NCBI RefSeq assembly: GCF_000337795.1
Contig: NZ_AOLP01000006.1
Location: 1 to 64,000, forward strand
Reading direction: 5' to 3'
Source: Haloferax denitrificans ATCC 35960
Lineage (GTDB): Archaea; Halobacteriota; Halobacteria; Halobacteriales; Haloferacaceae
DNA length: 64,000 nt
Below, piece after piece: positions 1-64,000 of this stretch (positions are counted from its first letter, which is position 1; every line of letters begins with the position of its first letter). The notes beneath the pieces were generated by a model. It saw only the letters and a list, made by a program, of their open reading frames with translations. It did not search any database and had not been told where the DNA came from. A program made the translations under genes and the position numbers.

Positions 1-2
1 TT

Positions 3-416
3 GGTGAGACCGAATCGGTTGATATCCGTGAGTGTCTCCATGCGTCGTGGAGTAGCGTTGAGACACAGCAAGCGACGCTCCAACTAGACGATGATCTCGG
101 AGTGATCGCCGCGGATAAGAGTCGTTTTCAGGAACTACTAGAGAACTTGTTCCGCAATGCCGTTGAACATGCTGGTGCTGGGGCGACTGTGACTGTTGGA
201 AGCCTCCTTGACGATACGGGACTCTATATCGAAGATGATGGCCCCGGGATCGCTGAGCCGATTCGGTCAGAGATATTTACCCATGGATATTCGACAACTG
301 CTGACGGAACTGGCTATGGGCTCTCGATTGTCTCTCAAATTGTCGAGGGCCATGGTTGGGATATTGCCGTTACAACGGGTTCTGAAGGTGGCGCACGATT
401 TGAGATCACGTGGTGA
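3..416 (+). CDS. Sensor histidine kinase, C-terminal ATPase part (cut by window edge)
   Basis: The reading frame is open from the first bases of the window, so only the last 137 residues are present. They form a HATPase_c domain: an N-box (ENLFRNAVEHA), a G1 box (DDGPGIAE) and a G2 box (GTGYGLSI) are all visible. This domain binds ATP and phosphorylates the histidine of the missing dimerisation domain. The sequence closely resembles the C-terminus of the kinase encoded at 6203-7852, so the two are paralogues. The sensor region and any partner regulator lie outside the window. Confidence 0.9.
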   Translation, partial: GETESVDIRECLHASWSSVETQQATLQLDDDLGVIAADKSRFQELLENLFRNAVEHAGAGATVTVGSLLDDTGLYIEDDGPGIAEPIRSEIFTHGYSTTADGTGYGLSIVSQIVEGHGWDIAVTTGSEGGARFEITW

Positions 417-544
417 GAGTTGGACGACGTCTGCTGAGTTAGTTTTTCGAGAGCATCTTTGGCGGCCTCGTACTGCTGCCATATTCGAAGCAAGCGTGAG
501 ATACTCCGTTGTTGTGTTTCATTTGGGATGGAGACGAGGGTCAC
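335..544 (-). CDS. Possible small protein antisense to the kinase end
   Basis: This 69-codon frame overlaps the kinase 3' end on the opposite strand. The first 40 residues (helical, with RLLRIWQQYEAAKDALEK) read like a real protein, whereas the rest lies antisense to the kinase and looks like shadow sequence. It may be the start of a gene whose 3' end overlaps by chance, or not a gene. No family is recognised. Confidence 0.22.
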   Translation of the reverse strand: MTLVSIPNETQQRSISRLLRIWQQYEAAKDALEKLTQQTSSNSHHVISNRAPPSEPVVTAISQPWPSTI

Positions 545-599
545 GTCCTCAACGATCTGGATAGCAAGCTAGCGAGTAGAAACTAGCAATCTCACGTGT

Positions 600-1480
600 T
601 TGGGAGGTGAGTTGTGTCGGTACGTTTGGGGGGCGACTGCTCGGGTTGTGCGCGCTCCGGCGGGCAGCCCGTTCCTGCCGGGCCCGGGCGTTTCGCGCTT
701 CCGTTGCGTCTCCGACGGACGGTGCACGGTCGCGGGGCCGGGTCGGGCCGCGTGCAGCCACCCGATACCGGTCAGCCCCGAGGGCGGGTCTGCGAGCACT
801 CGACCCGCATCCGGGCCGTGACCGAGACCGGGCTGGCTGCATCTTCACCAGCCGTTGCGTCGGCGCTCCCTCGATGCGGTCGCGCCGCCGGCCGGCTGGC
901 TCAGACGTGGCCGCTTGCGCGGTCCGGGCGGGCTGCTCGCCGTTCGGGCACTTGCCCTCACCCCTCGTTCACCCGGGCTGCGGTGGCTACTGGGGGCTCG
1001 CCGTGCTCACCCCCAGTATGCCACGGTCCGGGGCTCACTCAGGGCTGGCTGTGCGGCCTGCCGGGCATGCGCTCAAACTCGGCCGCGACGAGCTGTGGGT
1101 CCGCGGGCGTCCAGCCCGCGCCGGGCTGCCGCACGAGGCGTTTCCGTTGCGTCTGCGACGGACGGGACAGGCTCGTGCGGGTCCGGGCGCGGTGCTGGTC
1201 CGGCGGGTCCTCGCTCTCTGCGGCCTCGCTGTGGCCGTATGCGACGCCGTTCACCACCGTATACCCCCCGGCCGTGCCGCCTCGGCGCCGCGACCGCTGC
1301 CGTTGCGTCTGCCGACGGACGGGCGTCGGCGCGGCGCCGACCCGCGGTGACCGGTTGGGTATATGGTGGTGACCGCGCGCTCACCTCGAGGTTCACCCCC
1401 CGCACTCGTCTGTGGGGGTGCCGTCGGTGCCGCGCCGCGCCGGACAGGGTCCGGCGTGAAGGCGCGGCGCGGGCACCTCG
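600..1480. repeat. GC-rich non-coding block with long nested inverted repeats
   Basis: About 880 bases of very GC-rich sequence carry open frames in all phases but no recognisable protein. A 20-base core of the form CCGTTGCGTC-N(2-3)-CGACGGAC occurs at 701-720, 1144-1163 and 1300-1320, with a partial copy near 852. Two of the cores sit at the centre of long concentric hairpins. One has arms 1116-1122/1186-1192 and 1129-1137/1172-1180. The other has arms 1252-1266/1357-1371 and 1282-1292/1330-1340. The block is upstream of the OB-fold DNA-binding gene, so a replication or regulatory role is possible but is inference. Confidence 0.6.
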
Positions 1481-1537
1481 GTGACGGCGTCATCGGTCGA
1501 CGTCGGAGCCGTGGCTCAAGTGTTGGTTCGTGAGAAT

Positions 1538-1575
1538 CCCGCGAGTGAGGTCGCGGGAGTCGGCGCGTTAGCGCC
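1538..1575. promoter_or_regulatory. Tandem hairpins just before the OB-fold gene
   Basis: Two perfect hairpins follow each other directly. One has arms CCCGCGA/TCGCGGG (1538-1557, loop of 6). The other has arms GGCGC/GCGCC (1562-1575, loop GTTA). The second ends 13 bases before the ATG at 1589. They probably form in the mRNA leader and could control translation of the OB-fold protein. Confidence 0.5.
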
Positions 1576-1588
1576 TTCAGGAACTACA

Positions 1589-2488
1589 ATGTCTAGTAAC
1601 AACTCCAATCGCAAGGTAGTTTCGGTGGCTGAACAGGCGTTCGAGCAAGCGGATGAGACGACAGTCGACGAAGACGGCTTCGAGGTTGTCGACGAGACGC
1701 CGCAGTTTCAGGCGACGGTGCAACAGGAAATCCAAGCAAAGGTGGATGCGAACCACCCAGATGGGATCGCAGACACGAGCGACGAGCGGATCGACGGCGT
1801 GACGTTGGCCCAAGAAGAGCGCATTCGAGCGCGGGAAGCTGAACTCGAACGGATTAGTGCCCGTGCGGAACTGGGCTCGCAAGAGGGTCGTGAGGCGCGG
1901 TCGCGGATGATTGCGGCCGAGCGGAGCGCTGCGCGACGGCGGCAGTTCCAGAAGCGGGCGGCGAGTGTGAATCCGATAGCTGACCCTGACCGGGCAGACC
2001 CCCGGACGGAGCTGACCCAAGAGCAGTTGGGCGCAGTACACAAGCAGGCAACGCGCTTAGCGGAGAAGCTGGATGGCTGGTCGCGAGCGGCGATCAGTCG
2101 GCGGCTGAGCGAGGCGGTGTTGAGTGGGAAAGACATGCTGTCGGCAGCGGTGAGTGTGTTCGAAGAACTCGAAGGTGCCCCGGGGACGATGGTGCCAATC
2201 GGGAAGCTTGAGGGCGTGTCGCGACGCGAAGTGTGCGTTGAAGGGACGCTGACGACAGTGTGGGAGTCGGAGTCGCCGGCGATTCAGCAAGCGGGGCTCC
2301 TCGAAGACGAAAGCGGGCAGGTGAAGCTGACGAGTTGGAAGGCCTCGGACGTGCCGTGGATTCGCGAGGGCGAACGCGTGCGGGTTCACGGAGCGGCGCG
2401 GAACTGGTACGATGGGCGCGTCTCGGTGGCGCTGACGGGGTGGACGACCGTGATGTTCCCCGAGCGCGACGCTTGGTGGGACGCCTAA
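1589..2488 (+). CDS. OB-fold (RPA-like) single-stranded-DNA-binding family protein
   Basis: The C-terminal 100 residues have the OB-fold pattern of haloarchaeal RPA-like proteins, with alternating strands such as VCVEGTLTTVWESE, ESGQVKLTSWKAS and RVRVHGAARNWYDGR, ending in an aromatic tail. The middle (about 80-180) is a highly charged helical stretch likely to be coiled. I chose the ATG at 1589, giving 299 residues: it follows two leader hairpins, and the upstream extension from 1481 is low-complexity. Proteins of this type bind ssDNA during replication or repair of plasmids. The gene stands alone and ends before a T-tract. Confidence 0.75.
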   Translation: MSSNNSNRKVVSVAEQAFEQADETTVDEDGFEVVDETPQFQATVQQEIQAKVDANHPDGIADTSDERIDGVTLAQEERIRAREAELERISARAELGSQEGREARSRMIAAERSAARRRQFQKRAASVNPIADPDRADPRTELTQEQLGAVHKQATRLAEKLDGWSRAAISRRLSEAVLSGKDMLSAAVSVFEELEGAPGTMVPIGKLEGVSRREVCVEGTLTTVWESESPAIQQAGLLEDESGQVKLTSWKASDVPWIREGERVRVHGAARNWYDGRVSVALTGWTTVMFPERDAWWDA

Positions 2489-2489
2489 C

Positions 2490-2600
2490 GGCGCGCGGCG
2501 GCCTTCTTTTTTGCTGGTGGCCGGGCCGACCCAGACCCCACCGCCCCACCCTCCGCTCCGTGCTCGCAGACGCTGCGCGCGCAGCCACGACCTCTAGAAC
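2490..2600 (+). terminator. T-tract terminator and palindrome after the OB-fold gene
   Basis: A run CTTCTTTTTTG lies about 15 bases after the stop codon, as expected for archaeal T-rich termination. A 14-base palindrome GCTGCGCGCGCAGC at 2572-2585 is followed by a second T-rich run near 2602. Confidence 0.45.
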
Positions 2601-2712
2601 TCTTTTTCGACGTCACGGTGAGGATTGGTGCCTTCGATATTCTCCAATGAAAGTGACTGTTAAACTGGGGTATCACTATCATGACTATTACCCTGTCTCC
2701 CCACCGACTAGC

Positions 2713-3867
2713 ATGCTTCGGGGGAACCAACAAGGGCTGAATCGACGACAGGCACTCCGAATTTTGGGGACCTCATTTGCGATTGGAACTGCAGCTCTCC
2801 GCACGGGACGCCCCGTTGCTGCTCGTGCAGCAACAGAGCCGTCGTGGCCGACGTTCCAGTTTGACAATGGTCGGTCTGGATATAACCCGCATGGGAGACG
2901 GCCCACAGGCAAACTCACAAAAGTATGGGAGACGACCGACGGATCATTCTCGAGTAGTCCAGCCGTCGTCGGAGAACTACTTTACCACGGGACAGCCGCG
3001 AATGGTCTCTTCGCCTACGATGTCGCTGATGGGTGCATCGTCTGGAACAGTCCAACCAACGGGCGAATCGCCCCCTCAAGACCAACTGTAGCGAACGGAG
3101 TCGTCTATATTGGCGATTGGGAGCATATCTTCTACGCATTCGATAGCGCTACTGGGAGTGAACTCTGGCGCTACGATGCTGGTGCGATACTTAATCATGA
3201 TTCAGTTGTTTCTGATGGGGTGGTGTATTTTAGTGACGCGAATGGGGTTATTCACGCGATTTCAGCAGCTGACGGGACTCCTATCTGGAGTCTCGACACC
3301 GGCTTTGGAATCACATCACTTGCGATGAGTGATGGGAGTATTTTCTTCGGGGGGTCTAATTCACGGATCTCTCGGCTCGACGCAGCAACTGGCGTGGTCG
3401 AGTGGTCTCACCCTGTTCCGTACTCTCCACGACACATTGTCCTCGTCGATGGGATTGTGTATGTTGGTGGCTGGCCGTATCTCGCGACCTACGACGCAGC
3501 AGATGGAACAGAACGTTGGCGTGTCTATGTCGGGACAATTACCAACTCACCAGCGATCTCTGATCGACTCATCTATCTTGGCTCTACCAACAACCAACTA
3601 CTCGCATTTGACCGAGCGACTGGTGAAGAACAATGGGCCTTCAGCGTTGGTGACCACCCGATTCAAGGAATTGTCTCGTCGCCTGCTGTTGTCCAAAACC
3701 GTGTGTATTTCGGCGGCTACGACAGGTACGTATACGAACTCCATGCACGGACAGGTAAGCTGATGTGGTCATTCGACACCGGTACTGAGATCACAGGATC
3801 GCCAGCTGTCGTTAACCGGCGTCTCTATATTGGGAGCCGCTTGGGTGGTATGTACGCATTCGGTTGA
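2713..3867 (+). CDS. Tat-exported PQQ-type beta-propeller protein
   Basis: The N-terminus has a twin-arginine signal (NRRQALRILG, then a hydrophobic stretch ending near AARA), so the protein is exported folded. The mature part consists of repeated blades of about 40 residues with the PQQ/WD-like pattern YAFDxATGxxLW (YAFDSATGSELW, LAFDRATGEEQW and similar). Such proteins are typically scaffolds or PQQ-dependent-dehydrogenase-like folds; no catalytic residues identify an enzyme. The start at 2713 puts the RR motif near the N-terminus; an in-frame ATG at 2647 would add 22 residues. A decayed relative is present at 17783-18868. Confidence 0.8.
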   Translation: MLRGNQQGLNRRQALRILGTSFAIGTAALRTGRPVAARAATEPSWPTFQFDNGRSGYNPHGRRPTGKLTKVWETTDGSFSSSPAVVGELLYHGTAANGLFAYDVADGCIVWNSPTNGRIAPSRPTVANGVVYIGDWEHIFYAFDSATGSELWRYDAGAILNHDSVVSDGVVYFSDANGVIHAISAADGTPIWSLDTGFGITSLAMSDGSIFFGGSNSRISRLDAATGVVEWSHPVPYSPRHIVLVDGIVYVGGWPYLATYDAADGTERWRVYVGTITNSPAISDRLIYLGSTNNQLLAFDRATGEEQWAFSVGDHPIQGIVSSPAVVQNRVYFGGYDRYVYELHARTGKLMWSFDTGTEITGSPAVVNRRLYIGSRLGGMYAFG

Positions 3868-3950
3868 TGAACAACACCGACTCTATACTGGACTCACAGT
3901 TCACCACGGGTTTCATCGTGTCGGGTAAAGTCGACGATCTAAGTCTAGTG

Positions 3951-4020
3951 GGCTCTGTTGAAATCCTAAGCCCCTGATGGTTTGTCGAAGGCGTGCTGAA
4001 TAGAGGGCGCAAGTCGGTCA
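3951..4020. repeat. Solo end of the GGCTCTGTTGAA element family
   Basis: The terminal sequence GGCTCTGTTGAAATCC is followed by about 50 bases homologous to 24052-24112 and, less closely, to 44400-44450. No matching right end follows, so this is a relic left end of an IS5-type element or its MITE. The rest of the gap between 3868 and 4143 shows no gene. Confidence 0.6.
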
Positions 4021-4143
4021 CGCAACTGTCACACCTTACAGTGGCCCAGACAACTAGCAACCCAGCCATTGATTCCGCTAAATTAGCGAATTGAGGTGGA
4101 TTTGACCGTGGTTATATGATTCTTCACAGACAACATACTGACA

Positions 4144-4533
4144 ATGGCTACCAAGATGGCGTCTCGGCTCGAAGAATATTTCGAGGAAAGGACAAACGGC
4201 AATCTTCGGAGCATCGTGAAGTACAACCAAGACAGTCACGACGTCGTTTACTTGCGAGATGACGTGGCTGTCCGATACACAGAGGACGACATTAAAAAAG
4301 CGGTTGACGAGTCACGGCTGGACTCGTTGACTGCACCGGTCTACAAGGACACGTTTGCAGAGGACCACGGCGAATTGACGTGCTTGGTCCAGTGCTTCGA
4401 GAACGTCATCGAGATGAACTTCGTCCTCCGAGATGGGGTCGGTGCAGCTGTCGCTTTAGACGCAGAGGCATTTGCGGAGACTCAAGGTATCGTAGCTGAG
4501 GCCCGGAAGATCGTCATCGAAGAGCGCGAGTAG
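4144..4533 (+). CDS. Conserved haloarchaeal protein of unknown function
   Basis: This is a 129-residue soluble acidic protein without signal peptide or membrane segment. It looks like a small alpha/beta protein: it starts with MATKMASRLEEYFEERTNG, continues with a segment (VVYLRDDVAVRYTEDDIKKAVDESRLD) and ends in a helix rich in A and E. I recognise the style as a haloarchaeal conserved protein but no function. A TATA-like sequence (GGTTATATGATT) lies about 30 bases before the ATG. Single gene. Confidence 0.65.
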   Translation: MATKMASRLEEYFEERTNGNLRSIVKYNQDSHDVVYLRDDVAVRYTEDDIKKAVDESRLDSLTAPVYKDTFAEDHGELTCLVQCFENVIEMNFVLRDGVGAAVALDAEAFAETQGIVAEARKIVIEERE

Positions 4534-4770
4534 TCTTCTGTACCCAAGAATGTGAACGATGTGAGAGTCGAGCTTCTTCCTTGCTTCTGTCGGCCTCAAT
4601 TCCCGAGATGTAACCTATCTACTACTCTCGAATGCTGGCTTCACTCTCTGTATGTTGCACGCACTTCCTGTCACAGTCTGAGGATTTCAATGGGGTCGAT
4701 CCAACGTAATAGGAGACGCTAGTCTCACTCGTACGGACAGTCGACGAAAACAGTCACTCGTCTCGTACAG

Positions 4771-5055
4771 TTAGGTGGTGAGTTCGCTTGTATACTGTTG
4801 TTCCCAGTCGTCACGGGCTTCGATTTCTCGGCGACCTCTGGCTGTGATCGCGTAGACGTTCGTTCGGCGGTCCTTTTCGCCTTTGTCGAGCAGTCCCTTC
4901 TCGACGAGTGTATCGAGATTGGGATACAGCCGGCCGTGGTGGATCTCGGTTTCGTAGTAGTCTTCGAGTTGGTCTTTGATTGCGAGTCCGTGTGGTTCAT
5001 CCAAGCCGGCGGTGACGTACAGCAGGTCGCGTTGGAACCCGGTCAAGTCGTACAT
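4771..5055 (-). CDS. PadR-family winged-helix transcriptional regulator
   Basis: The sequence matches the PadR DNA-binding domain: YDLTGFQRDLLYVTAGLDEPHG at the N-terminus, the LYPNLDTLVEKGLL recognition region and the YAITARGRREIEAR wing. At about 94 residues it is a minimal PadR without the C-terminal dimerisation helix extension. The ATG at 5055 fits the family start; a further ATG at 5103 would add 16 residues. It is divergent from the gene starting at 5170, so it may act on the shared region 5056-5169. Confidence 0.85.
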   Translation of the reverse strand: MYDLTGFQRDLLYVTAGLDEPHGLAIKDQLEDYYETEIHHGRLYPNLDTLVEKGLLDKGEKDRRTNVYAITARGRREIEARDDWEQQYTSELTT

Positions 5056-5135
5056 TTTGCTGTCCGCAGCTAGTTTAAGAATACATATACGTTTGTTGGC
5101 CATCGGCCGGGTTTCAGAGTGGCCTTGCTGGACGA

Positions 5136-5148
5136 ACGTTTATATCCG
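5136..5148 (+). promoter_or_regulatory. TATA box of the 5170 gene
   Basis: The sequence GTTTATATCC is centred about 28 bases before the ATG at 5170. This is the spacing of a leaderless haloarchaeal promoter and decides the start of that gene. Confidence 0.55.
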
Positions 5149-5169
5149 AACGTACAGCCACGACGCGGT

Positions 5170-6021
5170 ATGCCGCCCTACCGTGACCGGACCGCTGAAT
5201 TTCGACCATATGGCGAAGCGACGCAAATCCCGGACCCACAGTTGGAAACTGACCATGCCGAGTACGGCGACGGAATCCCGGAGCGTGACTACCCTGCAGG
5301 TAACGACCGGGATACGGACACCTGCCAGACCTGTGAGTGGGCTATTCCTCGGACCGAGAGCCAGTGTCGGTTCTGCCTTGAACAGGACGTCTCGGTCCCA
5401 GACAGCACCTCAGCGCCCCGCGAGCAATCACTCCACGGCATCATCTGCCTGCTCGTTCCGTCACAGTCATCGCGGGGTGCACTCGCAAAAGGGACTGCAG
5501 CAGCCCGATTACTGCAGAAGTCCCACTCATCCCCTATCGACGAGTGTACACTCATTGCGGCGCTCGAACAGTCGCTCGGGGAGCCACTTCGAATGCGATG
5601 GGGTCACCTCCCGGACGTCGTCCCAGCGACTGGGTCGCGGGAGGATGGCTTCGTGGCGAAAGCACGGTCCGTCTCGCTGTGGTCCGCCTCTCCTTCGACG
5701 GAGGGTTCTTTTTCGCGATGGTACGACGCTGCTGGGACGCAGATTACTGAGGACTCCCGTCGTGAGCAGTTACTCTCGGACTCGGAGACGTGGGTTGTCC
5801 CGGCGATTGCAGTTCGACGAGCGTCTGCCGACTCCTCGCCACCACAATCGTCGTCAGCCTCGACAACACGGCAACTGCTCCGCTGTCAGTCGTGTGGCGA
5901 GCAGACACCGCATCGGTTCGACTTACGCGACGACGGTCCGCCCACAGTGTGGGCTGGAGAGCCGATCTGGCGGTGTTCCGTGTGTCGAACACCACAGTAC
6001 GGACCTGATCCAGATACCTGA
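5170..6021 (+). CDS. Zinc-ribbon protein of unknown function
   Basis: The 283-residue protein has two zinc-ribbon-like cysteine sets. One (CQTCEW...CRFC) lies in the first third and one (CQSCGEQ...WRCSVC) close to the C-terminus. Between them is a mixed alpha/beta region (SLHGIICLLVPSQSSRGALAKG; WVVPAIAVRR). No enzyme motif is seen. The start at 5170 is supported by the TATA box at about 5142; the upstream in-frame ATG at 5119 would lie ahead of that promoter. It is divergent from the PadR gene. Confidence 0.65.
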   Translation: MPPYRDRTAEFRPYGEATQIPDPQLETDHAEYGDGIPERDYPAGNDRDTDTCQTCEWAIPRTESQCRFCLEQDVSVPDSTSAPREQSLHGIICLLVPSQSSRGALAKGTAAARLLQKSHSSPIDECTLIAALEQSLGEPLRMRWGHLPDVVPATGSREDGFVAKARSVSLWSASPSTEGSFSRWYDAAGTQITEDSRREQLLSDSETWVVPAIAVRRASADSSPPQSSSASTTRQLLRCQSCGEQTPHRFDLRDDGPPTVWAGEPIWRCSVCRTPQYGPDPDT

Positions 6022-6045
6022 TATTGGTACGGAGACGACTCAGAG

Positions 6046-6105
6046 GGCTCTGTTGAGTTCCGTAGAACTAACAGAAACCGTGTGACATAGAGAGGGTGCA
6101 TTCAT
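6046..6105. repeat. Solo end of the GGCTCTGTTGA element family
   Basis: GGCTCTGTTGAGTTCC begins a short segment lying between two gene ends. Like the copies at 3951 and 11367 it runs about 55-60 bases to an AGAGGG-type sequence and has no right end. It is probably an eroded MITE or IS end. Confidence 0.4.
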
Positions 6106-6202
6106 CATAGAAGGCTCGTTTATTCCATCTCACCCTCCTGAACTAACCGGTGAGTAGGACTGCTGTGGTTAGCAGTGGCGCGGTCTGGGACTGCCAGTTG
6201 TT

Positions 6203-7852
6203 TCACGCCACGGTTTCGATACCGAAAATCTCGAAGCGAGCACCGCCAGTGTCACTCTCGGTCACCTGTACTGTCCACCCATGGGCAGCGACTATCTCGG
6301 CGACAATCGCAAGCCCAAACCCGGTCCCACCCTCTCGCGTCGTATACCCCGGCTCAAACACCGAATCACGGTCCTCCAGGGGGATACCGGGCCCATCATC
6401 CGCCACGTAAAATCCCTCTCGATCAGGAAGCACCCCCACCGTAACCGTCACATCGGGCCCACCGTGGTCAAGGGCATTCCGAAACAGGTTCTCGAACAGT
6501 CGCTGTAGCCGTGCCGTATCTGCCTTGAACTCTACGTCGTCAGCCACTCGTAAGTCGGCGGTGGCTGTCTCAACCATCCCCCAACTCTCCGTTGCAACCG
6601 ATGAAAGTAACACAGCGTCCCACTGCTCAACCGGTCGTCCCTCGCGGGCAAGCGTGAGGACTTGGCCAATCAGGTCATCCATCCGGTCAAATGCTCGCTC
6701 GACAGCTACTGCATGCTCATTTTCTTCCGCTACGCTTAGTTCCTCGCACAGTAACTCGAACTGGCCTGTGGCCACGTTGAGTGGATTGCGGAGGTCATGG
6801 CTCACTAGACTAGCGAACTGGTCGAGGCGTTCGTTCTGCCGTTCTAATTCCTCACGGTACCGCTCACGCTCGGTCACGTCGGTGAGGACGATGGTTTGTC
6901 CGAGCCCAGACTTCACTGTCCCATACGGCGTCTCAGTCACCCGGTAATAGCGTGTAAAATCCGACTGTTGGACCGGCAGAATTGGGTCGTCGCTGTTGAG
7001 ACAGGCAGCCACATGCGGGAGTGCCTGCTCCAACTGAGCTCCCTCAGCACCGTTGAGCGTGGGGAATACGGTCCGCGCCGCGTGGTTCGTATCCCGGATG
7101 TGGTTGTCCGCGTCGAGTGCGATGATGGGTTCGTCCCGTTCGCCGGCCAGTTGGACGGCATCAAACTGGTCGATATAGGCAAACGCAACACCGACGGCGA
7201 ACACAGCGACTCCCAGAGGCTCGTAGGTGATGTCGATGAGGTAGGACGTGGTGTACCCAATAATATCTAGCACGACTGGGAGGCCCGTGATTCCGACGAG
7301 TGCGAAGAGTGGGCGTGTGTCATAGTCGATTTGGGTAAACAGTTCTAGGAGCATGAAGTAGCCGACGAAGGCGAGTGCGTACGAGAAAGCCATCGCGGTC
7401 CAGTGGAGTGGCCCGGTAGCCACGGAGAGATGGGGGAAGGGGGTGGTGACGGCGGTGGTTATGAAGTATTCGTGGTGGAGAGGGTTGGTAATTTTCACCG
7501 CGACGAGGACGACGTAGACGCCGACAGCGAGGCGGCGATACGTCGGGTTGTGGTGGTAGGTTCGACCGGTGTATGCAGAACAGAAGTAGAGCCAAGCTCC
7601 GACAGCGGCGAGACCTACCACCAGTCCGAGCGTATACCAGCCGAGTTTGAGGGCCGGCGTGGGGGAAACAAGAAAGCCGACCTGTGCGGTCGCCCAGCTA
7701 CCACTAGTTAGGAGGAGTGCCCACAGGCCGCGTCGCGTGTCGGAGTCGGTGATTTGGTGGAGGCGTGTGAGGCTTGCAAAACAGGCGAGGGCGGCTACAG
7801 TGAAGGTACCAACATAGAGGTGGAAGAGCGGTGATGTTGGTACGGCTGCCAT
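6203..7852 (-). CDS. 7TM-PAS sensor histidine kinase
   Basis: The 549-residue protein has three parts. Residues 1-230 form seven hydrophobic segments of the histidine-kinase N-terminal 7TM domain. About 240-330 is a PAS-like domain (PIIALDADNHIRDTNHAARTVFP). This is followed by HisKA with the phospho-acceptor in LVSHDLRNPLNV and a HATPase with NLFRNALDHGG, DDGPGIP and GTGFGLAI. It should sit in the membrane and pass a signal to a response regulator or an output protein not encoded next to it. It is a paralogue of the fragment at 3-416. Confidence 0.92.
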   Translation of the reverse strand: MAAVPTSPLFHLYVGTFTVAALACFASLTRLHQITDSDTRRGLWALLLTSGSWATAQVGFLVSPTPALKLGWYTLGLVVGLAAVGAWLYFCSAYTGRTYHHNPTYRRLAVGVYVVLVAVKITNPLHHEYFITTAVTTPFPHLSVATGPLHWTAMAFSYALAFVGYFMLLELFTQIDYDTRPLFALVGITGLPVVLDIIGYTTSYLIDITYEPLGVAVFAVGVAFAYIDQFDAVQLAGERDEPIIALDADNHIRDTNHAARTVFPTLNGAEGAQLEQALPHVAACLNSDDPILPVQQSDFTRYYRVTETPYGTVKSGLGQTIVLTDVTERERYREELERQNERLDQFASLVSHDLRNPLNVATGQFELLCEELSVAEENEHAVAVERAFDRMDDLIGQVLTLAREGRPVEQWDAVLLSSVATESWGMVETATADLRVADDVEFKADTARLQRLFENLFRNALDHGGPDVTVTVGVLPDREGFYVADDGPGIPLEDRDSVFEPGYTTREGGTGFGLAIVAEIVAAHGWTVQVTESDTGGARFEIFGIETVA

Positions 7853-8322
7853 AGCGGGCGTATCTGAGGAACGACTAATAGTCTACCGATATAGACGGTG
7901 ACGTAGTGTGGATCACCTGCGAGACATGCGCTCTGTATTCAGCACGGGTTGAGAAATATCATCGGAAAATGACGATCTGATTGCGTCAAGTCTGCATATG
8001 TTTTGGGCGACTCAGCTTTCTCAGGCGGATATTATACCGGGGACCGACTTGCACCCTGAGTTCAGCATGGTTTCACCGATTTATCAGCGACTGTGGATTC
8101 AGCAGAGTCAGTGTGATGTATCCTCTACAGTAGTCCACGATTTTACTGGCTGTTGTTGCATCGGGTCGACGACGTTGTCAGCTCACTTGACGAATAGCGT
8201 GGCGTACTACTGGTTAGTAAACAACATTGTCACGTGCAACAGTCACTCGTGACATCGGGCCCTACTGTGTAGGAACCCAAGAGCACCCGAACACGTGATT
8301 TCTGGCGTGTCGTAGTGGGTTG
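7853..8322. other. Intergenic region without a supported gene
   Basis: An AT-richer stretch between the kinase start and the plasmid gene run. An open frame at 7998-8252 has cysteine-rich, unconvincing composition. Two loosely similar segments (TTCAGCACGGTT near 7938 and TTCAGCATGGTT near 8062) are the only pattern seen. Confidence 0.5.
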
Positions 8323-8354
8323 TGTTTGTGTGCGCCGGCGATGGGCGCCGGCGC
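8323..8354 (+). promoter_or_regulatory. Leader hairpin A
   Basis: The perfect inverted repeat GCGCCGGCG/CGCCGGCGC (8332-8340 and 8346-8354, loop ATGGG) lies 48 bases before the ATG at 8402. It is one of six similar GC hairpins placed before genes between 8.3 and 12.9 kb. This copy lacks the T-tract seen in the others. Confidence 0.6.
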
Positions 8355-8401
8355 AGGGGGTCGGACAGACATCGACTCCTGAGTCGGCGAGGTGACGACG
8401 A

Positions 8402-8893
8402 ATGCACCAAGTAATCTACGCACTCGTGACTGCATCGACAACAGACGACGCCCTCTCACGGGCCGCTGACGTGTTCAACCAACTGGTGGGTGCTGCCCCG
8501 CACGCCGAGTCGGTGTTTGACTACTATGTGACGTTCGATGACGATTCAACGACCGTCGCCGGCAGCGCCCGATGGGGTGACCTCCCAGTTGCAGTGCCCG
8601 TTGGCTCGGAGGACGGCCAGGAACTCCTCGAGCGTGGGTGGCAGGCGACGACACGTGAGTTCGAACGAAATCTCGAGCGTGTTCGAGAGGGTGTTGACGA
8701 GCTTGACGCCGCGGCGATTATGCGCGATGAGGACCTTGTCAGGCATGCGTGCCACAATCTCGGGGCATACCGCGGACCGGCGGTGTACCTCTACGACGAG
8801 TTCGCTGACGGGATTCGGCATCGCGAGCGGCTTGAGCAACTCGTTGGGCCCAACGACCATCTGTGGATCGTTCCCGCTGATGTCCATTACTGA
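8402..8893 (+). CDS. Conserved haloarchaeal plasmid protein, unknown function
   Basis: The acidic soluble protein of 163 residues starts MHQVIYALVTASTTDDALSRA, with a helical centre (REFERNLERVREGVDELD) and a C-terminus reading HLWIVPADVHY. It has no signal peptide or membrane segment and no recognisable catalytic motif. It is the first gene after leader hairpin A, and its 3' end overlaps the likely start of the next gene at 8880, so the two are probably co-translated. Confidence 0.7.
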   Translation: MHQVIYALVTASTTDDALSRAADVFNQLVGAAPHAESVFDYYVTFDDDSTTVAGSARWGDLPVAVPVGSEDGQELLERGWQATTREFERNLERVREGVDELDAAAIMRDEDLVRHACHNLGAYRGPAVYLYDEFADGIRHRERLEQLVGPNDHLWIVPADVHY

Positions 8894-9170
8894 GTCGACG
8901 CTGTGGCCAATGGCACTCCTGAGAGAGACACTTTCTGATCGTGGTATCGCTGTTCGAATCGTCGTCGACGACGTGGCTGACACCTATCGTGTCGAGTACA
9001 CGCCGCTGTCCGGTGGTGTGGTGACCGACGAGTGGACTGTGTTCGGTGGCTCCGTCGGCTATGATGCGTCGGTGTTTGCGACTGACACTGCTGCACGTGC
9101 GTTTGTCGAGTGCGTTCGAACGACCTCACACGATGACGTCCTCGCGGAGTTAGCAGTAGACACAGAGTAA
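8880..9170 (+). CDS. Small conserved plasmid protein
   Basis: The 96-residue frame starts at 8880 (overlapping the upstream gene by 14 bases) or at the internal ATG 8910 (86 residues, MALLRETLSDRGIAV). The region VRIVVDDVADTYRVEYTP followed by GGVVTDEWTVFG suggests an alpha/beta fold. No function is recognised. The overlap indicates an operon with the 8402 gene. Confidence 0.6.
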   Translation: MSITESTLWPMALLRETLSDRGIAVRIVVDDVADTYRVEYTPLSGGVVTDEWTVFGGSVGYDASVFATDTAARAFVECVRTTSHDDVLAELAVDTE

Positions 9171-9375
9171 AGTCTTCCTGTGGTGTGTCGCACCGGGCTC
9201 ATATTGGGATACTACTCTGCAATTGCCACAGGAAGACAGACGAAATGTACTCTCACTCTGCCACTTTCACGATTGTATCCGTGAACTCGCAACCTCACAG
9301 TCGACGGATTACCTAACTCCTACGACAGGGTACCTCATTCAGCTCTATTGCGCATTCAGCAGGTCTACACTACGG

Positions 9376-9408
9376 CGTTGTTTTTGCGCCGCCCGAAGGG
9401 GCGGAGGC
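9376..9408 (+). promoter_or_regulatory. T-tract plus leader hairpin B
   Basis: GTTTTTGCGCC is followed by a hairpin with arms GCCGCCC/GGGCGGaGGC. It ends about 11 bases before the ATG of the 28-codon frame at 9419. It shares the layout T-tract, GCGCC, short loop, GGGG with copies C to F. Confidence 0.6.
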
Positions 9409-9418
9409 ACAGTAACAG

Positions 9419-9505
9419 ATGTTGATTCCAACGTCAGCAGCCGAGTTGTCTCACTTCCCACACCAGCCGCTCGTGACACCTGCAACGGTGGTGAATGATC
9501 GATGA
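9419..9505 (+). CDS. 28-residue leader peptide coupled to the zinc-ribbon gene
   Basis: An ATG-started frame of 28 codons sits directly after leader hairpin B. It ends with TGA inside the sequence ATGA, which also supplies the ATG of the 9502 gene. Such overlap usually means translational coupling. The peptide (MLIPTSAAELSHF...) has no known relative that I recognise. It could be a real small protein or a leader peptide. Confidence 0.45.
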   Translation: MLIPTSAAELSHFPHQPLVTPATVVNDR

Positions 9506-9897
9506 GTCTTGAGCGTGTGTGCCGCCACGACGACGCGCTGTTCGAGTTTCTGTGGTGTCCGGTGTGTGGCACGGAAGCGTTCACGCACATTCCCTTCGAG
9601 GGGGTGTTCTGCACAGAGTGCAATACCAGTGTGACGTGCCGTGAGTCGCCTGAGTCGCGGGGGTACGATGAGGCGGTCATCATCACATTCGACGCGACGA
9701 CGACGTGGAATCTCCACGTTGACGAAAAACTTCGCCGGCCGCTCCCGGACGACGAAGCACAAGTTAAGATTCTCGGTGCACCGGGTGACTACCACGTCGA
9801 TTGGTGGGCACCAACCACGACCGAAGACTGGACGCCAGTCGAGCGCAACGAGTTCGCTGACGAATCCGAACCGGAGGAAGTGTCGCACCTCGCATAG
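9502..9897 (+). CDS. Zinc-ribbon protein of plasmid type
   Basis: The 131-residue protein has an N-terminal zinc ribbon (CPVCGTEAF...FCTECNTSVTC) and an acidic C-terminal part with WWAPTTTEDWTPVERNEF. It may bind DNA or protein through the ribbon; function is unknown. Its ATG overlaps the stop of the 28-codon frame (ATGA). It belongs to the run of genes each preceded by a T-tract and GC hairpin. Confidence 0.7.
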   Translation: MSLERVCRHDDALFEFLWCPVCGTEAFTHIPFEGVFCTECNTSVTCRESPESRGYDEAVIITFDATTTWNLHVDEKLRRPLPDDEAQVKILGAPGDYHVDWWAPTTTEDWTPVERNEFADESEPEEVSHLA

Positions 9898-9937
9898 TGT
9901 CGGTTGAGAGACCCGTCGGTACTAGCGCGACATCGAG

Positions 9938-9966
9938 ATTTTTTGCGCCCGTGATGGGTGCGGGCT
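9938..9966 (+). promoter_or_regulatory. T-tract plus leader hairpin C
   Basis: TTTTTTGCGCCC followed by GTGAT and GGGTGCGGGC forms a six-base stem with one G-T-type mismatch region. It lies about 30 bases before the ATG at 9996. Confidence 0.6.
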
Positions 9967-9995
9967 GAAGACACAGTCCGTGTGACGTGATTTCC

Positions 9996-10334
9996 ATGAG
10001 TCACCAACAAACAGAGTCAGACGTATCAATCGATCAGGTTCCGGTCGACCTCGAACTCGTGCATCGTTCGGAGTTCACCCGAGCCGACGTTCCCGATGAA
10101 ATCGAGTCGATTTCGTGGGACCTTCTGAGTGAACAACCGCCGACGAATCCGCTCGTTGTGCTCAAAGCCGCTCGCTGGTGGTACATCCACGGCACAGGTG
10201 AGTCCGATCCCGTGTACTGCTGGGCGATTGAGTGGGTTCGCCACCTCACGACTGGCGAGGCGACTGCAAGCGGCCTGTTCGGCGAGTGTCGACAGTACCT
10301 TCGGAGCCTCGAGTGCGAGGACACCGACCAGTAG
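9996..10334 (+). CDS. Conserved haloarchaeal plasmid protein, unknown function
   Basis: The 112-residue acidic protein contains a helical core (NPLVVLKAARWWYIHGTGES, then CWAIEWVRHLTTGEA). No motif for an enzyme or DNA binding is seen. The ATG at 9996 is preferred over a GTG at 9987. It is followed after about 13 bases by leader element D of the next gene. Confidence 0.65.
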   Translation: MSHQQTESDVSIDQVPVDLELVHRSEFTRADVPDEIESISWDLLSEQPPTNPLVVLKAARWWYIHGTGESDPVYCWAIEWVRHLTTGEATASGLFGECRQYLRSLECEDTDQ

Positions 10335-10346
10335 GTCGTCTTACCT

Positions 10347-10378
10347 GTTTTTTGTGCGCCCCAGAGGGGTGCGGCGCG
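10347..10378 (+). promoter_or_regulatory. T-tract plus leader hairpin D
   Basis: GTTTTTTGTGCGCCCC, loop AGA, then GGGGTGCGGCGCG; the stem GCGCCCC/GGGGTGC is seven pairs long with one G-T pair. It lies 31 bases before the ATG at 10409. Confidence 0.65.
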
Positions 10379-10408
10379 TCCTAGAGAGACGTGTTAGAAC
10401 TGAAACCA

Positions 10409-11338
10409 ATGGCAACAACGAGTTCTCCGTCGGTGTCGTTCGACGAGACCGACACGCGACACGATGAGATGCATCGCACGATCGAACAATGGCTTGCGGA
10501 CCTCGCTGACGACGTCTCCGACGCTCGGGCGAGCAAGCAGTTCCAAGCGTGGCTGGACGTCCAGAGCCAGTTCCACGACTACTCCCACCGCAACACACTC
10601 CTCATCACCCTCCAATGCCCCGAGGCGACGAAAGTCGCTGGCTACCGGACGTGGCAGGAGGTGTTCGACCGATACGTCCAGGAAGGCGAGTCGGCGATCT
10701 GGATTTGGGCGCCGATCATCACGACCCAATGCCCCGAGTGTGGGAACGCACCGAGCTATCACGAAAACAGCGAGTGTGAGTACGATGAGACGCCACCCGA
10801 AGAGTGGTCGGAGGGCCTCGTGGGCTTCAAGCCTGCACCGGTTTTCGACATTTCGCAGACTGAGGGCGAGCCACTCCCAAAGCTGGATACGGCGGCGACC
10901 GGTGAGCCTGATACGCTCGTCGATGACCTCACTCACATCGCGTCGGACCTCGGCGTGACCATCCGCATCGTCGATCCCGACGAGTGGCGACATGGGGAGG
11001 CGAAGGGCGTCTGCCAGTCGCGGAGCGTCCAAGACCTCACCCCACTCGTGGAAGTGAAGGACCGGCCGAACCGTGCCGATCTCGCATCGACGATCATCCA
11101 CGAGTACGCCCACGCGATTTTGCACTTCGACATCACCGACGCAACCGAGCGGGCGAAACGCGAGGTCGAAGCGGAGGCCGTTGCGTACGTGGTCGGTCGA
11201 TATCTCGGCTTAGACACGAGTGGGTCGGCGTTCTATCTCGCGGCGTGGCAGGGCGAGGAGACAGACGTGCTGCAAGAGCGACTGGGTCGGATTAGTGGGA
11301 CGGCTGAAGAGATTCTCTCAACACTCGACGCGGTCTGA
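10409..11338 (+). CDS. ArdC-like antirestriction / ImmA-IrrE-type zinc metallopeptidase
   Basis: The 309-residue protein has the two-part layout of ArdC-family proteins. The N-terminal part (SKQFQAWLDVQSQFHDYSHRNTLLI through GYRTWQEVFDRYVQEGESAIWI) resembles the ssDNA-binding ArdC/DUF1738 domain. The C-terminal part carries HEYAHAILHF, the HExxH zinc site, with a downstream glutamate in AKREVEAEAVAYVV as third ligand. A four-Cys ribbon (CPECG...SECEYD) interrupts the N-domain. ArdC proteins of bacterial plasmids protect incoming DNA from restriction; the same role here is inference. The ATG at 10409 follows leader D. Confidence 0.8.
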   Translation: MATTSSPSVSFDETDTRHDEMHRTIEQWLADLADDVSDARASKQFQAWLDVQSQFHDYSHRNTLLITLQCPEATKVAGYRTWQEVFDRYVQEGESAIWIWAPIITTQCPECGNAPSYHENSECEYDETPPEEWSEGLVGFKPAPVFDISQTEGEPLPKLDTAATGEPDTLVDDLTHIASDLGVTIRIVDPDEWRHGEAKGVCQSRSVQDLTPLVEVKDRPNRADLASTIIHEYAHAILHFDITDATERAKREVEAEAVAYVVGRYLGLDTSGSAFYLAAWQGEETDVLQERLGRISGTAEEILSTLDAV

Positions 11339-11366
11339 GATCTCTCATCTGTGGTTCTGCTGTCGC

Positions 11367-11425
11367 GGCTCTGTTGAACCTCTTTGTCAGCTATATCTTG
11401 CCCTGCGACAGAGGGTGTTGAGGAA
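11367..11425. repeat. Solo end of the GGCTCTGTTGAA element family
   Basis: GGCTCTGTTGAACC begins about 30 bases after the ArdC-like gene and runs to CAGAGGGTGTTGAGG. It is similar in position and length to the solo ends at 3951 and 6046. Confidence 0.4.
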
Positions 11426-11872
11426 CACTTTACAGGGTGTTGTTTTCGTAGATTCAGCGGTGAATCACCTGAGACATCGAGAAAGCATGCTTATCAGCAC
11501 CACCAATGGCACAGATATTCTTGAAAATTCTACACTAGAGTTGTATTGTCATCAAAAATCTACCCGCTGCAGCACAGCTATCTAAAGCCAATGTACTTCT
11601 GAAAAGTTGGGAAAGGGGACCCAACTAACCCTAAACCGGCCGGGCACCCGGATTAGGGACTTGCCGGTGTTAACACAGAGGCACCCCGGCATTGTGGAGT
11701 TCACACATTTATTATTAAATCTATTGATTGAACAGATGTCACTATAACATCTGGAGAAAACCAAACACAGTTGCTCGATACGGTCTCTGTATTGACTTCA
11801 GGACAATCAGGATAGGTCAGCACAAAGAATCCGACCTGATTCTGTGTCACCTGTCACTCCGTTCGACAGCGT
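11426..11872. other. Intergenic region with a telomere-like hairpin
   Basis: No gene is supported. A hairpin with arms CCCTAA-a-CCGG and CCGG-a-TTAGGG occupies 11629-11658. The flanking sequence (TTGGGAAAGGGGACCCAACTAAC before it) contains a further short inverted repeat, TTGGG/CCCAA. Confidence 0.45.
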
Positions 11873-11873
11873 A

Positions 11874-11900
11874 GTTTTTCATGCGCCCGAAGGGGTGCGC
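11874..11900 (+). promoter_or_regulatory. T-tract plus leader hairpin E
   Basis: GTTTTTCATGCGCCC, loop GAAG, then GGGTGCGC. The hairpin ends 20 bases before the ATG at 11920. An ATG inside the hairpin is in frame but is not the likely start. Confidence 0.6.
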
Positions 11901-11919
11901 GCAGTGCGCGCTGGCTACC

Positions 11920-12324
11920 ATGACTCCTGTACTCCCAGAGTTCGTACCTACGCGCGTCCTCAAGCGGGCGCAGTACGAGGCGTTCGCGTTCGAACTCCTT
12001 GATGGCGATGTCCGTGTTCGAAACGAGAGCTATGCTGACCCAACCGCGCACGAGTACCGCGTTCGAATTCGGGATGGCGTCCCCCATTTGTGTTCATGTC
12101 CTGCTGATGCGAGCGGTGACGGCCCGTGTAAACATCGGGTTGCAGTCGCGATTCGTCCCCAAGTACTCGAACTCGCCGTGCAGATGCGTGTCGTCGCAGA
12201 TGGTGGGTCAACATCGAGCGGCGATGATGACACAACAGACCTGCCCTGCGAGTGTGAACAGCTATCTGAAGCTCTTCCCTGTTGGAACTGCGTCGACGCT
12301 GGGCGGCGTGATCTGTCTGAATAG
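11920..12324 (+). CDS. SWIM zinc-finger protein
   Basis: The 134-residue protein contains the SWIM signature CxCx(n)CxH (CSCPADASGDGPCKHRVAVAI), which binds zinc and usually mediates DNA or protein contacts. Preceding strands (VRNESYADPTAHEYRVRIRDGVPHLC) match SWIM domains. The C-terminal tail has four more cysteines (PCECEQLSEALPCWNC). The start at 11920 is chosen because the in-frame ATG at 11881 lies within leader hairpin E. Confidence 0.8.
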   Translation: MTPVLPEFVPTRVLKRAQYEAFAFELLDGDVRVRNESYADPTAHEYRVRIRDGVPHLCSCPADASGDGPCKHRVAVAIRPQVLELAVQMRVVADGGSTSSGDDDTTDLPCECEQLSEALPCWNCVDAGRRDLSE

Positions 12325-12359
12325 TCGTTAGTGAGTATTTCGTACGTCACTAGTACTCG

Positions 12360-12545
12360 TTAGTCGTCGGACTGTTGGGACGCAGTGTACGCATCAGCAA
12401 ACTGCTCGCGCATCTCTCGACGGAGCAGTTCGCTCATGACTTCGTAGACGACTGGCTGTGGGTACTTCTCGAGGAGGCGTTGGACGTCGGCTGCACATTC
12501 GCTTTTTTCAGTCGCAAAGTTCGCAGTCCATGGTGAGCTACTCAT
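12360..12545 (-). CDS. Small conserved plasmid protein
   Basis: The 61-residue protein is helical and acidic (ECAADVQRLLEKYPQPVVYEVMSELLRREMREQFADAY). Composition is strongly protein-like, without a known motif. It is transcribed toward the SWIM gene. Confidence 0.6.
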   Translation of the reverse strand: MSSSPWTANFATEKSECAADVQRLLEKYPQPVVYEVMSELLRREMREQFADAYTASQQSDD

Positions 12546-12861
12546 ACCAGATAGTAATTTGTTGTCTCAGTTAACTGTTCGCCTGGTGAGAGATTCCTAC
12601 GACCGCAGTCCGCGACTCGTGGCCCACAGATATCGATAACTCGAGTGTGCGAAACGCGGTGGGCACGAGGCCCACGAGGGAGTTATCAAGGGGTGGGCGC
12701 GGATGGCTTGGTACGCGATTTCGCACCCGTTGCAGAGCAGGGCGCGTCTTGTGTGACACGACGAGCCTGCAACGGCAGTCCACCTGCTAGCATGTTTGGT
12801 ATTGTGGTTCAGTCATTTAATGACCGCCAACCGAAGCCAACCTGTCCGAGACGGCGGCGGC

Positions 12862-12890
12862 GTTTTTTGAGCCCCTGACGGGTGCGGGGC
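12862..12890 (+). promoter_or_regulatory. T-tract plus leader hairpin F
   Basis: GTTTTTTGAGCCCC, TGAC, then GGGTGCGGGGC. It lies directly before the TFB gene (first ATG at 12899). The region 12546-12861 upstream contains no supported gene. Confidence 0.55.
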
Positions 12891-12898
12891 GCAGCGAG

Positions 12899-13846
12899 AT
12901 GCGTCGCGCGGTGTTCGAGATGGCGACACGAGATGTCTACGAGCGACAGTTCGACGAATCGTGCGGGAAATCCTGTGGAAACGCCTCCTGTTCAGAATGT
13001 GGCGGGCAGGTCATTACAGACGCTGGTGAGCGGCGGTGTGAGTCCTGTGGGTTCATCATCGACGGGCACGGCATCGACCGCGGCCCGGAGTGGCGGTCGT
13101 TCGAACGTGACGAGTGCAAGCGAGTGGGTGCGCCGCGAACGCCGACGCGACACGATCACGGTCTCGCGACTGAAATCGGCCGACATGTCGACGCGAACGG
13201 GACACCGATCCCGGGCGAGCGCCGACAGCAACTCTCCCGGCTCCGGACCCAGCACAGTCGGAGTCGATACCAGTCGAGTCGCGAGCGCCGGTTGGCTCAC
13301 GGGTTGGACGAAGTCCGGCGGCTTGCCGGCGCACTCGACCTTCTCGATAGCCTGCGTGACCAAGCCTGCCGGTGCTTCCGGTCTGCTCAGCAGGCGGATC
13401 TGTTGCCGGGGCGGTCGATCGAAGCAGTCGCGGCTGCAAGCGTCCACGCGGCCTGTCGATGTGCGGGGCTTTCGCGGACGCTCGCTGAACTTGCCCCACT
13501 CGCACGGGTGGCTGAATCGCGCGTCCGGTCGGCGTATAACGCACTCAATACAGAACTCGGGCTGTCTGCGAAGCCAGTTACATCGGTTGAGTTCGTTCCG
13601 CGAGTGGCGGATGCGCTTGATGTGACGGACCTGATTCGGCGACGAGCACGGTCGTTAGCCGAGGCGTCAAGCGACGAGTGGGCTCATCGGGGCGCGAATC
13701 CGCATGCAGTCGCTGCGGCGTGTGTGTATACGGCTGCAGCTGAGCGGGACTGGCCGCTCACACAGTCGCGTGTTGCGGCCGTGAGTGACACCTCAGTCAA
13801 AACGGTTCGAACGCATTACCAGACGTTGTGTGATGCAGATGGGTGA
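12899..13846 (+). CDS. tfb: Transcription initiation factor IIB (TFB) homologue
   Basis: The 315-residue protein has the TFB layout. An N-terminal zinc ribbon (CSECGGQVITDAGERRCESCG) is followed by the B-reader/linker region (GPEWRSFERDECKR...GAPRTPTRHDHGLATEI), then two cyclin folds ending in SRVAAVSDTSVKTVRTHYQTL. TFB recruits RNA polymerase to TBP-bound promoters; haloarchaea carry several, and plasmid copies can give the replicon its own promoter preference. ATG at 12920 is an alternative start. The N-terminus is longer and more polar than usual. Confidence 0.92.
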   Translation: MRRAVFEMATRDVYERQFDESCGKSCGNASCSECGGQVITDAGERRCESCGFIIDGHGIDRGPEWRSFERDECKRVGAPRTPTRHDHGLATEIGRHVDANGTPIPGERRQQLSRLRTQHSRSRYQSSRERRLAHGLDEVRRLAGALDLLDSLRDQACRCFRSAQQADLLPGRSIEAVAAASVHAACRCAGLSRTLAELAPLARVAESRVRSAYNALNTELGLSAKPVTSVEFVPRVADALDVTDLIRRRARSLAEASSDEWAHRGANPHAVAAACVYTAAAERDWPLTQSRVAAVSDTSVKTVRTHYQTLCDADG

Positions 13847-14108
13847 ACCTCAACGCTGAGAGCAAAGATCACGCGTATCTGAGCGAGAAGTTCGAGTCGT
13901 TTGGACTCCTCGGTTGAATATCCGTGTTTTCTCCGGAAACGATGGGGTGTGTTGAGCACCAACTCGATTGTTTCTCTGTATGTGACGACACACTAGAATT
14001 TTCACTAAAGGTGCTAGTGGTCGGTCATGAGCAGCGAACCAGCAGACGCTAAGCACAATGTGTGCGGACTTGAATCGTAGTGGTGAGACAAGCACTCGAG
14101 TGTGCAGA

Positions 14109-14453
14109 CTACTGGGGGCCGAGATACTGCTTGCACTCTGCAATCATTTCGTCGGCGAATGACTCGGTCACTTGTCCCTGTGGATTGACAACGGCGTCAT
14201 GTTTGATTGTAGCGACGACCCACGGAGAACAATACGAGGTCTTGGTCGGGTCGTTGCCACTCACCCAATCAGCTCCAACTTCGAAGTTTCGCGGGAGATT
14301 ACTGGTTGTGAGAGCTGCACACAGATACTCCTCGCCAGGATACGGGAGCGAGTCTGCAGCAAGAACGACCCAGAGGCGTGGATTTGACCCGCGTCGAAAT
14401 GGATCCGGTGCCCAGAATACGTCGCCCTTCTGGAAGCGGTTGGTGTCAGTCAC
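14109..14453 (-). CDS. MazF/PemK-like toxin of a type II toxin-antitoxin module
   Basis: The segment FQKGDVFWAPDPFRRGSNPRLWVVLA matches the start of the MazF/PemK fold (KGDVxW...P.....R..VVL). It continues with LCAALTTSNLP and SYCSPWVVATIKHDAV. Members cut mRNA. The most plausible start is the GTG at 14453: it gives 114 residues and overlaps the stop of the upstream gene by eight bases, indicating translational coupling. The longer frame (from 14558) would lie within the antitoxin gene. Confidence 0.7.
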   Translation of the reverse strand: MTDTNRFQKGDVFWAPDPFRRGSNPRLWVVLAADSLPYPGEEYLCAALTTSNLPRNFEVGADWVSGNDPTKTSYCSPWVVATIKHDAVVNPQGQVTESFADEMIAECKQYLGPQ

Positions 14454-14808
14454 GCTGTTGTCGTGGGTCAACGGCGTGTTCTTGCCACTCGTCGTAGTCG
14501 AATGGTTCTTCTTCACGGCTCGCTGCTGTAGCAGCAGCATGGTTAGCTGCAGCGTCAAGGCTCAAGACGTGGTCACTCACGCGCCAGTATGTCCCCCGGT
14601 GCTCGACACGACCTCGTTCTCTGAGCCTGACGAGAGTCGGACCAACCGAGCCGGGCTTGACGGACGTCCGCTCGGCGATCTCGCTTTGGGTGAACGCTTG
14701 GTCAGCATTCTGAGCTAAGAACGAGAGGAGCTTGTAGGCGTTCGTCCCCGGTTTTGGGTTTTCATTGCCGTCGTCAATGGTCTCGAAGCGATCCGCGCTG
14801 ATGGGCAT
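14446..14808 (-). CDS. Winged-helix DNA-binding antitoxin partner
   Basis: The 120-residue protein contains a MarR/wHTH-like domain (TNAYKLLSFLAQNADQAFTQSEIAERTSVKPGSVGPTLVRLRERG, then VEHRGTYWRV). The acidic C-terminal tail would neutralise the toxin. It is the first gene of the pair and its stop overlaps the toxin start. Direct 9-base repeats at the promoter (14810-14847) are a probable binding site. Confidence 0.7.
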   Translation of the reverse strand: MPISADRFETIDDGNENPKPGTNAYKLLSFLAQNADQAFTQSEIAERTSVKPGSVGPTLVRLRERGRVEHRGTYWRVSDHVLSLDAAANHAAATAASREEEPFDYDEWQEHAVDPRQQRD

Positions 14809-14809
14809 A

Positions 14810-14847
14810 GTATATTAGATGTACTAAGATGTATTGAATGTATTGGA
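14810..14847. promoter_or_regulatory. Direct-repeat operator of the MazF-like module
   Basis: On the minus strand the promoter reads as about four 9-base units of the form AATACATYY (AATACATTC, AATACATCT, TAGTACATC, TAATATACT), ending at the start codon. This suggests autoregulation by the winged-helix partner. Confidence 0.45.
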
Positions 14848-15005
14848 CAGCAGCACCAGCGCTTATTCGGATAGCAGCGGGCATGGTGAGAACTGTCAAC
14901 TCTGTTTCGCTCCTTATAGAACTGGACTCCAAATCTTCTGACGATATCTGAGGGGGCTTTGCGAGGGTAACCAAGCGACGAGCAGGCCGACAAAGTTTTG
15001 AATAC

Positions 15006-15024
15006 GTACATACATTGTATGTAC
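15006..15024. promoter_or_regulatory. Perfect palindromic operator of the RHH/PIN module
   Basis: GTACATACA-T-TGTATGTAC is a perfect 19-base palindrome ending one base before the antitoxin ATG at 15025. RHH antitoxins bind such sites, so this is the likely autoregulatory operator, covering the transcription start. Confidence 0.65.
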
Positions 15025-15327
15025 ATGAGCACGAAACGGGTTAACTTCCGACTGCCCGAAGAGTTAGTAGCACACGCGGACATCGCTGCCGAAGTCACTC
15101 ACAAAAACCGAACGGAGATTCTCATCGAAGCACTCCGACAGTATCTCGAAGAGAAAGAGTCTGATGAGAGTTTCCGTGAGGCTGTTGTCGAACTGTATCT
15201 GAATAACCACATCGAGTTCGAGAAACTGGCCGAGATTATCGGGCGACAGGATGCCGAAGCCGTCCGCGCTTCGAAAGAGGTACTTGATCGTGGTGAAGAA
15301 CTCGCAGACAAACTCGCAGACCTCTAA
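15025..15327 (+). CDS. Ribbon-helix-helix antitoxin (VapB-like)
   Basis: The 100-residue protein starts MSTKRVNFRLPEELVAHADI, the beta strand and first helix of the RHH fold, followed by THKNRTEILIEALRQYLEEK. The C-terminal half is helical and acidic, as in antitoxins that wrap a PIN toxin. The ATG at 15025 immediately follows the palindrome. The stop codon abuts the toxin ATG at 15328. Confidence 0.85.
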   Translation: MSTKRVNFRLPEELVAHADIAAEVTHKNRTEILIEALRQYLEEKESDESFREAVVELYLNNHIEFEKLAEIIGRQDAEAVRASKEVLDRGEELADKLADL

Positions 15328-15828
15328 ATGCTCGTTGTAGACACGAGCGCATTCATCTCTCTTTCAGTCGGCGAAGTTCTCAACGTCTTCGTCACCGAGT
15401 TTGACGTCGCAACCACAGAGGCAGTTCTTGAGGAACTCCAAAGAACTGCTGAGTACGATGACCGCCATGGCAAAGCCGCCAATGCCGTCCTCGATACGGC
15501 CGACGAGTTCACCGTTGTTGCTGTCGCTGGTGGTGAGTTTGTGACGAGCCGAATCGACGATGGTGAAGCCAGCTGCGTAGCTGCAGTCCGTGAGGTGGAT
15601 GCAGCGTTCTTGATCACCGACGACTACAGAGCTCTTCCTGAACTTCGAAAACTAGTGAGTGCAGAAGTTGCGCTATCTCCGATCGTTCTCCGGGCGCTGG
15701 TCAAGCGCGATGCCCTCAGCGAGGAGGAAGCAAGAGTCACCTTCGAGGCAATGGCAGAAGGACGTGATTGGCTCGGTGCGCCGATCTACCGGTACGCTCG
15801 ACAGCTCCTCGAAGGTACCTCAAAGTAA
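15328..15828 (+). CDS. PIN-domain ribonuclease toxin (VapC-like)
   Basis: MLVVDTSAFISL at the N-terminus gives the first PIN aspartate. The middle acidic residues lie in VATTEAVLEEL and SRIDDGEASCVAAV, and the last aspartates in AFLITDDYRAL. These four acidic positions bind the metal used to cut RNA. It follows the RHH gene with no gap, so the two form one operon. A C-terminal extension (about 125-166) is longer than in compact VapC proteins. Confidence 0.88.
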   Translation: MLVVDTSAFISLSVGEVLNVFVTEFDVATTEAVLEELQRTAEYDDRHGKAANAVLDTADEFTVVAVAGGEFVTSRIDDGEASCVAAVREVDAAFLITDDYRALPELRKLVSAEVALSPIVLRALVKRDALSEEEARVTFEAMAEGRDWLGAPIYRYARQLLEGTSK

Positions 15829-15973
15829 GGCATCTCTTCTCAAACTCTCCTTCTGACTCTACTGCTACAAGATGATTGGTACGGAACTAGTCCATCCTCT
15901 GAAACTGTGTGTCGACACATCCTCGGAGAGTGGATGTGTGCGGGCCTTCTCAAAGACGATCTCGAGCTTAGAT
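15828..15973 (+). pseudogene. C-terminal remnant of a small winged-helix-like protein
   Basis: Right after the PIN stop codon a start-less frame reads QDDWYGTSPSSETVCRHILG, then EWMCAGLLKDDLELR and a stop. This looks like the end of a helix-turn-helix protein whose front part is lost. Evidence is only the protein-like composition. Confidence 0.3.
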
Positions 15974-16713
15974 AAAATCTGATGGCGAATTATCTGCATT
16001 CTGACTTCGTTTCTCCGGAAGCAATGGCATGTGTAGTTCGAATATCAGCGGTTAGATTGACTAGTGCAATTATCGGTTTTTGTGACGGCTTAGGTGAAAC
16101 AGATTGCGTCCAATGAAACTGCAGTCACACTCTGAGCCAGCAATATTGTATAATATGTGTACTATAATCTGGTAGATAGTGACTTTGTGCCGTGATTGTT
16201 GTCCGATAACAGACTAGTCAAATGATGTGATTTTTCTATGGGTAATCGAGGCATACAACTAAATAAGTGGAGTCTCTGTACAAATATATTGTAAATAAGA
16301 TTCTATCTATCAATTATATCTGAGATGTGACGAGACCTGACTGTGGGATACAGTTATTTACGCTCATGACCGAGCGGATTTTATCAATTAAGTAACCAGG
16401 TAGTATTGTTAGTAAATTAGAATTGTGTCTTGGAGATATGACCTGGTTCCAAGTGTCAACATATTATATATTGTACTATACCACGCATATTCTATGACGG
16501 TAGTACTGTTGTAACTGTACCTCAGACTTGATTATTAGATGCCAAGTCTCGGTAGCTATACGATCAGAGAATTATTCCGGAGTATCTATCGAGTCTAAGG
16601 GTGTTACTCAGTTCTGTGGCACTTGTCTGCTACTAGCTTCGGTGTTAGATCACACAACCAATCACTGAACGCCACGCATCAAACCATCCCCTGAGGTTGT
16701 GGTAGTTGGCGCT
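15974..16713. other. AT-rich gene-free region with a relic IS end
   Basis: About 740 bases are strongly AT-rich with no supported gene. At 16492-16538 a sequence (CTGTTGTAACTGTACCTCAG and its flanks) is homologous to 25247-25293, where it precedes an ISH3-type transposase remnant. It is therefore probably a solo terminal repeat. Confidence 0.5.
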
Positions 16714-16759
16714 CTAAGCCGAGCGAAAACCGAAATGTGTTGGGGTAATCCCTAAAACA

Positions 16760-17701
16760 CTACTCCGAATCCGGAAGTGGGTGTTCGAAAAGACGTTCAC
16801 CAGACTCCTCACAACTGACCGCAATGACTCTGTGAGAGCTACAACACGACTCGACGACTTCTTCACTAAGTTGAATGTCGCCACCCGTCGTCGGACACGT
16901 TTCGAGGAACATCCGCAAACTATTGAGAATCGGTCCTCGTTCCTCTGAGTCAAAACTGTTCCATCCTGAAACCCATGACTGAAGCACACGACTCGCTGCG
17001 ATATCTGCGATAAGTGCTGCACGAGATGGCCACTGTCCGATCCATTCAGACTCGGATTGGAGAATCTGTACCTCGTCTTGCTTGATAAGTTCGAACCCCT
17101 CGTGAACGTCAGCCTCCATCCCGAAAGTATCTGCGACCAGTTCACCTGTGATATCCAAGTTGACTAGCGGCTCAGTCGCCGCAACCCAGTCTGCCTCAAA
17201 GTCGTCGGTTAAACAGAGGTCATCTGTATCCGTACAGGGTTCAAGGATGTCATGATTCAAAAAGAAGGCCTCGAGTTCCTCTTCCGAAGAATCGGACTTT
17301 GACTCAGGTGTGCTAGCCGCATCACCTGTCGACCCATCGGTTACCGATGGCGTGTTGTGAGTGGTTGACTGCGACTGGTTCTCTGAGGACGACTGTGTTG
17401 CCGTGTTGTCGCGTCCAAATCCGGATGCCAACTTTGGATCTGGGTCTTTTCCAAACCACCGGAGTACTGCTGGCGGGAGATAGCGCTTCGTTATCGTCGG
17501 TGTGCCAGGAACAAGGTACCCACGGAGGTAAATAAGCCCGATTGAGACGCCAACTGCGACTGCACCGCCAAGCTTTGATTTTCGTGCGATAACAGAGCCG
17601 AGTATCGCGGCGATGACGAGATTCAACAGCGTACACGGCTCACACCTGTTCTCGCCAGTATACTCTGGTTGTCGGAGTGTATCAAGTACAGCGATCTGCA
17701 T
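16760..17701 (-). CDS. Membrane-anchored protein of unknown function
   Basis: The 313-residue protein has a short N-terminal region with a cysteine pair (RCEPC) and two hydrophobic segments (LLNLVIAAILGSVIA; GAVAVGVSIGLIYLRGYLV). A Ser/Thr-rich linker (about 100-140) leads to a soluble acidic C-terminal domain with conserved-looking aromatic and acidic residues (FFLNHDILEPCTDTDDLCLTDD). It is likely a membrane protein with a cytoplasmic domain; no family is recognised. Confidence 0.6.
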   Translation of the reverse strand: MQIAVLDTLRQPEYTGENRCEPCTLLNLVIAAILGSVIARKSKLGGAVAVGVSIGLIYLRGYLVPGTPTITKRYLPPAVLRWFGKDPDPKLASGFGRDNTATQSSSENQSQSTTHNTPSVTDGSTGDAASTPESKSDSSEEELEAFFLNHDILEPCTDTDDLCLTDDFEADWVAATEPLVNLDITGELVADTFGMEADVHEGFELIKQDEVQILQSESEWIGQWPSRAALIADIAASRVLQSWVSGWNSFDSEERGPILNSLRMFLETCPTTGGDIQLSEEVVESCCSSHRVIAVSCEESGERLFEHPLPDSE

Positions 17702-17782
17702 ACGCTCCCGAAAAGAGTCAATAAGTTATCTATTTTTTGCTTGCGGAATTGGTTCTGTTATCTCTCTCGCATGATTGTGGAA

Positions 17783-18868
17783 TCAGTCAGCTAGCGCCAC
17801 CAGCGTCCCGCCGCTCTCTCGATCGACAGCAAACGTCTCCACCCGCGCGTCGAGCTGTGGCTTCTCCGTGGTGACGACGACCGAGTGGGTGGTCACGAGC
17901 GGGCGCGTCCGGAAGAAGACACCCGCCTCGGGGGCAAGAGAGACACGCCAGCGATCGGTGCCATCCGCGGTGTCGAGCGCCACCAGCGACCCGTCGTCGA
18001 CGGGGGTAAGCCGCTCCCCGTCGGTCGAGACACCAGCTGTCGCTCGCACGGGGGCCGTCCAGCGCACCGCCCCGGTCGCGGCCGACAACGCGTGGAGCCG
18101 CTCGCCAGGGATGTATACATCGCCGTCGACCACCGTGGGAGTCTCGAAGTTGGTCTCACCGGGTGCGTACCGCCACTCAGTCAGCGGGTCTCCAACAGCA
18201 CCGGGCTGGATGGCGACGACGCTTCCAAGCACCCGAGTCGTGTAGAGGACGGAGCCGCCGCCAGCCGCGGGGACGGCCGTCGAAAACCAGTCATCATCGT
18301 CGTGTAGGTCCAGCCCTCTCGACCGCGCGTGTCGAGCGCCAGCAGCGTCTGACCGGTGGAGGCAAATACCCGACCATCGTGGCCGAGGACGGCCTCGTTC
18401 ACCGATCCGGCAGTGACGCGACTCCACCGCGGACGTCCATCACGAGCAGCAAGTGCGTACACTCCGTCGAGGCCGCCGACATACACAGAGCCGCGGTGGA
18501 CAATCGGAGGACACCCTGAGAAGTCGCCGCCACCCGGCAGCGCCCGCCGCCAGCGTTCGTCGCCGGACTCGGCCCGACCTGAACAAACACTCGGTCCCCG
18601 ACCACGGCCGGAGAAGTCAGCCCCCATCGACGCGCACCGACTAGACCGTGTCAGGGTCATCGACCCGAACCTCGGATGCGAACCCCGTGTGACCGGGCGT
18701 GTGTCCAAACTGCGCCCAGTCGCGTTGCTCGCCGGGAAGCGGGTCGGTCGTCGTCTCGGCAGTCCGGGGCCACCTCCCGCAGAACCGGCTGGTTGAGCAG
18801 CCGGCCAGAGCGGCGCCACCGGCGGCCCCGACAGTCGCGAGCACTTGGCGTCTCGTATGGAGGGACAC
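17783..18868 (-). pseudogene. Frameshifted PQQ-propeller lipoprotein gene
   Basis: Three consecutive frames together encode a lipoprotein signal (RRQVLATVGAAGGAALAGCS with the lipobox LAGC, GTG start at 18868), then propeller blades (GGLDGVYALAARDGRPRW; LVALDTADGTDRWRV). The first frame ends at a TAG at 18641. The second shifts into the third near 18300, at the stretch reading TTMMTG in one frame and DDDDWF in the next. The gene is thus broken twice. It is GC-rich compared with neighbours, suggesting separate origin, and relates to the intact gene at 2713-3867. Confidence 0.75.
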
Positions 18869-19141
18869 TGTCACTACTGCTGGAGCCGAGAAAATATGCT
18901 GTCGACAGCCTAGGTCGCTAGCCGACCGACTGCACCGCTCCATTCGGCACTGGTGCCCGTCCATTCGGACGCAAGAGCAACCACCCCGTCAGCGGGCGAT
19001 TCAGCACAGCCGCAACAACCTATCCGTTCTTGTGGGTGTAACAGCATCCTGACGGAGTTAGGTCGGCGAGACAAGTCTGTGGCCGTGTCAAGGCGGTCGA
19101 CATCGTCTAGAGCAGCAAAGGCATCGTCAAAAGCGAGATAT

Positions 19142-19350
19142 TCAAGTGAGTATTCCTCGGAGGAGGTGTTCAATACCTCCAAAGACAAGGGCAACGACGA
19201 ACGGTATAAACCACCACCCGAAAAAGAGCGGTGCCGGACTATCAACAACTGCAGTATAGTCCTTCCAGAGCACAAATCCGGTCATTGAGACTGTAGTGAG
19301 GAGCGGAAGTATGAGCGAGTATCTTAATAAGAGGTATATTGGAATTGCTA
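19142..19350 (-). pseudogene. C-terminal fragment of a membrane protein cut by the IS at 19351
   Basis: Reading leftward from the IS boundary, an open frame gives LAIPIYLLLRYSLILPLL, FVLWKDYTAVVDS, then FFGWWFIPFVVALVFGGIEH and a stop at 19142. These are clear transmembrane segments. No start is present because the IS replaces the front. A second minus-strand frame further left (18910-19275; FDDAFAALDDVDRLD) may be a frameshifted remainder. Confidence 0.55.
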
Positions 19351-19402
19351 GGCTCTGTTGAAATCCTCAGAGAGTTACACGTTCATCCGGTAGTTTGATC
19401 GG

Positions 19403-20224
19403 ATGCAGACCCTCCCGAAGTCGCAGTTACTCCAGTTCGTTGAGCAGGCATTCCACTTAGCTCGACGAGCTGTCGCCCGCTACTCCTCGAAGTTCTCAAA
19501 ACGACGCTATACACTCCACCAACACATCGTTCTACTCTGCCTCAAAGTGCGAAAGAACACGACGTACCGAATGCTTCTCGACGAACTGATCGAGATGCCC
19601 CGCATTCGGAGCGCCATCGAGCTTGAGGAACTTCCGTCACCCTCGACGTTGTGTAAAGCGTTCAATCGGCTCGATATGGCAGTCTGGCGTGTTCTGCTCA
19701 ACCTCTCAGCCACGCTTCTCCCGACCAACGGTGTCGTCGGGATCGACGCTTCCGGGTTCGACCGCAGTCATGCCTCGAAGCACTACACAAAGCGCACGAA
19801 GTTGACAATTCAGCAGTTGGAAGTCACGCTTCTCGTGGACACGAGAGCGAACGCTATCATCGACTTACATGTAACGACGACACGAAAACACGACTCGAAG
19901 ATCGCGCCGTCGCTCATCAAGCGGAACACTGGAGAAGTAGCGGTTCTCCTCGGCGATAAGGGATACGACGACCAGAAGATTCGGGCGTTAGTCCGTGAAA
20001 CAGGTGTTCGTCCGGTCATCAAGCATCGAGAATTTTCGTCACTTCATAAGGCGTGGAACGCTCGACTGGACGCCGACCTCTACGGTCAGCGTAGTCAGAA
20101 CGAGACGGTGAACTCTCGCCTCAAACGCAAGTACGGAGCGTTCGTCCGTTCACGCCTCTGGTGGAAGCAGTTCCGGGAACTCGTTGTCGGCTGTCTCACT
20201 CACAACATCGACAAGACACTCTAA
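19403..20224 (+). CDS. IS5-family transposase
   Basis: The 273-residue protein has the DDE layout of IS4/IS5 transposases: GIDASGFDRSHASKHY (first D), VAVLLGDKGYDDQKIRALV (second D, GDKGYD) and RSQNETVNSRLKRKYG (NETVNSxLKR, the E motif). The N-terminal part is helical and DNA-binding (YTLHQHIVLLCLKVRKNTTYR). The gene is complete. A degraded second copy is present at 24770-25130. Confidence 0.9.
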   Translation: MQTLPKSQLLQFVEQAFHLARRAVARYSSKFSKRRYTLHQHIVLLCLKVRKNTTYRMLLDELIEMPRIRSAIELEELPSPSTLCKAFNRLDMAVWRVLLNLSATLLPTNGVVGIDASGFDRSHASKHYTKRTKLTIQQLEVTLLVDTRANAIIDLHVTTTRKHDSKIAPSLIKRNTGEVAVLLGDKGYDDQKIRALVRETGVRPVIKHREFSSLHKAWNARLDADLYGQRSQNETVNSRLKRKYGAFVRSRLWWKQFRELVVGCLTHNIDKTL

Positions 20225-20298
20225 ACGTGAGATATGCGGAACTACGTAACGCCCTTCTCCGAGAAGCTTATTGAAATGGGGTTAGAAATGACAGAAAG

Positions 20299-20649
20299 AT
20301 GGCGATAGAGAGGATACCAATTCGACGTCTTGCGGTCATCACCATCGGTAGCCTCATCGGGGCTGCTATTATTTCCCAGATTCCTATAGCTATGATTGGG
20401 GGTTTCAGTCTCCAGACTAGTTTCCTATTCGGCATACTCGCTGGCATTCTCTCCCTTTGGACGAGCCAATCTGCTTATCGTAATGGGAACAAACGAATGG
20501 CAATTCAGTATGGTCTCCTCGGTCTCGGAGTTCCACTTGCACTGAGCGGATACGCTACGCTCGCCACACTCGGAGCAGCTATGACTGTACTAAGTGCAGG
20601 AGTAGCTTGGAGAATCGACCGTCGCATCCTTGAGCAGGTCACCGGATAG
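20299..20649 (+). CDS. Small membrane protein inside the IS boundaries
   Basis: The 116-residue protein has about four hydrophobic helices (LAVITIGSLIGAAIISQIPI; FLFGILAGILSLW; YGLLGLGVPLALSGYATLAT; AMTVLSAGVAW). It contains no known motif. It lies between the transposase and the right-end repeat, so it may be a passenger gene or a host gene caught between two element ends. Confidence 0.55.
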   Translation: MAIERIPIRRLAVITIGSLIGAAIISQIPIAMIGGFSLQTSFLFGILAGILSLWTSQSAYRNGNKRMAIQYGLLGLGVPLALSGYATLATLGAAMTVLSAGVAWRIDRRILEQVTG

Positions 20650-20735
20650 TAGACCTGTGAATCAATAAATACGCAGTCCTACCGAACGGCTGTTTCAGGG
20701 GAGACGTGTCGAACCAATAAGATTTCAACAGAGCC

Positions 20736-20968
20736 GTCCGTTTGAATCGGCCGAAAGCTACAGACGTATTCTTTTTGCTAGCAGCAGCAAAGTATAGCTC
20801 CCCAATTGTTTCTGGGATGGTCGCTGGACCATCATATTGACCGATCACTTTTGCGTTATCCCGGCCAGTATGCTTGCGTGGTTTCTTGGACGATTTCTTA
20901 GATCGTCTGCCTGAGCTCTCTTTTGCCGTTTCGAGGTGCTTCTTCATGTCGTCGATGTCGTCGTTCAT
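20736..20968 (-). pseudogene. N-terminal fragment of a basic protein cut by the IS end
   Basis: The frame starts at 20968 (MNDDIDDMKKHLETAKES) and continues through a lysine/arginine-rich stretch (GRRSKKSSKKPRKHTG) and IGELYFAAASKKNTSVAFG. It then runs into the IS terminal repeat at 20735. The remaining residues (to 20639) are IS-encoded. The downstream half of the gene is not found. Confidence 0.5.
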
Positions 20969-21212
20969 AGCAGTGAGTGCGTAATGTGCGGTAGTATTCT
21001 CTAATCAGTCCCTGCGTTAGACATCGTATCTTCGATCTTGGACCCTGCCCGAAGTGATCAATGGGTCGTCAATGAATTTATTGCTGCTACGTCAGAGTCA
21101 CGCGGTGTGAAATGATAACAACGATTTTTTACTTTCCCATTTCGGCCCTTGGTCTGCTGACTCGGTTGTTGTAAAAAGATTAGAAGCCGTTGTCGTACTC
21201 TTACAAGGCTCT

Positions 21213-21674
21213 TTAGATCACTTCAGAAACAATGCTCAATTTGTGAGGAGTAGCGCGGACCCTAATCGTTTCATATTGCCGGTGACCCTTGGGTGAAACA
21301 ATGATCTCACTTTGAGCCGTTCGACCATCGGAACATTCGACATAGAAGATATACTTCCCACCTCGAACTGGTAAATCAGTGTTGGGCCTACTAGTCGCAT
21401 TTTTCCCGGGGTTGATACCGGATTCTACCGTCTCTTCTCGTGAGAACTTGGATTTGCCTTTTTCAACACTCTCACCTCGAATGGCATCGAGTTTAAATTC
21501 TAGATCACCAGTCGTGTGGTTCACAAATTGAATATCGGCTTCGAACTGATCAGAGTGAATCTCAGGCGGAGCTTCAGAATCAGATTGATCTGCACTTGCA
21601 ACCCCCGCAAATCCAGTCATTGCAGCGGCACTTGTCAGCTTGAGAATCTGTCGTCGGTTGATTTTTTTGCTCAT
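21213..21674 (-). CDS. Tat-exported protein of unknown function
   Basis: The 153-residue protein has a twin-arginine signal (MSKKINRRQILKLTSAAAMTG, ending GVASA). The mature part is beta-rich (FEADIQFVNHTTGDLEFKLDA; KYIFYVECSDGRTAQSEIIV), compatible with an immunoglobulin-like fold. The ATG at 21674 places the RR at positions 7-8. It starts 2 bases after the stop of the interrupted peptidase gene, so the two formed an operon. Confidence 0.7.
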   Translation of the reverse strand: MSKKINRRQILKLTSAAAMTGFAGVASADQSDSEAPPEIHSDQFEADIQFVNHTTGDLEFKLDAIRGESVEKGKSKFSREETVESGINPGKNATSRPNTDLPVRGGKYIFYVECSDGRTAQSEIIVSPKGHRQYETIRVRATPHKLSIVSEVI

Positions 21675-22314
21675 TGTTAATCCAGGTGATTGGTCGTCTT
21701 TTCGAAGTTGTCCACCGCACAGTTGGGGTTGTACCACATTTTCTCAGCATGGTCATCATGCGCCGATGAGACACTATTACAGGATTGTTCCCCGATCTCA
21801 TATCCCATTGGGGTGCGGTGATATTTCGATGTGCCAAAGCTAAAGAATGTACTGCCTGATCGGTGTTCCCAGTAAGGGCCCTTGTCTAACAGCGTATGTC
21901 CAGCTTCATGAAGTGCAGTTTGCATGTCATCGAAATTTTCTCCGACACCCTCTGAATTATAAATACTGGGGGTTGCTGCGATGCCTGGTCCACCTTCTGC
22001 CATTGCGTAGTAATTCTCAAGTGCGCTTCCTGCACCACTATCGTAATTAGTGATAAGCAGCATTGCGTCCTCTCTTTTCGTAAGGTAGGCATCAACAAAG
22101 TCGAGCCACCACTCAGTGAGCGTGTCGTAGGTCACTTGAAATTGATACCCAGGAACATTAGTAGTAAATGGGCCTGGCCTGAGCTCTTGTGGTGCACTGA
22201 TCGACGTTGTAGGAGTATCAACCGTTATCGTATGCTGGTTTTCTGGGTGATCAAACGCTCCTTCCATGTACTCTTTAAATCTTCGCTCTTCGGAAGCAGA
22301 TTGTTGGTCGGGTA

Positions 22315-23305
22315 GAGCTGGCGCTGTAGAAGCGTAGCGGGCAAGGGTGACGCGGGAGCGTCACCCGAATGCAATGTTCCCATTTGAATTGCTTAGCTCG
22401 GAGGCGAGCGCCGCGAACCTGCTGGAGCAGGTTCGCTGGCGCGAGGGCCTCCAGTGCCCGCGCTGCCGGTCTGAGTCAGTGATCAAACACGGCAGCTATC
22501 GGCAGTATCAACGGTATCTCTGTAAGGATTGCGACCGCACGTTCAACGACAAGACCGGCACGATCTTCGCGCACGCGAAGATCGGCCTCGACAAGCTCTT
22601 GTTCGCGTTCTACGCGTTCCTCCGATTCAACACGAGTATCCGCCAGCTAGACGCTGAACTCGACGTGTCGTATCGGTCGCTTCGGCGGCGCGTCGAGCAG
22701 TTCGCCAGAACGCTCGACGCGCCAACCATCGATCTCGTTGGCCCCGTCGAGATCGACGAATTCTATGTCTCTGCCGGGAAGAAAGGCCGCGAGCGCGACT
22801 GGGAGTCGCGCTCGCGTGCCCTCTCGAAACGCGGACGAGGAACGTACGAGGAGGACAAACCGCCAGTGTTCACGCTCGTAGATCGCGGCAGCGATCAGCG
22901 ATACGTCGTCCCGGCGAAATCCGCCGACGAAGCGACCGTGCGACTCCTTCTCGACAACCGCGAGACGGAGTCGCTGACCGTCTACACCGACGGATTTCGG
23001 GCGTACGATCCGCTCGACGACGATGAGACGTTCCACCGAGAATCAGTGATTCACGGCGATGGTGAGTACGTCGATGGAGACGCGCACGTGAACACGTGCG
23101 AGAGCCACGCGTCGCTGGCGCGACGGTGGCTCTCGCCGCATCGAGGCGTCTCAAAAGACAAACTGACAGCGTATCTCAGACCGTTCCAACTTCGGCGACG
23201 AATCCTCCGCAAACCGGGCCGAGAAGCACTCAAAGAGATCGTCCAAGCAGTTCTCTGACTCGCCAACAATGTACTTCACAAGAGCGTAAATCTTTTTGCA
23301 GCTCT
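22315..23305 (+). mobile_element. IS1595-type insertion element
   Basis: The element comprises the transposase at 22374-23258 and short imperfect inverted ends beginning AGAGCTG (22315-22321; CAGCTCT at 23299-23305). Host peptidase sequence resumes on both sides. I could not see an 8-base target duplication, so the ends may be off by a few bases. Confidence 0.55.
22374..23258 (+). CDS. IS1595-family (ISXO2-like) transposase
   Basis: The protein has an N-terminal zinc ribbon (CPRCRSESV...YLCKDCDRTFNDKTG) typical of IS1595 transposases. The ISXO2-like DDE domain follows: VEIDEFYVSAGKKG, VYTDGFRAYDPL and HVNTCESHASLARRW. An ATG at 22347 is also in frame; 22374 (MFPFELLSSE) fits the usual N-terminus. 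The gene is intact, giving about 294 residues. Confidence 0.88.
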   Translation: MFPFELLSSEASAANLLEQVRWREGLQCPRCRSESVIKHGSYRQYQRYLCKDCDRTFNDKTGTIFAHAKIGLDKLLFAFYAFLRFNTSIRQLDAELDVSYRSLRRRVEQFARTLDAPTIDLVGPVEIDEFYVSAGKKGRERDWESRSRALSKRGRGTYEEDKPPVFTLVDRGSDQRYVVPAKSADEATVRLLLDNRETESLTVYTDGFRAYDPLDDDETFHRESVIHGDGEYVDGDAHVNTCESHASLARRWLSPHRGVSKDKLTAYLRPFQLRRRILRKPGREALKEIVQAVL

Positions 23306-23522
23306 GTACTCGTCACCGTAATTTGAATCACAGTGGTCAGTCAGATCTGTTGTCTGATACACCGCTACTTCAAAGTCATATGATGGCATTACAGAAGTAT
23401 CAAAATGGCAGATGTAAATAATTCTATGGGTTGATTTACTGTGATATTAAGTTTGTAAAAATAGAAGTAGAATATCTAATCCAGAACTTTGAGCCGTTCA
23501 AAGGCAGGATTACAGAAGAGTA

Positions 23523-24011
23523 TTAAAAGAGATAATCATTGAGGTTGTTATACTTTTTACATGGAGAAGTGAGGGTCCCATCCAGGCGGGTAGTACTGTT
23601 TTGGGTTACAAGGTATGTTGCAATCGATCGGGAGTCAGCTTCTTCCTCATCCGTTCCGTACGTCAAAGGTAGCGTTACTTCGATTACAACACCACCATTA
23701 CTCTGGTTCACGAGTTCTGCATCCTCTTCGATACCAGTAAAGGATGTCAGACTCCACGAATTCACACACGATGAATTGTTCATCACATCAGATATGTGCT
23801 TTTTTTCAGCATTGAGTGCGCGATCTTTTGCTTCTGGTATATTGACTGGAGGTCCAGAATTCGTTTGTTCAGTAGGGGTAGGGGTAGCGGTGGTGTCTGG
23901 AGTAGGGCTTGACGTGGTTGTAATCTCAGTCGATGTCTGACCATTACTCACGCACCCAGAAAACGTGAGTAGAGACATCACGAGAATGATTTTCATCAGC
24001 TTGTTATACAT
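23523..24011 (-). CDS. Secreted lipoprotein of unknown function
   Basis: The 162-residue protein begins with a lipoprotein signal (MKIILVMSLLTFSGC, lipobox FSGC) and a Thr/Ser/Pro-rich tether (STEITTTSSPTPDTTATPTP), as usual for haloarchaeal surface lipoproteins. The C-terminal domain has two or three cysteines (NSSCVNSW; SPCKKYNN) that could pair. Function unknown. The region 23390-23522 holds nothing recognisable. Confidence 0.7.
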   Translation of the reverse strand: MYNKLMKIILVMSLLTFSGCVSNGQTSTEITTTSSPTPDTTATPTPTEQTNSGPPVNIPEAKDRALNAEKKHISDVMNNSSCVNSWSLTSFTGIEEDAELVNQSNGGVVIEVTLPLTYGTDEEEADSRSIATYLVTQNSTTRLDGTLTSPCKKYNNLNDYLF

Positions 24012-24051
24012 ACAAAGAGTGAATCAGACATACTATGAATATCTTGTGACC

Positions 24052-24112
24052 GGCTCTGTTGAAATCATTAGTCACTGATAGTTTGTTGAGGCCGTACTGA
24101 ATACAGTAGATT
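24052..24112. repeat. Solo end of the GGCTCTGTTGAAAT element family
   Basis: GGCTCTGTTGAAATCATTAG is followed by CACTGATAGTTTGTTGAGGC and a GTACTGAATAC sequence. These match the copy at 3951 and the left part of 44398-44680. No partner right end. Confidence 0.55.
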
Positions 24113-24243
24113 CACGTATCGGTTATTGCCGAACTGGGTTACCCAAGTTCGTACAAGTTCTCCCCAACGGGGTACCGATGTTTTTCGGTGAGTCTATACT
24201 CGTTATCCTCAAATAGGTCTTCGAGTTCGTAATCGAACAACTT

Positions 24244-24367
24244 GGCTCTGTTGAAATCCTTCAAGGTTGACATTGGAGAGAGCGCTCCTTCTGGCTAGTT
24301 TCCGTAGATCACAGTAGAACTAGTCTCTCAAGAAATCGCAAGGCGGCAAGAGGGTTTCAACAGAGCC
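24244..24367. repeat. MITE copy 1
   Basis: A 124-base non-coding element bounded by GGCTCTGTTGAAATCC and GGTTTCAACAGAGCC, the same ends as the IS5-type element. Its interior is homologous to MITE copy 2 over most of its length. It is a non-autonomous derivative. Confidence 0.75.
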
Positions 24368-24637
24368 AGCCGCAATCAAAAACTCACCACCATTCTCCAC
24401 GTTCCAACTCAAGGATGAAACAGTTGGTACTTTTCATTGTTTGGACCCTGTACCGAAAAAGGGTTGATGGCTACCGAATAGCGTTTCAAGCAACCAGTTG
24501 GATACACACGCTGCCATCGCTGATTCTCCAGGAGTATTCATAACGGATGCTTCAAATCACTCAATAACTCATATTTAAAAACCACATGGGTCAATGTAAC
24601 TACAATAATTTATTTACTCTAAAATATATGGTCACAA

Positions 24638-24762
24638 GGCTCTGTTGAAATCCTTCAGCGTTGACATTGAGAAGAGCGACTCTTCCCACCGGTTTTTGCC
24701 GATCCGGTGAGAAACTAGCCACTCAGCAAATCGCAAGACGTGAGGAGGTTTTCAACAGAGCC
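24638..24762. repeat. MITE copy 2
   Basis: A 125-base element bounded by GGCTCTGTTGAAATCC and GGTTTTCAACAGAGCC, sharing CCTTCA.GGTTGACATTG and the right-end part ATCGCAAGACGTGAGG-like sequence with other copies. It abuts a degraded transposase gene. Confidence 0.75.
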
Positions 24763-24769
24763 GAGAGCC

Positions 24770-25130
24770 ATTGAACTGGTGGGACTTCTTCCCCTTCGAC
24801 TTTATATAATGATTTTGGCCATTCAGAAGTTGAAAATAACGCTCCCCGTCGACACGAGGTCGAGTCCAATCATCGACTCACACGTGACGACGACACGAAA
24901 ATACGACTCGCAAATTGCGCCCTCGATTATCAAGCACCGCAAGTATTCGTCGCTTCACATAGCGTGGAACGCTCAATTGGACGCCGATATTTACGTCAAC
25001 GGTGTCGAGACAGTAAGCTTTCGGATCAAACGGAAGTACGGCGCATTCGTTCGCTCATGAAACTTGTGGACGCAATTCCGTGAACTCGTTGTCGCCTGTC
25101 TCACTCGCGACATCGACAAGGTACTCTGAA
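24770..25130 (+). pseudogene. Degraded IS5-type transposase
   Basis: Segments VDTRSSPIIDSHVTTTRKYD, SQIAPSIIKHRKYSSLH, AWNAQLDADIYVNG and RIKRKYGAFVRS align with the intact transposase at 19403-20224, but internal parts are deleted, including the GDKGYD motif. A TGA at 25058 precedes the last homologous stretch. It is inactive. Confidence 0.8.
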
Positions 25131-25144
25131 CGTTAGATACAGGG

Positions 25145-25255
25145 AACTCAGTATTGGAGCTACGTATCCAAGAAGGGGTACTTCCCCAAATCACGGCACC
25201 AATACCTGCCACCAAGATAGCGATTCCAAGGAGAGCCAGCTCGTTTCATGACGTC
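25145..25255 (-). pseudogene. Membrane-protein fragment next to the transposase relic
   Basis: A minus-strand frame reads NELALLGIAILVAGIGAVIW then GSTPSWIRSS and runs into the relic element. It looks like the first transmembrane helix of a lost gene. Confidence 0.35.
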
Positions 25256-25501
25256 AGTACCGTTGTAACTGTAACTCAGATTTGATTATTGGCTGTTGGG
25301 TATTGGCAGCTAAAGACCTCGTCGAAGGACTATCGAGTTCGGTTGTTCTATTTTGTCTTCGCCGTCCTCTTGTACAATATCTGGCGACTCACTGACTTCC
25401 TGTTGGAAGCTGGGACTGGTGATGAGATGGACTACGCGCCCGCGATAACCGCTGGTGAATGCGTCGAGTTGGTCTCTTCAGCGCTGCTTCCGCCGGACTG
25501 A
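25247..25501 (+). pseudogene. ISH3-type element remnant: terminal sequence joined to transposase C-terminus
   Basis: The frame KDYRVRLFYFVFAVLLYNIW...LTAGECVE-like end (here ITAGECVELVSSALLPPD) matches the C-terminus of haloarchaeal ISH3-family transposases. It is preceded within 60 bases by a terminal-repeat-like sequence also found at 16492-16538. Most of the transposase is deleted. Confidence 0.65.
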
Positions 25502-25900
25502 GCTAATGAGCAAACTGGCTTGCCTCTCGTGAGCGGTGGCGCTATCTTTAGGTGAAGTATGTCGGCTGATTTCTGACAACTACAGGGAATAAACTGGTTT
25601 AACCGAATCTTCTAGCTCGCTTTTCCCATGATCTGGACTAATTCAGCGGCGAATCAACGCCAAAACTGTCCATCCTCCGAAACTGTGGGATCTTCAGGAT
25701 ACGAAAGTTAATATAGCGATATATGATATATCTTGTCTCACCATGCATGTGTGGCGTTTTTACTAATTTTTGTTGTGTATGGTCCACTCCCGCATAAGCC
25801 ATAATGTTAACTCAATAGAAGAAAGTCAGTGAGTAATGAAAATCTGCAACTCAGAATTACCCCAACATACAGCGAGCGGGTTACTCGCCAATGAGCAGGC
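25502..25900. other. Gene-free region with palindrome and copied integrase promoter region
   Basis: No gene is supported. A palindrome GATATAT-G-ATATATC lies at 25718-25732. From about 25788 the sequence is homologous to the 120 bases upstream of the integrase gene at 37993 (shared GCATAAGCCA, ACAGCGAG-GGGT-ACT, GAGCAGGCGTGAATCAGC). Confidence 0.5.
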
Positions 25901-26065
25901 GTGAATCAGCAATCCAACTCCCAGGGTTTGGACGTCGAAGAGGAGGCTTCAGAGAACGAGACGAGAGAGCGCCGCTACAAGTGGTCTCAGATGAGCCTCG
26001 ACGAACTTGCCAGCGTCGTCCACTGCGTCGGTATCCACAAGAACAGGGTGCCGTATCTCGTCTGA
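25901..26065 (+). pseudogene. Truncated copy of the integrase N-terminus
   Basis: Starting at a GTG in the same context as the 37993 gene, the frame reads NQQSNSQGLDVEEEASENET, RERRYKWSQMSLDELASV and stops after 54 codons. The integrase at 37993 has the same order (NQRTDYQGLEGEET, RRYNWSRMDLDELVDV). Homology ends after about 40 residues. This is a leftover integrase start, lying in direct orientation 12.1 kb from the intact gene. Confidence 0.75.
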
Positions 26066-26073
26066 CCCATTCG

Positions 26074-26385
26074 TTACTTGTTCTGGAAGACGCCATCGGT
26101 ACTGAGCGTCTCCGCCTTCCGGACTGCCTCGCGTTCACGCTCGATATCCTCGGGCAGATCGCCGATGAGAATCTTTGCAACACCTTCGTCCAGTTCTCCG
26201 TCGAGGTACTGTTGGTGCAACTCGACTCGCTCTTCATTCGAGAGTACTTCCCGAAGCTTCTCCTTGAGACCCTCTCGAGCGAGTTCACTGATGTTAATCC
26301 CTCCCAGGCGCATCTCACTGAGGCGTTGACTTGCTCGCTTCTCGTCAGCCCCCCTAAACTGGATTTTGTCGTTAGATGTCGTCAT
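26074..26385 (-). CDS. Small helical regulator or antitoxin-like protein
   Basis: The 103-residue protein reads KIQFRGADEKRASQRLSEM, GGINISELAREGLKEKLREVL, followed by charged helices. The N-terminal part resembles a ribbon-helix-helix DNA-binding motif (strand, helix, turn, helix). The start is the ATG at 26385; an in-frame start at 26415 adds 10 residues. No toxin partner lies next to it. Confidence 0.6.
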   Translation of the reverse strand: MTTSNDKIQFRGADEKRASQRLSEMRLGGINISELAREGLKEKLREVLSNEERVELHQQYLDGELDEGVAKILIGDLPEDIEREREAVRKAETLSTDGVFQNK

Positions 26386-26584
26386 GATAACCGGAGACAA
26401 TCGCTCTAGGAACAATTTTGTTGTGACCAGCCATTCGTGTCATAACAAACTGCTCGGGTGACAGTCTTAAGATCAAGATAGAAAGAAGTACTCTGTCAGT
26501 TGCACGCAGTTTCTGACACTGAACCATTCGTTTCAGAGGTTGCGATTCACGAACGTATTTGATTGCACGGCTGGATCGTCTATC

Positions 26585-27133
26585 ATGAACTCTGCTGACT
26601 TCCTCACCACTCTCGGAACGACGTGCAAACGGTACGGCCCGGGCCGGTTGCCGAGAGCAGAGCGTCATGACATCGGCGCGGGATACGCCCTCGCCTCTGC
26701 TGCAACGGGTGCAACACTGCTATTCGCGCTAATCTCGTGGAGTCTGTATACTCTCGGAGAACCAATCGGTAGTGACTGGAAGTTCTTGGGCACTTGGGCG
26801 CTGATTGCGCTTCCACTCGTCGTCCCGGCCTCATTCATTTCGGCGGTCATCGTCTGGCGTACTCTCCCCTCGGATACTCCGTACTTCGGTGCGAGCGCTG
26901 GCGTGTTAGCGGCATTGGGAACGTATATTCTCGCCCTACTCGCCCTCTTTGCGTTCAGTATGATCGCGCTAGTAATCAATGGGCAATACACAGAGATTCC
27001 GGAAGCGCTAGGATTTATGGTTGTTATCGGGTTCGTCGCACTGGCATCAACGTTCTGGCTCACATTCCCCATCGGGGCGATTAGCGGTATTATTCACGAA
27101 CGCGTGACCCTCAACGGAACCAAGCGGACGTAG
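26585..27133 (+). CDS. Four-helix membrane protein of unknown function
   Basis: The 182-residue protein has four hydrophobic segments (GYALASAATGATLLFALISW; FLGTWALIALPLVVPASFIS; GVLAALGTYILALLALFAFS; GFMVVIGFVALASTFWLTFP). The N-terminus is basic and polar, and no signal peptide is evident. The start at 26585 is preferred over 26540. Single gene. Confidence 0.65.
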   Translation: MNSADFLTTLGTTCKRYGPGRLPRAERHDIGAGYALASAATGATLLFALISWSLYTLGEPIGSDWKFLGTWALIALPLVVPASFISAVIVWRTLPSDTPYFGASAGVLAALGTYILALLALFAFSMIALVINGQYTEIPEALGFMVVIGFVALASTFWLTFPIGAISGIIHERVTLNGTKRT

Positions 27134-27335
27134 TGACTGTCGGCCCCAAACGCAACTCTCCGCACACGATACACAAGTACGATATCGTGATTAGTTCAAT
27201 GATGATACGGTAGAATACCCGTGGTCTCAACGAGCGACATCTTCTGTCTGATTCACGCCGCTGCTGACAACGACTGGGTAGCTTTCAGTGGCCGTGCTGA
27301 TTTCAGGGCACGAGTCTACCGACAGTCCCACCCAG

Positions 27336-27845
27336 TTACCTATGCAGAGTCGGTCTGTCACCCGACCCCGTCGAACTAGAGGATGACGGGTGGCAGGTAT
27401 CCATACCACTGAACGCAGCTAGAATCTCCTCGCTGGTGATATCGAAGTGCACGTAGAAGCACTCGTTTTCGCCCCAGTCCTCGACTAATTGTTCTGCGTC
27501 CGACGTTGAGAAGGTGGCCTCAACTCGGGGATTACGAGCAGTTACCGCAATCTCGTAGGCAACATTCTGTCCCATCCACGCTTCAACAACTTCGACCATA
27601 TCAACGCGATTCGCTTCCCTACCTTCGAGCGTGTGCGATTGTTCGTACACAGGGCGACCACCTCTGAGGACGGTGATGTCGGCAGTAGTCCGGGTGTCTC
27701 GACTATTGAGCACACTGATCTTCCCGAGGCCGACACGTGGTGACCCTGATTCATCACGAAGTGGGAGAGAACCCATACACCCTGCTCCGAGAGTAACAAA
27801 GGGGATAGTGGCGATGAAGTGGCGGCGCGTGGTGGAGGGAGCCAT
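27336..27845 (-). CDS. Tat lipoprotein of unknown function
   Basis: The 169-residue protein starts with TTRRHFIATIPFVTLGAGC, a twin-arginine signal followed by a lipobox (LGAGC). The mature domain is beta-rich (ISVLNSRDTRTTADITVLRGG; YEIAVTARNPRVEATFS), typical of surface proteins. The C-terminus has a serine run. No function is recognised. Confidence 0.7.
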   Translation of the reverse strand: MAPSTTRRHFIATIPFVTLGAGCMGSLPLRDESGSPRVGLGKISVLNSRDTRTTADITVLRGGRPVYEQSHTLEGREANRVDMVEVVEAWMGQNVAYEIAVTARNPRVEATFSTSDAEQLVEDWGENECFYVHFDITSEEILAAFSGMDTCHPSSSSSTGSGDRPTLHR

Positions 27846-28320
27846 TGTCGAATGGTAGGAAGAGCGACGTATAGTTGTTTACTGGCCAAGCGAGGGATTC
27901 GATTGGCTGCTAGTTAGACCACTCCTGGGTGACACCCTGCCCACGGTAAGCGGCGGGGATTCACACAAGCCAAGACTCGTTGGTTTGGGAGATTCACGGG
28001 TTAACATCATTCGAGGGAATGCTGGCACTGCCACGCTGCCGTTACCCCTATCTCTCGTCGTGAGACAGGATTCAAGATTATCTTTTGCGTCCTGCAGCCT
28101 GGTCGTCTAATGGAAGGGATGTCTTCCAAGAAGAGAGGGCGAATCCCCGATATTGTCTCATCGGAGTAGGGCGGGTAGACCTCCTCGGTTAGCATTCTGT
28201 GTGTTGTATTAGCTGTTAAAACTACGTTCGGGCACTGTATCCCCGCCGTAAACGTCGAGGTTGTAGTACCCTGGCGCACAGAAGAAGCAGTCTGGAGGTT
28301 GTCCCCCAACACTTCAGTGG
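27846..28320. other. Region with a possible IS200/IS605 relic
   Basis: A minus-strand frame at 28007-28312 and the flanking GC-rich segments (GTAAGCGGCGGGGATTCAC near 27943) resemble the tail of haloarchaeal TnpB-type elements, and a TTGGGAGATTYAC string recurs at 27993 and 33030. No intact gene is supported. Confidence 0.3.
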
Positions 28321-29535
28321 CTATTCATCGATATCGAATCCGAAGTAACTCAAGCCAGCACCTATACACCCGAGAACTCCTCCGCCTGTGAACGGTATCC
28401 AATATGAGCCAATCTCAGCCTGAAGGATTGAGGTCAACGGTGGGGCGACCAGTCCGGCAATTGCAAACGAAATTGATACCACCGCGAACAGACCGTCAAT
28501 GTCGTTTGTTCCGTATTGGTCTGCGAGAACTGGTGCGAGGAGGGCACCATTGCCACCGTATGCAATCCCAAAGGTAGCAGCAAAGATTCCGACACCAAGT
28601 GTGTCAGAAACTACCGGGAGGAAAGCAATGGTGATACTTGCTAATCCCGAAGCCGCGACGAACAGTTCCATACGACCGACCCTGTCCGCTAGGGGGCCAA
28701 TGAGCAAACGCGTGAGACTAGCAGAGACACCAAATGCGCCGAGGGCCCATGCACCGGTTGAGGCCGTGAGTGACGGTTGAGATGCGACAAACGGGACGAG
28801 ATGAGCAAGGGCGGCATACACGGGTACGTAAATGAGTAGCCACCCACAGAATATCAGCACAAATGGTGGTGACTTCACGACTGGCCAGATAGTTCGCCAC
28901 TTGTTTTGCGACGTGGTCCGTGTTTTATCGGTCGGTGCTCGGCCTGTATGCTTCAATAGCAGTCCGCCTATTAACAGAAGCACCAGAACCAGAACTACAA
29001 TGACAAGGTACGCTTTTCGCCATCCCTCAACCGCGATGAGATGACGGCTGAGTGGTGAAATACCGAGCATCCCGACGCCGATCCCAGAGCTGGCGAGACC
29101 CGACGCAAACGCACGTCTGCCAGCGAACCACCGAGTAATCGTCGTCGAAGAGACGACGTAAATAAAGCTCATTCCCAACGCTGCAACTACACCGTACGAA
29201 AGCGTCAACATGAACAACGAGTTAGAGAAACTCGCACCGAGAAGTCCAACCCCGAAGAGCGTGGTGCCGAGAATCCACGTCCGAACGACGCTAATGCGGT
29301 CGAAGACTTCTGCGAACACTGCTGCGCCGCTACACATAACGAACGTCTGCAGCGCAAAGACGAGTGACGTTGACCCACCCGAGCGACTGAATTCGTTGAG
29401 TAGCCGGGTGAAGAAGACACTGAACGAGTAGGAGACGCCGAATACAGCGACAGTACCCAGAAAACTTGCCAACACGACGAACCAACCGTCGTATACCCCC
29501 CTTTCGGGAGAAACAAACCAATCTGGGTGCTTCAT
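28321..29535 (-). CDS. Major facilitator superfamily transporter
   Basis: The 404-residue protein has 12 predicted transmembrane helices, with the MFS loop motif (LIGPLADRVGRMELF) between helices 8 and 9, and an N-terminal half starting YDGWFVVLASFLGTVAVFGVS as in monocarboxylate/OFA-type carriers. It lies 27 bases downstream of the ABC permease gene and has no copy of the shared promoter motif, so it is probably the last gene of the transporter operon. The substrate is likely a small organic acid; this is inference. Confidence 0.88.
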   Translation of the reverse strand: MKHPDWFVSPERGVYDGWFVVLASFLGTVAVFGVSYSFSVFFTRLLNEFSRSGGSTSLVFALQTFVMCSGAAVFAEVFDRISVVRTWILGTTLFGVGLLGASFSNSLFMLTLSYGVVAALGMSFIYVVSSTTITRWFAGRRAFASGLASSGIGVGMLGISPLSRHLIAVEGWRKAYLVIVVLVLVLLLIGGLLLKHTGRAPTDKTRTTSQNKWRTIWPVVKSPPFVLIFCGWLLIYVPVYAALAHLVPFVASQPSLTASTGAWALGAFGVSASLTRLLIGPLADRVGRMELFVAASGLASITIAFLPVVSDTLGVGIFAATFGIAYGGNGALLAPVLADQYGTNDIDGLFAVVSISFAIAGLVAPPLTSILQAEIGSYWIPFTGGGVLGCIGAGLSYFGFDIDE

Positions 29536-29562
29536 TGAGAGAAAGTCAGAATTGGGTGCCGC

Positions 29563-30225
29563 TCACGCGGATACACCGACTTGAACGTCGTGTCCACGGC
29601 CGACGTATCGTTCGACTCCTGCAAGCAGTAAATCGGCACAAATCGCAAGTAGTGCACCCGGAATCGCACCAGCCAACATCTGAGGTGTATTGAATAGCTG
29701 GATTCCACTAATCACCCAGAGACCAAGCCCACCGCCACCGATGAAGAATGCGAGATAGGCAGTCCCCACATTGATGACAGAGCTCGTCCGTATTCCAGCG
29801 AAGATGACGGGGATAGCAAGTGGAAGCTGGATTCTTTTCATTATCTCCCAGTCAGTCATCCCCATTCCACGGGCTGCGTTGACCGTCTCTCGGTCAACAT
29901 TCTCGATGCCAGTGACTGTATTTGTGAGAATTGGAAGTAACGCGTAAACCCAGATTCCGAAGATTGCAGACTTGAGGCCGATTCCAAGCAAGGGGTAGAC
30001 GAGTGCGATGATGGCGAGGGTTGGAATCGTTTGCGCAACGTTCCCGACGTTCAAAATCCATTTCTTTGCCCGGTCGGAACGTGTTGCAACTATCGCTGCA
30101 GGAACAGCAACTGCGATTGCAGCCAGTTCTGCAACAGCGACCATGAACAGGTGCTCTTGAAGCAGGGTCAGGAATTCCCCGAAATTAGTCAGGAGATACT
30201 GCCATCCCTCAATCAGTGCACCCAT
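29563..30225 (-). CDS. ABC transporter permease, OpuB/ProW type
   Basis: The 220-residue protein has five or six membrane helices and the binding-protein-dependent permease loop (NAARGMGMTDWEIMKRIQLPLA, the EAA-type motif contacting the ATPase). It resembles OpuCB/OpuCD permeases of compatible-solute transporters. Its start is directly after the ATPase stop codon. It pairs with the second permease at 31209-31937. Confidence 0.88.
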   Translation of the reverse strand: MGALIEGWQYLLTNFGEFLTLLQEHLFMVAVAELAAIAVAVPAAIVATRSDRAKKWILNVGNVAQTIPTLAIIALVYPLLGIGLKSAIFGIWVYALLPILTNTVTGIENVDRETVNAARGMGMTDWEIMKRIQLPLAIPVIFAGIRTSSVINVGTAYLAFFIGGGGLGLWVISGIQLFNTPQMLAGAIPGALLAICADLLLAGVERYVGRGHDVQVGVSA

Positions 30226-31212
30226 TCAGTCTCCCCTCCGCGCGATGTTGTGAATCGTGTCCTTCGTGACTGTACCAACGACAGCACTATCAGCGACGAC
30301 TGGAAGCTTCTCTACGTCATGTTGAATCATCCGCGAGAGAGCAACTTGGGCCGAGTCGGCGGGTGAAAGCGTCACGTCCATTTTACCGTTTCCATCAGCG
30401 GCAATTGCAGTCCCTGTGTCTGCTTCCGCTCCAGGTTCGGACATGATAGTCTGGACCTGTGTGACTTGCAATCGTTTGAGCCCCCTATCGGCACCAACGA
30501 AGTCTTCGACGAACTCGTTCGCCGGGTTTTCGAGAATCTCCTGCGGTGTGTCGTACTGGACGACTTGGCCAACGTCGTAGATCGCAATTTTGTCGCCCAT
30601 CTTGAGGGCTTCGTCGATGCTGTGCGTGACGAACAGAATGGTCGTGTCGATTTGTTGCTGAAGTTCCAAGAACTCGTCTTGGAGGTTCTCTCTGGTAATC
30701 GGGTCCAGTGCTCCGAACGGTTCGTCCATGAGCATCACGTCCGGTTCACTGGCAAGTGCACGAGCGATACCGACGCGCTGTCGTTGGCCGCCAGAGAGTT
30801 CACGTGGGTATTGGTCACAGTAGTCTTCTGGAGGCATATCCATCAGCTCCAACAATTCGTCGATGCGTTCGTCGATTCTCGACTCGTCCCATCCTTTGAG
30901 TTCAGGGACTGTTGCGATATTCTCACCGACAGTCATGTGGCCGAACAGACCAATTTCTTGGATGACGTACCCAATATCCCGTCGGAGGTCGATTCTGTCG
31001 AGTTCCTCGACGTCCGATCCCTCATAATAAACGGTCCCACCAGAGGGATCTTCAAGTCTGTTGACCAGTTTCATTGTCGTCGTCTTTCCACACCCAGAGG
31101 GCCCAACGAGCACAGTGGTCGTCCCCTCTTCAACTTCGTAGGAGACGTTTTCGATGGCAACGGTTCCGTCTGAGTACACTTTCGTCACGTCTTCGAATCT
31201 GATTGCAGTCAT
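30226..31212 (-). CDS. ABC transporter ATPase, OpuC/ProV type with a CBS domain
   Basis: The 328-residue protein has Walker A (GPSGCGKTT), signature (LSGGQRQRVGIARAL), Walker B (VMLMDEPFGALDP) and H-loop (FVTHSID). After about residue 240 a C-terminal extension contains a CBS-like unit (DVTLSPADSAQVALSRMIQHD, VEKLPVVADSAVVGTVT), as in OpuCA/ProV, where it senses ionic strength or nucleotides. It overlaps the upstream permease gene by four bases. Confidence 0.92.
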   Translation of the reverse strand: MTAIRFEDVTKVYSDGTVAIENVSYEVEEGTTTVLVGPSGCGKTTTMKLVNRLEDPSGGTVYYEGSDVEELDRIDLRRDIGYVIQEIGLFGHMTVGENIATVPELKGWDESRIDERIDELLELMDMPPEDYCDQYPRELSGGQRQRVGIARALASEPDVMLMDEPFGALDPITRENLQDEFLELQQQIDTTILFVTHSIDEALKMGDKIAIYDVGQVVQYDTPQEILENPANEFVEDFVGADRGLKRLQVTQVQTIMSEPGAEADTGTAIAADGNGKMDVTLSPADSAQVALSRMIQHDVEKLPVVADSAVVGTVTKDTIHNIARRGD

Positions 31213-31937
31213 GCGATCACCTGCTGGAATATGCGCGTCAGTCGCGTCGATTGGATCTCTTCGCCATTTCGGGCTCTGAGGAGTCTCTCGCTGAGTCCGA
31301 ACCCGTAGTCGAGTGCCAGTGCCAGTGCAGAGAGAATAACCGTCGTCACGACGATCATGTCCACGTTACGCTCACGAATCCCCTGGAAGAGGTAATCGCC
31401 AAGCCCACCTGCCCCGATGAAGGCTCCGATAGCAGCGATGCCAACAATGATGACCACAGCATTTCTGACGCCGGCCATGACCACCGGAAGGGCGAGTGGA
31501 ATTTGCACTCTGCGGAGTCGAGAGAGACGTCCCATCCCAAGCCCGCGACCGGCCTCAATGGCTGCTTCGTCGACCTGCGTGAGTCCGATATGAGTATTCC
31601 GGACGATTGGCAGCTGTGAGTAGAGGACCAGTGAAATGATGACTGGTGGACTCCCGATACCGAGAAATGGGATGAGGAGGCCGAACAGTGCGATTGATGG
31701 GATCGTCTGCATGATTCCTGCAAACCAAAGGATGGGGGTTGCTGCCCACTCGTAGAGACTGATAAATGTCCCAAGGAGAACACCCATTGGAAGCGCGATG
31801 CCGATCGTAAGCAGAGTTATCACGAGATGCTCGACGATGAGCTGCGTGATTTGTGTAGAGTGGGACGCGAGGAACTCCAGATAACCCCCGATAACTGCTG
31901 GCGTAATCCCCGAACTGGCGAGTGATTCTGCTATCAT
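31209..31937 (-). CDS. ABC transporter permease, OpuB/ProW type
   Basis: The 242-residue membrane protein has the permease signature EAGRGLGMGRLSRLRRVQIPLALP. It starts 2 bases after the binding-protein stop codon and overlaps the ATPase start. Together with the other permease it would form the heterodimeric channel of a quaternary-amine or compatible-solute importer. Confidence 0.88.
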   Translation of the reverse strand: MIAESLASSGITPAVIGGYLEFLASHSTQITQLIVEHLVITLLTIGIALPMGVLLGTFISLYEWAATPILWFAGIMQTIPSIALFGLLIPFLGIGSPPVIISLVLYSQLPIVRNTHIGLTQVDEAAIEAGRGLGMGRLSRLRRVQIPLALPVVMAGVRNAVVIIVGIAAIGAFIGAGGLGDYLFQGIRERNVDMIVVTTVILSALALALDYGFGLSERLLRARNGEEIQSTRLTRIFQQVIA

Positions 31938-31939
31938 CT

Positions 31940-32890
31940 CTAGATGAGACCGTTGGAAGAGAGGAATGACTTAGCGACCGTTTGCGGGTCCTTTTTGTCA
32001 ATCGAGACTTGTTTGTTCAGGCCTCGAATCGCTTCCGTGGTGAGCTTCGGTGGAATCGGGTTAAGTGCTTCTTCGATTTCTGGATTCGATTCGAGTGTCT
32101 TCTGCTGGATGAGCGGAGCAGGATTGTACACTGGGAAAAACTGTTTGTCATCTTCGAGGACGACGAGGTCGTACTTCGGGATGTTCGGGTTGGTGTTGAA
32201 CCCGAGGCCGACTTGCGCTTCACCTTTGCCGACAATCTGGTAGGTCAGTCCGATACCGACCTGTTTGATGTTTGACTTGAGGTCCGTGAGTTTGTCTTCG
32301 AAGCTGTAGTGGCTCGCAACACCCTTCCAGCCATCAGACCGATTGATGAACTCTGCTGTGTACGCCATTTGGAAGTCGGTGTTACCCTCGTTGACGTACT
32401 CAGCGAAGTCCGAGAGCGTTCGAACACCCGTCTTTTCCGCCCAATCCGGGTTGACCATCAGCACGAACGTGTTGTTCAATGGCGCGCGGTCGAGGAAGAT
32501 GAGTCCGTGTTCGTTCTTGAACTCTTGTTTCACTTTCTGGTAGAGTTTTTCAGGGTCGTTGATCGTCTTCTCGTGCTTCGGTGGTTCAGTGTACCACGCA
32601 GTCCCGGTGTACTCCCAGTAGGCGTCAACTTCCGCATTTTGGAGGGCCTTGAAATTCTGCACTGACCCGCCAAGACCTGTCTTATCTTCAGTCGAGAGGT
32701 CGGTGTTGGCCTTCAGCGCCTCGAGCGCCATGTTCCCCAATATCTTTTGTTCGGCGAATCGTTTCGAGCTGACTGAGACTGTGGTTCCAGAACCAAGGAC
32801 ACCCGAACAGCCGGCTAACCCGGCCGTCGCTGCAGTTCCAATTGCTGCTGCAGTGTTGCGCAAGACGTCCCGCCTGTTACGTTGTGCCAT
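31940..32890 (-). CDS. Substrate-binding lipoprotein of the OpuB/OsmF-type ABC transporter
   Basis: A twin-arginine lipoprotein signal (RNRRDVLRNTAAAIG...LAGCSG) is followed by an OpuAC-type binding domain: SSKRFAEQKILGNMALEAL, VDAYWEYTGTAW (aromatic YWEYTGT motif of glycine-betaine/choline-binding proteins) and a C-terminal lobe. The ATG at 32890 puts the RR near the N-terminus; 32986 is too far upstream. It is the first gene of the transporter operon, and its promoter holds the shared motif (32922-32943) and TATA box (32944-32952). Confidence 0.88.
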   Translation of the reverse strand: MAQRNRRDVLRNTAAAIGTAATAGLAGCSGVLGSGTTVSVSSKRFAEQKILGNMALEALKANTDLSTEDKTGLGGSVQNFKALQNAEVDAYWEYTGTAWYTEPPKHEKTINDPEKLYQKVKQEFKNEHGLIFLDRAPLNNTFVLMVNPDWAEKTGVRTLSDFAEYVNEGNTDFQMAYTAEFINRSDGWKGVASHYSFEDKLTDLKSNIKQVGIGLTYQIVGKGEAQVGLGFNTNPNIPKYDLVVLEDDKQFFPVYNPAPLIQQKTLESNPEIEEALNPIPPKLTTEAIRGLNKQVSIDKKDPQTVAKSFLSSNGLI

Positions 32891-32952
32891 GTCTATGCCA
32901 CCCGAACGTAGTATCATATGCATTCGGTGGAACATGGTAGTCAATATATAAC

Positions 32953-33290
32953 TGCATGATTTTTGAGCGGTTTGTCCCGAGAACATGAGCTATGGCCTTT
33001 TGTGATGGCTCCCCACGAGCAACGGCCCGCTGACTTGGGAGATTTACAGGCGGTCGAGGCGAATGCCTCAGGGCTTGACCCCGAGGTGGTTCACTGTCGG
33101 TATCCAACCTATCCTGAAGAGGATACCTCCGGTTCTCGGTTGGGAAATCCGATACTGTCCGATTGTCTCGATGTGGGCGCGGATGTACCGCGTCGGATAG
33201 CACCCATTACAACGACGAACACGTTACAGTATCATGCGCCGGTTCATCCTACGACTAATGTCGTAGGCTTTCTCGGCTGATTTCTGCGAG
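32953..33290. other. Possible TnpB-type relic without intact gene
   Basis: Between the transporter promoter and the NTF2-like gene the DNA contains CTTGGGAGATTTAC (33029) and the string CTACGACTAATGTCGTAG (33250), a hairpin reminiscent of IS200/IS605 ends. Both strands carry open frames but neither has a recognisable domain. The last part (33291-33404) has a G-run (near 33370) and no gene. Confidence 0.3.
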
Positions 33291-33404
33291 AAGTATACGA
33301 CATTCCATACTACTCGTTCTGTGCAGTGGGTTCAGCGAAAGATGAAAGCGCCCCGCAGTAACCGTGTAGCGGGGGGGGGCCAGTGGCTCACGTAGAGGAG
33401 TCGA

Positions 33405-33815
33405 TCAGTTTCCGTGGAAGGATGGTACCTCGTCGTCGCTGGGGAGTTCGCTCAAAATGGCGCTGTAGTCGAGATACGCGCGGAACTCTGTGATTTTATC
33501 GTCTGAATCAAATGTCATGATGTCGGTGAGGGCGATCCCTTCGAATTCACGCCCCGCAGCAGTCTCGCCGTCGAGCAATCCCTCACAGACAACGGTGTCG
33601 CCGTCCTCATGGAACTGTTGCATCACGTGCTCACCACCGACAAAGAACTCGCTGTTGGCTTCGTAGAACTGTCGAATCTCGTCTTTTCCTTCAATGACAC
33701 CTTTCCGAGGCGATTTGACGACGGCGTCCTCTGCGTACAACTCAAGGACATCTTCGGTTCCAGCGTCAGAGCTATCCATCAGTTCGAAGTACCGCTTGGC
33801 AGTTTCAACGCTCAC
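33405..33815 (-). CDS. NTF2-like (SnoaL-type) protein
   Basis: The 136-residue protein has the NTF2/SnoaL cone-fold pattern: KRYFELMDSS...DVLELYAEDAVVKSP, GKDEIRQFYEANSEFF, TVVCEGLLDGETAAGREFEG, ITEFRAYLDY. Members are small hydratases, isomerases or binding proteins; the substrate here is unknown. The promoter contains the shared motif (33851-33869) with a TATA-like box (33872-33879), so it is co-regulated with the transporter and dehydrogenase. Confidence 0.82.
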   Translation of the reverse strand: MSVETAKRYFELMDSSDAGTEDVLELYAEDAVVKSPRKGVIEGKDEIRQFYEANSEFFVGGEHVMQQFHEDGDTVVCEGLLDGETAAGREFEGIALTDIMTFDSDDKITEFRAYLDYSAILSELPSDDEVPSFHGN

Positions 33816-33933
33816 GACAGTGTATCCAATTCGGGTTGCTTGCTAACCTGTTCGGGCAAACATAGTGTCGGCTTTTAAGTAGAGACGACAGTGTGAGGCG
33901 CCGTCGTCGACACCTCACATCGAGAATTAGATG

Positions 33934-35391
33934 TTACCGCTGTTCGATGTTGGCACAGACGTTCTTCGTCTGCGTATACGAGTCGATTGCAGCGAGACCT
34001 TTCTCCCGCCCGAACCCACTGTCTTTGAATCCACCGAATGGCGTCTCAACGCCACCGGCAAACCATTCATTGATGAATATCTGGCCTGCGCGCACGTCAC
34101 GGGCGAACCTATGTGCACGGCCGAGATTCTCGGTGAATACACCGGCAACAAGACCGTAATTCACGTCGTTCGCAAGTTCGATGGCTTCCTCCTCGTCAGC
34201 GAACGGAATGACCGACAGAACCGGTCCGAATATCTCTTCTTGAGCGATTCGCATGTCGTTCGACACGCCATCGAAGATTGTTGGCTCAACAAAATACCCG
34301 TCCCTGTCGATGACGTCCCCACCTGTGACCGGTTCTCCGACTTCATTGCGTCCGACCTCGAGATATCGCGTGACCTTTTCGAGGTGGCCCTCAGAGACGA
34401 GTGGACCCATATCGTTGTCGTCGATGCCTGGGCCAACAGACAGCGACGAGGCTCTGTCAGCGAGGCGGCTGACGAACTCGTCGTGGATATCTTCGTGAAC
34501 CAGTAGTCTGGACCCAGCAGAACAAACCTGACCCGCGTTCGCGAAGATACCTGTTATCGCACCATCGAGAGCAGTTTCCATGTCCGCGTCTGGGAAGACC
34601 ACGTTTGGACTCTTCCCACCGAGTTCAAGATGAACCTCGGTGATGTTGTCCGATGCAGTACGCATCACTTCCTGTCCTGTGGGGACTGACCCAGTGAAAC
34701 TGATTCCGTCGACATCTGGATTCGACGAGAGCGCAGCACCTGCTTCGGCCCCGAATCCAGGGACGACGTTAAGAACCCCTGCAGGAATGCCTACTTCGAG
34801 TGCCAACTTACCGATTTCGACAGCTGTGAGCGGTGTCTGTTCGGCAGGTTTCACTACCGAGACATTGCCAGAAGCGAGCGCCGGTGCAACCGACCGCCCA
34901 AAGATATTCGTCGGGAGGTTCCACGGGATTATCTGGCCGGTGACACCGAGAGGTTCTCGTATCGTATAATCTGCGTATTCACTGGTCAGTGGAATGCTGT
35001 CGCCGTGAATTTTGTCGGCAATTCCGGCGTAGTACTCGAAGTACCGAGCACACACTTCGACGTCCGAACGAGCGTGTGAGATTGGTTTGCCGTTGTCCAA
35101 TGTTTCTAACCGTGCCAACTCGTCTTCTTGCTCGCGAATTCGGCGTGCGAGCTCGTTTAGGAGTCGACCTCGTTCCTGCGGAGGGGTGGCTTTCCAATCA
35201 GGGAAGGCATCTCGTGCTGCATCAACGGCATCCACAACGTCTTCGGTCTGTGCAGCAGCAACCGTAGCAATCACTTCCTCCGTTGCTGGGTCGACAGCGT
35301 CGAACAGTTCACCGGACTGACTGTCGACGACCTCGCCATCAATTACTAATCCGTAGTCGGCAGTCGTGGTTGAGAGCGTCTCCTGCGTCAT
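33934..35391 (-). CDS. NAD(P)-dependent aldehyde dehydrogenase
   Basis: The 485-residue protein is a full-length ALDH. It shows the N169-type motif PWNLPTN, the coenzyme-binding GSVPTG, the catalytic glutamate in LELGGKSPNVVF, the catalytic cysteine in NAGQVCSAGSRLL and the EEIFGPVLSVI signature. It resembles betaine-aldehyde-type dehydrogenases and would oxidise an aldehyde to an acid. The start at 35391 (MTQETLSTTT) is chosen because the longer frame crosses the promoter. It is divergent from the HTH-10 regulator, and the shared motif lies at 35424-35443. Confidence 0.92.
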   Translation of the reverse strand: MTQETLSTTTADYGLVIDGEVVDSQSGELFDAVDPATEEVIATVAAAQTEDVVDAVDAARDAFPDWKATPPQERGRLLNELARRIREQEDELARLETLDNGKPISHARSDVEVCARYFEYYAGIADKIHGDSIPLTSEYADYTIREPLGVTGQIIPWNLPTNIFGRSVAPALASGNVSVVKPAEQTPLTAVEIGKLALEVGIPAGVLNVVPGFGAEAGAALSSNPDVDGISFTGSVPTGQEVMRTASDNITEVHLELGGKSPNVVFPDADMETALDGAITGIFANAGQVCSAGSRLLVHEDIHDEFVSRLADRASSLSVGPGIDDNDMGPLVSEGHLEKVTRYLEVGRNEVGEPVTGGDVIDRDGYFVEPTIFDGVSNDMRIAQEEIFGPVLSVIPFADEEEAIELANDVNYGLVAGVFTENLGRAHRFARDVRAGQIFINEWFAGGVETPFGGFKDSGFGREKGLAAIDSYTQTKNVCANIEQR

Positions 35392-35423
35392 CGAACGGAT
35401 GTTTCCAAGCTCAAGAGATGACG

Positions 35424-35475
35424 ATTCGGGCAAACATGGTGTCCCGTATAAACCCACTACTATCGGGCACCATAG
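35424..35475. promoter_or_regulatory. Divergent promoter with two copies of the island motif
   Basis: Reading on the plus strand, ATTCGGGCAAACATGGTGTC (35424-35443) is followed by the TATA box CGTATAAAC (35445-35453) and a second copy, TATCGGGCACCATAG (35461-35475). The first copy faces the dehydrogenase, the second the regulator at 35507. Related copies lie at 32922, 33851, 36743 and 37811, each next to a TATA box. Confidence 0.6.
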
Positions 35476-35506
35476 AATTACGAAGGCCCAGTGATTCCCT
35501 ACGCTC

Positions 35507-36211
35507 ATGCTCAACGTGAAAATTCGGGTCAAATACGAGGGAGATTGGACGGCGGAGTTACGCGACAAAGACGTCTTCGGCCAATTTCTAGCGACCACGT
35601 TCAGAAACCGCCAATATCTGGGCGTCGTGACACTCGACGTCGCGTCCGAGGACTGTGACGAAGTTCTCGAGACGATACGGAACCACAGACACACAGAGTC
35701 GATGGAAGTCATCGAAATCCGCGAAACTGATTACGGAAAGCGGTCCACAGCAACCATCGTGATCAACGGGTTGTACCACGAATACACTCCACTTCAAATT
35801 CTCCTCTATGAGGGATATCTCCCCTACGGTGCCTTTGGTGAGTTGGACAACGGTGAGATGACGTACGACTTGCTCGTCGAAGACCGGGACAGTATCTCCG
35901 ACGCCGTCAGTCTCCTCCGTGAGTTCGGGCCCGTCAGCGTCGACCGAATCACACAGAGCTTCAGTAGTTACGTGGTTCCAAGTGTCACCGAGTGGCAGAG
36001 CCTGCTCAGTTCACTCCCACCGCGACAGCGCGAATTACTCGATACTGCACTTGAGGAGGGATATTACGACATGCCGCGCGAAATCACGCTCAAAGAATTA
36101 GCGGACGAGGTTGGTGTCGCAAAAACTACCGCTTCGCAGCATCTTCGGAAGGCGGAACGACAGATCGTCTCGTTCGTAGTTCGGTATATGAACCTCACAC
36201 AACCCAACTGA
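35507..36211 (+). CDS. HTH-10 (bacterio-opsin-activator-type) transcriptional regulator
   Basis: The 234-residue protein has a sensor-like N-terminal domain (two similar beta-rich halves) and a C-terminal HTH-10 domain: LSSLPPRQRELLDTALEEGY, ITLKELADEVGVAKTTASQHL, RKAERQIV. This is the Bat-type architecture specific to haloarchaea. It sits in the centre of the metabolic island and is divergent from the aldehyde dehydrogenase. The repeated motif at the island's promoters, including its own, makes it the likely local regulator. Confidence 0.88.
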   Translation: MLNVKIRVKYEGDWTAELRDKDVFGQFLATTFRNRQYLGVVTLDVASEDCDEVLETIRNHRHTESMEVIEIRETDYGKRSTATIVINGLYHEYTPLQILLYEGYLPYGAFGELDNGEMTYDLLVEDRDSISDAVSLLREFGPVSVDRITQSFSSYVVPSVTEWQSLLSSLPPRQRELLDTALEEGYYDMPREITLKELADEVGVAKTTASQHLRKAERQIVSFVVRYMNLTQPN

Positions 36212-36219
36212 GTTGACGA

Positions 36220-36711
36220 CTACTTTTCGATCTCGGGCAGCGATTCTCTGTTAGGAGCGTACTCTGCAGCAGCATCGGCTGGAAGGACGACGATGGGGAC
36301 ATCTGCATTGAACAATAGATACTGGTTACTGCTGCCGAATACCGCCTTCCCAACTGGACTCCGTTTCCGACTGTATACGTACAGACGGTCGACGTCGTGT
36401 TCCTCTGCAGTTGATAGAATCGCTTTGCCTGGTTTGTCTGATTTTACGCCCTCAATGTCCGTAGTGAAGTCCGCTTCCTGAAGCAACGCTTTCGCAGCAC
36501 TAACCGCCGATTTCCGAGCTGCGAGTTCGTCGAGGGATGGATCACCATCGATTGCGAGATTGTCTATCGTCGACTGATGCTCACCCTCGTCGAATACATG
36601 AAGGAGACGAACCGACATCTCGTCCGACGATTCCATCTCGATAACCGTCTTTGCGACCGAACGTGCCCATGGAGCGAAGTTATCCACTGGGACGAGTACC
36701 TGGCTGGACAT
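36220..36711 (-). CDS. UspA-type universal stress protein
   Basis: The 163-residue protein has the Usp fold: QVLVPVDNFAPWARSVAKTVI at the start, VRLLHVFDE, VDRLYVYSRKR and the C-terminal ATP-loop-like GSSNQYLLFNADVPIVVLP. The G-2x-G-9x-G(S/T) nucleotide loop is only partly kept. The promoter holds a divergent copy of the island motif (36743-36760) and a TATA box GTTTAAAA (36764-36771). Confidence 0.82.
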   Translation of the reverse strand: MSSQVLVPVDNFAPWARSVAKTVIEMESSDEMSVRLLHVFDEGEHQSTIDNLAIDGDPSLDELAARKSAVSAAKALLQEADFTTDIEGVKSDKPGKAILSTAEEHDVDRLYVYSRKRSPVGKAVFGSSNQYLLFNADVPIVVLPADAAAEYAPNRESLPEIEK

Positions 36712-36799
36712 ATATTGTCTACTATCCTACAACCAGTTTACTATTCACCCAAACACAGTCCACGTTTAAAATAGGAAACGTCGGCTGATATTACGAGGG

Positions 36800-37774
36800 T
36801 TATTCGTGACCAGCGATTGGCAGCGGTTCGTACGGTTCTTCGAGCCACTCCATATCCGAGTCAGACAGCGAAATATCCAAGGCAGCGACCGATTGTTCGA
36901 GATGTTCGATGGAATTACAACCAATAATCGGGACGTCGACGTGCTCTTTGTGCAAGATCCACGCGAGAGATATCTGGGCCATCGTCACTCCTTTCTCCGC
37001 AGCGAGTTCTTGCACACGGCGGTTGATTTCGGAGCCCCCACCCTCGCGGTACGGATAATCGTGGGCCCATGGGTCTGAGTTCCCGCGTTTCGTGTCCTCG
37101 AACTCGTCAAATGGCATTGCGAGGTTTCCACGAGCTAGTGGGCTGTAGGTCATGACACCCACGTCCTTATCTTCAGTCAGTTTGTACATCTCGCGCTCTT
37201 CTTCCCGGTAGAGCAAGTTGTAGTGGTTTTGCATGACCTCGAACCGTTCGAGGTCGAGTTCTGAACTCGTGCGAAGCGCATCTGCGAACTGGTGTGCCCA
37301 CATCGACGACGTGCCGATGTATCGGGTCTTCTCACGACGGACCGCATCGTCGAACGCTTTCAGAGACACGTCGATGGGAGTGTCGTAATCCCAGCGGTGT
37401 GCCATGAAAATATCGACGGTATCCATCCCAAGTCGGTCGAGTGAGTTGTCGAGCTCCTGCTCGATGGCCTTCCGAGAGAGCCCTTGTGAGTTGGGGTCGT
37501 CTTCGTCCATCTGGTAGTAACACTTCGTCGTGACGACCATCTCGTCTCGACGTCCATCCAAGGCCTTCCCAAGGACGCGTTCACTCTCGCCTTGAGAATA
37601 GAGGTTCGCGTTATCGAAGAAGTTGATCCCAAGGTCGATTGCTCGGTCAATAATCTCGAGGCTCTCTTCTTCGTCGAGAACCCACTCTCGCCAGTCGCTT
37701 GAACCGAAACTCATGCAGCCCAGCGCGAGGCGACTCACTTCCAATCCTGTGTTGCCAAGTGTCGTGTACTCCAT
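36800..37774 (-). CDS. Aldo/keto reductase
   Basis: The 324-residue protein is a complete AKR barrel: YTTLGNTGLEVSRLALGCMSFG, the catalytic Asp-Tyr in FFDNANLYSQGESERVLGKAL (Asp, Tyr), Lys in VVTTKCYY and His in IFMAHRWDYDTPID. The NADPH-binding C-terminal part includes YSPLARGNL and VPIIGCNSIEHLEQSV. It interconverts an aldehyde or ketone and an alcohol. The start is ATG 37774 (a GTG is 6 bases upstream). The promoter carries the island motif (37811-37830) and a T-rich box. Confidence 0.9.
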   Translation of the reverse strand: MEYTTLGNTGLEVSRLALGCMSFGSSDWREWVLDEEESLEIIDRAIDLGINFFDNANLYSQGESERVLGKALDGRRDEMVVTTKCYYQMDEDDPNSQGLSRKAIEQELDNSLDRLGMDTVDIFMAHRWDYDTPIDVSLKAFDDAVRREKTRYIGTSSMWAHQFADALRTSSELDLERFEVMQNHYNLLYREEEREMYKLTEDKDVGVMTYSPLARGNLAMPFDEFEDTKRGNSDPWAHDYPYREGGGSEINRRVQELAAEKGVTMAQISLAWILHKEHVDVPIIGCNSIEHLEQSVAALDISLSDSDMEWLEEPYEPLPIAGHE

Positions 37775-37992
37775 TGACACATGGTTGCAAAGTTCAGCCT
37801 TAGGGTAAGCGTACTGCGAACCATAGTGTTGTTTTTATTATTCCCAAAGCATCTCCTCATCAACAGAATATTCAGTCACACCTGCATAAGCCAAAGTATT
37901 AACTATGTGTGAGATTGTCGTAGACCGATGAATATCCTGCATTCAAAAACACCTCAACACGCAGCGAGAGGGTCACTTGCCGGTGAGCAGGC

Positions 37993-39282
37993 GTGAATCA
38001 GCGGACTGATTACCAGGGATTGGAGGGCGAAGAGACGCCTTCAGAGAACGAGCCACGAAGTCGTCGCTACAACTGGTCGCGTATGGACCTCGACGAACTT
38101 GTCGACGTCTACTGGCAAGACATTGCGCCGAAACGATATCGCGATGGGTTCGATGAGGACCGCGACGTTCCGACCTACGAGTGGCTCACCGAACACGGAT
38201 ACAGTGGCATCGCGTACGCGCTACGCGAGCATCACGACCTCACACCCAAGCAGTTCTTCGTCGACGTCGTCGGCCTCGAAGACGATGCATCTGAGGAGTG
38301 GGAATGGAACGTTGACCACGACGACACGGTGAACGCGCTCAACGCGTACCTCACATCGATAGAGACTCGTGGTGGACGGGCAGAGAGTACCGTTGAGACC
38401 CATCGGACGAGGTTGGCCAAGTGGGTTCGGACGTACCGGGAGCTGCACGGGACAGATGCGTTGCTCGAACCACTGTCTGAGTTAGACCAGCAACCGCGAG
38501 AGATAGAACGCTGTCTCGCCGTCCTCGACGTCTTCGACGAGGAGCTATCGACCGATCGGTCGAAGCTCGAGTACCTGCACGTCGCAAGAGCGTGGTATGC
38601 GTTCGTGAAACGCCGGAAGTACGCGAAGTACAACCCACTTTCAGAGGCCGGCGAAGAGTTCGGCTGGGAAGCCAGTGAACCAGACCCACAGGCATTGTCC
38701 GCATCGCAAGTGCGTCGAATCTACGGCGAGGTAGATTCGCCCGAGGCGGAGTTACTCGTCGTTGCACTCGCTGGGTGGGGGTTACGACCTTCAGAGGTCG
38801 CCGCGTTGCACGTCGAACAGGTGGCCTTGGATGCAGAGGACCCCCATCTGTCGTTCGGGGATGGAGAGCGCAAGAACGGCCCTGGTGAAGTGACGCTGCT
38901 GTATGGCGTGGATGTCGTCGCTGATCGGATTGATTCGCTCTCTGACCGTGAGACGTGGAATGGGTATCTGTTCCCCTCTCGGTCATCGTCGACGGGGCAC
39001 GTGTCAGTTAGCACGATACGTCGTCGGTTCAAGCAGCTCGCTGACACTGCTGGCGTGGTCGTCGATGGGGGTACGCCCACGCCGAAGATGGGGCGTCGGT
39101 TCTGGTACTCGGCGTATCAGGAAGCCGTTGGTGAGGTTCTTGAGGGGCTAGAGGGTGTTGCTGAAGACCAGGGGAGTTCGTCGACGGAGGTTGTGCTACG
39201 GAACTATCTATCGAGGGAGCAAGAGCGGAAGGCTCGGCGGAGGAGGATGTATGAGAAGTTGGAAGCAGCATTCGATCGATAG
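37993..39282 (+). CDS. Site-specific tyrosine recombinase / integrase
   Basis: The 429-residue protein has an N-terminal SAM-like domain (about 110-230: NAYLTSIETRGGRAESTVETH through AWYAFVKRRKYAKYNPL). A catalytic domain follows, with the first arginine in LAGWGLRPSEVAALHVEQV and later motifs (TPTPKMGRRFWYSAYQEAVGEVL, then SSTEVVLRNYLS). The final tyrosine is likely that of NYLS. The gene starts with GTG in the sequence GAGCAGGCGTGAATC, which is copied at 25901. An inverted repeat follows the stop codon. Confidence 0.82.
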   Translation: MNQRTDYQGLEGEETPSENEPRSRRYNWSRMDLDELVDVYWQDIAPKRYRDGFDEDRDVPTYEWLTEHGYSGIAYALREHHDLTPKQFFVDVVGLEDDASEEWEWNVDHDDTVNALNAYLTSIETRGGRAESTVETHRTRLAKWVRTYRELHGTDALLEPLSELDQQPREIERCLAVLDVFDEELSTDRSKLEYLHVARAWYAFVKRRKYAKYNPLSEAGEEFGWEASEPDPQALSASQVRRIYGEVDSPEAELLVVALAGWGLRPSEVAALHVEQVALDAEDPHLSFGDGERKNGPGEVTLLYGVDVVADRIDSLSDRETWNGYLFPSRSSSTGHVSVSTIRRRFKQLADTAGVVVDGGTPTPKMGRRFWYSAYQEAVGEVLEGLEGVAEDQGSSSTEVVLRNYLSREQERKARRRRMYEKLEAAFDR

Positions 39283-39300
39283 AATTGTTCTCAATTAGCT

Positions 39301-39361
39301 GGCTGATTTAGGGGCTATCAAGTCACCGGCCAGCGAGACGTATTAGCCCCTATTTTCAGCC
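39301..39361. repeat. Inverted repeat directly after the integrase
   Basis: GGCTGATTTAGGGGCTA (39301-39317) and TAGCCCCTATTTTCAGCC (39344-39361) form a nearly perfect 17-base inverted repeat with a 26-base spacer, 19 bases after the integrase stop. It may be a terminator or part of an attachment site. Confidence 0.5.
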
Positions 39362-39555
39362 CTCAAGCCATTGACACAGACGGCTCTTGATGAACCAGTG
39401 GCGGACCTAATGATGCTATCGAACCTGTGATTTTTGAAAATGAATTTGATAGTTAGTACTTAAATGAAGTATCATCATGATTACTTGAATCGGCAGACAG
39501 CGGCCGATTTTGAAAAATAGGGAGCCCTATGGGGTATGCCTGAGTAAGTTGTCAC

Positions 39556-40395
39556 ATGGCTGGCGACCGAACGCACTCAACAACACCCGCCAAGATTGCA
39601 CGTCAACAGTTGGCACTCTTCGAGTCGATATCGGAAGCCGACTTAGAGCGAATCATCCCGCTCAGTACCATAGAGACCCAACACTACTGCGAGCAAAAAG
39701 CGCAATTCGAACGCGCGGAAACCCCGGATGAGGAATCTCTACCAGAGCGCCTAATTCGTGCACAAGAACAGCACAACGAACTGGTCGAGACGACGGGGAC
39801 GACCAGTGGTGAGTACACACTTGCAGATGCCTGGGACGACATTCAATCGGAGGATGTCTCGTTGCTCTATCCGCCGCTCGCTCATGAGCTCGTGAACATG
39901 ATCTTGATAGGGCGGCCGACCTTTCTACGGTTCGTAGATGGGCGGCCGGTCCAGTTGACACTCGTTCGTGGCGTGACGAAAGGTCGATATCTTGAAGAGC
40001 TCTTCCCGAACGAGCAGTTCCTCTTATGGTGTCATGGAAACCTGTTGGACCGAATCGGATTTGATGTTTCAGGCCTCTCCATTCGCTATCTCAAATATTC
40101 ACAGTCAAAGTTCAACGCCGTCGAGGTGAGCAGGGCACAACTCTTACTCGCAGGCGAAGATGGCGACGACGTCGCTATCAAGCTCAACGAGAAGTCACCA
40201 ATACACCCGAATATCCGCCAACATCCGCTTGCATACGAACGAGACACAGAGAGAGGTAAGCAACTTCGAGCATACGCAGCCTTCTGGCGTGACGGGGGAA
40301 AGCCATCAGGTGCCAATCACTGGAAGCAGTGTGTCAGTTGTCGCTTCAACACCGAGTGTGACCTAGCGCTGGCCCAAGGGGAAGTACGCAGGTAA
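39556..40395 (+). CDS. Cas4/RecB-like Fe-S cluster protein
   Basis: The 279-residue protein has the four-cysteine pattern of Cas4/AddB-type 4Fe-4S nucleases. One cysteine is near the N-terminus (Cys45 in IETQHYCEQKAQFERA, the usual position) and three lie at the C-terminus (CVSCRFNTEC, Cys259, 262, 268). The middle should carry a PD-(D/E)XK nuclease core; DRIGFDVSGLSIRYLKYSQSK is the candidate, but the classical GxxD...(D/E)xK residues are not clear, so activity is uncertain. It is the first gene of an operon with the exonuclease and helicase. No cas1, cas2 or CRISPR array is present. Confidence 0.65.
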   Translation: MAGDRTHSTTPAKIARQQLALFESISEADLERIIPLSTIETQHYCEQKAQFERAETPDEESLPERLIRAQEQHNELVETTGTTSGEYTLADAWDDIQSEDVSLLYPPLAHELVNMILIGRPTFLRFVDGRPVQLTLVRGVTKGRYLEELFPNEQFLLWCHGNLLDRIGFDVSGLSIRYLKYSQSKFNAVEVSRAQLLLAGEDGDDVAIKLNEKSPIHPNIRQHPLAYERDTERGKQLRAYAAFWRDGGKPSGANHWKQCVSCRFNTECDLALAQGEVRR

Positions 40396-40494
40396 CCCAC
40401 TCATGAATAATTCTAACAATAAGCCTCGAATGGGATCAAATCCAGAATTGTACCGAAGAGAAACCATGTGGGACACTCGGACAGGTGTCGATTC

Positions 40495-41934
40495 ATGATT
40501 GGGTTGACGGTCCTCCCAGAGGTGACAATGCAGCGTTGTGGAGGGAACCAGCTCCAAGACATTGTCCGCTACTTCGATTCCGATGTCATCTTCACCCCCA
40601 ACCGAATCCACGAGCCATTCTTGAGCACAGAACTTGACGACTCTGTGCATGTGATGACCCAACCGCTCAACTCCGGTGAGCCAATCGAAATAGCGGGGGA
40701 CAATGATATTCAGCTGGTCTGGGTCTCCACTCCCGCAGACCTTGAGACGCTCATACAGAATACGCAACAGAACCTAAGACAGGAAAGCTCCGAGGTATAT
40801 CTTCTGTCGGATCAACTTGCAGTTTCTGTCAACCTCATCGATTTGGAGGCGCGTCTCGATGGTCTTGCAGCCTACCGGGACACACTCGCCGAGCGCAATG
40901 CCGTTGGTGAATTCACCCACCTCACAATCAAAGCAAACCCAGAGTATCGTGCGGAGTGGCAAGGTGTCGATGTCCAGGGCGTTATGCCTAGTGCCAATGA
41001 ACAGCAGGGAATAAGCTATGCTGGAATTGCACACTTCGAACTCCAGTCTAACGGTATTGTCGGCGGAAAAACTAGAAAACTAGAGAGGTTTGGTTTGCGG
41101 GCCGTTGACCAAGTTGGTGGGACACGCATAGAAACACTCCGCGAGGCCAACATACATTCCCGTCAAGACCTTTCGATGTCATCGGTCAAGAAAATCTCGA
41201 GCCTTTCCGGCTTTGGTCAGACAACAGCTCGAACAGCTATCGAATCGGCACAGGTGATTGAACAAGGGGAGATTCGAAAGGCCTCCGGTGCGAGCCTACC
41301 AGAAGGTAAGCCGATTTTCATAGATATCGAAACCGATGGTCTCAATCCCACGATTATCTGGCTTATCGGCGTCTACCTTCCAGACCAAGACGGCCGATAT
41401 ATGCCGTTCATTGAGACCGATCCAGACAAACCCGATGTGGCACTAGAGGCGTTTCTGTCTTGGCTCGCAGAGTTCGGACGTGATCGGCCAATCGTGGCCT
41501 ATAACGGCTGGAATTTTGACTTCCCCGTGATCAACGAACATATCGCCGACCATTGCCCCAGATATCTCGAACTCTGGGAAAGCTCGTATCGTTTCGATCT
41601 CTACGACTGGGCAGTCAAAAAGAATAACGCGACCCTCCCTGGGTTAACAAACAAATTGGAAGATGTCGCGGAGGCACTCGGTTGGGAGCCATTCGATACC
41701 GGTCTAACCGGTGCTGAAGTCGCCCGGTTGTTCCAGCGTTATGCTGCGAATCCCTGCCCAGCTACCGAGCTAGATTGGGAGCGTCACAAACGATATTGCG
41801 AAGACGACGTCCGGGCGTTAGCACACATCTATAATCAAATAAAGGCATCCACCAACCGAATGACGTCGAGCGGGGGTCGATCCCGTTCGTCAAATAAAAA
41901 CTCCACGTCACAAGGAACTCTTAGTGATTTCTAA
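40495..41934 (+). CDS. DEDD exonuclease with helix-hairpin-helix region (MrfB/YprB-like)
   Basis: The C-terminal half is an RNase-H-like 3'-5' exonuclease of the YprB/MrfB type: Asp277 and Glu279 (FIDIETDGLNP), Asp342 (NGWNFDFPV), and Tyr434/Asp438 (RYCEDDV). The middle has two helix-hairpin-helix-like repeats (DQVGGTRIETLREANIHSRQDL; ISSLSGFGQTTARTAIESA) that bind DNA. The N-terminal 200 residues resemble a RecB-like domain of the same family without clear catalytic residues. It is followed after three bases by the helicase gene. In Bacillus, MrfB works with MrfA in repair of mitomycin damage. Confidence 0.75.
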   Translation: MIGLTVLPEVTMQRCGGNQLQDIVRYFDSDVIFTPNRIHEPFLSTELDDSVHVMTQPLNSGEPIEIAGDNDIQLVWVSTPADLETLIQNTQQNLRQESSEVYLLSDQLAVSVNLIDLEARLDGLAAYRDTLAERNAVGEFTHLTIKANPEYRAEWQGVDVQGVMPSANEQQGISYAGIAHFELQSNGIVGGKTRKLERFGLRAVDQVGGTRIETLREANIHSRQDLSMSSVKKISSLSGFGQTTARTAIESAQVIEQGEIRKASGASLPEGKPIFIDIETDGLNPTIIWLIGVYLPDQDGRYMPFIETDPDKPDVALEAFLSWLAEFGRDRPIVAYNGWNFDFPVINEHIADHCPRYLELWESSYRFDLYDWAVKKNNATLPGLTNKLEDVAEALGWEPFDTGLTGAEVARLFQRYAANPCPATELDWERHKRYCEDDVRALAHIYNQIKASTNRMTSSGGRSRSSNKNSTSQGTLSDF

Positions 41935-41937
41935 ACC

Positions 41938-44376
41938 ATGAGCCAGAATACAACTCCATCACTCGACGCAGTCCTGAACGCCAACACCCTTGAAGAGACC
42001 TTCCCCGACTACGAAGGACAACTTATAGACACAATCGCAGACCCTCCTCGAAAGGCAAACACGGTTCCAGCAACGGATGTGTTACCGGATGAGCTTGGTG
42101 ACCTACTCGAAAACGATCTCTACAGCCATCAAGCCGAGGCGATTCGCGAGTTACAGTCAGGCAATAATGTAACTGTCGCTACGTCCACCTCTTCTGGTAA
42201 AACTTGGGTCTACACGCTCTATTTTTGTCTTCAGAAAATGCAGAATCCGGATGCTCGCGCCCTGTTCCTGTATCCCACGAAAGCATTGAGTGTTAATCAA
42301 GAACGGAAAGTCAATGATCTCTTCGATCAGCTTGGTATTGACGCTGTTGCTGAAACCTATGATGGTGATACGAAAGATGACCGGAAAAAACTGATCAGAG
42401 ACCGAGTTGACGTTGTTATCTCAAACTTTGCAGGCATCAACCAGTATCTTGACTCACACATGAAATGGCGTGATATCTTCAAAAACTGTGAACTCATGGC
42501 CATCGACGAATGCCACACCTATACCGGAGTTCATGGGATGCACGTCGCGTGGGTCATTCGCCGGCTCCGCCGTCTTCTTGACCACTACGGCTCAGACCCA
42601 CAGTTGGTCTGTTCAACTGCCACAATCGGAAACCCCAGAGAACATTCGGAGCACCTGACCGGAGCCGAATTCGAAATCATCGACGAGGACGGTAGTCCCC
42701 ACGGCCGACGGGAGGTTGGCTTCTGGCAACCACCACTCCAAGAAACGGGGGATTTGGTCGAGGAGTTGGAAGAAGACGAGATTCTTCCCTCTATGCGACG
42801 GAATTCCGATGAGGAAGCCGCAGGTGCTCTAGTCCACCTAGCGAAGAACGATGTCCAAACACTGATGTTCACTGATTCGCGCCAGGGGACCGAGATTGGC
42901 GTCAAACGCGCTATCGAAGCCGCCCGAAGTCATCCTGATGGAAAATATATCGACGTGGAGCCATACCACGCTGGGCTCAGTAAGCGGAAGCGACGTGCCG
43001 TAGAGAACCAGCTAAATGCTGGCCAAGTCGACGGAGTGATATCGACCAGTGCACTAGAGCTTGGAATCGATATAGGTTCAATGGATGCGACGGTGCTCGC
43101 TGGGTATCCCGGTACCCGGCAATCCTTTTGGCAGCGAATCGGCCGTGCAGGTCGGGGAACCACCGATTCGCTATCCGTGTTTGTTCCCCAATCGGACGCC
43201 ATCGACCAGTATATTTTGAACAACCCCGACTACGTGCTTGAAGAAAACGTAGAAGATGCCGTCATCGACCTTTCAAATAACCCAGTGTACGCCAAGCACA
43301 TTCTCTGTGCTGCATCTGAACGGCCACTTACTGAAGCTGACACCAAGTGGTTCGGACCAAGGGATCGGCTTTCACGAGCGATCAACATGTGGCAGGCAGC
43401 CGGGCAGCTAGTCGGAGACTTGGATCGGGGCGCACAGTACAACGGAACCGCTCGACCGCAGAGCGGGATTTCGATGTATGCGACCACCGATGAACAGTAC
43501 GACGTGAGACAGGTAGATGGAGAGATCGACATGGAGCCCCTTGACAAAGAACGTGTGTACCGCGAGTATCACCCCGGCGCATTGGTGCTTTATGACGGGG
43601 ACCAGTACGAAGTCCAAGAAGTCGTTGAGGACCGAATCAACCCGTACGTCACCGTTGAGCGGTCAAATTCTGCGAACTATACCCAGGCAATCCACAACAA
43701 ACGGATCACTGACTTGGATGTTGAGAGGTCGTATGACCTAGGTGGCGGCTATCAACTCTGTGCTGGGATGGGGACGGTGCATATCAATTACAGCGCCTAC
43801 AACGTCATCGACATGTACACCGGGGAAATCGTCGAACCGATGATTCCCATTGATCTTGCACCAATTTCGCTCCGTACACAGGTCATGTGGATTGCGTTCC
43901 CTCGGGAGATTGTTAGTAGGGTATTGAATGAGATCCCGCGGAGCTCATACCTCCAACCGGAGGATAGCGGTGAATTCGCATCGATGGGTGAAGAAGAGTA
44001 TACCTTGGCTGGTGGCCTCCATGGGGGAGAACATGGTATGATCAAGATGGCACCGCTGGAACTCCGATTAGACAACAGCGATATGGGTGGGTTGTCAACA
44101 CTCCACCACAACGAGGTGGGCTCTCCGGTGTGGTTCATTCACGATGCGGTTGAGGGCGGCGTAGGTTTCGCTCACAGCGTCTACGAAAACTTCCAGTCGG
44201 TTGCACAGCGTACTGTCGAGCGCATTGATAACTGCGACTGCGAGCGCGACGTTGGTTGTCCTGCATGCTTGATGAGCAGCCAATGTGGGAATCAAAACGA
44301 ACCGCTCCATCGGCCGGCAGCGATAAGCTTCCTTCGTGCCGCTCTAAATAAAGTTGAAGACGCAACTACCGGTTGA
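41938..44376 (+). CDS. Hrq1/MrfA-type DEAD/H helicase with DUF1998 zinc domain
   Basis: The 812-residue protein has the superfamily-2 motifs: Walker A TSSGKT (residues 84-89), Ia LYPTKAL, DECH box (190-193), motif III STATIGN, motif IV-V HAGLSKRKRR and STSALELGIDIG, and motif VI QRIGRAGR (399-406). The C-terminus carries the four-cysteine DUF1998 cluster (Cys766, 768, 774, 777, 783 region; CDCERDVGCPACLMSSQCGN), diagnostic for the YprA/MrfA/Hrq1 group. It would unwind DNA for the DEDD exonuclease encoded just upstream. The 3' end converges on the Argonaute gene. Confidence 0.85.
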   Translation: MSQNTTPSLDAVLNANTLEETFPDYEGQLIDTIADPPRKANTVPATDVLPDELGDLLENDLYSHQAEAIRELQSGNNVTVATSTSSGKTWVYTLYFCLQKMQNPDARALFLYPTKALSVNQERKVNDLFDQLGIDAVAETYDGDTKDDRKKLIRDRVDVVISNFAGINQYLDSHMKWRDIFKNCELMAIDECHTYTGVHGMHVAWVIRRLRRLLDHYGSDPQLVCSTATIGNPREHSEHLTGAEFEIIDEDGSPHGRREVGFWQPPLQETGDLVEELEEDEILPSMRRNSDEEAAGALVHLAKNDVQTLMFTDSRQGTEIGVKRAIEAARSHPDGKYIDVEPYHAGLSKRKRRAVENQLNAGQVDGVISTSALELGIDIGSMDATVLAGYPGTRQSFWQRIGRAGRGTTDSLSVFVPQSDAIDQYILNNPDYVLEENVEDAVIDLSNNPVYAKHILCAASERPLTEADTKWFGPRDRLSRAINMWQAAGQLVGDLDRGAQYNGTARPQSGISMYATTDEQYDVRQVDGEIDMEPLDKERVYREYHPGALVLYDGDQYEVQEVVEDRINPYVTVERSNSANYTQAIHNKRITDLDVERSYDLGGGYQLCAGMGTVHINYSAYNVIDMYTGEIVEPMIPIDLAPISLRTQVMWIAFPREIVSRVLNEIPRSSYLQPEDSGEFASMGEEEYTLAGGLHGGEHGMIKMAPLELRLDNSDMGGLSTLHHNEVGSPVWFIHDAVEGGVGFAHSVYENFQSVAQRTVERIDNCDCERDVGCPACLMSSQCGNQNEPLHRPAAISFLRAALNKVEDATTG

Positions 44377-44397
44377 ATCACCGACTACTGAAGATAA

Positions 44398-44680
44398 TAC
44401 CCTTGTTGAAACCCTCAATCGGTGATGGGTTGCTGGCACTGTATTAACTGGTCTGTGTTCAAAGGAAATCGTTTCATGGGCGCTACACTGAATAGACGAA
44501 TGCACAGCTTAGCCCCACTATTCTGGTCATCTACGAGTTTTCGTACTCGAAAATAGTAACCGGACCTCAAGGGTCACAAAAACAGACTTGATCTTGAGCT
44601 TACTCTTTCAAATTCACCCATTAATTTCGAGACAGACGTCTCAACGAATCACCAGACGTGAAGAGGATTTCAACAAAGCC
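44398..44680. repeat. Degenerate MITE between helicase and Argonaute genes
   Basis: The gap between the two convergent stop codons is almost filled by an element with ends CTTGTTGAAACC and GGATTTCAACAAAGCC. Its left part matches 3951 and 24052; its right part (ATCACCAGACGTGAAGAGG) matches MITE copy 2. Confidence 0.6.
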
Positions 44681-44686
44681 AGCCAA

Positions 44687-46936
44687 TTAGATGTAGGCAG
44701 GACCTTTTATCACCTTTCCAGGAGAAACATATTCCTTGCGCACATATTCTGCAGCTTTGTCTGCATATTCAATTGGAATCGGAAGTCGAGGACTCTTGGC
44801 TGGGCTACCGACGTGAACTTCTGATAGCCAGTAAGCCTGCCTTGCCAGGGTCTCGATATCAGTCGGTCCCGAGTGTCGAACGAGTTTGAAAGTCTGCGGT
44901 GTCCCAACAGGGTTGTCATCTCTAATCTCAGGTTTCCCAAATCCGTGAATAACTGCCTCGTCGCGGTCGGCGTCGACAAAGGCCATACCCTTATATGCGA
45001 TTTTGAAGCGGGTTCCGTTGTAGTCTGCGATTCGGGGTTGCCCTCGCTTTCGAACTCCTACGATGTCGATCTCGGCATCAAGCTCGGAGAGTCCCTCTCG
45101 TACAGCGTCAATATCTTCATGAACCTTCCCGTCGCGCATGATACACACACGGTTAATCTCTCTTTCTTGACCCTCCGCAAAGTCAACGACAAGGTCACGA
45201 ACAAATTGTTCAACGTGGCGAGCAGCAAACTTTTCACCTCCCTGTTGGGTTGTCGATTCTGCTGCGAAGGTTGTTCCATCCGCAAGTACAACACTAGCGC
45301 TAGCTCCGGAATGTTGTCCACTCTCTGAGTCGCGCGTCACGTCAAGACCCATGAAAGCATCAGTTTCACCGGGTAGAGAGTCAACTTGCCAAGGAGTACC
45401 ACCTGCTTTCGCAACGATTGCGCTCAAGATGTTCAGGAATTTATCATTATTTGGTGTAGCTCGTTGCTTGATAAGTTCCTGAGCGCTAGACTTCTGGAGC
45501 ATCTGAGTGGGGATACCTTTCCGCATCAATGTCCGTTTTAGCTCATGATGGGGGTCATCGATACCGAAATCATCTGCAGCCCCCTTATTAGGGACGACTG
45601 CAACAACAGCATCAGTCTCACTACGGATCTCATGCGCAACTGGCGTGTAATTCGAAATATCCCCGAGACCGTAATGGTAGCCAGTCACCCCGGCGGGCGC
45701 TCCGATATTATTGAGGCCTTTTACCAGAAGAGGTGTTAGTTTCTGTAGCGTCTCTTCCCACTGAGAAGGCATTAAGAGACCGACGCGGTACCTCCCTGGG
45801 GAAGCATACACCCCGTACTCGCGGAGTCCGCCGCTCGGGGTATTGCTCTGTTGGTCGTCAGAGAAGACAAGCCGTGTGTTCTGTTCTCGGACGTTAATTC
45901 GTTTGTATGGGTGATTTGTCGGGCCGGGTTCAAATTCTAAATCGATGACTGGCAGCCTCGAAAGTGACTCGAAGAATGATTTTGAATAATCATACTTCTC
46001 ATCAGGCATCATCGCACGCCGTGAGATAAACTGGGAAAAGAAGTCGTAATCCTGCCTCTGCACTTGTTCCGGTCGTGGAGATAATCGGAGGAAGTGAGGT
46101 AGTTGGTTACCAACCATATTTCCATATTTGACCTTGACAAGCCGTGGATTTTCCTCAATGAGACGTTGCCTCCAGTCTTCGTCAGCAGTTCCCTCATGAA
46201 GTTCGGCGATGGATGAACCGACATCGCGGATATAATCAGTATAGTTGAACTCACTCCAGCCTTTTAGCCATCCTTGTCCTTCCTTAGCATAGCGGTCTGT
46301 ATCATGGGCGACCTTCATGTTCGGCAACTGGCTACCGGGGGAGTACAAATTGTCAAGTGTCGATTTGGACTTAATAGAGTACCCTGATTCGACATGAGCT
46401 AATACAGTACCATCACTAGCTATCTGTACCTTGACCTCGTGTTTGGGATGTGCAGCAAATCCATCGGTACCGGTGGAGAACGCAGGGTCGTTTCTGACGA
46501 TATCATTGATGAATTTGTATGCATAGGTGTCATCTGGGACCGCTCGCCGGAGACAAGATTGAACAAAAGCACGGAGGTGCTCTCGGTCACGTTTCTTTTT
46601 CGGATCTAACTGGACAGTCTCCGTTTTCACCGGTGTTACTCGTTTCCCCCAGACGTTCACCGGTTTCGAGAGCCCAGTGACGGAGATTACACTCAGCGGG
46701 CCAGCTGATGCAACAGGTGTTCCGTGAGTGCGGTCTAGGTAGTACGCCGCAGATGAGGTGAATGATTGACTGTCCCAGTGGTTTTCGACACCACCATCGA
46801 CACGCAGTTCGTACCGATTCACCTTGACATCGGTAAGTCGCCGGTTCCCACGACCATGCAGTACGTACGTGCCCGGGTTGATGTCAGCCTGACGTTCAGG
46901 TGTTCTAGAATTCGTTTGAGGGGACCGATTTGTCAT
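44687..46936 (-). CDS. Prokaryotic Argonaute, long type with catalytic core
   Basis: The 749-residue protein has the length and C-terminal layout of long pAgos. The MID region (about 400-510) shows GIPTQML...NILSAIVAKAGGTPW, the pattern that holds the 5' end of the guide. The PIWI domain has Asp532 (MGLDVTRD), Glu568 (QQGGEKF), Asp602 (IMRDGKV) and a terminal motif PIPIEYADKAAEYV whose Glu723 or Asp726 is the likely fourth ligand. The spacing (+36, +70) agrees with active pAgos, so guided DNA or RNA cleavage is expected. The N and PAZ parts are less conserved; a PAZ cannot be assigned by eye. It is transcribed toward the Cas4/MrfB/MrfA operon. Confidence 0.88.
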   Translation of the reverse strand: MTNRSPQTNSRTPERQADINPGTYVLHGRGNRRLTDVKVNRYELRVDGGVENHWDSQSFTSSAAYYLDRTHGTPVASAGPLSVISVTGLSKPVNVWGKRVTPVKTETVQLDPKKKRDREHLRAFVQSCLRRAVPDDTYAYKFINDIVRNDPAFSTGTDGFAAHPKHEVKVQIASDGTVLAHVESGYSIKSKSTLDNLYSPGSQLPNMKVAHDTDRYAKEGQGWLKGWSEFNYTDYIRDVGSSIAELHEGTADEDWRQRLIEENPRLVKVKYGNMVGNQLPHFLRLSPRPEQVQRQDYDFFSQFISRRAMMPDEKYDYSKSFFESLSRLPVIDLEFEPGPTNHPYKRINVREQNTRLVFSDDQQSNTPSGGLREYGVYASPGRYRVGLLMPSQWEETLQKLTPLLVKGLNNIGAPAGVTGYHYGLGDISNYTPVAHEIRSETDAVVAVVPNKGAADDFGIDDPHHELKRTLMRKGIPTQMLQKSSAQELIKQRATPNNDKFLNILSAIVAKAGGTPWQVDSLPGETDAFMGLDVTRDSESGQHSGASASVVLADGTTFAAESTTQQGGEKFAARHVEQFVRDLVVDFAEGQEREINRVCIMRDGKVHEDIDAVREGLSELDAEIDIVGVRKRGQPRIADYNGTRFKIAYKGMAFVDADRDEAVIHGFGKPEIRDDNPVGTPQTFKLVRHSGPTDIETLARQAYWLSEVHVGSPAKSPRLPIPIEYADKAAEYVRKEYVSPGKVIKGPAYI

Positions 46937-47161
46937 TACAAGTTATGTGTAGGAACTGATGGTAAATCCATCGTCGGCCAATGTAACGAAATAAATAAAG
47001 CCCGCAGAACCACATATTTTTAGCCAATCCAGACACGGTACAATCACTCCTGTTATCCTCCAGCTGCAACACGCCGTGTATATTCAGATCCGACAGGTGG
47101 TCATACACACGAGTTCGATGGTTAAGCAAACTTCCGGTTGTAAGCTAACCTCTGAATTGGT

Positions 47162-50100
47162 TCAGGCGAGTTCGTCGTACTTCTCCAGTACCATCTCGAA
47201 GTAGGCATCGTTCATCAAACGAGGATTCTGCACCTGGTGAAAGTCCGCCAGCACGAAGGCGGTCTGCTCCCGGTCGAGACCGTAAGCGTGGAACGCGGCG
47301 GCGTCGAGTTCGGCCTGTACCTCCCGACGCTCGTCCATGTCTGTCGCCGGTTCGATGCCACCCAGTCGCTCTCGCATCTCCTCAAAGGCGTCCCCGTAGC
47401 AGTTGAGCCGGGCCGCGCGAGTCCAGATGTAGTCGAACCAGTCATCGCCTTTGGTCAATTTCGGTACTTGTGACTCCTCGAATTTGTACATGACAACAGT
47501 TGTGTCAATTTTTGTCTTCATCAAGAAGTCGAACGGTATGCTGTTGATGAGACCGAGTGCAACGAACAGTTCTCGGTCATCAAAGACTCGCTCGTAAACG
47601 TCGTGGAGAGTAGGCTTATCGAGGTCTTGGTCACTGGGGTTCAGTGTATAGGGACGAATAGTGTGGAGTTTGTTGTGACACACTATTCCCTTTGGAATAA
47701 CTGAGGCAACCAAGGTTCTCTCATTTGTTGCACTCGTGATGTCACGATACACGATACGGTACTCTGTACAGTCAAGGAGTACGTCTTTTTTAGAGAGGGG
47801 TTCTCCTCTCCGTTCCTCCAAGAGGCCGTTTACGAAGCCGACCTGTGAACCAGTTCCATCAAAAGCATCATAGACGGCTCGTTTTAATTTGGGGAGGCTC
47901 TTCTCACGGACTCGGTATTTTGCGCTCTTTTCAGGCGGGTTTTCAACACTCCAAAACTCTGGGCTATCAATATCGAGATACGTTGAGTCGTGAACGAATT
48001 GATAGATATTCTTCCCCCCAAGAACAGGATAATCTCCCGCACTTTCTGACTCAACAAACCGGTCTGCATCATTCGTTCGGTCGAGTTCACGATAGGGTTT
48101 CGCACTCCAATTCCCGGTTGATTGCTCACTAATTGATGGGTGCTGAATTATGGTTTCAAGTACTTCACTCTCTGATTCTGATTTCAGTAATGGGAACACT
48201 CGCGCCTCCGGAGAGTACTGTTCCAAAACAGCACGGGGCGTCCAGAACGCGTCTTCGTTTAGACTCTGGAGAACATCAACGTCGCCTTCCCGATACAGGC
48301 TTCGAATTTCTTCCGTTTGTCCTCTATTTTCGAACGTTATGACGGTGAACTTGTACCGAGTGTCGATATTATCAAAAATTCCGTGATTCATGAAGTGTGC
48401 CATCACATCGACTCGGGTGTTATCAAGTAAGTGAGTCCGGAGGTCTTTGCCAGATGAACCTGTGAAGATGGTTCCGGGAAGGATTTGAGCGACGTACCCA
48501 TCATCTCGCGCAATCTGGAAGACCCGTTCCAAGAAGAGCGCAGACAGGTCGTTTTCTGTCCCTTCTGTTCGACCAGCAATAGTCGGTCGCTGGAGTTCGT
48601 AGGTTTCAGAATTGTTGAAGTAGTCTGCCTGAATCTTGATGTTCCGTTTGTAGTCTTCCCACCCCTCGGCGATTACCGGGTCGCCGAGCAGTTCCTCTTG
48701 GCGGGCGTCCTTCGCCTCGGGAAGGTACGTTCTGAACTCTCGGTCGTATCGAGAGAAGAAATCGTCTCGGAGCGGTTTGATTCTGTCCCATGGCGGGTTC
48801 CCCACAATTACATCGAACCCACCATCGGCGTACACTTCGGCGAACTCCAGCACCCAGTTGAACGGTTGCATGGCTTCGACCGCTTCAGGCGTGATGTCGT
48901 TGATTCCGGCGGCGACGAAGTCGGCGTGAATGTCGTCTATCAGTTCCTTACGAGCCTTCTCAAGTTTCTTCAGGGCACTCTGCCGGTACTCTTCGGCGGT
49001 CTCGCTGTCAATGGCCTGCTCGTGCTTCTGGATGTCCTCGATGATGTTCCGGTAGCGGTCTCGAACGGTGTCTTCGCTGAAACTCCCGAGCGTGTATTCC
49101 CCGTTGTCGGTCGTCTCGGGGAAGCCGGTGTACCCGATGAGGCTGTTTCCAGCGCGGAGGTTGAAGGCGATGTTCGGGAGTGCGAGGGCGTCGTCGTCGG
49201 CGAGTTCGTCCACGTTCTCTTCGGTCAGTTCGGAAATGACCGAGAGCCACAGACGGAGCTTGCCGATTTCGACCGCCGGGCCGACGATATCGACGCCGTA
49301 GACGTTGTTGAGAACGGTCGTCTTCTTCAGGCGATACTCGTCGGGATACTGCTCGTTGCGGGCGTACAGCGCCTTTCGGATGTTGACGATTTCTTCGAGA
49401 ACCGACGTGAGGAAGTGTCCACTCCCCATCGCAGGGTCAACCACTCGGAAGTCGTCCACCGTGGCGAGAAGGGCGCTTATCGTCCCCCAGCGTCCCGGCA
49501 GTTCGTCGATGAGTTCGTACACCGACTCGAACCCCGTGACGGAGTGTTCGGGCCAGTCGCACTCTTCGACAAGCGTGGTCTGGAAGCGGTCTAACAGCGC
49601 CGGGCGAACGGTCTCTTCAGCGCAGAAGCGGGTGATCTCGCTCGGGGTGTAGTACGCTCCGAGTTCCTTGTTGGTGTCGGCGTTGTCGCTGGTGATGTAG
49701 TTGATCGTTTTCTCGAAGACGTTACCGAGGATACTGGGGTCGAGGTCAGTGGGTGCGCCGCCTGCGGAGAAACTGTACCCTTCCAGCAGGTCGATGATGG
49801 AGTAGAGAACGGAGTTCCGAACGTCGAAGTCGTCTTCGTCGAAGTCGTCGCCGTTGATGGTTGGTCGGAAGAGACCGCCGTTGAGGTACGGGATGCCATT
49901 GAACAGGTCGATGTTCTGGACGGTCGATGGCCGGTCTTCCGGCTTGTTGTTCATCACGTCGTAGAAGAGTAGTTGCAGGAACTCGTCGTAGAAGGTGCCC
50001 CCGTAAATGCCGTTCTCATAGGTATCTTTCAGCGTCCGAAGCAGGTTCGGCTGGACGAGAGATTTGTCTTCGAGGAACTTGATGAAGATGAGCCGGTTCA

Positions 50101-50992
50101 TCAGTTCGACCGCGAACAGGCGGGTGTCCTCTTCGGTCGCCTCCTCGGGGGGCATGACGCCGTCGCCGATGAGCGAGCGGGAAGTCGTCTCGTCGTCGCT
50201 GACGACGCCGAAGACGAACCGGATGTAGTCGTCGTAAAACTCGTCGGTAATCTCCTCTTGGGTCTGCTTGATGACCTGCCGGGCGTCCCCCGCGATGGAC
50301 GTGAAGTTCTCGAACTCGAAGGTGCGGATGAGCCGGACGACTCGCTCCCGGTCGGCGTCGAAGAGGGCTTCTGTCGGTGGTTCCTGCTTGCCGGTCTGGT
50401 TCTCGAAGAGGGCGACGAAAACCGGCTGTAAATCCACTTCCTCGATAATGTTGTGGGTATAGGTGTCCGGGTCGTAGCGGACGAAGTACCACCGGAGGCC
50501 GTCGGTGGCGAAGCCGAAGTCGGATTCGAATTCCCGTTGGCTCAGCCAGTCTCGGACCTGGCCGACGCCGTGTTCCCGGCTATCGAGGTCTTTGTTGATT
50601 GGTTCGGCCTCGATGAGCAGGCGTGTGGAGTCGATGTCAGCATAGTCCCGAAGGGAAACCGTGTAGTCTGCAACCATCGTCCGCCCGCCCGAGAGTCCAC
50701 CCGCTTCGGTCGAATACTCGTGACCGAGCGCGTCAAGGAGCGGATTGATGACGGCGTCTTGGGTGAAGGACTCGGGTTGGAGACCGTCGCGGGTCATGCT
50801 TCCCCGAAGCAGGTAGGAACCGGCTCCGGCCCGGAGCATCTTCCCGAGCGTCTCGTCTTTGATTTGCTTCCGGAGATTCGCAATCGTCTCGTCAAGTACG
50901 TCAATGAGGTCGGTGACTTCGTCGTCAGAAACCTTCGTCTCGAAGGCCTCTTCGACGAACTCAGTAGGTGAGGGAGATGTTGTGGATGACAT
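47162..50992 (-). CDS. Type IIG-like restriction-modification enzyme (single chain)
   Basis: The 1276-residue protein combines a nuclease-like N-terminal part (Asp109 in VADYTVSL, Glu128/130 and Lys134 in LLIEAEPINK, a PD-(D/E)XK pattern) with a gamma-type N6-adenine methyltransferase. The latter shows YYTPSEITRF (about 447-456), motif I DPAMGSGHF (519-527) and motif IV NPPWD (732-736). The C-terminal 400 residues would be the target-recognition domain. Such Eco57I-like enzymes methylate and cut the same recognition sequence and defend against viruses. It lies downstream of the Argonaute promoter region in the same direction. Confidence 0.85.
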   Translation of the reverse strand: MSSTTSPSPTEFVEEAFETKVSDDEVTDLIDVLDETIANLRKQIKDETLGKMLRAGAGSYLLRGSMTRDGLQPESFTQDAVINPLLDALGHEYSTEAGGLSGGRTMVADYTVSLRDYADIDSTRLLIEAEPINKDLDSREHGVGQVRDWLSQREFESDFGFATDGLRWYFVRYDPDTYTHNIIEEVDLQPVFVALFENQTGKQEPPTEALFDADRERVVRLIRTFEFENFTSIAGDARQVIKQTQEEITDEFYDDYIRFVFGVVSDDETTSRSLIGDGVMPPEEATEEDTRLFAVELMNRLIFIKFLEDKSLVQPNLLRTLKDTYENGIYGGTFYDEFLQLLFYDVMNNKPEDRPSTVQNIDLFNGIPYLNGGLFRPTINGDDFDEDDFDVRNSVLYSIIDLLEGYSFSAGGAPTDLDPSILGNVFEKTINYITSDNADTNKELGAYYTPSEITRFCAEETVRPALLDRFQTTLVEECDWPEHSVTGFESVYELIDELPGRWGTISALLATVDDFRVVDPAMGSGHFLTSVLEEIVNIRKALYARNEQYPDEYRLKKTTVLNNVYGVDIVGPAVEIGKLRLWLSVISELTEENVDELADDDALALPNIAFNLRAGNSLIGYTGFPETTDNGEYTLGSFSEDTVRDRYRNIIEDIQKHEQAIDSETAEEYRQSALKKLEKARKELIDDIHADFVAAGINDITPEAVEAMQPFNWVLEFAEVYADGGFDVIVGNPPWDRIKPLRDDFFSRYDREFRTYLPEAKDARQEELLGDPVIAEGWEDYKRNIKIQADYFNNSETYELQRPTIAGRTEGTENDLSALFLERVFQIARDDGYVAQILPGTIFTGSSGKDLRTHLLDNTRVDVMAHFMNHGIFDNIDTRYKFTVITFENRGQTEEIRSLYREGDVDVLQSLNEDAFWTPRAVLEQYSPEARVFPLLKSESESEVLETIIQHPSISEQSTGNWSAKPYRELDRTNDADRFVESESAGDYPVLGGKNIYQFVHDSTYLDIDSPEFWSVENPPEKSAKYRVREKSLPKLKRAVYDAFDGTGSQVGFVNGLLEERRGEPLSKKDVLLDCTEYRIVYRDITSATNERTLVASVIPKGIVCHNKLHTIRPYTLNPSDQDLDKPTLHDVYERVFDDRELFVALGLINSIPFDFLMKTKIDTTVVMYKFEESQVPKLTKGDDWFDYIWTRAARLNCYGDAFEEMRERLGGIEPATDMDERREVQAELDAAAFHAYGLDREQTAFVLADFHQVQNPRLMNDAYFEMVLEKYDELA

Positions 50993-51235
50993 GAGTTGGA
51001 GGCTGTATCCTGAGTTGTTAGTATTCAGAAATCAACCTCCAATAAACCTGTATGGTCGCAGGAGAAAAAACGTCGAAGTTGGCTTCCAAGACGAGTCTTT
51101 ACTCGGGACGCAAAACCACGGAATCTTTTCAGGCCCACCGACTACCAGATCAAGAATGTTGAAAACTGGTTTCGATCAATTTCGCGACATTCAACATCGA
51201 ATTTATCGGAGACAGAATGCCACAACAGCACTATT

Positions 51236-51886
51236 TTATTGATTGCAGGCAGCCTTCACTGTCAGAATCTCCAGCACTGCCTCAGGGCTCCTTGACAGAT
51301 CTATTGCTTCGTTTATTTGTTCGGTGTTTTTGAGGATGTCTCCTTTGTCTTTAGTAATGAAAACCCCAGAGCCGCCATTCCCACTCCAGTCGGACGCATC
51401 CACCAACACTTGTCTGTCCATCCGATTCCGGACGGCCCCCTGTAGATATCGTTTTAGCATGGCGTCCGAACTTGCTTCAAGTACTGAGTCGAGTTCCTCA
51501 TAGATACCCTGCCGTCGGTCCTCGACTTGCATATGATATTCCCGAAGTTGCCGAAGAAGCTCTTCTTTATTACTCTCGCTCAGTTCGTCGACGACGCGCT
51601 GGACGAAGCTCCGGTCGTGGTTAGTGATATACTCCGGATTATCGCGATCATCAACCGGATACTCTTCGAGTCTACCGTCGTCGTACAAGATGTAGTCGAC
51701 AATATCTGAATATATGAACTCGCGGGAATCACATCTCTCGTCGAACTCAGACTCAACGGTCGTGCTGATTAGTTTGCTACTATCGTGTTGTTCGAACAAT
51801 TGCTCAGAGTAGTAACTTCTCTCGAGCCATGCTTGCACGTAATTGAGGAGAACACAAGTGTCTAGAAATAGTTCCGTTGCAGCCAT
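51236..51886 (-). CDS. PIN-domain nuclease-like protein
   Basis: The 216-residue protein begins with LFLDTCVLLNYVQAW, the PIN strand with the first catalytic Asp. It ends with VLVDASDWSGNGGSGVFITK, DKGDI, where the last acidic residues lie. The insert of about 120 residues is longer than in VapC toxins. It starts 12 bases after the stop of the upstream gene, so the two form an operon and may be a toxin/partner pair in the defence island. Confidence 0.72.
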   Translation of the reverse strand: MAATELFLDTCVLLNYVQAWLERSYYSEQLFEQHDSSKLISTTVESEFDERCDSREFIYSDIVDYILYDDGRLEEYPVDDRDNPEYITNHDRSFVQRVVDELSESNKEELLRQLREYHMQVEDRRQGIYEELDSVLEASSDAMLKRYLQGAVRNRMDRQVLVDASDWSGNGGSGVFITKDKGDILKNTEQINEAIDLSRSPEAVLEILTVKAACNQ

Positions 51887-51898
51887 CGGTTTACCTGA

Positions 51899-52897
51899 TT
51901 AATTTGATAGATATCGATTTGTTAGTTCGGCAATTAGTTCCATCGATTGACTATTGTCTGGCTCGGGGTACTTCACATCGCCATCTAACAATCCGGCAGC
52001 TCGACAGTCCTCAGCTAAATCCTCCAAACCCCTCGAATACCTAGGTTCAAAATTGTCGAGTTTCTGACTCCTGTCGGCGATTATTTCATCACACCGGGGG
52101 CCACGTGCAGTATTTAATGATATTACGAGTGCAGGCAGTTTCCAAGCGTTGTGGTAGTGAAATTCGTCAAGCTTTGAGATACATCTAATCTGTTCATCAC
52201 CCACGTCTGCTGCGTTCATATTTGAAAGCCCAAACAAAGCCCGTTCCAGCAAGTCCGTGTAGCGTTTGTACTGAGGCATCGCCTTTCGAAGGTCCGAGTC
52301 CGCAGAGAGTTCCAAGTGTATACGCGATATTTTCCTCCCAATATCCTCGTAGCGAACGTTTACTGACGGCTGTTCCTCTTCAAAGCTACTGAGCCCAGTT
52401 TGGAGTGTCGAATCAGATGAATCTAATTCGTTGACAGTCTCGTCGAGAAGCGTGCGGACACTGTGGACGCTCAGATACAATTCCTGGTACTCATCGGGTG
52501 CTTCGGAACTGTAGAAGTCCTCAAGGAACTCATATTTGCTTTTCACTAGCCAGTGAACATACTCGTCGAAGAATTCTGCATACTCCTCCTCTCGTTCTGT
52601 TGGCGAGTACGGTATCGAATCGTCCGCAAACGATTCGTTCACGTCTGGAGTTACTGTTTGTGCAGTGGTCTGGTACGACGGTTTGAACGAGCTCGAAGAA
52701 CGTGCTTTGACGCCGGCGAGGTACCAGCTGTACGTGTACGGGCAGTCAAACTCGTCTGCCGCCATATACACGAGCTTCTCAAGTTTTGTTTTCGTGACGT
52801 AGCGGGGGTCAGCAGAGATATCATCATGCCGTTGGACAGCCAAGGCTAAGCCGGTTAATATGTCATCAACCACACTCACCTCTGGGCCTTCCGGCAT
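51899..52897 (-). CDS. PIN-associated protein with SocA/Panacea-like N-terminal region
   Basis: The 332-residue protein contains KTKLEKLVYMAADEFDCPYTY then SWYLAGVKA, a pattern resembling the SocA/Panacea (DUF4065-like) antitoxin domain, which starts with a helix containing K(L)xKLxYxA. The rest is helical and acidic. It precedes the PIN gene and may neutralise or guide it. The ATG at 52897 is preferred; 52924 is possible. A TATA-like run (TTGTTATATTTC) lies about 20 bases upstream on the minus strand. Confidence 0.5.
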   Translation of the reverse strand: MPEGPEVSVVDDILTGLALAVQRHDDISADPRYVTKTKLEKLVYMAADEFDCPYTYSWYLAGVKARSSSSFKPSYQTTAQTVTPDVNESFADDSIPYSPTEREEEYAEFFDEYVHWLVKSKYEFLEDFYSSEAPDEYQELYLSVHSVRTLLDETVNELDSSDSTLQTGLSSFEEEQPSVNVRYEDIGRKISRIHLELSADSDLRKAMPQYKRYTDLLERALFGLSNMNAADVGDEQIRCISKLDEFHYHNAWKLPALVISLNTARGPRCDEIIADRSQKLDNFEPRYSRGLEDLAEDCRAAGLLDGDVKYPEPDNSQSMELIAELTNRYLSN

Positions 52898-53238
52898 ATT
52901 CGTTAATATATTGTTATATTTCAACGGTATGAATCTTCTGTGACGTCTCGACAGAGGGATAGGGGTTCGACCACCAGCTTCACTGATTTGTTGTCATCCC
53001 TTATTGTAAGACGAAATCGGCCCCACCCACGATCTCACTCTTCACCGCATCGACGAGATGGGCACCATGTAAGGCAGGGTACGTACTTTGCGAAACACGG
53101 AGAGATGGAGGGCGTCAGCGGACGACCGAACCGCGGACTTGCTTGGGAGGGGTGCCTCTGACGACAGCAGTTTCAAATTGGTCAAGTCACTAACAACCAG
53201 TCTATTGTCTGGAAAGTGTCTGGCGGGATTACGACAAT

Positions 53239-53263
53239 CCACACCCCAGGCGTCGAATGTAAA
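53239..53263. repeat. Solitary ORB-type repeat downstream of orc1/cdc6
   Basis: CCACACCCCAGGCGTCGAATG followed by TAAA matches the origin repeats at 54586-54839. It lies 20 bases beyond the 3' end of orc1/cdc6, far from the main cluster. The remaining gap 52898-53238 holds no supported gene. Confidence 0.7.
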
Positions 53264-53283
53264 ATCAGGCGACAGGGACGCTT

Positions 53284-54543
53284 TCAGGGAATCAATGGTT
53301 GCCCACCAAGCGGCTCGAATCGCGAGTCCCGAAGGATAACCGCCTGGACGATGTCTGAGTCCTCGAGTAGATGGTAGAGGTAGGGAGTGACGCCTCGTCC
53401 CCGTCCCCTCCCGACAACGCGTTCGGTCCGTCCGAGAATATCGAGAAACACGGCCTCGTTAAGCCGGTCATTCATCCGGCGTTGCGAGAGTGTATCCATG
53501 TCCAGTTGGTTTGTGATGTACCTGTAGACCTCGTAAATCTCGTTGCTCGAAAACTCGGCCTCATTCTTGGACTCAACGAGTGCCGCGAGCGCGAGAATTG
53601 GTGCTTTTGCCTGGGTTGGTTGGTCTTTGAGTAAGGCAGCAAAGCGGTCCATGTCAGCCTTATCGCGAGCGTCCTTGACGTGTTGATCAGTTACTTTCTC
53701 AGCATCGCTATTCTTCGCGAGTTCGCCCGCGTTTCGGAGGATGTCTAGTGCCTTCCTGGCGTCGCCATGTTCTTGTGCTGCGTACGCCGCACAGAGCGGG
53801 ATGACGTCGTCAGTAATCACGCCCGGTCTGAAGGCGTCCTTACGATTCTCCATAATAGCACGGAGTTGATTCGCATCGTACGGGGGGAAGATGAATTCAG
53901 TATCTTGGAGACTACTCAACACACGTTCGTCGAGCGATTTTTTGAACGAGATTTTGTTGCTGATCGCGATGATCCCCAGATTGCACGAATCAATCTTCCC
54001 AGCCTCACCAGCACGCGAGAGTTGCATCAGAACTTCGTTCTCTTGCAGTTTGTCGATTTCGTCGAGAATGACGATCACGACATCATAGAGTTCGTCGAGG
54101 ATTTGCCAGAGTCGATGATAGTACGCGTCGGTCGAGAGCCCTGTTTCGGGGATAGAGATACCAGTCCTCTCGGGGTTATTGAGTTCTCGAGCAAGGTTGA
54201 CGACGACACGGGTTTCGGTAGACGATTGTGTACAGTCAACGTATGCTCGACCCATATCCACGCCTTGATTTCCGGCATAGCGTTGGGCACTCCGTGTGAC
54301 GTGTTTCGTGACGAGAGACTTTCCCGTTCCAGTTTTCCCGTAGATAAGCGTGTTCCGCGGCGAGCCACCGCTGATAGCTGGATGAAGGGAAGACACGATA
54401 TTCTCAATCTCCTCGTCCCGTCCGATGATGCGGTCCTCGTTAGGGATGTGGTCGATCTCGAGCAGTTGTTTTCGCTCGAATATCGGGTCCTCAGCAGCCC
54501 ACATTTCATCAAGTGAGCTTTGTTCCTTGCCGCCTGAATCCAT
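53284..54543 (-). CDS. orc1/cdc6: Orc1/Cdc6-family replication initiator
   Basis: The 419-residue protein is a complete Orc1/Cdc6. It has Walker A GKTGTGKSL, Walker B VIVILDEIDKL, sensor-1 LGIIAISNKIS, sensor-2 HGDARKALDILRNAGEL and a C-terminal winged helix (about 320-410) ending in RVVGRGRGRGVTPYLYHLLE that contacts ORB DNA. It recognises the ORB repeats at 54586-55084 and loads MCM helicase. An ORB overlaps its promoter (54586-54608), so it likely controls its own expression. Confidence 0.95.
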   Translation of the reverse strand: MDSGGKEQSSLDEMWAAEDPIFERKQLLEIDHIPNEDRIIGRDEEIENIVSSLHPAISGGSPRNTLIYGKTGTGKSLVTKHVTRSAQRYAGNQGVDMGRAYVDCTQSSTETRVVVNLARELNNPERTGISIPETGLSTDAYYHRLWQILDELYDVVIVILDEIDKLQENEVLMQLSRAGEAGKIDSCNLGIIAISNKISFKKSLDERVLSSLQDTEFIFPPYDANQLRAIMENRKDAFRPGVITDDVIPLCAAYAAQEHGDARKALDILRNAGELAKNSDAEKVTDQHVKDARDKADMDRFAALLKDQPTQAKAPILALAALVESKNEAEFSSNEIYEVYRYITNQLDMDTLSQRRMNDRLNEAVFLDILGRTERVVGRGRGRGVTPYLYHLLEDSDIVQAVILRDSRFEPLGGQPLIP

Positions 54544-54585
54544 ACAATCGACACCCGGTGGAGATCATATAAATATAGGGTAATT

Positions 54586-55084
54586 CACACCCCATGCGTC
54601 GAATGTAAGAACCACCATAGACGGTCGTTTGAACCTATTAACTGCGTATTCAAGAACCACTTAGACATCCAAGCGTCGATTGTAACACACACCCCAACTG
54701 TCGAGTGTAAACCTCGCTTCGACGCGGGTCTGCACCGGGAGTGCACCCTAGGTCTCGAATGTAAATCGGCCCATCCTGACGTTACAAAACACTCGCTTAG
54801 CGTCGGCCAAGCAGACACACCCCACCTGTCGAAAGTAAATACCCGGTGAATACGGTCGACAGAAGCTCTATCGCCCCGTAGGATGAGGCCCAACAAGCAT
54901 AGTGTCTCGTCTAATTGGTATACGGAATTCGTTTTCGTGTATTCGACTTATACTTTCCGCTAATTAGATATGTCCGCGAGCAGAGAATCGAACAATCGAA
55001 GTGGGCTCAGGCACTTTCAACCGGCAATCTGAGTCCCCTTACCCCATCTATTTCGAGCGTTTACATTCGACACCTGGGGTGTGG
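54586..55084. other. Replication origin with ORB repeats and AT-rich unwinding region
   Basis: Repeats of the form CACACCCCANNNGTCGAATG lie at 54586-54608, 54688-54710, 54743-54764 and 54816-54839, with a degenerate one at 54666-54687. One repeat faces the other way at 55060-55084. Between the outer repeats is the AT-rich sequence 54900-55000 (CGTCTAATTGGTATACG; CGCTAATTAGATATG), the probable unwinding element. The layout next to orc1/cdc6 is the usual haloarchaeal origin. Confidence 0.88.
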
Positions 55085-55116
55085 GTGTCGTGGTAATAAT
55101 TCAGACAAGAATACAA

Positions 55117-55204
55117 CTCGTGCAATACGATTATTTCGAATGGCCGCATCAAGCTCTTGACGGACGAACGCCAGCCAAGGTGGTCCTAAACTGGACAGTG
55201 CCTC
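55117..55204. mobile_element. Relic right end of an IS6-type element
   Basis: CGTGCAATACGATTATTTCG, then GGCCGCATCAAGCTCTTGAC, GGACGAACGCCAGCC and a terminal GGACAGTGCC match the last 85 bases of the intact IS at 55379-56123 with many substitutions. Confidence 0.75.
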
Positions 55205-55378
55205 GGAAGCAAATGTGTCCTATAGATTATAATCACCGCGTGACATTACCGTCGTAGGACTATGCTCGGACTTTCAGCTCAAGAGGTTCTACGGGTTCTA
55301 ACGGTACTGGTGTCGTTTGTCGTTGCCTCAGCACCTATACTCTACCCAGACTACTCATTCTTCACAAAGAGAGCAAAC

Positions 55379-56123
55379 GGCACTGTCTAGTTAAGTCAGT
55401 TTGAGAAGCGAGCAGGTCGTTGAGTTAATTTGGGATGAAGCTCGCAGACCTGCTCAGCGAGTGCTTTGCGGTGGATTTAGAAGAAACTTGGGAGCGTGAG
55501 CGGACGGCAACGCCCGTCAGGGCGTTCGCCGTCCAGCTCCACGCGACCGGATGTTCACTCAGAGAGACAAAAGAAATTCTTCGATTACTCGGCGTTGAAC
55601 GGTCTCATCAAGCTGTTTGGCAGTGGGTACATCGACTGGCTGACAGCGGTCACAACCCGCCTGAGGCGAAGCCGAAGCGGGTTGCAGTCGACGAAACCGC
55701 TGTCAAAATCAATGGCGAGTGGTCTTGGTTGTATGCTACAATAGACATCGAGACAAAGCTGATTCTTGACGTCGAATTGTTTGGACGACATGGTACCGAT
55801 CCGGCTGCTGCGTTTCTCCATCGACTTTCCGAGAAACACGATCTCTCAGAGGCTGTGTTTCTGGTTGATGGCTACGGCTATCAGACTGCCCTCTCTCGGT
55901 TAGGATTGAGCGGTCGGCTTGACTACGTCGAGCGAAACCTCATCGAAAAATGGTTTCACACCCTCAAAATGCGAGTCGACCGCTTCCATAATTCGTGGGT
56001 GGGCAGTCACGGAAGCGTCCGCGAGTGGTTCATACAATTTGCGCAATACTATAACTTTCAACGACCGCATCAAGCGCTCAACGGACGAACGCCGGTTGAG
56101 AAAGTCACTAACTAGACAGTGCC
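55379..56123 (+). mobile_element. IS6-family insertion element with 8-bp target duplication
   Basis: The element is 745 bases long with inverted ends GGCACTGTCTAGTTA (left) and TAACTAGACAGTGCC (right). The target duplication GAGCAAAC is at 55371-55378 and 56124-56131. Perfect ends and duplication indicate a recent insertion. Confidence 0.93.
55435..56115 (+). CDS. IS6-family transposase
   Basis: The 226-residue transposase has an N-terminal HTH (TGCSLRETKEILRLLGVERS HQAVWQWVHRL) and a DDE core: VAVDETAVKINGEWSWLYAT (first D), AVFLVDGYGYQTAL (second D) and NLIEKWFHTLKMRVDRFHN (E). It ends YYNFQRPHQALNGRTPVE. Length is normal for haloarchaeal IS6 elements and the gene is intact. Confidence 0.92.
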   Translation: MKLADLLSECFAVDLEETWERERTATPVRAFAVQLHATGCSLRETKEILRLLGVERSHQAVWQWVHRLADSGHNPPEAKPKRVAVDETAVKINGEWSWLYATIDIETKLILDVELFGRHGTDPAAAFLHRLSEKHDLSEAVFLVDGYGYQTALSRLGLSGRLDYVERNLIEKWFHTLKMRVDRFHNSWVGSHGSVREWFIQFAQYYNFQRPHQALNGRTPVEKVTN

Positions 56124-56639
56124 GAGCAAACAATGGTATCGAGAAGTTGTCACGTATCCGTGAGAAACATGACGACGTGAAACTATCATACTTGGAGGTT
56201 GATGATAACGAGTTCCAAGAAATCGTTGAGGTCATTGAATTAGTCTACTCGTACAACGGTGACCCAGAGCGTATCTGTATGGCAGTTGGGCCAATTTCTT
56301 CGATCGGGGAATTCACTGGGTTTGGAATGGAGTATGGTATCGGTGAAAACGGAGTGATATATGTCGAAGAGAAAGACGGCAGCCAGGAACTTTTGCAGTG
56401 GCGGCCTTGGACCCCCAGTGCTACTCTTGGAATGAAGCGCTTGAAGAGGGGAATTAAACAGAGAGCCCAGGAACGGAGCCATACGATTACGGTAGAGTTT
56501 GCAGTGTTGTGGGCTACAATTTCGATTGTCCTCGTCGTTTGAATGGCGATACCAGGCTCTTCTCAGAAGTCCACAAATGGGATACCACCAGTAGATTCAG
56601 CATAGGTTAGTCTAATTTGACAACATAAGTCTGATAGAA

Positions 56640-57096
56640 ACCTTCGTCAGCATCTTTCAGAACCCGGCATTAGGAAACCTGTTTTTGCTACTAGCAGCTG
56701 TGATTGGTGTTGCGGGGAATTACAAACTATATCGGGATCGGCAAAGCCATCGTCGTGACATCCTTCGTGTAGCCCTCCTCTCGGAGATCGTCAGTATGCA
56801 GCCAGCTGTTAGAGATCTTGACCACCAAAAGCCAGTTGATGAAATGGCTACGGGTTTCCCGGAGTTTTTCCGAAGACGAGAGAGACTCTACTTTCGATAC
56901 CGGACTACGTAATCTCGACAAGGTAGATTGGGTTCCTCCAGAGTACCAATCCCATTTAGATGAGGCAAAACAGCAGTTACGCAACGGTAGCGTAGAAGCT
57001 TTAGCTGAGTACGAACGAAAATCCGCTCTCCGAATAGCATTGGATGAACTCGAAAAGATCGAGTGGGCACCACCGTCGGATGAGGAGAGCGTTTGA
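56640..57096 (+). pseudogene. Frameshifted gene with an N-terminal membrane helix
   Basis: The first frame reads LIETFVSIFQNPALGNLFLL, LAAVIGVAGNYKLYRDRQSH, up to FPEFFRR. The rest of the protein is in the next frame (SEDERDSTFDTGLRNLDKVD, WVPPEYQSHLDEAKQQLRNG, ending EWAPPSDEESV). A single indel near 56865 joins them. No ATG is visible at the front (TTG at 56685 is possible). The protein would be a membrane-anchored cytoplasmic domain of unknown role. Confidence 0.6.
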
Positions 57097-57273
57097 TAAT
57101 TGTATCTGAGCTGCCGGAATACGGTTTCTGAGAATACTCCTGAGTCGTGAGTCGACTTCTATATCAAGCCGACCAAGACGGTGTGACTGCTCGTCTGTTC
57201 GAACGAATTTGGGTGACCCACTAACGCCCAATCTCGACCGAACACAGCAGTTCTGAATAGAGAGTAACTACCC

Positions 57274-58182
57274 TCACACCCGACTGGCCAACCGATCTTC
57301 GAGGTCTCTGACCTCTGCTGTCTCATCAACGGCTTCCGTCCAACGGCGAGGTAGCTGTGACTGACCAAATCGAGCACCAGCGACTGCCCCAGCGATAGCA
57401 CCGATCGTGTCTGCATCACCACCGCGGTTGACCGCGGTTACAATCGCGTCCTCAAGCGTCGCTGCACCAAGTGCGTCGTGAAGTGCAGTCTGCAGCGAGG
57501 ACACGACGTATCCAGAGGTTTTCAATGCGTCCGGAGACTCTCCACAAGCAATCGGTTCGAGCGCATCAGTAAGCGCCACAGGAGCATCACTACCAACGAA
57601 GTCAAGTGCGTCACGAAGCGGTGTGTCAGCGTCCTTGAGAAGACCAGCGATTGTGAGGTTCAACACAGCACATCCCCACGTACATCGAGGATCAGCATGT
57701 GTGATTTGGGAGGATTGTCGGCTCACGTTTACTAGGGTGTCCCAGTCAGTCGCATACGGAATCGCCAGTGGTGGACATCGCATCACGCTGCCGTTCCCAG
57801 CGTTTTGCCCTTCCGGAATCGAATCCCAGACTGCCTGGCCAGCCTCGTCCCATACTGCACCGTGTTTGAGTCGACTGAGCGCCCGGAGAGTCATCCGTCC
57901 AATGTCGAATGGTTCGCTGTCGTACCACGTTACGAACCTATCAGCGATGTCTCCTGGAGAGAACTCGTCATTTTCTGCAAGACTTCGTGCGATACACAGG
58001 GCCTGCTCAGTGTCATCAGTAATTGTCCCGGCTGGTTGGTTCCAGGTCCCGTACCCAACCATGTCGGTAAGGCGCCCGTGCTCATTAGCAATTGCTTCTG
58101 CAGACGTGAACTCAACTGGTCGACCCAGTGCATCTCCACACGCGAGTCCCAACAACACGCCACCGGCCCGATTAGAATCCAT
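57274..58182 (-). CDS. ADP-ribosylglycohydrolase family protein (DraG-like)
   Basis: The 302-residue protein has the hallmark residues of the ADP-ribosylglycohydrolase fold: GLACGDALGRPVEF, ITDDTEQALCIARSL (first metal-binding TDDT), NAGNGSVMRCPPLAI and the second site NRGGDADTIGAIAGAVAG. Members remove ADP-ribose from proteins or DNA using two magnesium ions. No ADP-ribosyltransferase gene is adjacent; the next gene upstream (58264-59280) encodes a PD-(D/E)XK protein in the same direction. Confidence 0.9.
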   Translation of the reverse strand: MDSNRAGGVLLGLACGDALGRPVEFTSAEAIANEHGRLTDMVGYGTWNQPAGTITDDTEQALCIARSLAENDEFSPGDIADRFVTWYDSEPFDIGRMTLRALSRLKHGAVWDEAGQAVWDSIPEGQNAGNGSVMRCPPLAIPYATDWDTLVNVSRQSSQITHADPRCTWGCAVLNLTIAGLLKDADTPLRDALDFVGSDAPVALTDALEPIACGESPDALKTSGYVVSSLQTALHDALGAATLEDAIVTAVNRGGDADTIGAIAGAVAGARFGQSQLPRRWTEAVDETAEVRDLEDRLASRV

Positions 58183-58263
58183 GTGGAAGGCTCCGGTGAC
58201 AAATCAGAAATATTTTCGCACAGATGACGTCACTGGCAAAGGCTTTGCCTTCGGGATTGATGT

Positions 58264-59280
58264 TCACACAACATCGTGGGGATGTACGACCCACTTCTCT
58301 TTGGAGACGTCTAACAGCGTAAGACCGTGCTTTTCGAAGCTTGGCTTCATCATCTCATCTGCGATTCTAATACTCTTGGCGGCTAGTACAGGGATTACTC
58401 TTTGTTCAGCTGCGATTGACGGATAGTCCTCAGTAAAGCAGTCCGAGTAAAATAGGGATTGGCCGAGATACTGGTAGACGTCAGAAACAGATTGAATGGG
58501 CTGACTCTCGGTTTTTAATTCGGTTACGTAGACTGCTTCTGGCCTAACGATAACAAGATCGCCCCGAGCAGCGCCAGAGGAAATACCAGAGCCGAAACTC
58601 TGTGCGATTTCTGCTTCTGTCCAGAAGCCCTTCGGAGTTTTTTTGGGACCGCTTGGCTTGAGGACTTCTGAGATAGTTCGATCAGTAGTAATTTCCCTAT
58701 CTAAAGTCGCCGCGGATCGCTGTATTCCAACTGGAACCTCCTGTTGAGCGAATACAAAGTCATTCTCCTGCGTCTCTAACCATCTAAGCAACCTCCCAGC
58801 CAATGCGTCCTCCTCAGCAGTAGTCCCAGAGGCTGCACGGACTGTGATGTCACGTTCTTCAGACGTGAACTCGCTTTGTCTTTGTTCGTATCGCTCAATT
58901 AGTGCAGTGTCGAGAGAATCTACCTCTGCGTCTCGCTGAATCAGGTATTCTAGCAATTCACGAGCTTGTCCCAACCGTCCGTCTACAGCCTGAGTAAACG
59001 CAACATCACAATTGAGTGGTAGTTGTGCCGATGGAGTGTCTAGCGAAGGGGACTCGTTTTCACCGTAGCCACATAGTTGACCCAAGTAGAATTGTGGCTG
59101 TTCAGTGGGATTATCTCTGAGAACTTCAAGTGGATTATCAATATCAACATCACTCAATAATTGATCTTTAGATAACGGTGTCAGTATATGATGTGCAAGT
59201 GCCAAATCGTCCGACGTCAGAGTCTGGGAACCATTGGTTCTCTCGTACAGGAGGTGCAAAGGCACTTCAAATACTTTCAT
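58264..59280 (-). CDS. PD-(D/E)XK nuclease-fold protein
   Basis: The 338-residue protein has a helical N-terminal part and a C-terminal nuclease core: GAARGDLVIVRPEAVYVTEL KTESQP, with Asp in ARGDLV and E-x-K in VTELKTE, followed by the helix YLGQSLFYSDCF. Such proteins are restriction-like nucleases, often in defence or repair. It is 81 bases upstream of the glycohydrolase gene on the same strand. The exact family is not recognised. Confidence 0.6.
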   Translation of the reverse strand: MKVFEVPLHLLYERTNGSQTLTSDDLALAHHILTPLSKDQLLSDVDIDNPLEVLRDNPTEQPQFYLGQLCGYGENESPSLDTPSAQLPLNCDVAFTQAVDGRLGQARELLEYLIQRDAEVDSLDTALIERYEQRQSEFTSEERDITVRAASGTTAEEDALAGRLLRWLETQENDFVFAQQEVPVGIQRSAATLDREITTDRTISEVLKPSGPKKTPKGFWTEAEIAQSFGSGISSGAARGDLVIVRPEAVYVTELKTESQPIQSVSDVYQYLGQSLFYSDCFTEDYPSIAAEQRVIPVLAAKSIRIADEMMKPSFEKHGLTLLDVSKEKWVVHPHDVV

Positions 59281-59715
59281 CAGTCTAGACGAGAGTCAGT
59301 CAAAGTAATAACATAATGGGGTGACTGCAGTATAGTGACCATCCTGATCGACACTCGTCTGTGTTTTTTACGATAACGAGCAATTAGACCGTTCTCTTAG
59401 ATCCCGTTCGACAAGCCCTGTCCCTTAGAATTCAAAGAGCGCAATCAGTCCTGAAACATCCTCTCGTACGGACTAATGTCCAACTGTGAGTCCCGGCTGT
59501 TACAACAATCCCGTTGTACCATCACTTTTCCACCTAAGCGAGGCAATTTGGACACGCCCAATTTCTTTGTTGGACGCAATTCCAGTGTCACACTATTGTC
59601 CTTGAATACACTATTCTCTCTACCGCAGAGATCCATCGAATTTCTCAACAATCACCACCAAATGTCTCATATCCGATGTAGTGCTTTATTACAAGTACAT
59701 CCAATTTGAGACACC
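59281..59715. promoter_or_regulatory. Intergenic region ending in a nested palindromic operator
   Basis: No gene is supported in the 435 bases. The last 51 bases before the ATG at 59716 form two concentric inverted repeats, TGTCTCA/TGAGACA (59663-59669, 59707-59713) and GATGTA/TACATC (59675-59680, 59696-59701), around a TTTATTAC sequence. They are a probable binding site for the regulator that follows. Confidence 0.5.
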
Positions 59716-60642
59716 ATGCTAGAGGAGAATGAGTTGCGAATCATGGCGACACTTGATTCCCCTAAAAAGCGCCGAGCACTTGCTACTGAGCTCGGGTATG
59801 AGCCGGGGACCATCACGAACGCTGTGGTACATCTCGAAAAATTGGGATTGGTCACCCGTGAACGGGTGGGAAACGAGACGATAATACACCCAACGTCTGC
59901 GAAGTGCCTCGAGGTGTACCAAGACCTCACGGCAACCAACTCCCACGTTGACTTCCCGGAATTGCTGACGTCGTCGATGCTTCGCGTCCTCTATTATCTC
60001 CCCGCGGATGAACCAGTGTCGGCAGCCGAGCTTGCCCAACGAACCGAGGTGTCACGGGCAACTGTCTATCGGACGCTCAAGACGCTTACAAACCGGGCAA
60101 TAGCTGTTAAGCAAGGAACGAGATACCACCTCACCGAACAGTTCTCAGGACTTCACAAGTTCGCCGTGGAGCTCCGGCACCAACACCACCGTACGCAAGT
60201 CCAGACCGACATCGGGAGTGGAACACTTCTGTGGGAATCTTATGACGAGTTCATTGTGCGAACAGACGAGGGTGTTGACGACAGTCAGTACCTGCTAACA
60301 GGACTCGATGCATTCAGCGAATACGGTCTGCAGTTTTTCACGCGCTCGGGGAACTATTACTTCTACTCAGAAAGCCGAGAGTCACTCTCACCGGCCGATT
60401 TGGTCTGTCACCCACTCCTCATCGAGAACGACGCTCGCCACCGAAAGTACGCTATACTTCTCATTACCGCAACCAACACATCCCACGAAGACGTTCACAA
60501 AGTCGCAACATCCTACGGAGTCGAAGACATCATCTCACCTCTCTTGACGTACCTACGAACAGAAGGCGAACAGTCCTCAGCCCAAACCCCACCCTGGTCT
60601 GAAATGGAATCGCTCGCTCGTGACTACGAGGTAGAGATATGA
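59716..60642 (+). CDS. Two-domain winged-helix regulator
   Basis: The 308-residue protein contains two HTH units: residues 1-60 (NELRIMATLDSPKKRRALAT, ELGYEPGTITNAVVHLEKLG) and about 75-140 (LLTSSMLRVLYYLPADEPVS, AAELAQRTEVSRATVYRTLK). The C-terminal 150 residues form an alpha/beta domain (YDEFIVRTDEGVDDSQYLLT; RKYAILLITATNTSHEDVHK) like those of haloarchaeal regulators coupled to a nucleotidyltransferase or small partner. The stop codon overlaps the start of the next, decayed gene (ATGA). The nested palindrome in front suggests autoregulation. Confidence 0.75.
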   Translation: MLEENELRIMATLDSPKKRRALATELGYEPGTITNAVVHLEKLGLVTRERVGNETIIHPTSAKCLEVYQDLTATNSHVDFPELLTSSMLRVLYYLPADEPVSAAELAQRTEVSRATVYRTLKTLTNRAIAVKQGTRYHLTEQFSGLHKFAVELRHQHHRTQVQTDIGSGTLLWESYDEFIVRTDEGVDDSQYLLTGLDAFSEYGLQFFTRSGNYYFYSESRESLSPADLVCHPLLIENDARHRKYAILLITATNTSHEDVHKVATSYGVEDIISPLLTYLRTEGEQSSAQTPPWSEMESLARDYEVEI

Positions 60643-60906
60643 CCCGCGAGTCGACGTTGGAATACACGGCGATCCGAGAACAGTTTCACGAACTCGCGAA
60701 CCGTAGACCGTGAACGGGTCGCTCAGTGTATTCGACTACTTGCGGAAACCGAATACGATGACGACCTGTACGAAGGAGTTCCCGAACGGGCGGTTGAATC
60801 GAAGCTTGGTGAGGAGACAGCTACGTCCGATATTGAGTGGCTCCACTAGATCGGAGTCGTCAGATACGGTGAGGACGGCTCACTCGTCCTCCAAGAGAAA
60901 ATTTGA
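60639..60906 (+). pseudogene. Decayed partner gene of the two-domain regulator
   Basis: The frame starts in the ATGA overlap (MTRESTLEYTAIREQFHELA NR), is broken by a frameshift near 60705, continues as DRERVAQCIRLLAETEYDDD and AVESKLGEETATSDIEWLH, and meets a TAG at about 60847 before VVRYGEDGSLVLQEKI and a stop. It was a small winged-helix-like protein co-translated with the regulator and is now inactive. Confidence 0.65.
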
Positions 60907-60953
60907 TACCCGAATGGTAAAATCCAAACATCGTTTCCTCGTACAATCAGTTA

Positions 60954-61154
60954 ATGAGTGAGCCAAAAGACGCGGACACGAGACCAAAAATATCAGTTGC
61001 AGTTGTAGATAAGAGCCACACGAACGAAATCCCAGACAATATTGACTCTGAGTTATATACGACAACAAGGCCTGAGTCATCGTTGGTTGAGTTTGCGGCC
61101 GACCCTGACGGGGAACTGGCAGAGGCACTCAGGCGAAACGGATTCGACGTCTGA
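60954..61154 (+). CDS. Small acidic protein of unknown function
   Basis: The 66-residue protein (SVAVVDKSHTNEIPDNIDSE, SLVEFAADPDGELAEALRRN) has clear protein-like composition. No motif is recognised. It lies 48 bases after the decayed gene and before an orphan element end at 61214. Confidence 0.55.
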   Translation: MSEPKDADTRPKISVAVVDKSHTNEIPDNIDSELYTTTRPESSLVEFAADPDGELAEALRRNGFDV

Positions 61155-61213
61155 GCTAATCCACTTACACACCTACCTAACAGCTATTCCTGCAAAAAAG
61201 TCGTAGAATAATA

Positions 61214-61229
61214 GGATTTCAACAGAGCC
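61214..61229. repeat. Solo right end of the GGCTCTGTTGAA element family
   Basis: GGATTTCAACAGAGCC is a perfect 16-base copy of the IS5/MITE terminal repeat in inverted orientation, with no left end nearby. Confidence 0.6.
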
Positions 61230-61333
61230 GAAAAATGCTATCCCTACGCGAGAGCCCTTCATCACCAGCCTTCTCTTCCTCAATTTTTCATCTTTCACAC
61301 GGGTGCTGAACCGTACTTGCGCGTGTCTCTCAT

Positions 61334-61657
61334 TCACCTGCCCGAATTGACTGGCCCTTTATATTTCGACTTGATTTTGTCTCCCTCTCGCCACTGCCAG
61401 TAGTAGTATCGGTTGTCGTTGATCTCTTTGACAGTGATCGTCGCCTTCGTGGGGACATCGTCTGGAAGGTCGTCCGACCGTTCTTCGAGCTCGCCTTCCG
61501 GTGACTCGTCCTCAAGACGAGCCTCGCGCACCTTGTGTTCGGCCAGCTCTTCGGCATAGCGGCCAACGTCCCGAAGACGGTTCGGCGATGATCCATTGAG
61601 AGCGTTGACGACTTCCGTGGGGAGGTTCGGCGGCGGCGTTGGTGGTTCGTAGGACAT
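61334..61657 (-). CDS. DUF6788-like small plasmid protein
   Basis: The 107-residue protein begins with a proline-rich start (SYEPPTPPPNLPTEVVNALN), has a charged helix and ends in NRYYYWQWREGDKIKSKYKG, a pattern (YYxWxWREGxKxxSxYxG) I associate with the DUF6788 proteins of haloarchaea and methanogens. It may bind nucleic acid. The ATG at 61657 is chosen because the longer start (61684) crosses the operator-like repeat at 61674-61714. Confidence 0.6.
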   Translation of the reverse strand: MSYEPPTPPPNLPTEVVNALNGSSPNRLRDVGRYAEELAEHKVREARLEDESPEGELEERSDDLPDDVPTKATITVKEINDNRYYYWQWREGDKIKSKYKGPVNSGR

Positions 61658-61673
61658 CGGCTGCTGCCTCGTG

Positions 61674-61714
61674 TTAACCAACACAAGTCGCTAATCAAAA
61701 ATTTTGTTGGTTAA
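61674..61714. promoter_or_regulatory. Inverted repeat at the DUF6788-like promoter
   Basis: TTAACCAAC (61674-61682) and GTTGGTTAA (61706-61714) are a perfect 9-base inverted repeat around an A/T-rich core. It lies just upstream of the ATG at 61657 and could be an operator. Confidence 0.5.
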
Positions 61715-61903
61715 GTCAGTGCCGCGAATCGTATCCAAGACTCAGAACAAACCCACACAGCCTCTTTTCAGCTCACCATCCACGGGTCAAAGCGCCAAAC
61801 CAGGATTATCGTACAAAGTATCATACCCTAGAAGGTGTTATCGTAATTGCAAACATATCTTAGCACCCACAAACTAATATGAGCGTAATCCGTCTCTAGG
61901 ACA

Positions 61904-62449
61904 ATGACTGAGGATACGCCGTCTCCGCCGGACATGAATCTGACCGGTGAGTGGGACAAAGCAGTCGAGAGCCGGACGGTCAAAGATCGTGTGTATGAAG
62001 CAGTAACGACGCTCACGTCGCCGACCACTGTTGCAGATGTCGCAGAACGTGCTGACTGTACAAAAGAAGGCGCACGTCCTCATCTCGAGTGGTTCGTTGA
62101 CGTCGGAGTGCTCGAAAAAGTCGCCGACAATCCTGCGCTCTTCGTTCGCAATGAGGCCTACTTTGAGTTCCGTCGTATCACGGAACTGACCCGGGAGCTC
62201 AATACACCAGAAGCGGCTGAGGAAGCAATCGACGAGTACCGAGCCCGAGAACAGGAGCTCTCGAGTTACTTTGAGGAATCCTCGCCTGAGGCAGTTGTCC
62301 TTTCCGAGACGACGTACGACGATCTCGATGAGGCGTACGATAGACTGAGTGAATGGCGAACTATCACTCGTCGCCTTCGCGAACTTCGTGAAGCCAAATT
62401 CCGCCTCGAGTCAAATCACGGTGGAAGTCCTGCCTCCTCGTTTCCCTAA
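61904..62449 (+). CDS. Winged-helix antitoxin/regulator of a TumE-like pair
   Basis: The 181-residue protein has a wHTH domain (VKDRVYEAVTTLTSPTTVAD, VAERADCTKEGARPHLEWFV, then DVGVLEKV) and a long charged helical C-terminal region that may form a coiled coil (AEEAIDEYRAREQELSSYFE; RTITRRLRELREAKFRLES). It is followed by the TumE-like gene after five bases, as expected for an antitoxin-first module. Confidence 0.72.
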   Translation: MTEDTPSPPDMNLTGEWDKAVESRTVKDRVYEAVTTLTSPTTVADVAERADCTKEGARPHLEWFVDVGVLEKVADNPALFVRNEAYFEFRRITELTRELNTPEAAEEAIDEYRAREQELSSYFEESSPEAVVLSETTYDDLDEAYDRLSEWRTITRRLRELREAKFRLESNHGGSPASSFP

Positions 62450-62454
62450 CCTCG

Positions 62455-62940
62455 ATGGGACGCACAGATGACCTCAACGAAGAACGGATGCGAATTCTCG
62501 GTGGTCGACTCGCAGATCTCTCGGTAACCGAGACCGTCCAGTACTTCCCGTCTGGAAAGGAAGACCGTGTTGTTGCCACTCTTCAGTCGAGTTACTATCC
62601 CGACGTCGTGGATACTGCTACTCTCGAAATCCGTCTTCGACTGAATGGTGAGTTCAATATCCAGTATTTTGAGGAATGGGCTGGTGAGCGCTGGTCGTGT
62701 CGATGGGACCGCCACCCGAATACACACAACACACGCGACCACTACCACGTACCACCCCAGCCGCGAGAAGAGAGTGCGGTCGATGCAGTCTACCCAGAAG
62801 ATCCGAATGACGTGCTTCGGATGGTTCTTGAGACTATAGAGAAACGAATCAACGATATCTGGGCGACAACAGATCCGATTTTCCCGTCAGAATACGAGTT
62901 CAAACAGGAGTACGGTGCAGACTACCTCGTGGACACGTAG
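62455..62940 (+). CDS. TumE/DUF6516-like toxin candidate
   Basis: The 161-residue protein carries WSCRWDRHPNTHNTRDHYHV, matching the RWDnxPHh...HxH core typical of TumE (DUF6516) toxins. The N-terminal strands (TATLEIRLRLNGEFNIQYFE) and C-terminal helix (DPNDVLRMVLETIEKRIN) also fit. TumE proteins are paired with an HTH antitoxin, as here. The toxin call rests on this core and the pairing. Confidence 0.55.
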   Translation: MGRTDDLNEERMRILGGRLADLSVTETVQYFPSGKEDRVVATLQSSYYPDVVDTATLEIRLRLNGEFNIQYFEEWAGERWSCRWDRHPNTHNTRDHYHVPPQPREESAVDAVYPEDPNDVLRMVLETIEKRINDIWATTDPIFPSEYEFKQEYGADYLVDT

Positions 62941-62948
62941 GCAGTTTG

Positions 62949-63101
62949 TCACTCTGGGCGGACGACTTCATCGCATGAATAGCACTCTGCGAACACGCCA
63001 GTTGTCCCATCGCCATCCTCGAACTCAATAATCGACTGATAGGCTTCGATCTCTTCGCCGCAGTCAGGGCATCGACCAAGCGCCGTCGAATCACTCGTCA
63101 T
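62949..63101 (-). CDS. Fifty-residue zinc-ribbon protein
   Basis: The protein MTSDSTALGRCPDCGEEIEA... has two CxxC pairs (CPDCG and CYSCD) separated by about 27 residues, forming a minimal zinc ribbon. The start is ATG 63101. Small ribbons of this kind are common next to haloarchaeal plasmid maintenance genes. Confidence 0.65.
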   Translation of the reverse strand: MTSDSTALGRCPDCGEEIEAYQSIIEFEDGDGTTGVFAECYSCDEVVRPE

Positions 63102-63339
63102 GGGGGATTGTGGAGACGCATGTGACACAGATTGTCTCCAGTAGTAGTTACATGGTGTCACAGCAAAGATGTTTGGCCAGTTCGCGCACCCCCCAAAGTC
63201 CCAATCTCCGGACCTGTGGTCGGCACTGGTTGTTGATATCGGACCAAGATAACCAATTTCAGAGTTGGCTATTTCGAGATAGGCTATTTTGCCTTCAAGC
63301 GCAACGGAGTCTGCTCGCATATTCCGAGCAGAAGGTTAG

Positions 63340-63690
63340 GAGCAAGTTAGGTACCTAAGGCAGCTAAGTCACCTAAGGTAGAGATGGTAGGATAGAGACA
63401 TTTCTGGATACCATCCATAATCGAGAACAGCCTTAGTTAGCTTAGTTTCCACATTCACATTAGGTACCTCAGGTGCCTAAGGTGGCACAGGCCCATTAGG
63501 TGAGGTAGTTGAGCTAGGACCAATAGATAACATAGATGAATCAAGCTGTACAATGGTACCTACCTTACCTGCCTTAGGTACCTTAGGTGGCTTAGGTGAG
63601 GTAGTTAAGTCAGGAAATATTATATGATATGCGTGAGTCTATCCGCACAACCACAGGTACCTCAGCTACCTTAGGTGACTCAGGTGAACT
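63340..63690. repeat. 9-bp iterons upstream of parA
   Basis: Five or six clusters of tandem 9-base units of the form TTAGGTNNC or its complement occur in about 350 bases: 63347-63380, 63431-63448 (CTTAGTTAG units), 63460-63486, 63495-63514, 63555-63610 and 63653-63690. The run CTTAGGTAC-CTTAGGTGG is the clearest. They lie immediately before parA and are candidate centromere (parS) or operator sites. The part 63102-63339 shows no gene. Confidence 0.75.
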
Positions 63691-63693
63691 CCA

Positions 63694-64000
63694 ATGTCAC
63701 AGGAACCCCAACCAAACGCTGTCGCACTGAACACGCTCAAGGGTGGCGTCGGGAAAACAACGATTTCGCTTAACACTGCCCGCGAGTTAGCTGAGCGAGG
63801 TCACGATGTTCTGCTTGTCGACCTCGACCCGAATGGTCACCTCACAGTTGGCCTTGACTTCCGCGAAGTCTATCTAGACGATGAGCACGCAGATCTCGGA
63901 GAGATCATCATAGATCGGGATGCAGAGCCAGATGACGCAATCGTTTCGACTGAGTTTGGGTTTGACCTCTTCCCATCAACAGCAGACCTCGAAGACGTCC
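63694..64000 (+). CDS. parA: ParA-type partition ATPase (cut by window edge)
   Basis: The first 102 codons are present. They contain the deviant Walker A KGGVGKTTISLN and the A' motif VLLVDLDPNGHLT of ParA/MinD ATPases. ParA separates replicon copies by binding the nucleoid, together with a centromere-binding partner expected further downstream. The start at 63694 follows the last 9-base repeat closely, suggesting that the repeats also control its transcription. Confidence 0.92.
   Translation, partial: MSQEPQPNAVALNTLKGGVGKTTISLNTARELAERGHDVLLVDLDPNGHLTVGLDFREVYLDDEHADLGEIIIDRDAEPDDAIVSTEFGFDLFPSTADLEDV

What the first reader, a model, noticed from the sequence alone, without database searches (positions are those of the whole stretch)
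39556..46936. Argonaute converging on a Cas4-like/DEDD exonuclease/Hrq1-type helicase operon
A long pAgo with D-E-D core and MID motif faces an operon of a Cas4-like Fe-S protein, an MrfB/YprB-like exonuclease and an MrfA/Hrq1-like DUF1998 helicase. The gap between stop codons is filled only by a MITE relic. The enzymes could supply ssDNA guides, degrade cut targets or process broken plasmid or viral DNA. MrfAB is known from bacterial repair, and pAgo from defence; the combination in an archaeal island is what may be undescribed. That they work together is inference from adjacency.
Basis: partly seen in the sequence, partly recalled or inferred. Interest (0 to 1): 0.85.

Follow-up and report, generated by a model that had tools for sequence, protein, structure and literature searches.

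The report
Argonaute beside swappable DNA-end-processing enzymes
In this salt-loving archaeon a DNA-cutting Argonaute sits next to a helicase–exonuclease operon, and across its relatives most such Argonautes sit next to some DNA-end-processing machine, a different kind in different lineages, which suggests that the two parts work together against invading DNA.

Summary
A 749-aa pAgo with a complete DEDD tetrad converges on an operon of a small cysteine-rich protein, an RNase_H_2 exonuclease and a YprA/MrfA-type helicase. The gap holds a MITE relic.

Corrections: 'Cas4-like' rests only on a cysteine pattern. The exonuclease is DEDDy with a helix-hairpin-helix and a C-terminal PCNA-box-like tail, not a MrfB orthologue.

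The proposed co-occurrence test was run. This exact cassette lies beside a pAgo in one lineage (two Haloferax species) of about nine. It otherwise travels alone, often on plasmids. But exonuclease–helicase pairs lie within 10 kb of a pAgo in 9 of 33 cases, against about 2 of 150 type IIG restriction genes, in about six independent arrangements. More broadly, 50 of 64 haloarchaeal pAgo loci (18 of 21 clusters) have an end-processing module nearby: AddAB, Mre11–Rad50–NurA(–HerA), Dna2-like or exonuclease–helicase. Only 2 of 40 matched control loci do. Within the window's pAgo clade the slot is filled by different modules.

Best reading: a guided nuclease with an exchangeable end-processing partner. 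That they work together is inference. Whether this cassette partners this pAgo or is a defence-island neighbour remains open.

The parts
39556..40395 (+).
   Evidence: Conserved in 7 aligned cassettes at 67-97% identity and in 3 further loci. C45 and C259-x2-C262-x5-C268 invariant, spacing as in the AddB/PDDEXK iron-staple tail. No Pfam, PDB-sequence or profile match.
40468..41934 (+). DEDDy 3'-5' exonuclease (RNase_H_2) with N-terminal domain, helix-hairpin-helix and C-terminal PIP-box-like tail QGTLSDF
   Evidence: PF13482 E 7e-29. D286, E288, D351, Y443, D447 invariant in 45 homologues. Tail Q-x-x-L-x-[DE]-[FW] in 43 of 45. AF2 pLDDT 89; PolB exonuclease, ExoI and TREX1 folds.
41938..44376 (+). 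YprA/MrfA-type SF2 helicase with four-cysteine MZB domain
   Evidence: DEAD, Helicase_C, MZB PF09369 E 3e-18, WHD_HRQ1. Walker A ATSTSSGKT, DECH, QRIGRAGR and the cysteine cluster. 3 bp after the exonuclease stop.
44377..44686 (.). Intergenic MITE relic between the two converging stop codons
   Evidence: Inverted termini 44401-44416 / 44663-44678. Termini recur across haloarchaea. Also present in H. elongans at 83% identity.
44687..46936 (-). Long-A Argonaute, 749 aa, catalytic tetrad D532/E568/D602/D726
   Evidence: 98% identical in Haloferax elongans, 47-64% in nine other sampled genomes.
47162..50992 (-). Type IIG restriction-methyltransferase (Eco57I/MmeI-like), next to the pAgo; neighbour, not claimed as partner
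   Evidence: PF07669 E 5e-26, PADLOC REase_MTase_IIG. Used as the control gene family.
37993..39282 (+). Tyrosine recombinase upstream of the cassette (mobility context)
   Evidence: Weak Phage_integrase and XerA matches. 85-89% DNA identity to integrases on five Haloferax plasmids. A 40% homologue lies directly downstream of the pAgo in L065.
53284..54543 (-). Orc1/Cdc6 replication initiator (plasmid-like context)
   Evidence: TIGR02928 426 bits.

Best explanation
The locus is a haloarchaeal DNA-interference unit: a catalytically competent long-A Argonaute (the guided cutter) with a DNA-end-processing helicase-exonuclease as its neighbour and probable partner. In the likely mechanism, the YprA-type helicase, with a DEDDy exonuclease that its C-terminal PIP-like tail may hold on PCNA, unwinds and degrades plasmid or viral DNA from ends and nicks. 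That exposes single strands to the Argonaute and may supply guide fragments. Each Argonaute cut makes a new end for the helicase-exonuclease, so destruction feeds on itself. Related pAgos have AddAB, Mre11-Rad50-NurA(-HerA) or Dna2-like enzymes in the same place. This suggests that the partner's job (processing DNA ends) is kept while the enzyme kind is exchanged. Shown: gene identities, catalytic residues, statistical linkage, module exchange within one pAgo clade. Inferred: physical or functional cooperation, guide supply, PCNA tethering, the role of the cysteine-rich protein, and that this particular cassette is the partner rather than a neighbour.
For: (1) Exonuclease copies lie within 10 kb of a pAgo in 9 of 33 cases in pAgo-bearing genomes; about 0.2 are expected under random placement, and about 2 of 150 type IIG genes do so (Fisher p 3e-6; collapsed to independent arrangements 5/28 v 1/149, p 4e-4). 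(2) 50 of 64 pAgo loci (18 of 21 clusters at 70% identity) have an end-processing module within 10 kb, against 2 of 40 matched type IIG neighbourhoods. (3) In the window's own pAgo clade (support 100) the neighbouring module is AddAB in five rows, three different exonuclease-helicase lineages (window/H. elongans, G127, Haloglomus), or HerA-NurA-Rad50-Mre11. AddAB in L063 and L067 and the Haloglomus pair occupy the same converging position as here. (4) One exonuclease-helicase subfamily is paired with three unrelated pAgo clades, in five loci as a same-strand pAgo-exo-hel operon. (5) In six genomes the Rad50 beside the pAgo is not the core-type Rad50, a separate copy of which is seen in five of them. 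(6) All aligned long pAgos but one end-truncated row keep DEDD. (7) The closest solved pAgos are clostridial (CbAgo 6qzk, CpAgo); RecBCD shapes the small-DNA pool of CbAgo-type pAgos in E. coli (PMC10269773).
Against: The exact cassette moves as a unit without the pAgo: 81.5% DNA identity over 4.9 kb with two Natrialbaceae plasmids, ending at the cassette's edges. Only one of about nine cassette lineages is beside a pAgo, and five sampled cassette genomes lack any pAgo. The genes converge and are not co-transcribed here. Several exonuclease-helicase pairs sit among ordinary chromosomal genes. Against lone YprA helicases the collapsed contrast is weak (p 0.09). The wider module test used families picked after seeing pAgo neighbourhoods. 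RecBCD is not required for guide biogenesis by CbAgo (PMC10269773).
Confidence: 0.5

Rival explanations
1. For this particular pair there is no cooperation: the three-gene cassette is an autonomous, plasmid-borne defence or maintenance module that landed beside a pAgo in a defence island (integrase, type IIG enzyme, Orc1).
For: Cassette transferred alone between families. Eight of nine lineages have no pAgo nearby; others sit beside CBASS-like SAVED/ThiF genes (L157), a restriction endonuclease (L156) or a sacsin-like giant protein (L121/L158). Integrase and Orc1 in the window.
Against: Type IIG genes, equally typical of such islands, are rarely beside pAgos. Almost every member of the window's pAgo clade has some end-processing module adjacent, so the slot is rarely empty.
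Confidence: 0.33
2. The exo-hel pair is a DNA-repair pathway like MrfAB, tethered to PCNA, that heals breaks made by the pAgo in the host's own replicons, so the link is with self-damage or replication completion, not with attack.
For: YprA-YprB/MrfAB pairs are placed in the repair branch of the family (PMC12458937). PIP-like tail in 43 of 45 exonucleases (motif QxxLxxFx as in PMC7776575). Some pairs lie among ordinary chromosomal genes. pAgos can act in replication completion, dependent on RecA/RecBCD (PMC10269773).
Against: The window cassette is accessory: no second exonuclease of this kind in the host genome, and exonuclease relatives in only 159 of 391 haloarchaea. The same pAgo clade uses unrelated modules, several of which degrade DNA strongly.
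Confidence: 0.12
3. Chance adjacency throughout, with apparent enrichment produced by related genomes and post hoc choice of families.
For: Many loci are near-copies (21 of 64 fall in one cluster); module families were chosen after inspection.
Against: Modules switch between closely related pAgos. Matched controls 2 of 40.
Confidence: 0.05

Closest known systems
APAP: haloarchaeal long-A pAgo with AgaP (PLD) protein (PMC11442185)
   Same: Haloarchaeal DEDD pAgo with a co-encoded DNA-processing partner; that paper notes a helicase gene near some loci.
   Different: No AgaP in the window. The partners described here are end-processing helicase-nucleases, which that paper does not analyse.
DdmDE (pAgo DdmE plus helicase-nuclease DdmD)
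   Same: Logic of a guided Argonaute plus a processive helicase-nuclease against plasmids (reviewed in PMC12904381).
   Different: DdmE is catalytically inactive (own knowledge). Here the pAgo has a full tetrad, and helicase and nuclease are separate proteins of other families.
CbAgo/SeAgo with host RecBCD
   Same: Catalytic long-A pAgo whose small-DNA pool is shaped by an end-resecting helicase-nuclease (PMC10269773); CbAgo is the closest solved structure.
   Different: There the machine is the host's own and not linked to the pAgo gene; here such machines are encoded beside the pAgo.
MrfAB (YprAB) repair pair
   Same: Helicase of the same family with MZB domain plus a DEDD exonuclease encoded next to it.
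   Different: Exonuclease is DEDDy, has HhH and a PIP-like tail, lacks TPR; extra cysteine-rich gene; accessory island location.

Membership tests
Long-A prokaryotic Argonaute | MID-PIWI with complete DEDX tetrad | tested here: met
   D532, E568, D602, D726; PADLOC and Pfam matches.
Long-A prokaryotic Argonaute | Guided cleavage of DNA or RNA | not testable with these tools
   Needs biochemistry.
APAP system | AgaP (PLD, HxK...GSxN) gene next to the pAgo | tested here: not met
   No AgaP-family protein within 10 kb in the window or L062; present near 36 of 64 pAgo loci.
MrfAB | YprA/MrfA helicase with MZB (DUF1998) four-cysteine domain | tested here: met
   PF09369 E 3e-18, WHD_HRQ1.
MrfAB | MrfB: DEDDh exonuclease with C-terminal TPR | tested here: not met
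   DEDDy (Y443-x3-D447 invariant); about 30 residues remain after the exonuclease domain; HhH instead. MrfB features from PMC11194089.
Cas4 / RecB-like Fe-S nuclease | Four-cysteine iron cluster | tested here: inconclusive
   C45...C259-x2-C262-x5-C268 invariant; cluster itself not shown.
Cas4 / RecB-like Fe-S nuclease | PD-(D/E)XK catalytic motifs | tested here: not met
   No Pfam match to E 1; no profile match to PDDEXK-containing families beyond the cysteine tail; no motif seen in the alignment. The fold could not be modelled.
DdmDE | Inactive pAgo plus single-chain helicase-nuclease DdmD | tested here: not met
   pAgo tetrad complete; helicase and exonuclease are separate genes.

The most novel reading that the evidence does not exclude
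Haloarchaeal long-A Argonautes form a modular defence system with two obligatory halves: a guided DNA cutter and an exchangeable DNA-end-processing machine (AddAB, Mre11-Rad50-NurA-HerA, Dna2-like, or YprA helicase plus PCNA-tethered DEDDy exonuclease). The machine's general activity, not its family, is selected; it makes guides and destroys cut DNA in a self-amplifying loop.
Probability: 0.4. Interest if true: 0.82.

Novelty: new variant of a known kind. Interest (0 to 1): 0.63.

Why it matters
How long Argonautes get their guides and clear cut DNA in their native hosts is still largely open. If archaeal pAgos bring their own end-resecting machine, and different lineages have swapped in different machines for the same job, that is natural evidence that end processing is half of the pathway. 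It also gives a short list of loci where this can be tested by deletion in culturable Haloferax. It would add a defence role to YprA-helicase/exonuclease pairs that are currently filed under repair, and would explain accessory HerA–NurA and second Rad50 copies in haloarchaea.

Tried and rejected
Reading the small gene as a true Cas4: Pfam to E 1, PDB-sequence profile search and profile-profile comparison with PDDEXK families gave only the cysteine tail; AF2 failed on a shallow alignment; no viral relatives. Reading the exonuclease as MrfB: active-site class and domains differ. Treating the exact cassette as a pAgo-dependent system: rejected as general, since five sampled genomes carry it without any pAgo. 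Treating the Rad50/NurA genes beside pAgos as the core repair locus: rejected for six genomes, where the neighbouring copy differs from the core-type Rad50, seen separately in five of them. An 'empty site' comparison with the same-species genome that lacks the pAgo was not done: the last whole-genome search went to the MITE.

Full report
WHAT IS THERE. The window is from a Haloferax-like genome: a close relative of the locus is in Haloferax elongans ATCC BAA-1513, with the cassette and pAgo 97-99% identical. On the + strand: a 279-aa cysteine-rich protein (39556-40395), a 488-aa exonuclease (40468-41934) and an 812-aa helicase (41938-44376), with gaps of 72 and 3 bp. On the - strand: a 749-aa pAgo (44687-46936). 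The stop codons face each other across 310 bp, which carry imperfect inverted termini (44401-44416 and 44663-44678). The stretches around these termini recur in intergenic DNA of many haloarchaea, so the MITE relic is real.

GENE IDENTITIES. The pAgo is long-A with the full tetrad D532/E568/D602/D726; its closest solved relatives are clostridial CbAgo and CpAgo. The helicase is YprA/MrfA-type (DEAD, Helicase_C, MZB, HRQ1 winged helix). The exonuclease has RNase_H_2 and a sub-threshold HhH match. D286, E288, D351, Y443 and D447 are invariant in 45 homologues, which makes it DEDDy. A good AF2 model (pLDDT 89) resembles B-family polymerase exonuclease, ExoI and TREX1. Its unstructured C-terminus ends in QGTLSDF, and 43 of 45 homologues end in or near Q-x-x-L-x-[DE]-[FW], which fits the haloarchaeal PIP box QxxLxxFx (PMC7776575). 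It lacks the TPR and DEDDh site of B. subtilis MrfB (PMC11194089). The small protein is 'Cas4-like' only in its cysteine pattern.

THE EXACT CASSETTE. The three-gene cassette is in about nine lineages: Haloferax (two species), five other genomes of the 391-genome class sample (L117-L121), Halorussus ruber, Natronorubrum bangense and Haloarcula pelagica. Only the Haloferax lineage has a pAgo within reach, and the five other sampled genomes have no pAgo at all. At DNA level the cassette alone matches two Natrialbaceae plasmids at 81.5% over 4.9 kb, with the match ending at the cassette. It is therefore a mobile unit that does not need a pAgo.

THE FAMILY-LEVEL ASSOCIATION. In the class sample 53 of 391 genomes have a pAgo and 159 have an exonuclease relative. 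In pAgo genomes, 9 of 33 exonuclease copies lie within 10 kb of the pAgo. About 0.2 would be expected under random placement, and about 2 of 150 type IIG enzymes do so. The type IIG count is approximate, because some genes appear as two pieces in the list. Collapsed to independent arrangements the contrast is 5/28 v 1/149 (p 4e-4). Against lone YprA helicases, which act as an internal control, it is 9/33 v 1/31 (p 0.013; collapsed p 0.09). A further case, Haloglomus halophilum (pAgo 47% identical), repeats the window's converging layout with an unrelated pair (exonuclease 35%, helicase 47%). In five genomes (L100-L103, L181) pAgo, exonuclease and helicase form one same-strand operon. On the helicase tree pAgo adjacency needs at least five or six changes, so it arose or was lost repeatedly.

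THE WIDER PATTERN. Neighbourhoods of 64 pAgo loci were scanned with HMMs built from their own gene families, annotated by Pfam. Of the 64, 50 have an end-processing module within 10 kb, covering 18 of 21 clusters at 70% identity. The modules are AddAB (UvrD plus PD-(D/E)XK, fused or split AddB), Mre11–Rad50–NurA with or without HerA, a Dna2-like helicase-nuclease, or exonuclease–helicase. The same scan of 40 type IIG neighbourhoods in pAgo-bearing genomes found 2. In six genomes the Rad50 beside the pAgo is not the core-type Rad50, and five of those show a separate core-type copy. HerA and NurA are absent from H. volcanii (PMC7776575). In the tree (quick method; the careful search did not finish) the window's clade contains AddAB, exonuclease–helicase and HerA–NurA–Rad50–Mre11 neighbours, so modules have been exchanged beside one pAgo type. 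Caveats: families were chosen after inspection, many loci are near-copies, and only one control family was used.

MECHANISM. I favour a two-part interference unit: guided nicking or cutting by the pAgo, with end-driven unwinding and degradation by the partner, each making substrate for the other. Precedent: RecBCD shapes small-DNA loading of CbAgo, SeAgo and LrAgo in E. coli, although it is not required for guide biogenesis (PMC10269773). DdmDE pairs a pAgo with a helicase-nuclease (PMC12904381). Cooperation, guide supply and PCNA tethering are inferences. For this specific pair, island co-residence is a serious rival (0.33).

WHAT IS KNOWN. Haloarchaeal pAgo–PLD (APAP) is described, with a remark that helicases occur near some loci (PMC11442185). 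A general survey saw nucleases and helicases near pAgos but no defined operon compositions outside the CRISPR-linked group (PMC6299218). The YprA-family survey puts YprA–MrfB pairs in the repair branch and does not mention Argonaute (PMC12458937). In the open-access papers I could search, I found no description of interchangeable end-processing modules beside pAgos; subscription papers were not searchable. I file it as a new variant of a known kind.

Noticed in passing
window 40468-41934 (residues 482-488) and 43 of 45 homologues: Exonuclease family ends in a PIP-box-like Q-x-x-L-x-[DE]-[FW] after a disordered linker, suggesting PCNA tethering; I found no earlier mention.
   Followed up: partly
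L097-L111 and L181, gene directly upstream of pAgo: A DUF2797 gene (PF10977 in the one tested) lies immediately 5' of, or overlaps, the pAgo in one whole clade; a constant companion of unknown function.
   Followed up: no
L083-L095 and relatives, about 0.2-1.9 kb upstream of pAgo: Divergent AAA ATPase (AAA_14/DUF4143-like) next to NgAgo-type and related pAgos.
   Followed up: no
L104:132-6293, L106: DISARM-type genes (DrmE, a 1288-aa DEAD-box protein, probably a cytosine methyltransferase) lie divergently from a DUF2797-pAgo pair.
   Followed up: partly
window 47162-50992 v L062: The type IIG enzyme is only 86% identical to its H. elongans counterpart while pAgo and cassette are 97-99% identical, as if its specificity were diversifying or recombined.
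   Followed up: no
window 51899-52924; L064 about 2.7-3.7 kb after the pAgo start: A 341-aa protein without Pfam family has a homologue (30%) directly beside the pAgo of G127.
   Followed up: no
L078 and L163: pAgo genes interrupted by a stop or split into two frames in otherwise intact loci.
   Followed up: no
L157:2774-5952: The cassette of Haloarcula pelagica lies near a TIR-SAVED and ThiF (CBASS-like) pair.
   Followed up: partly
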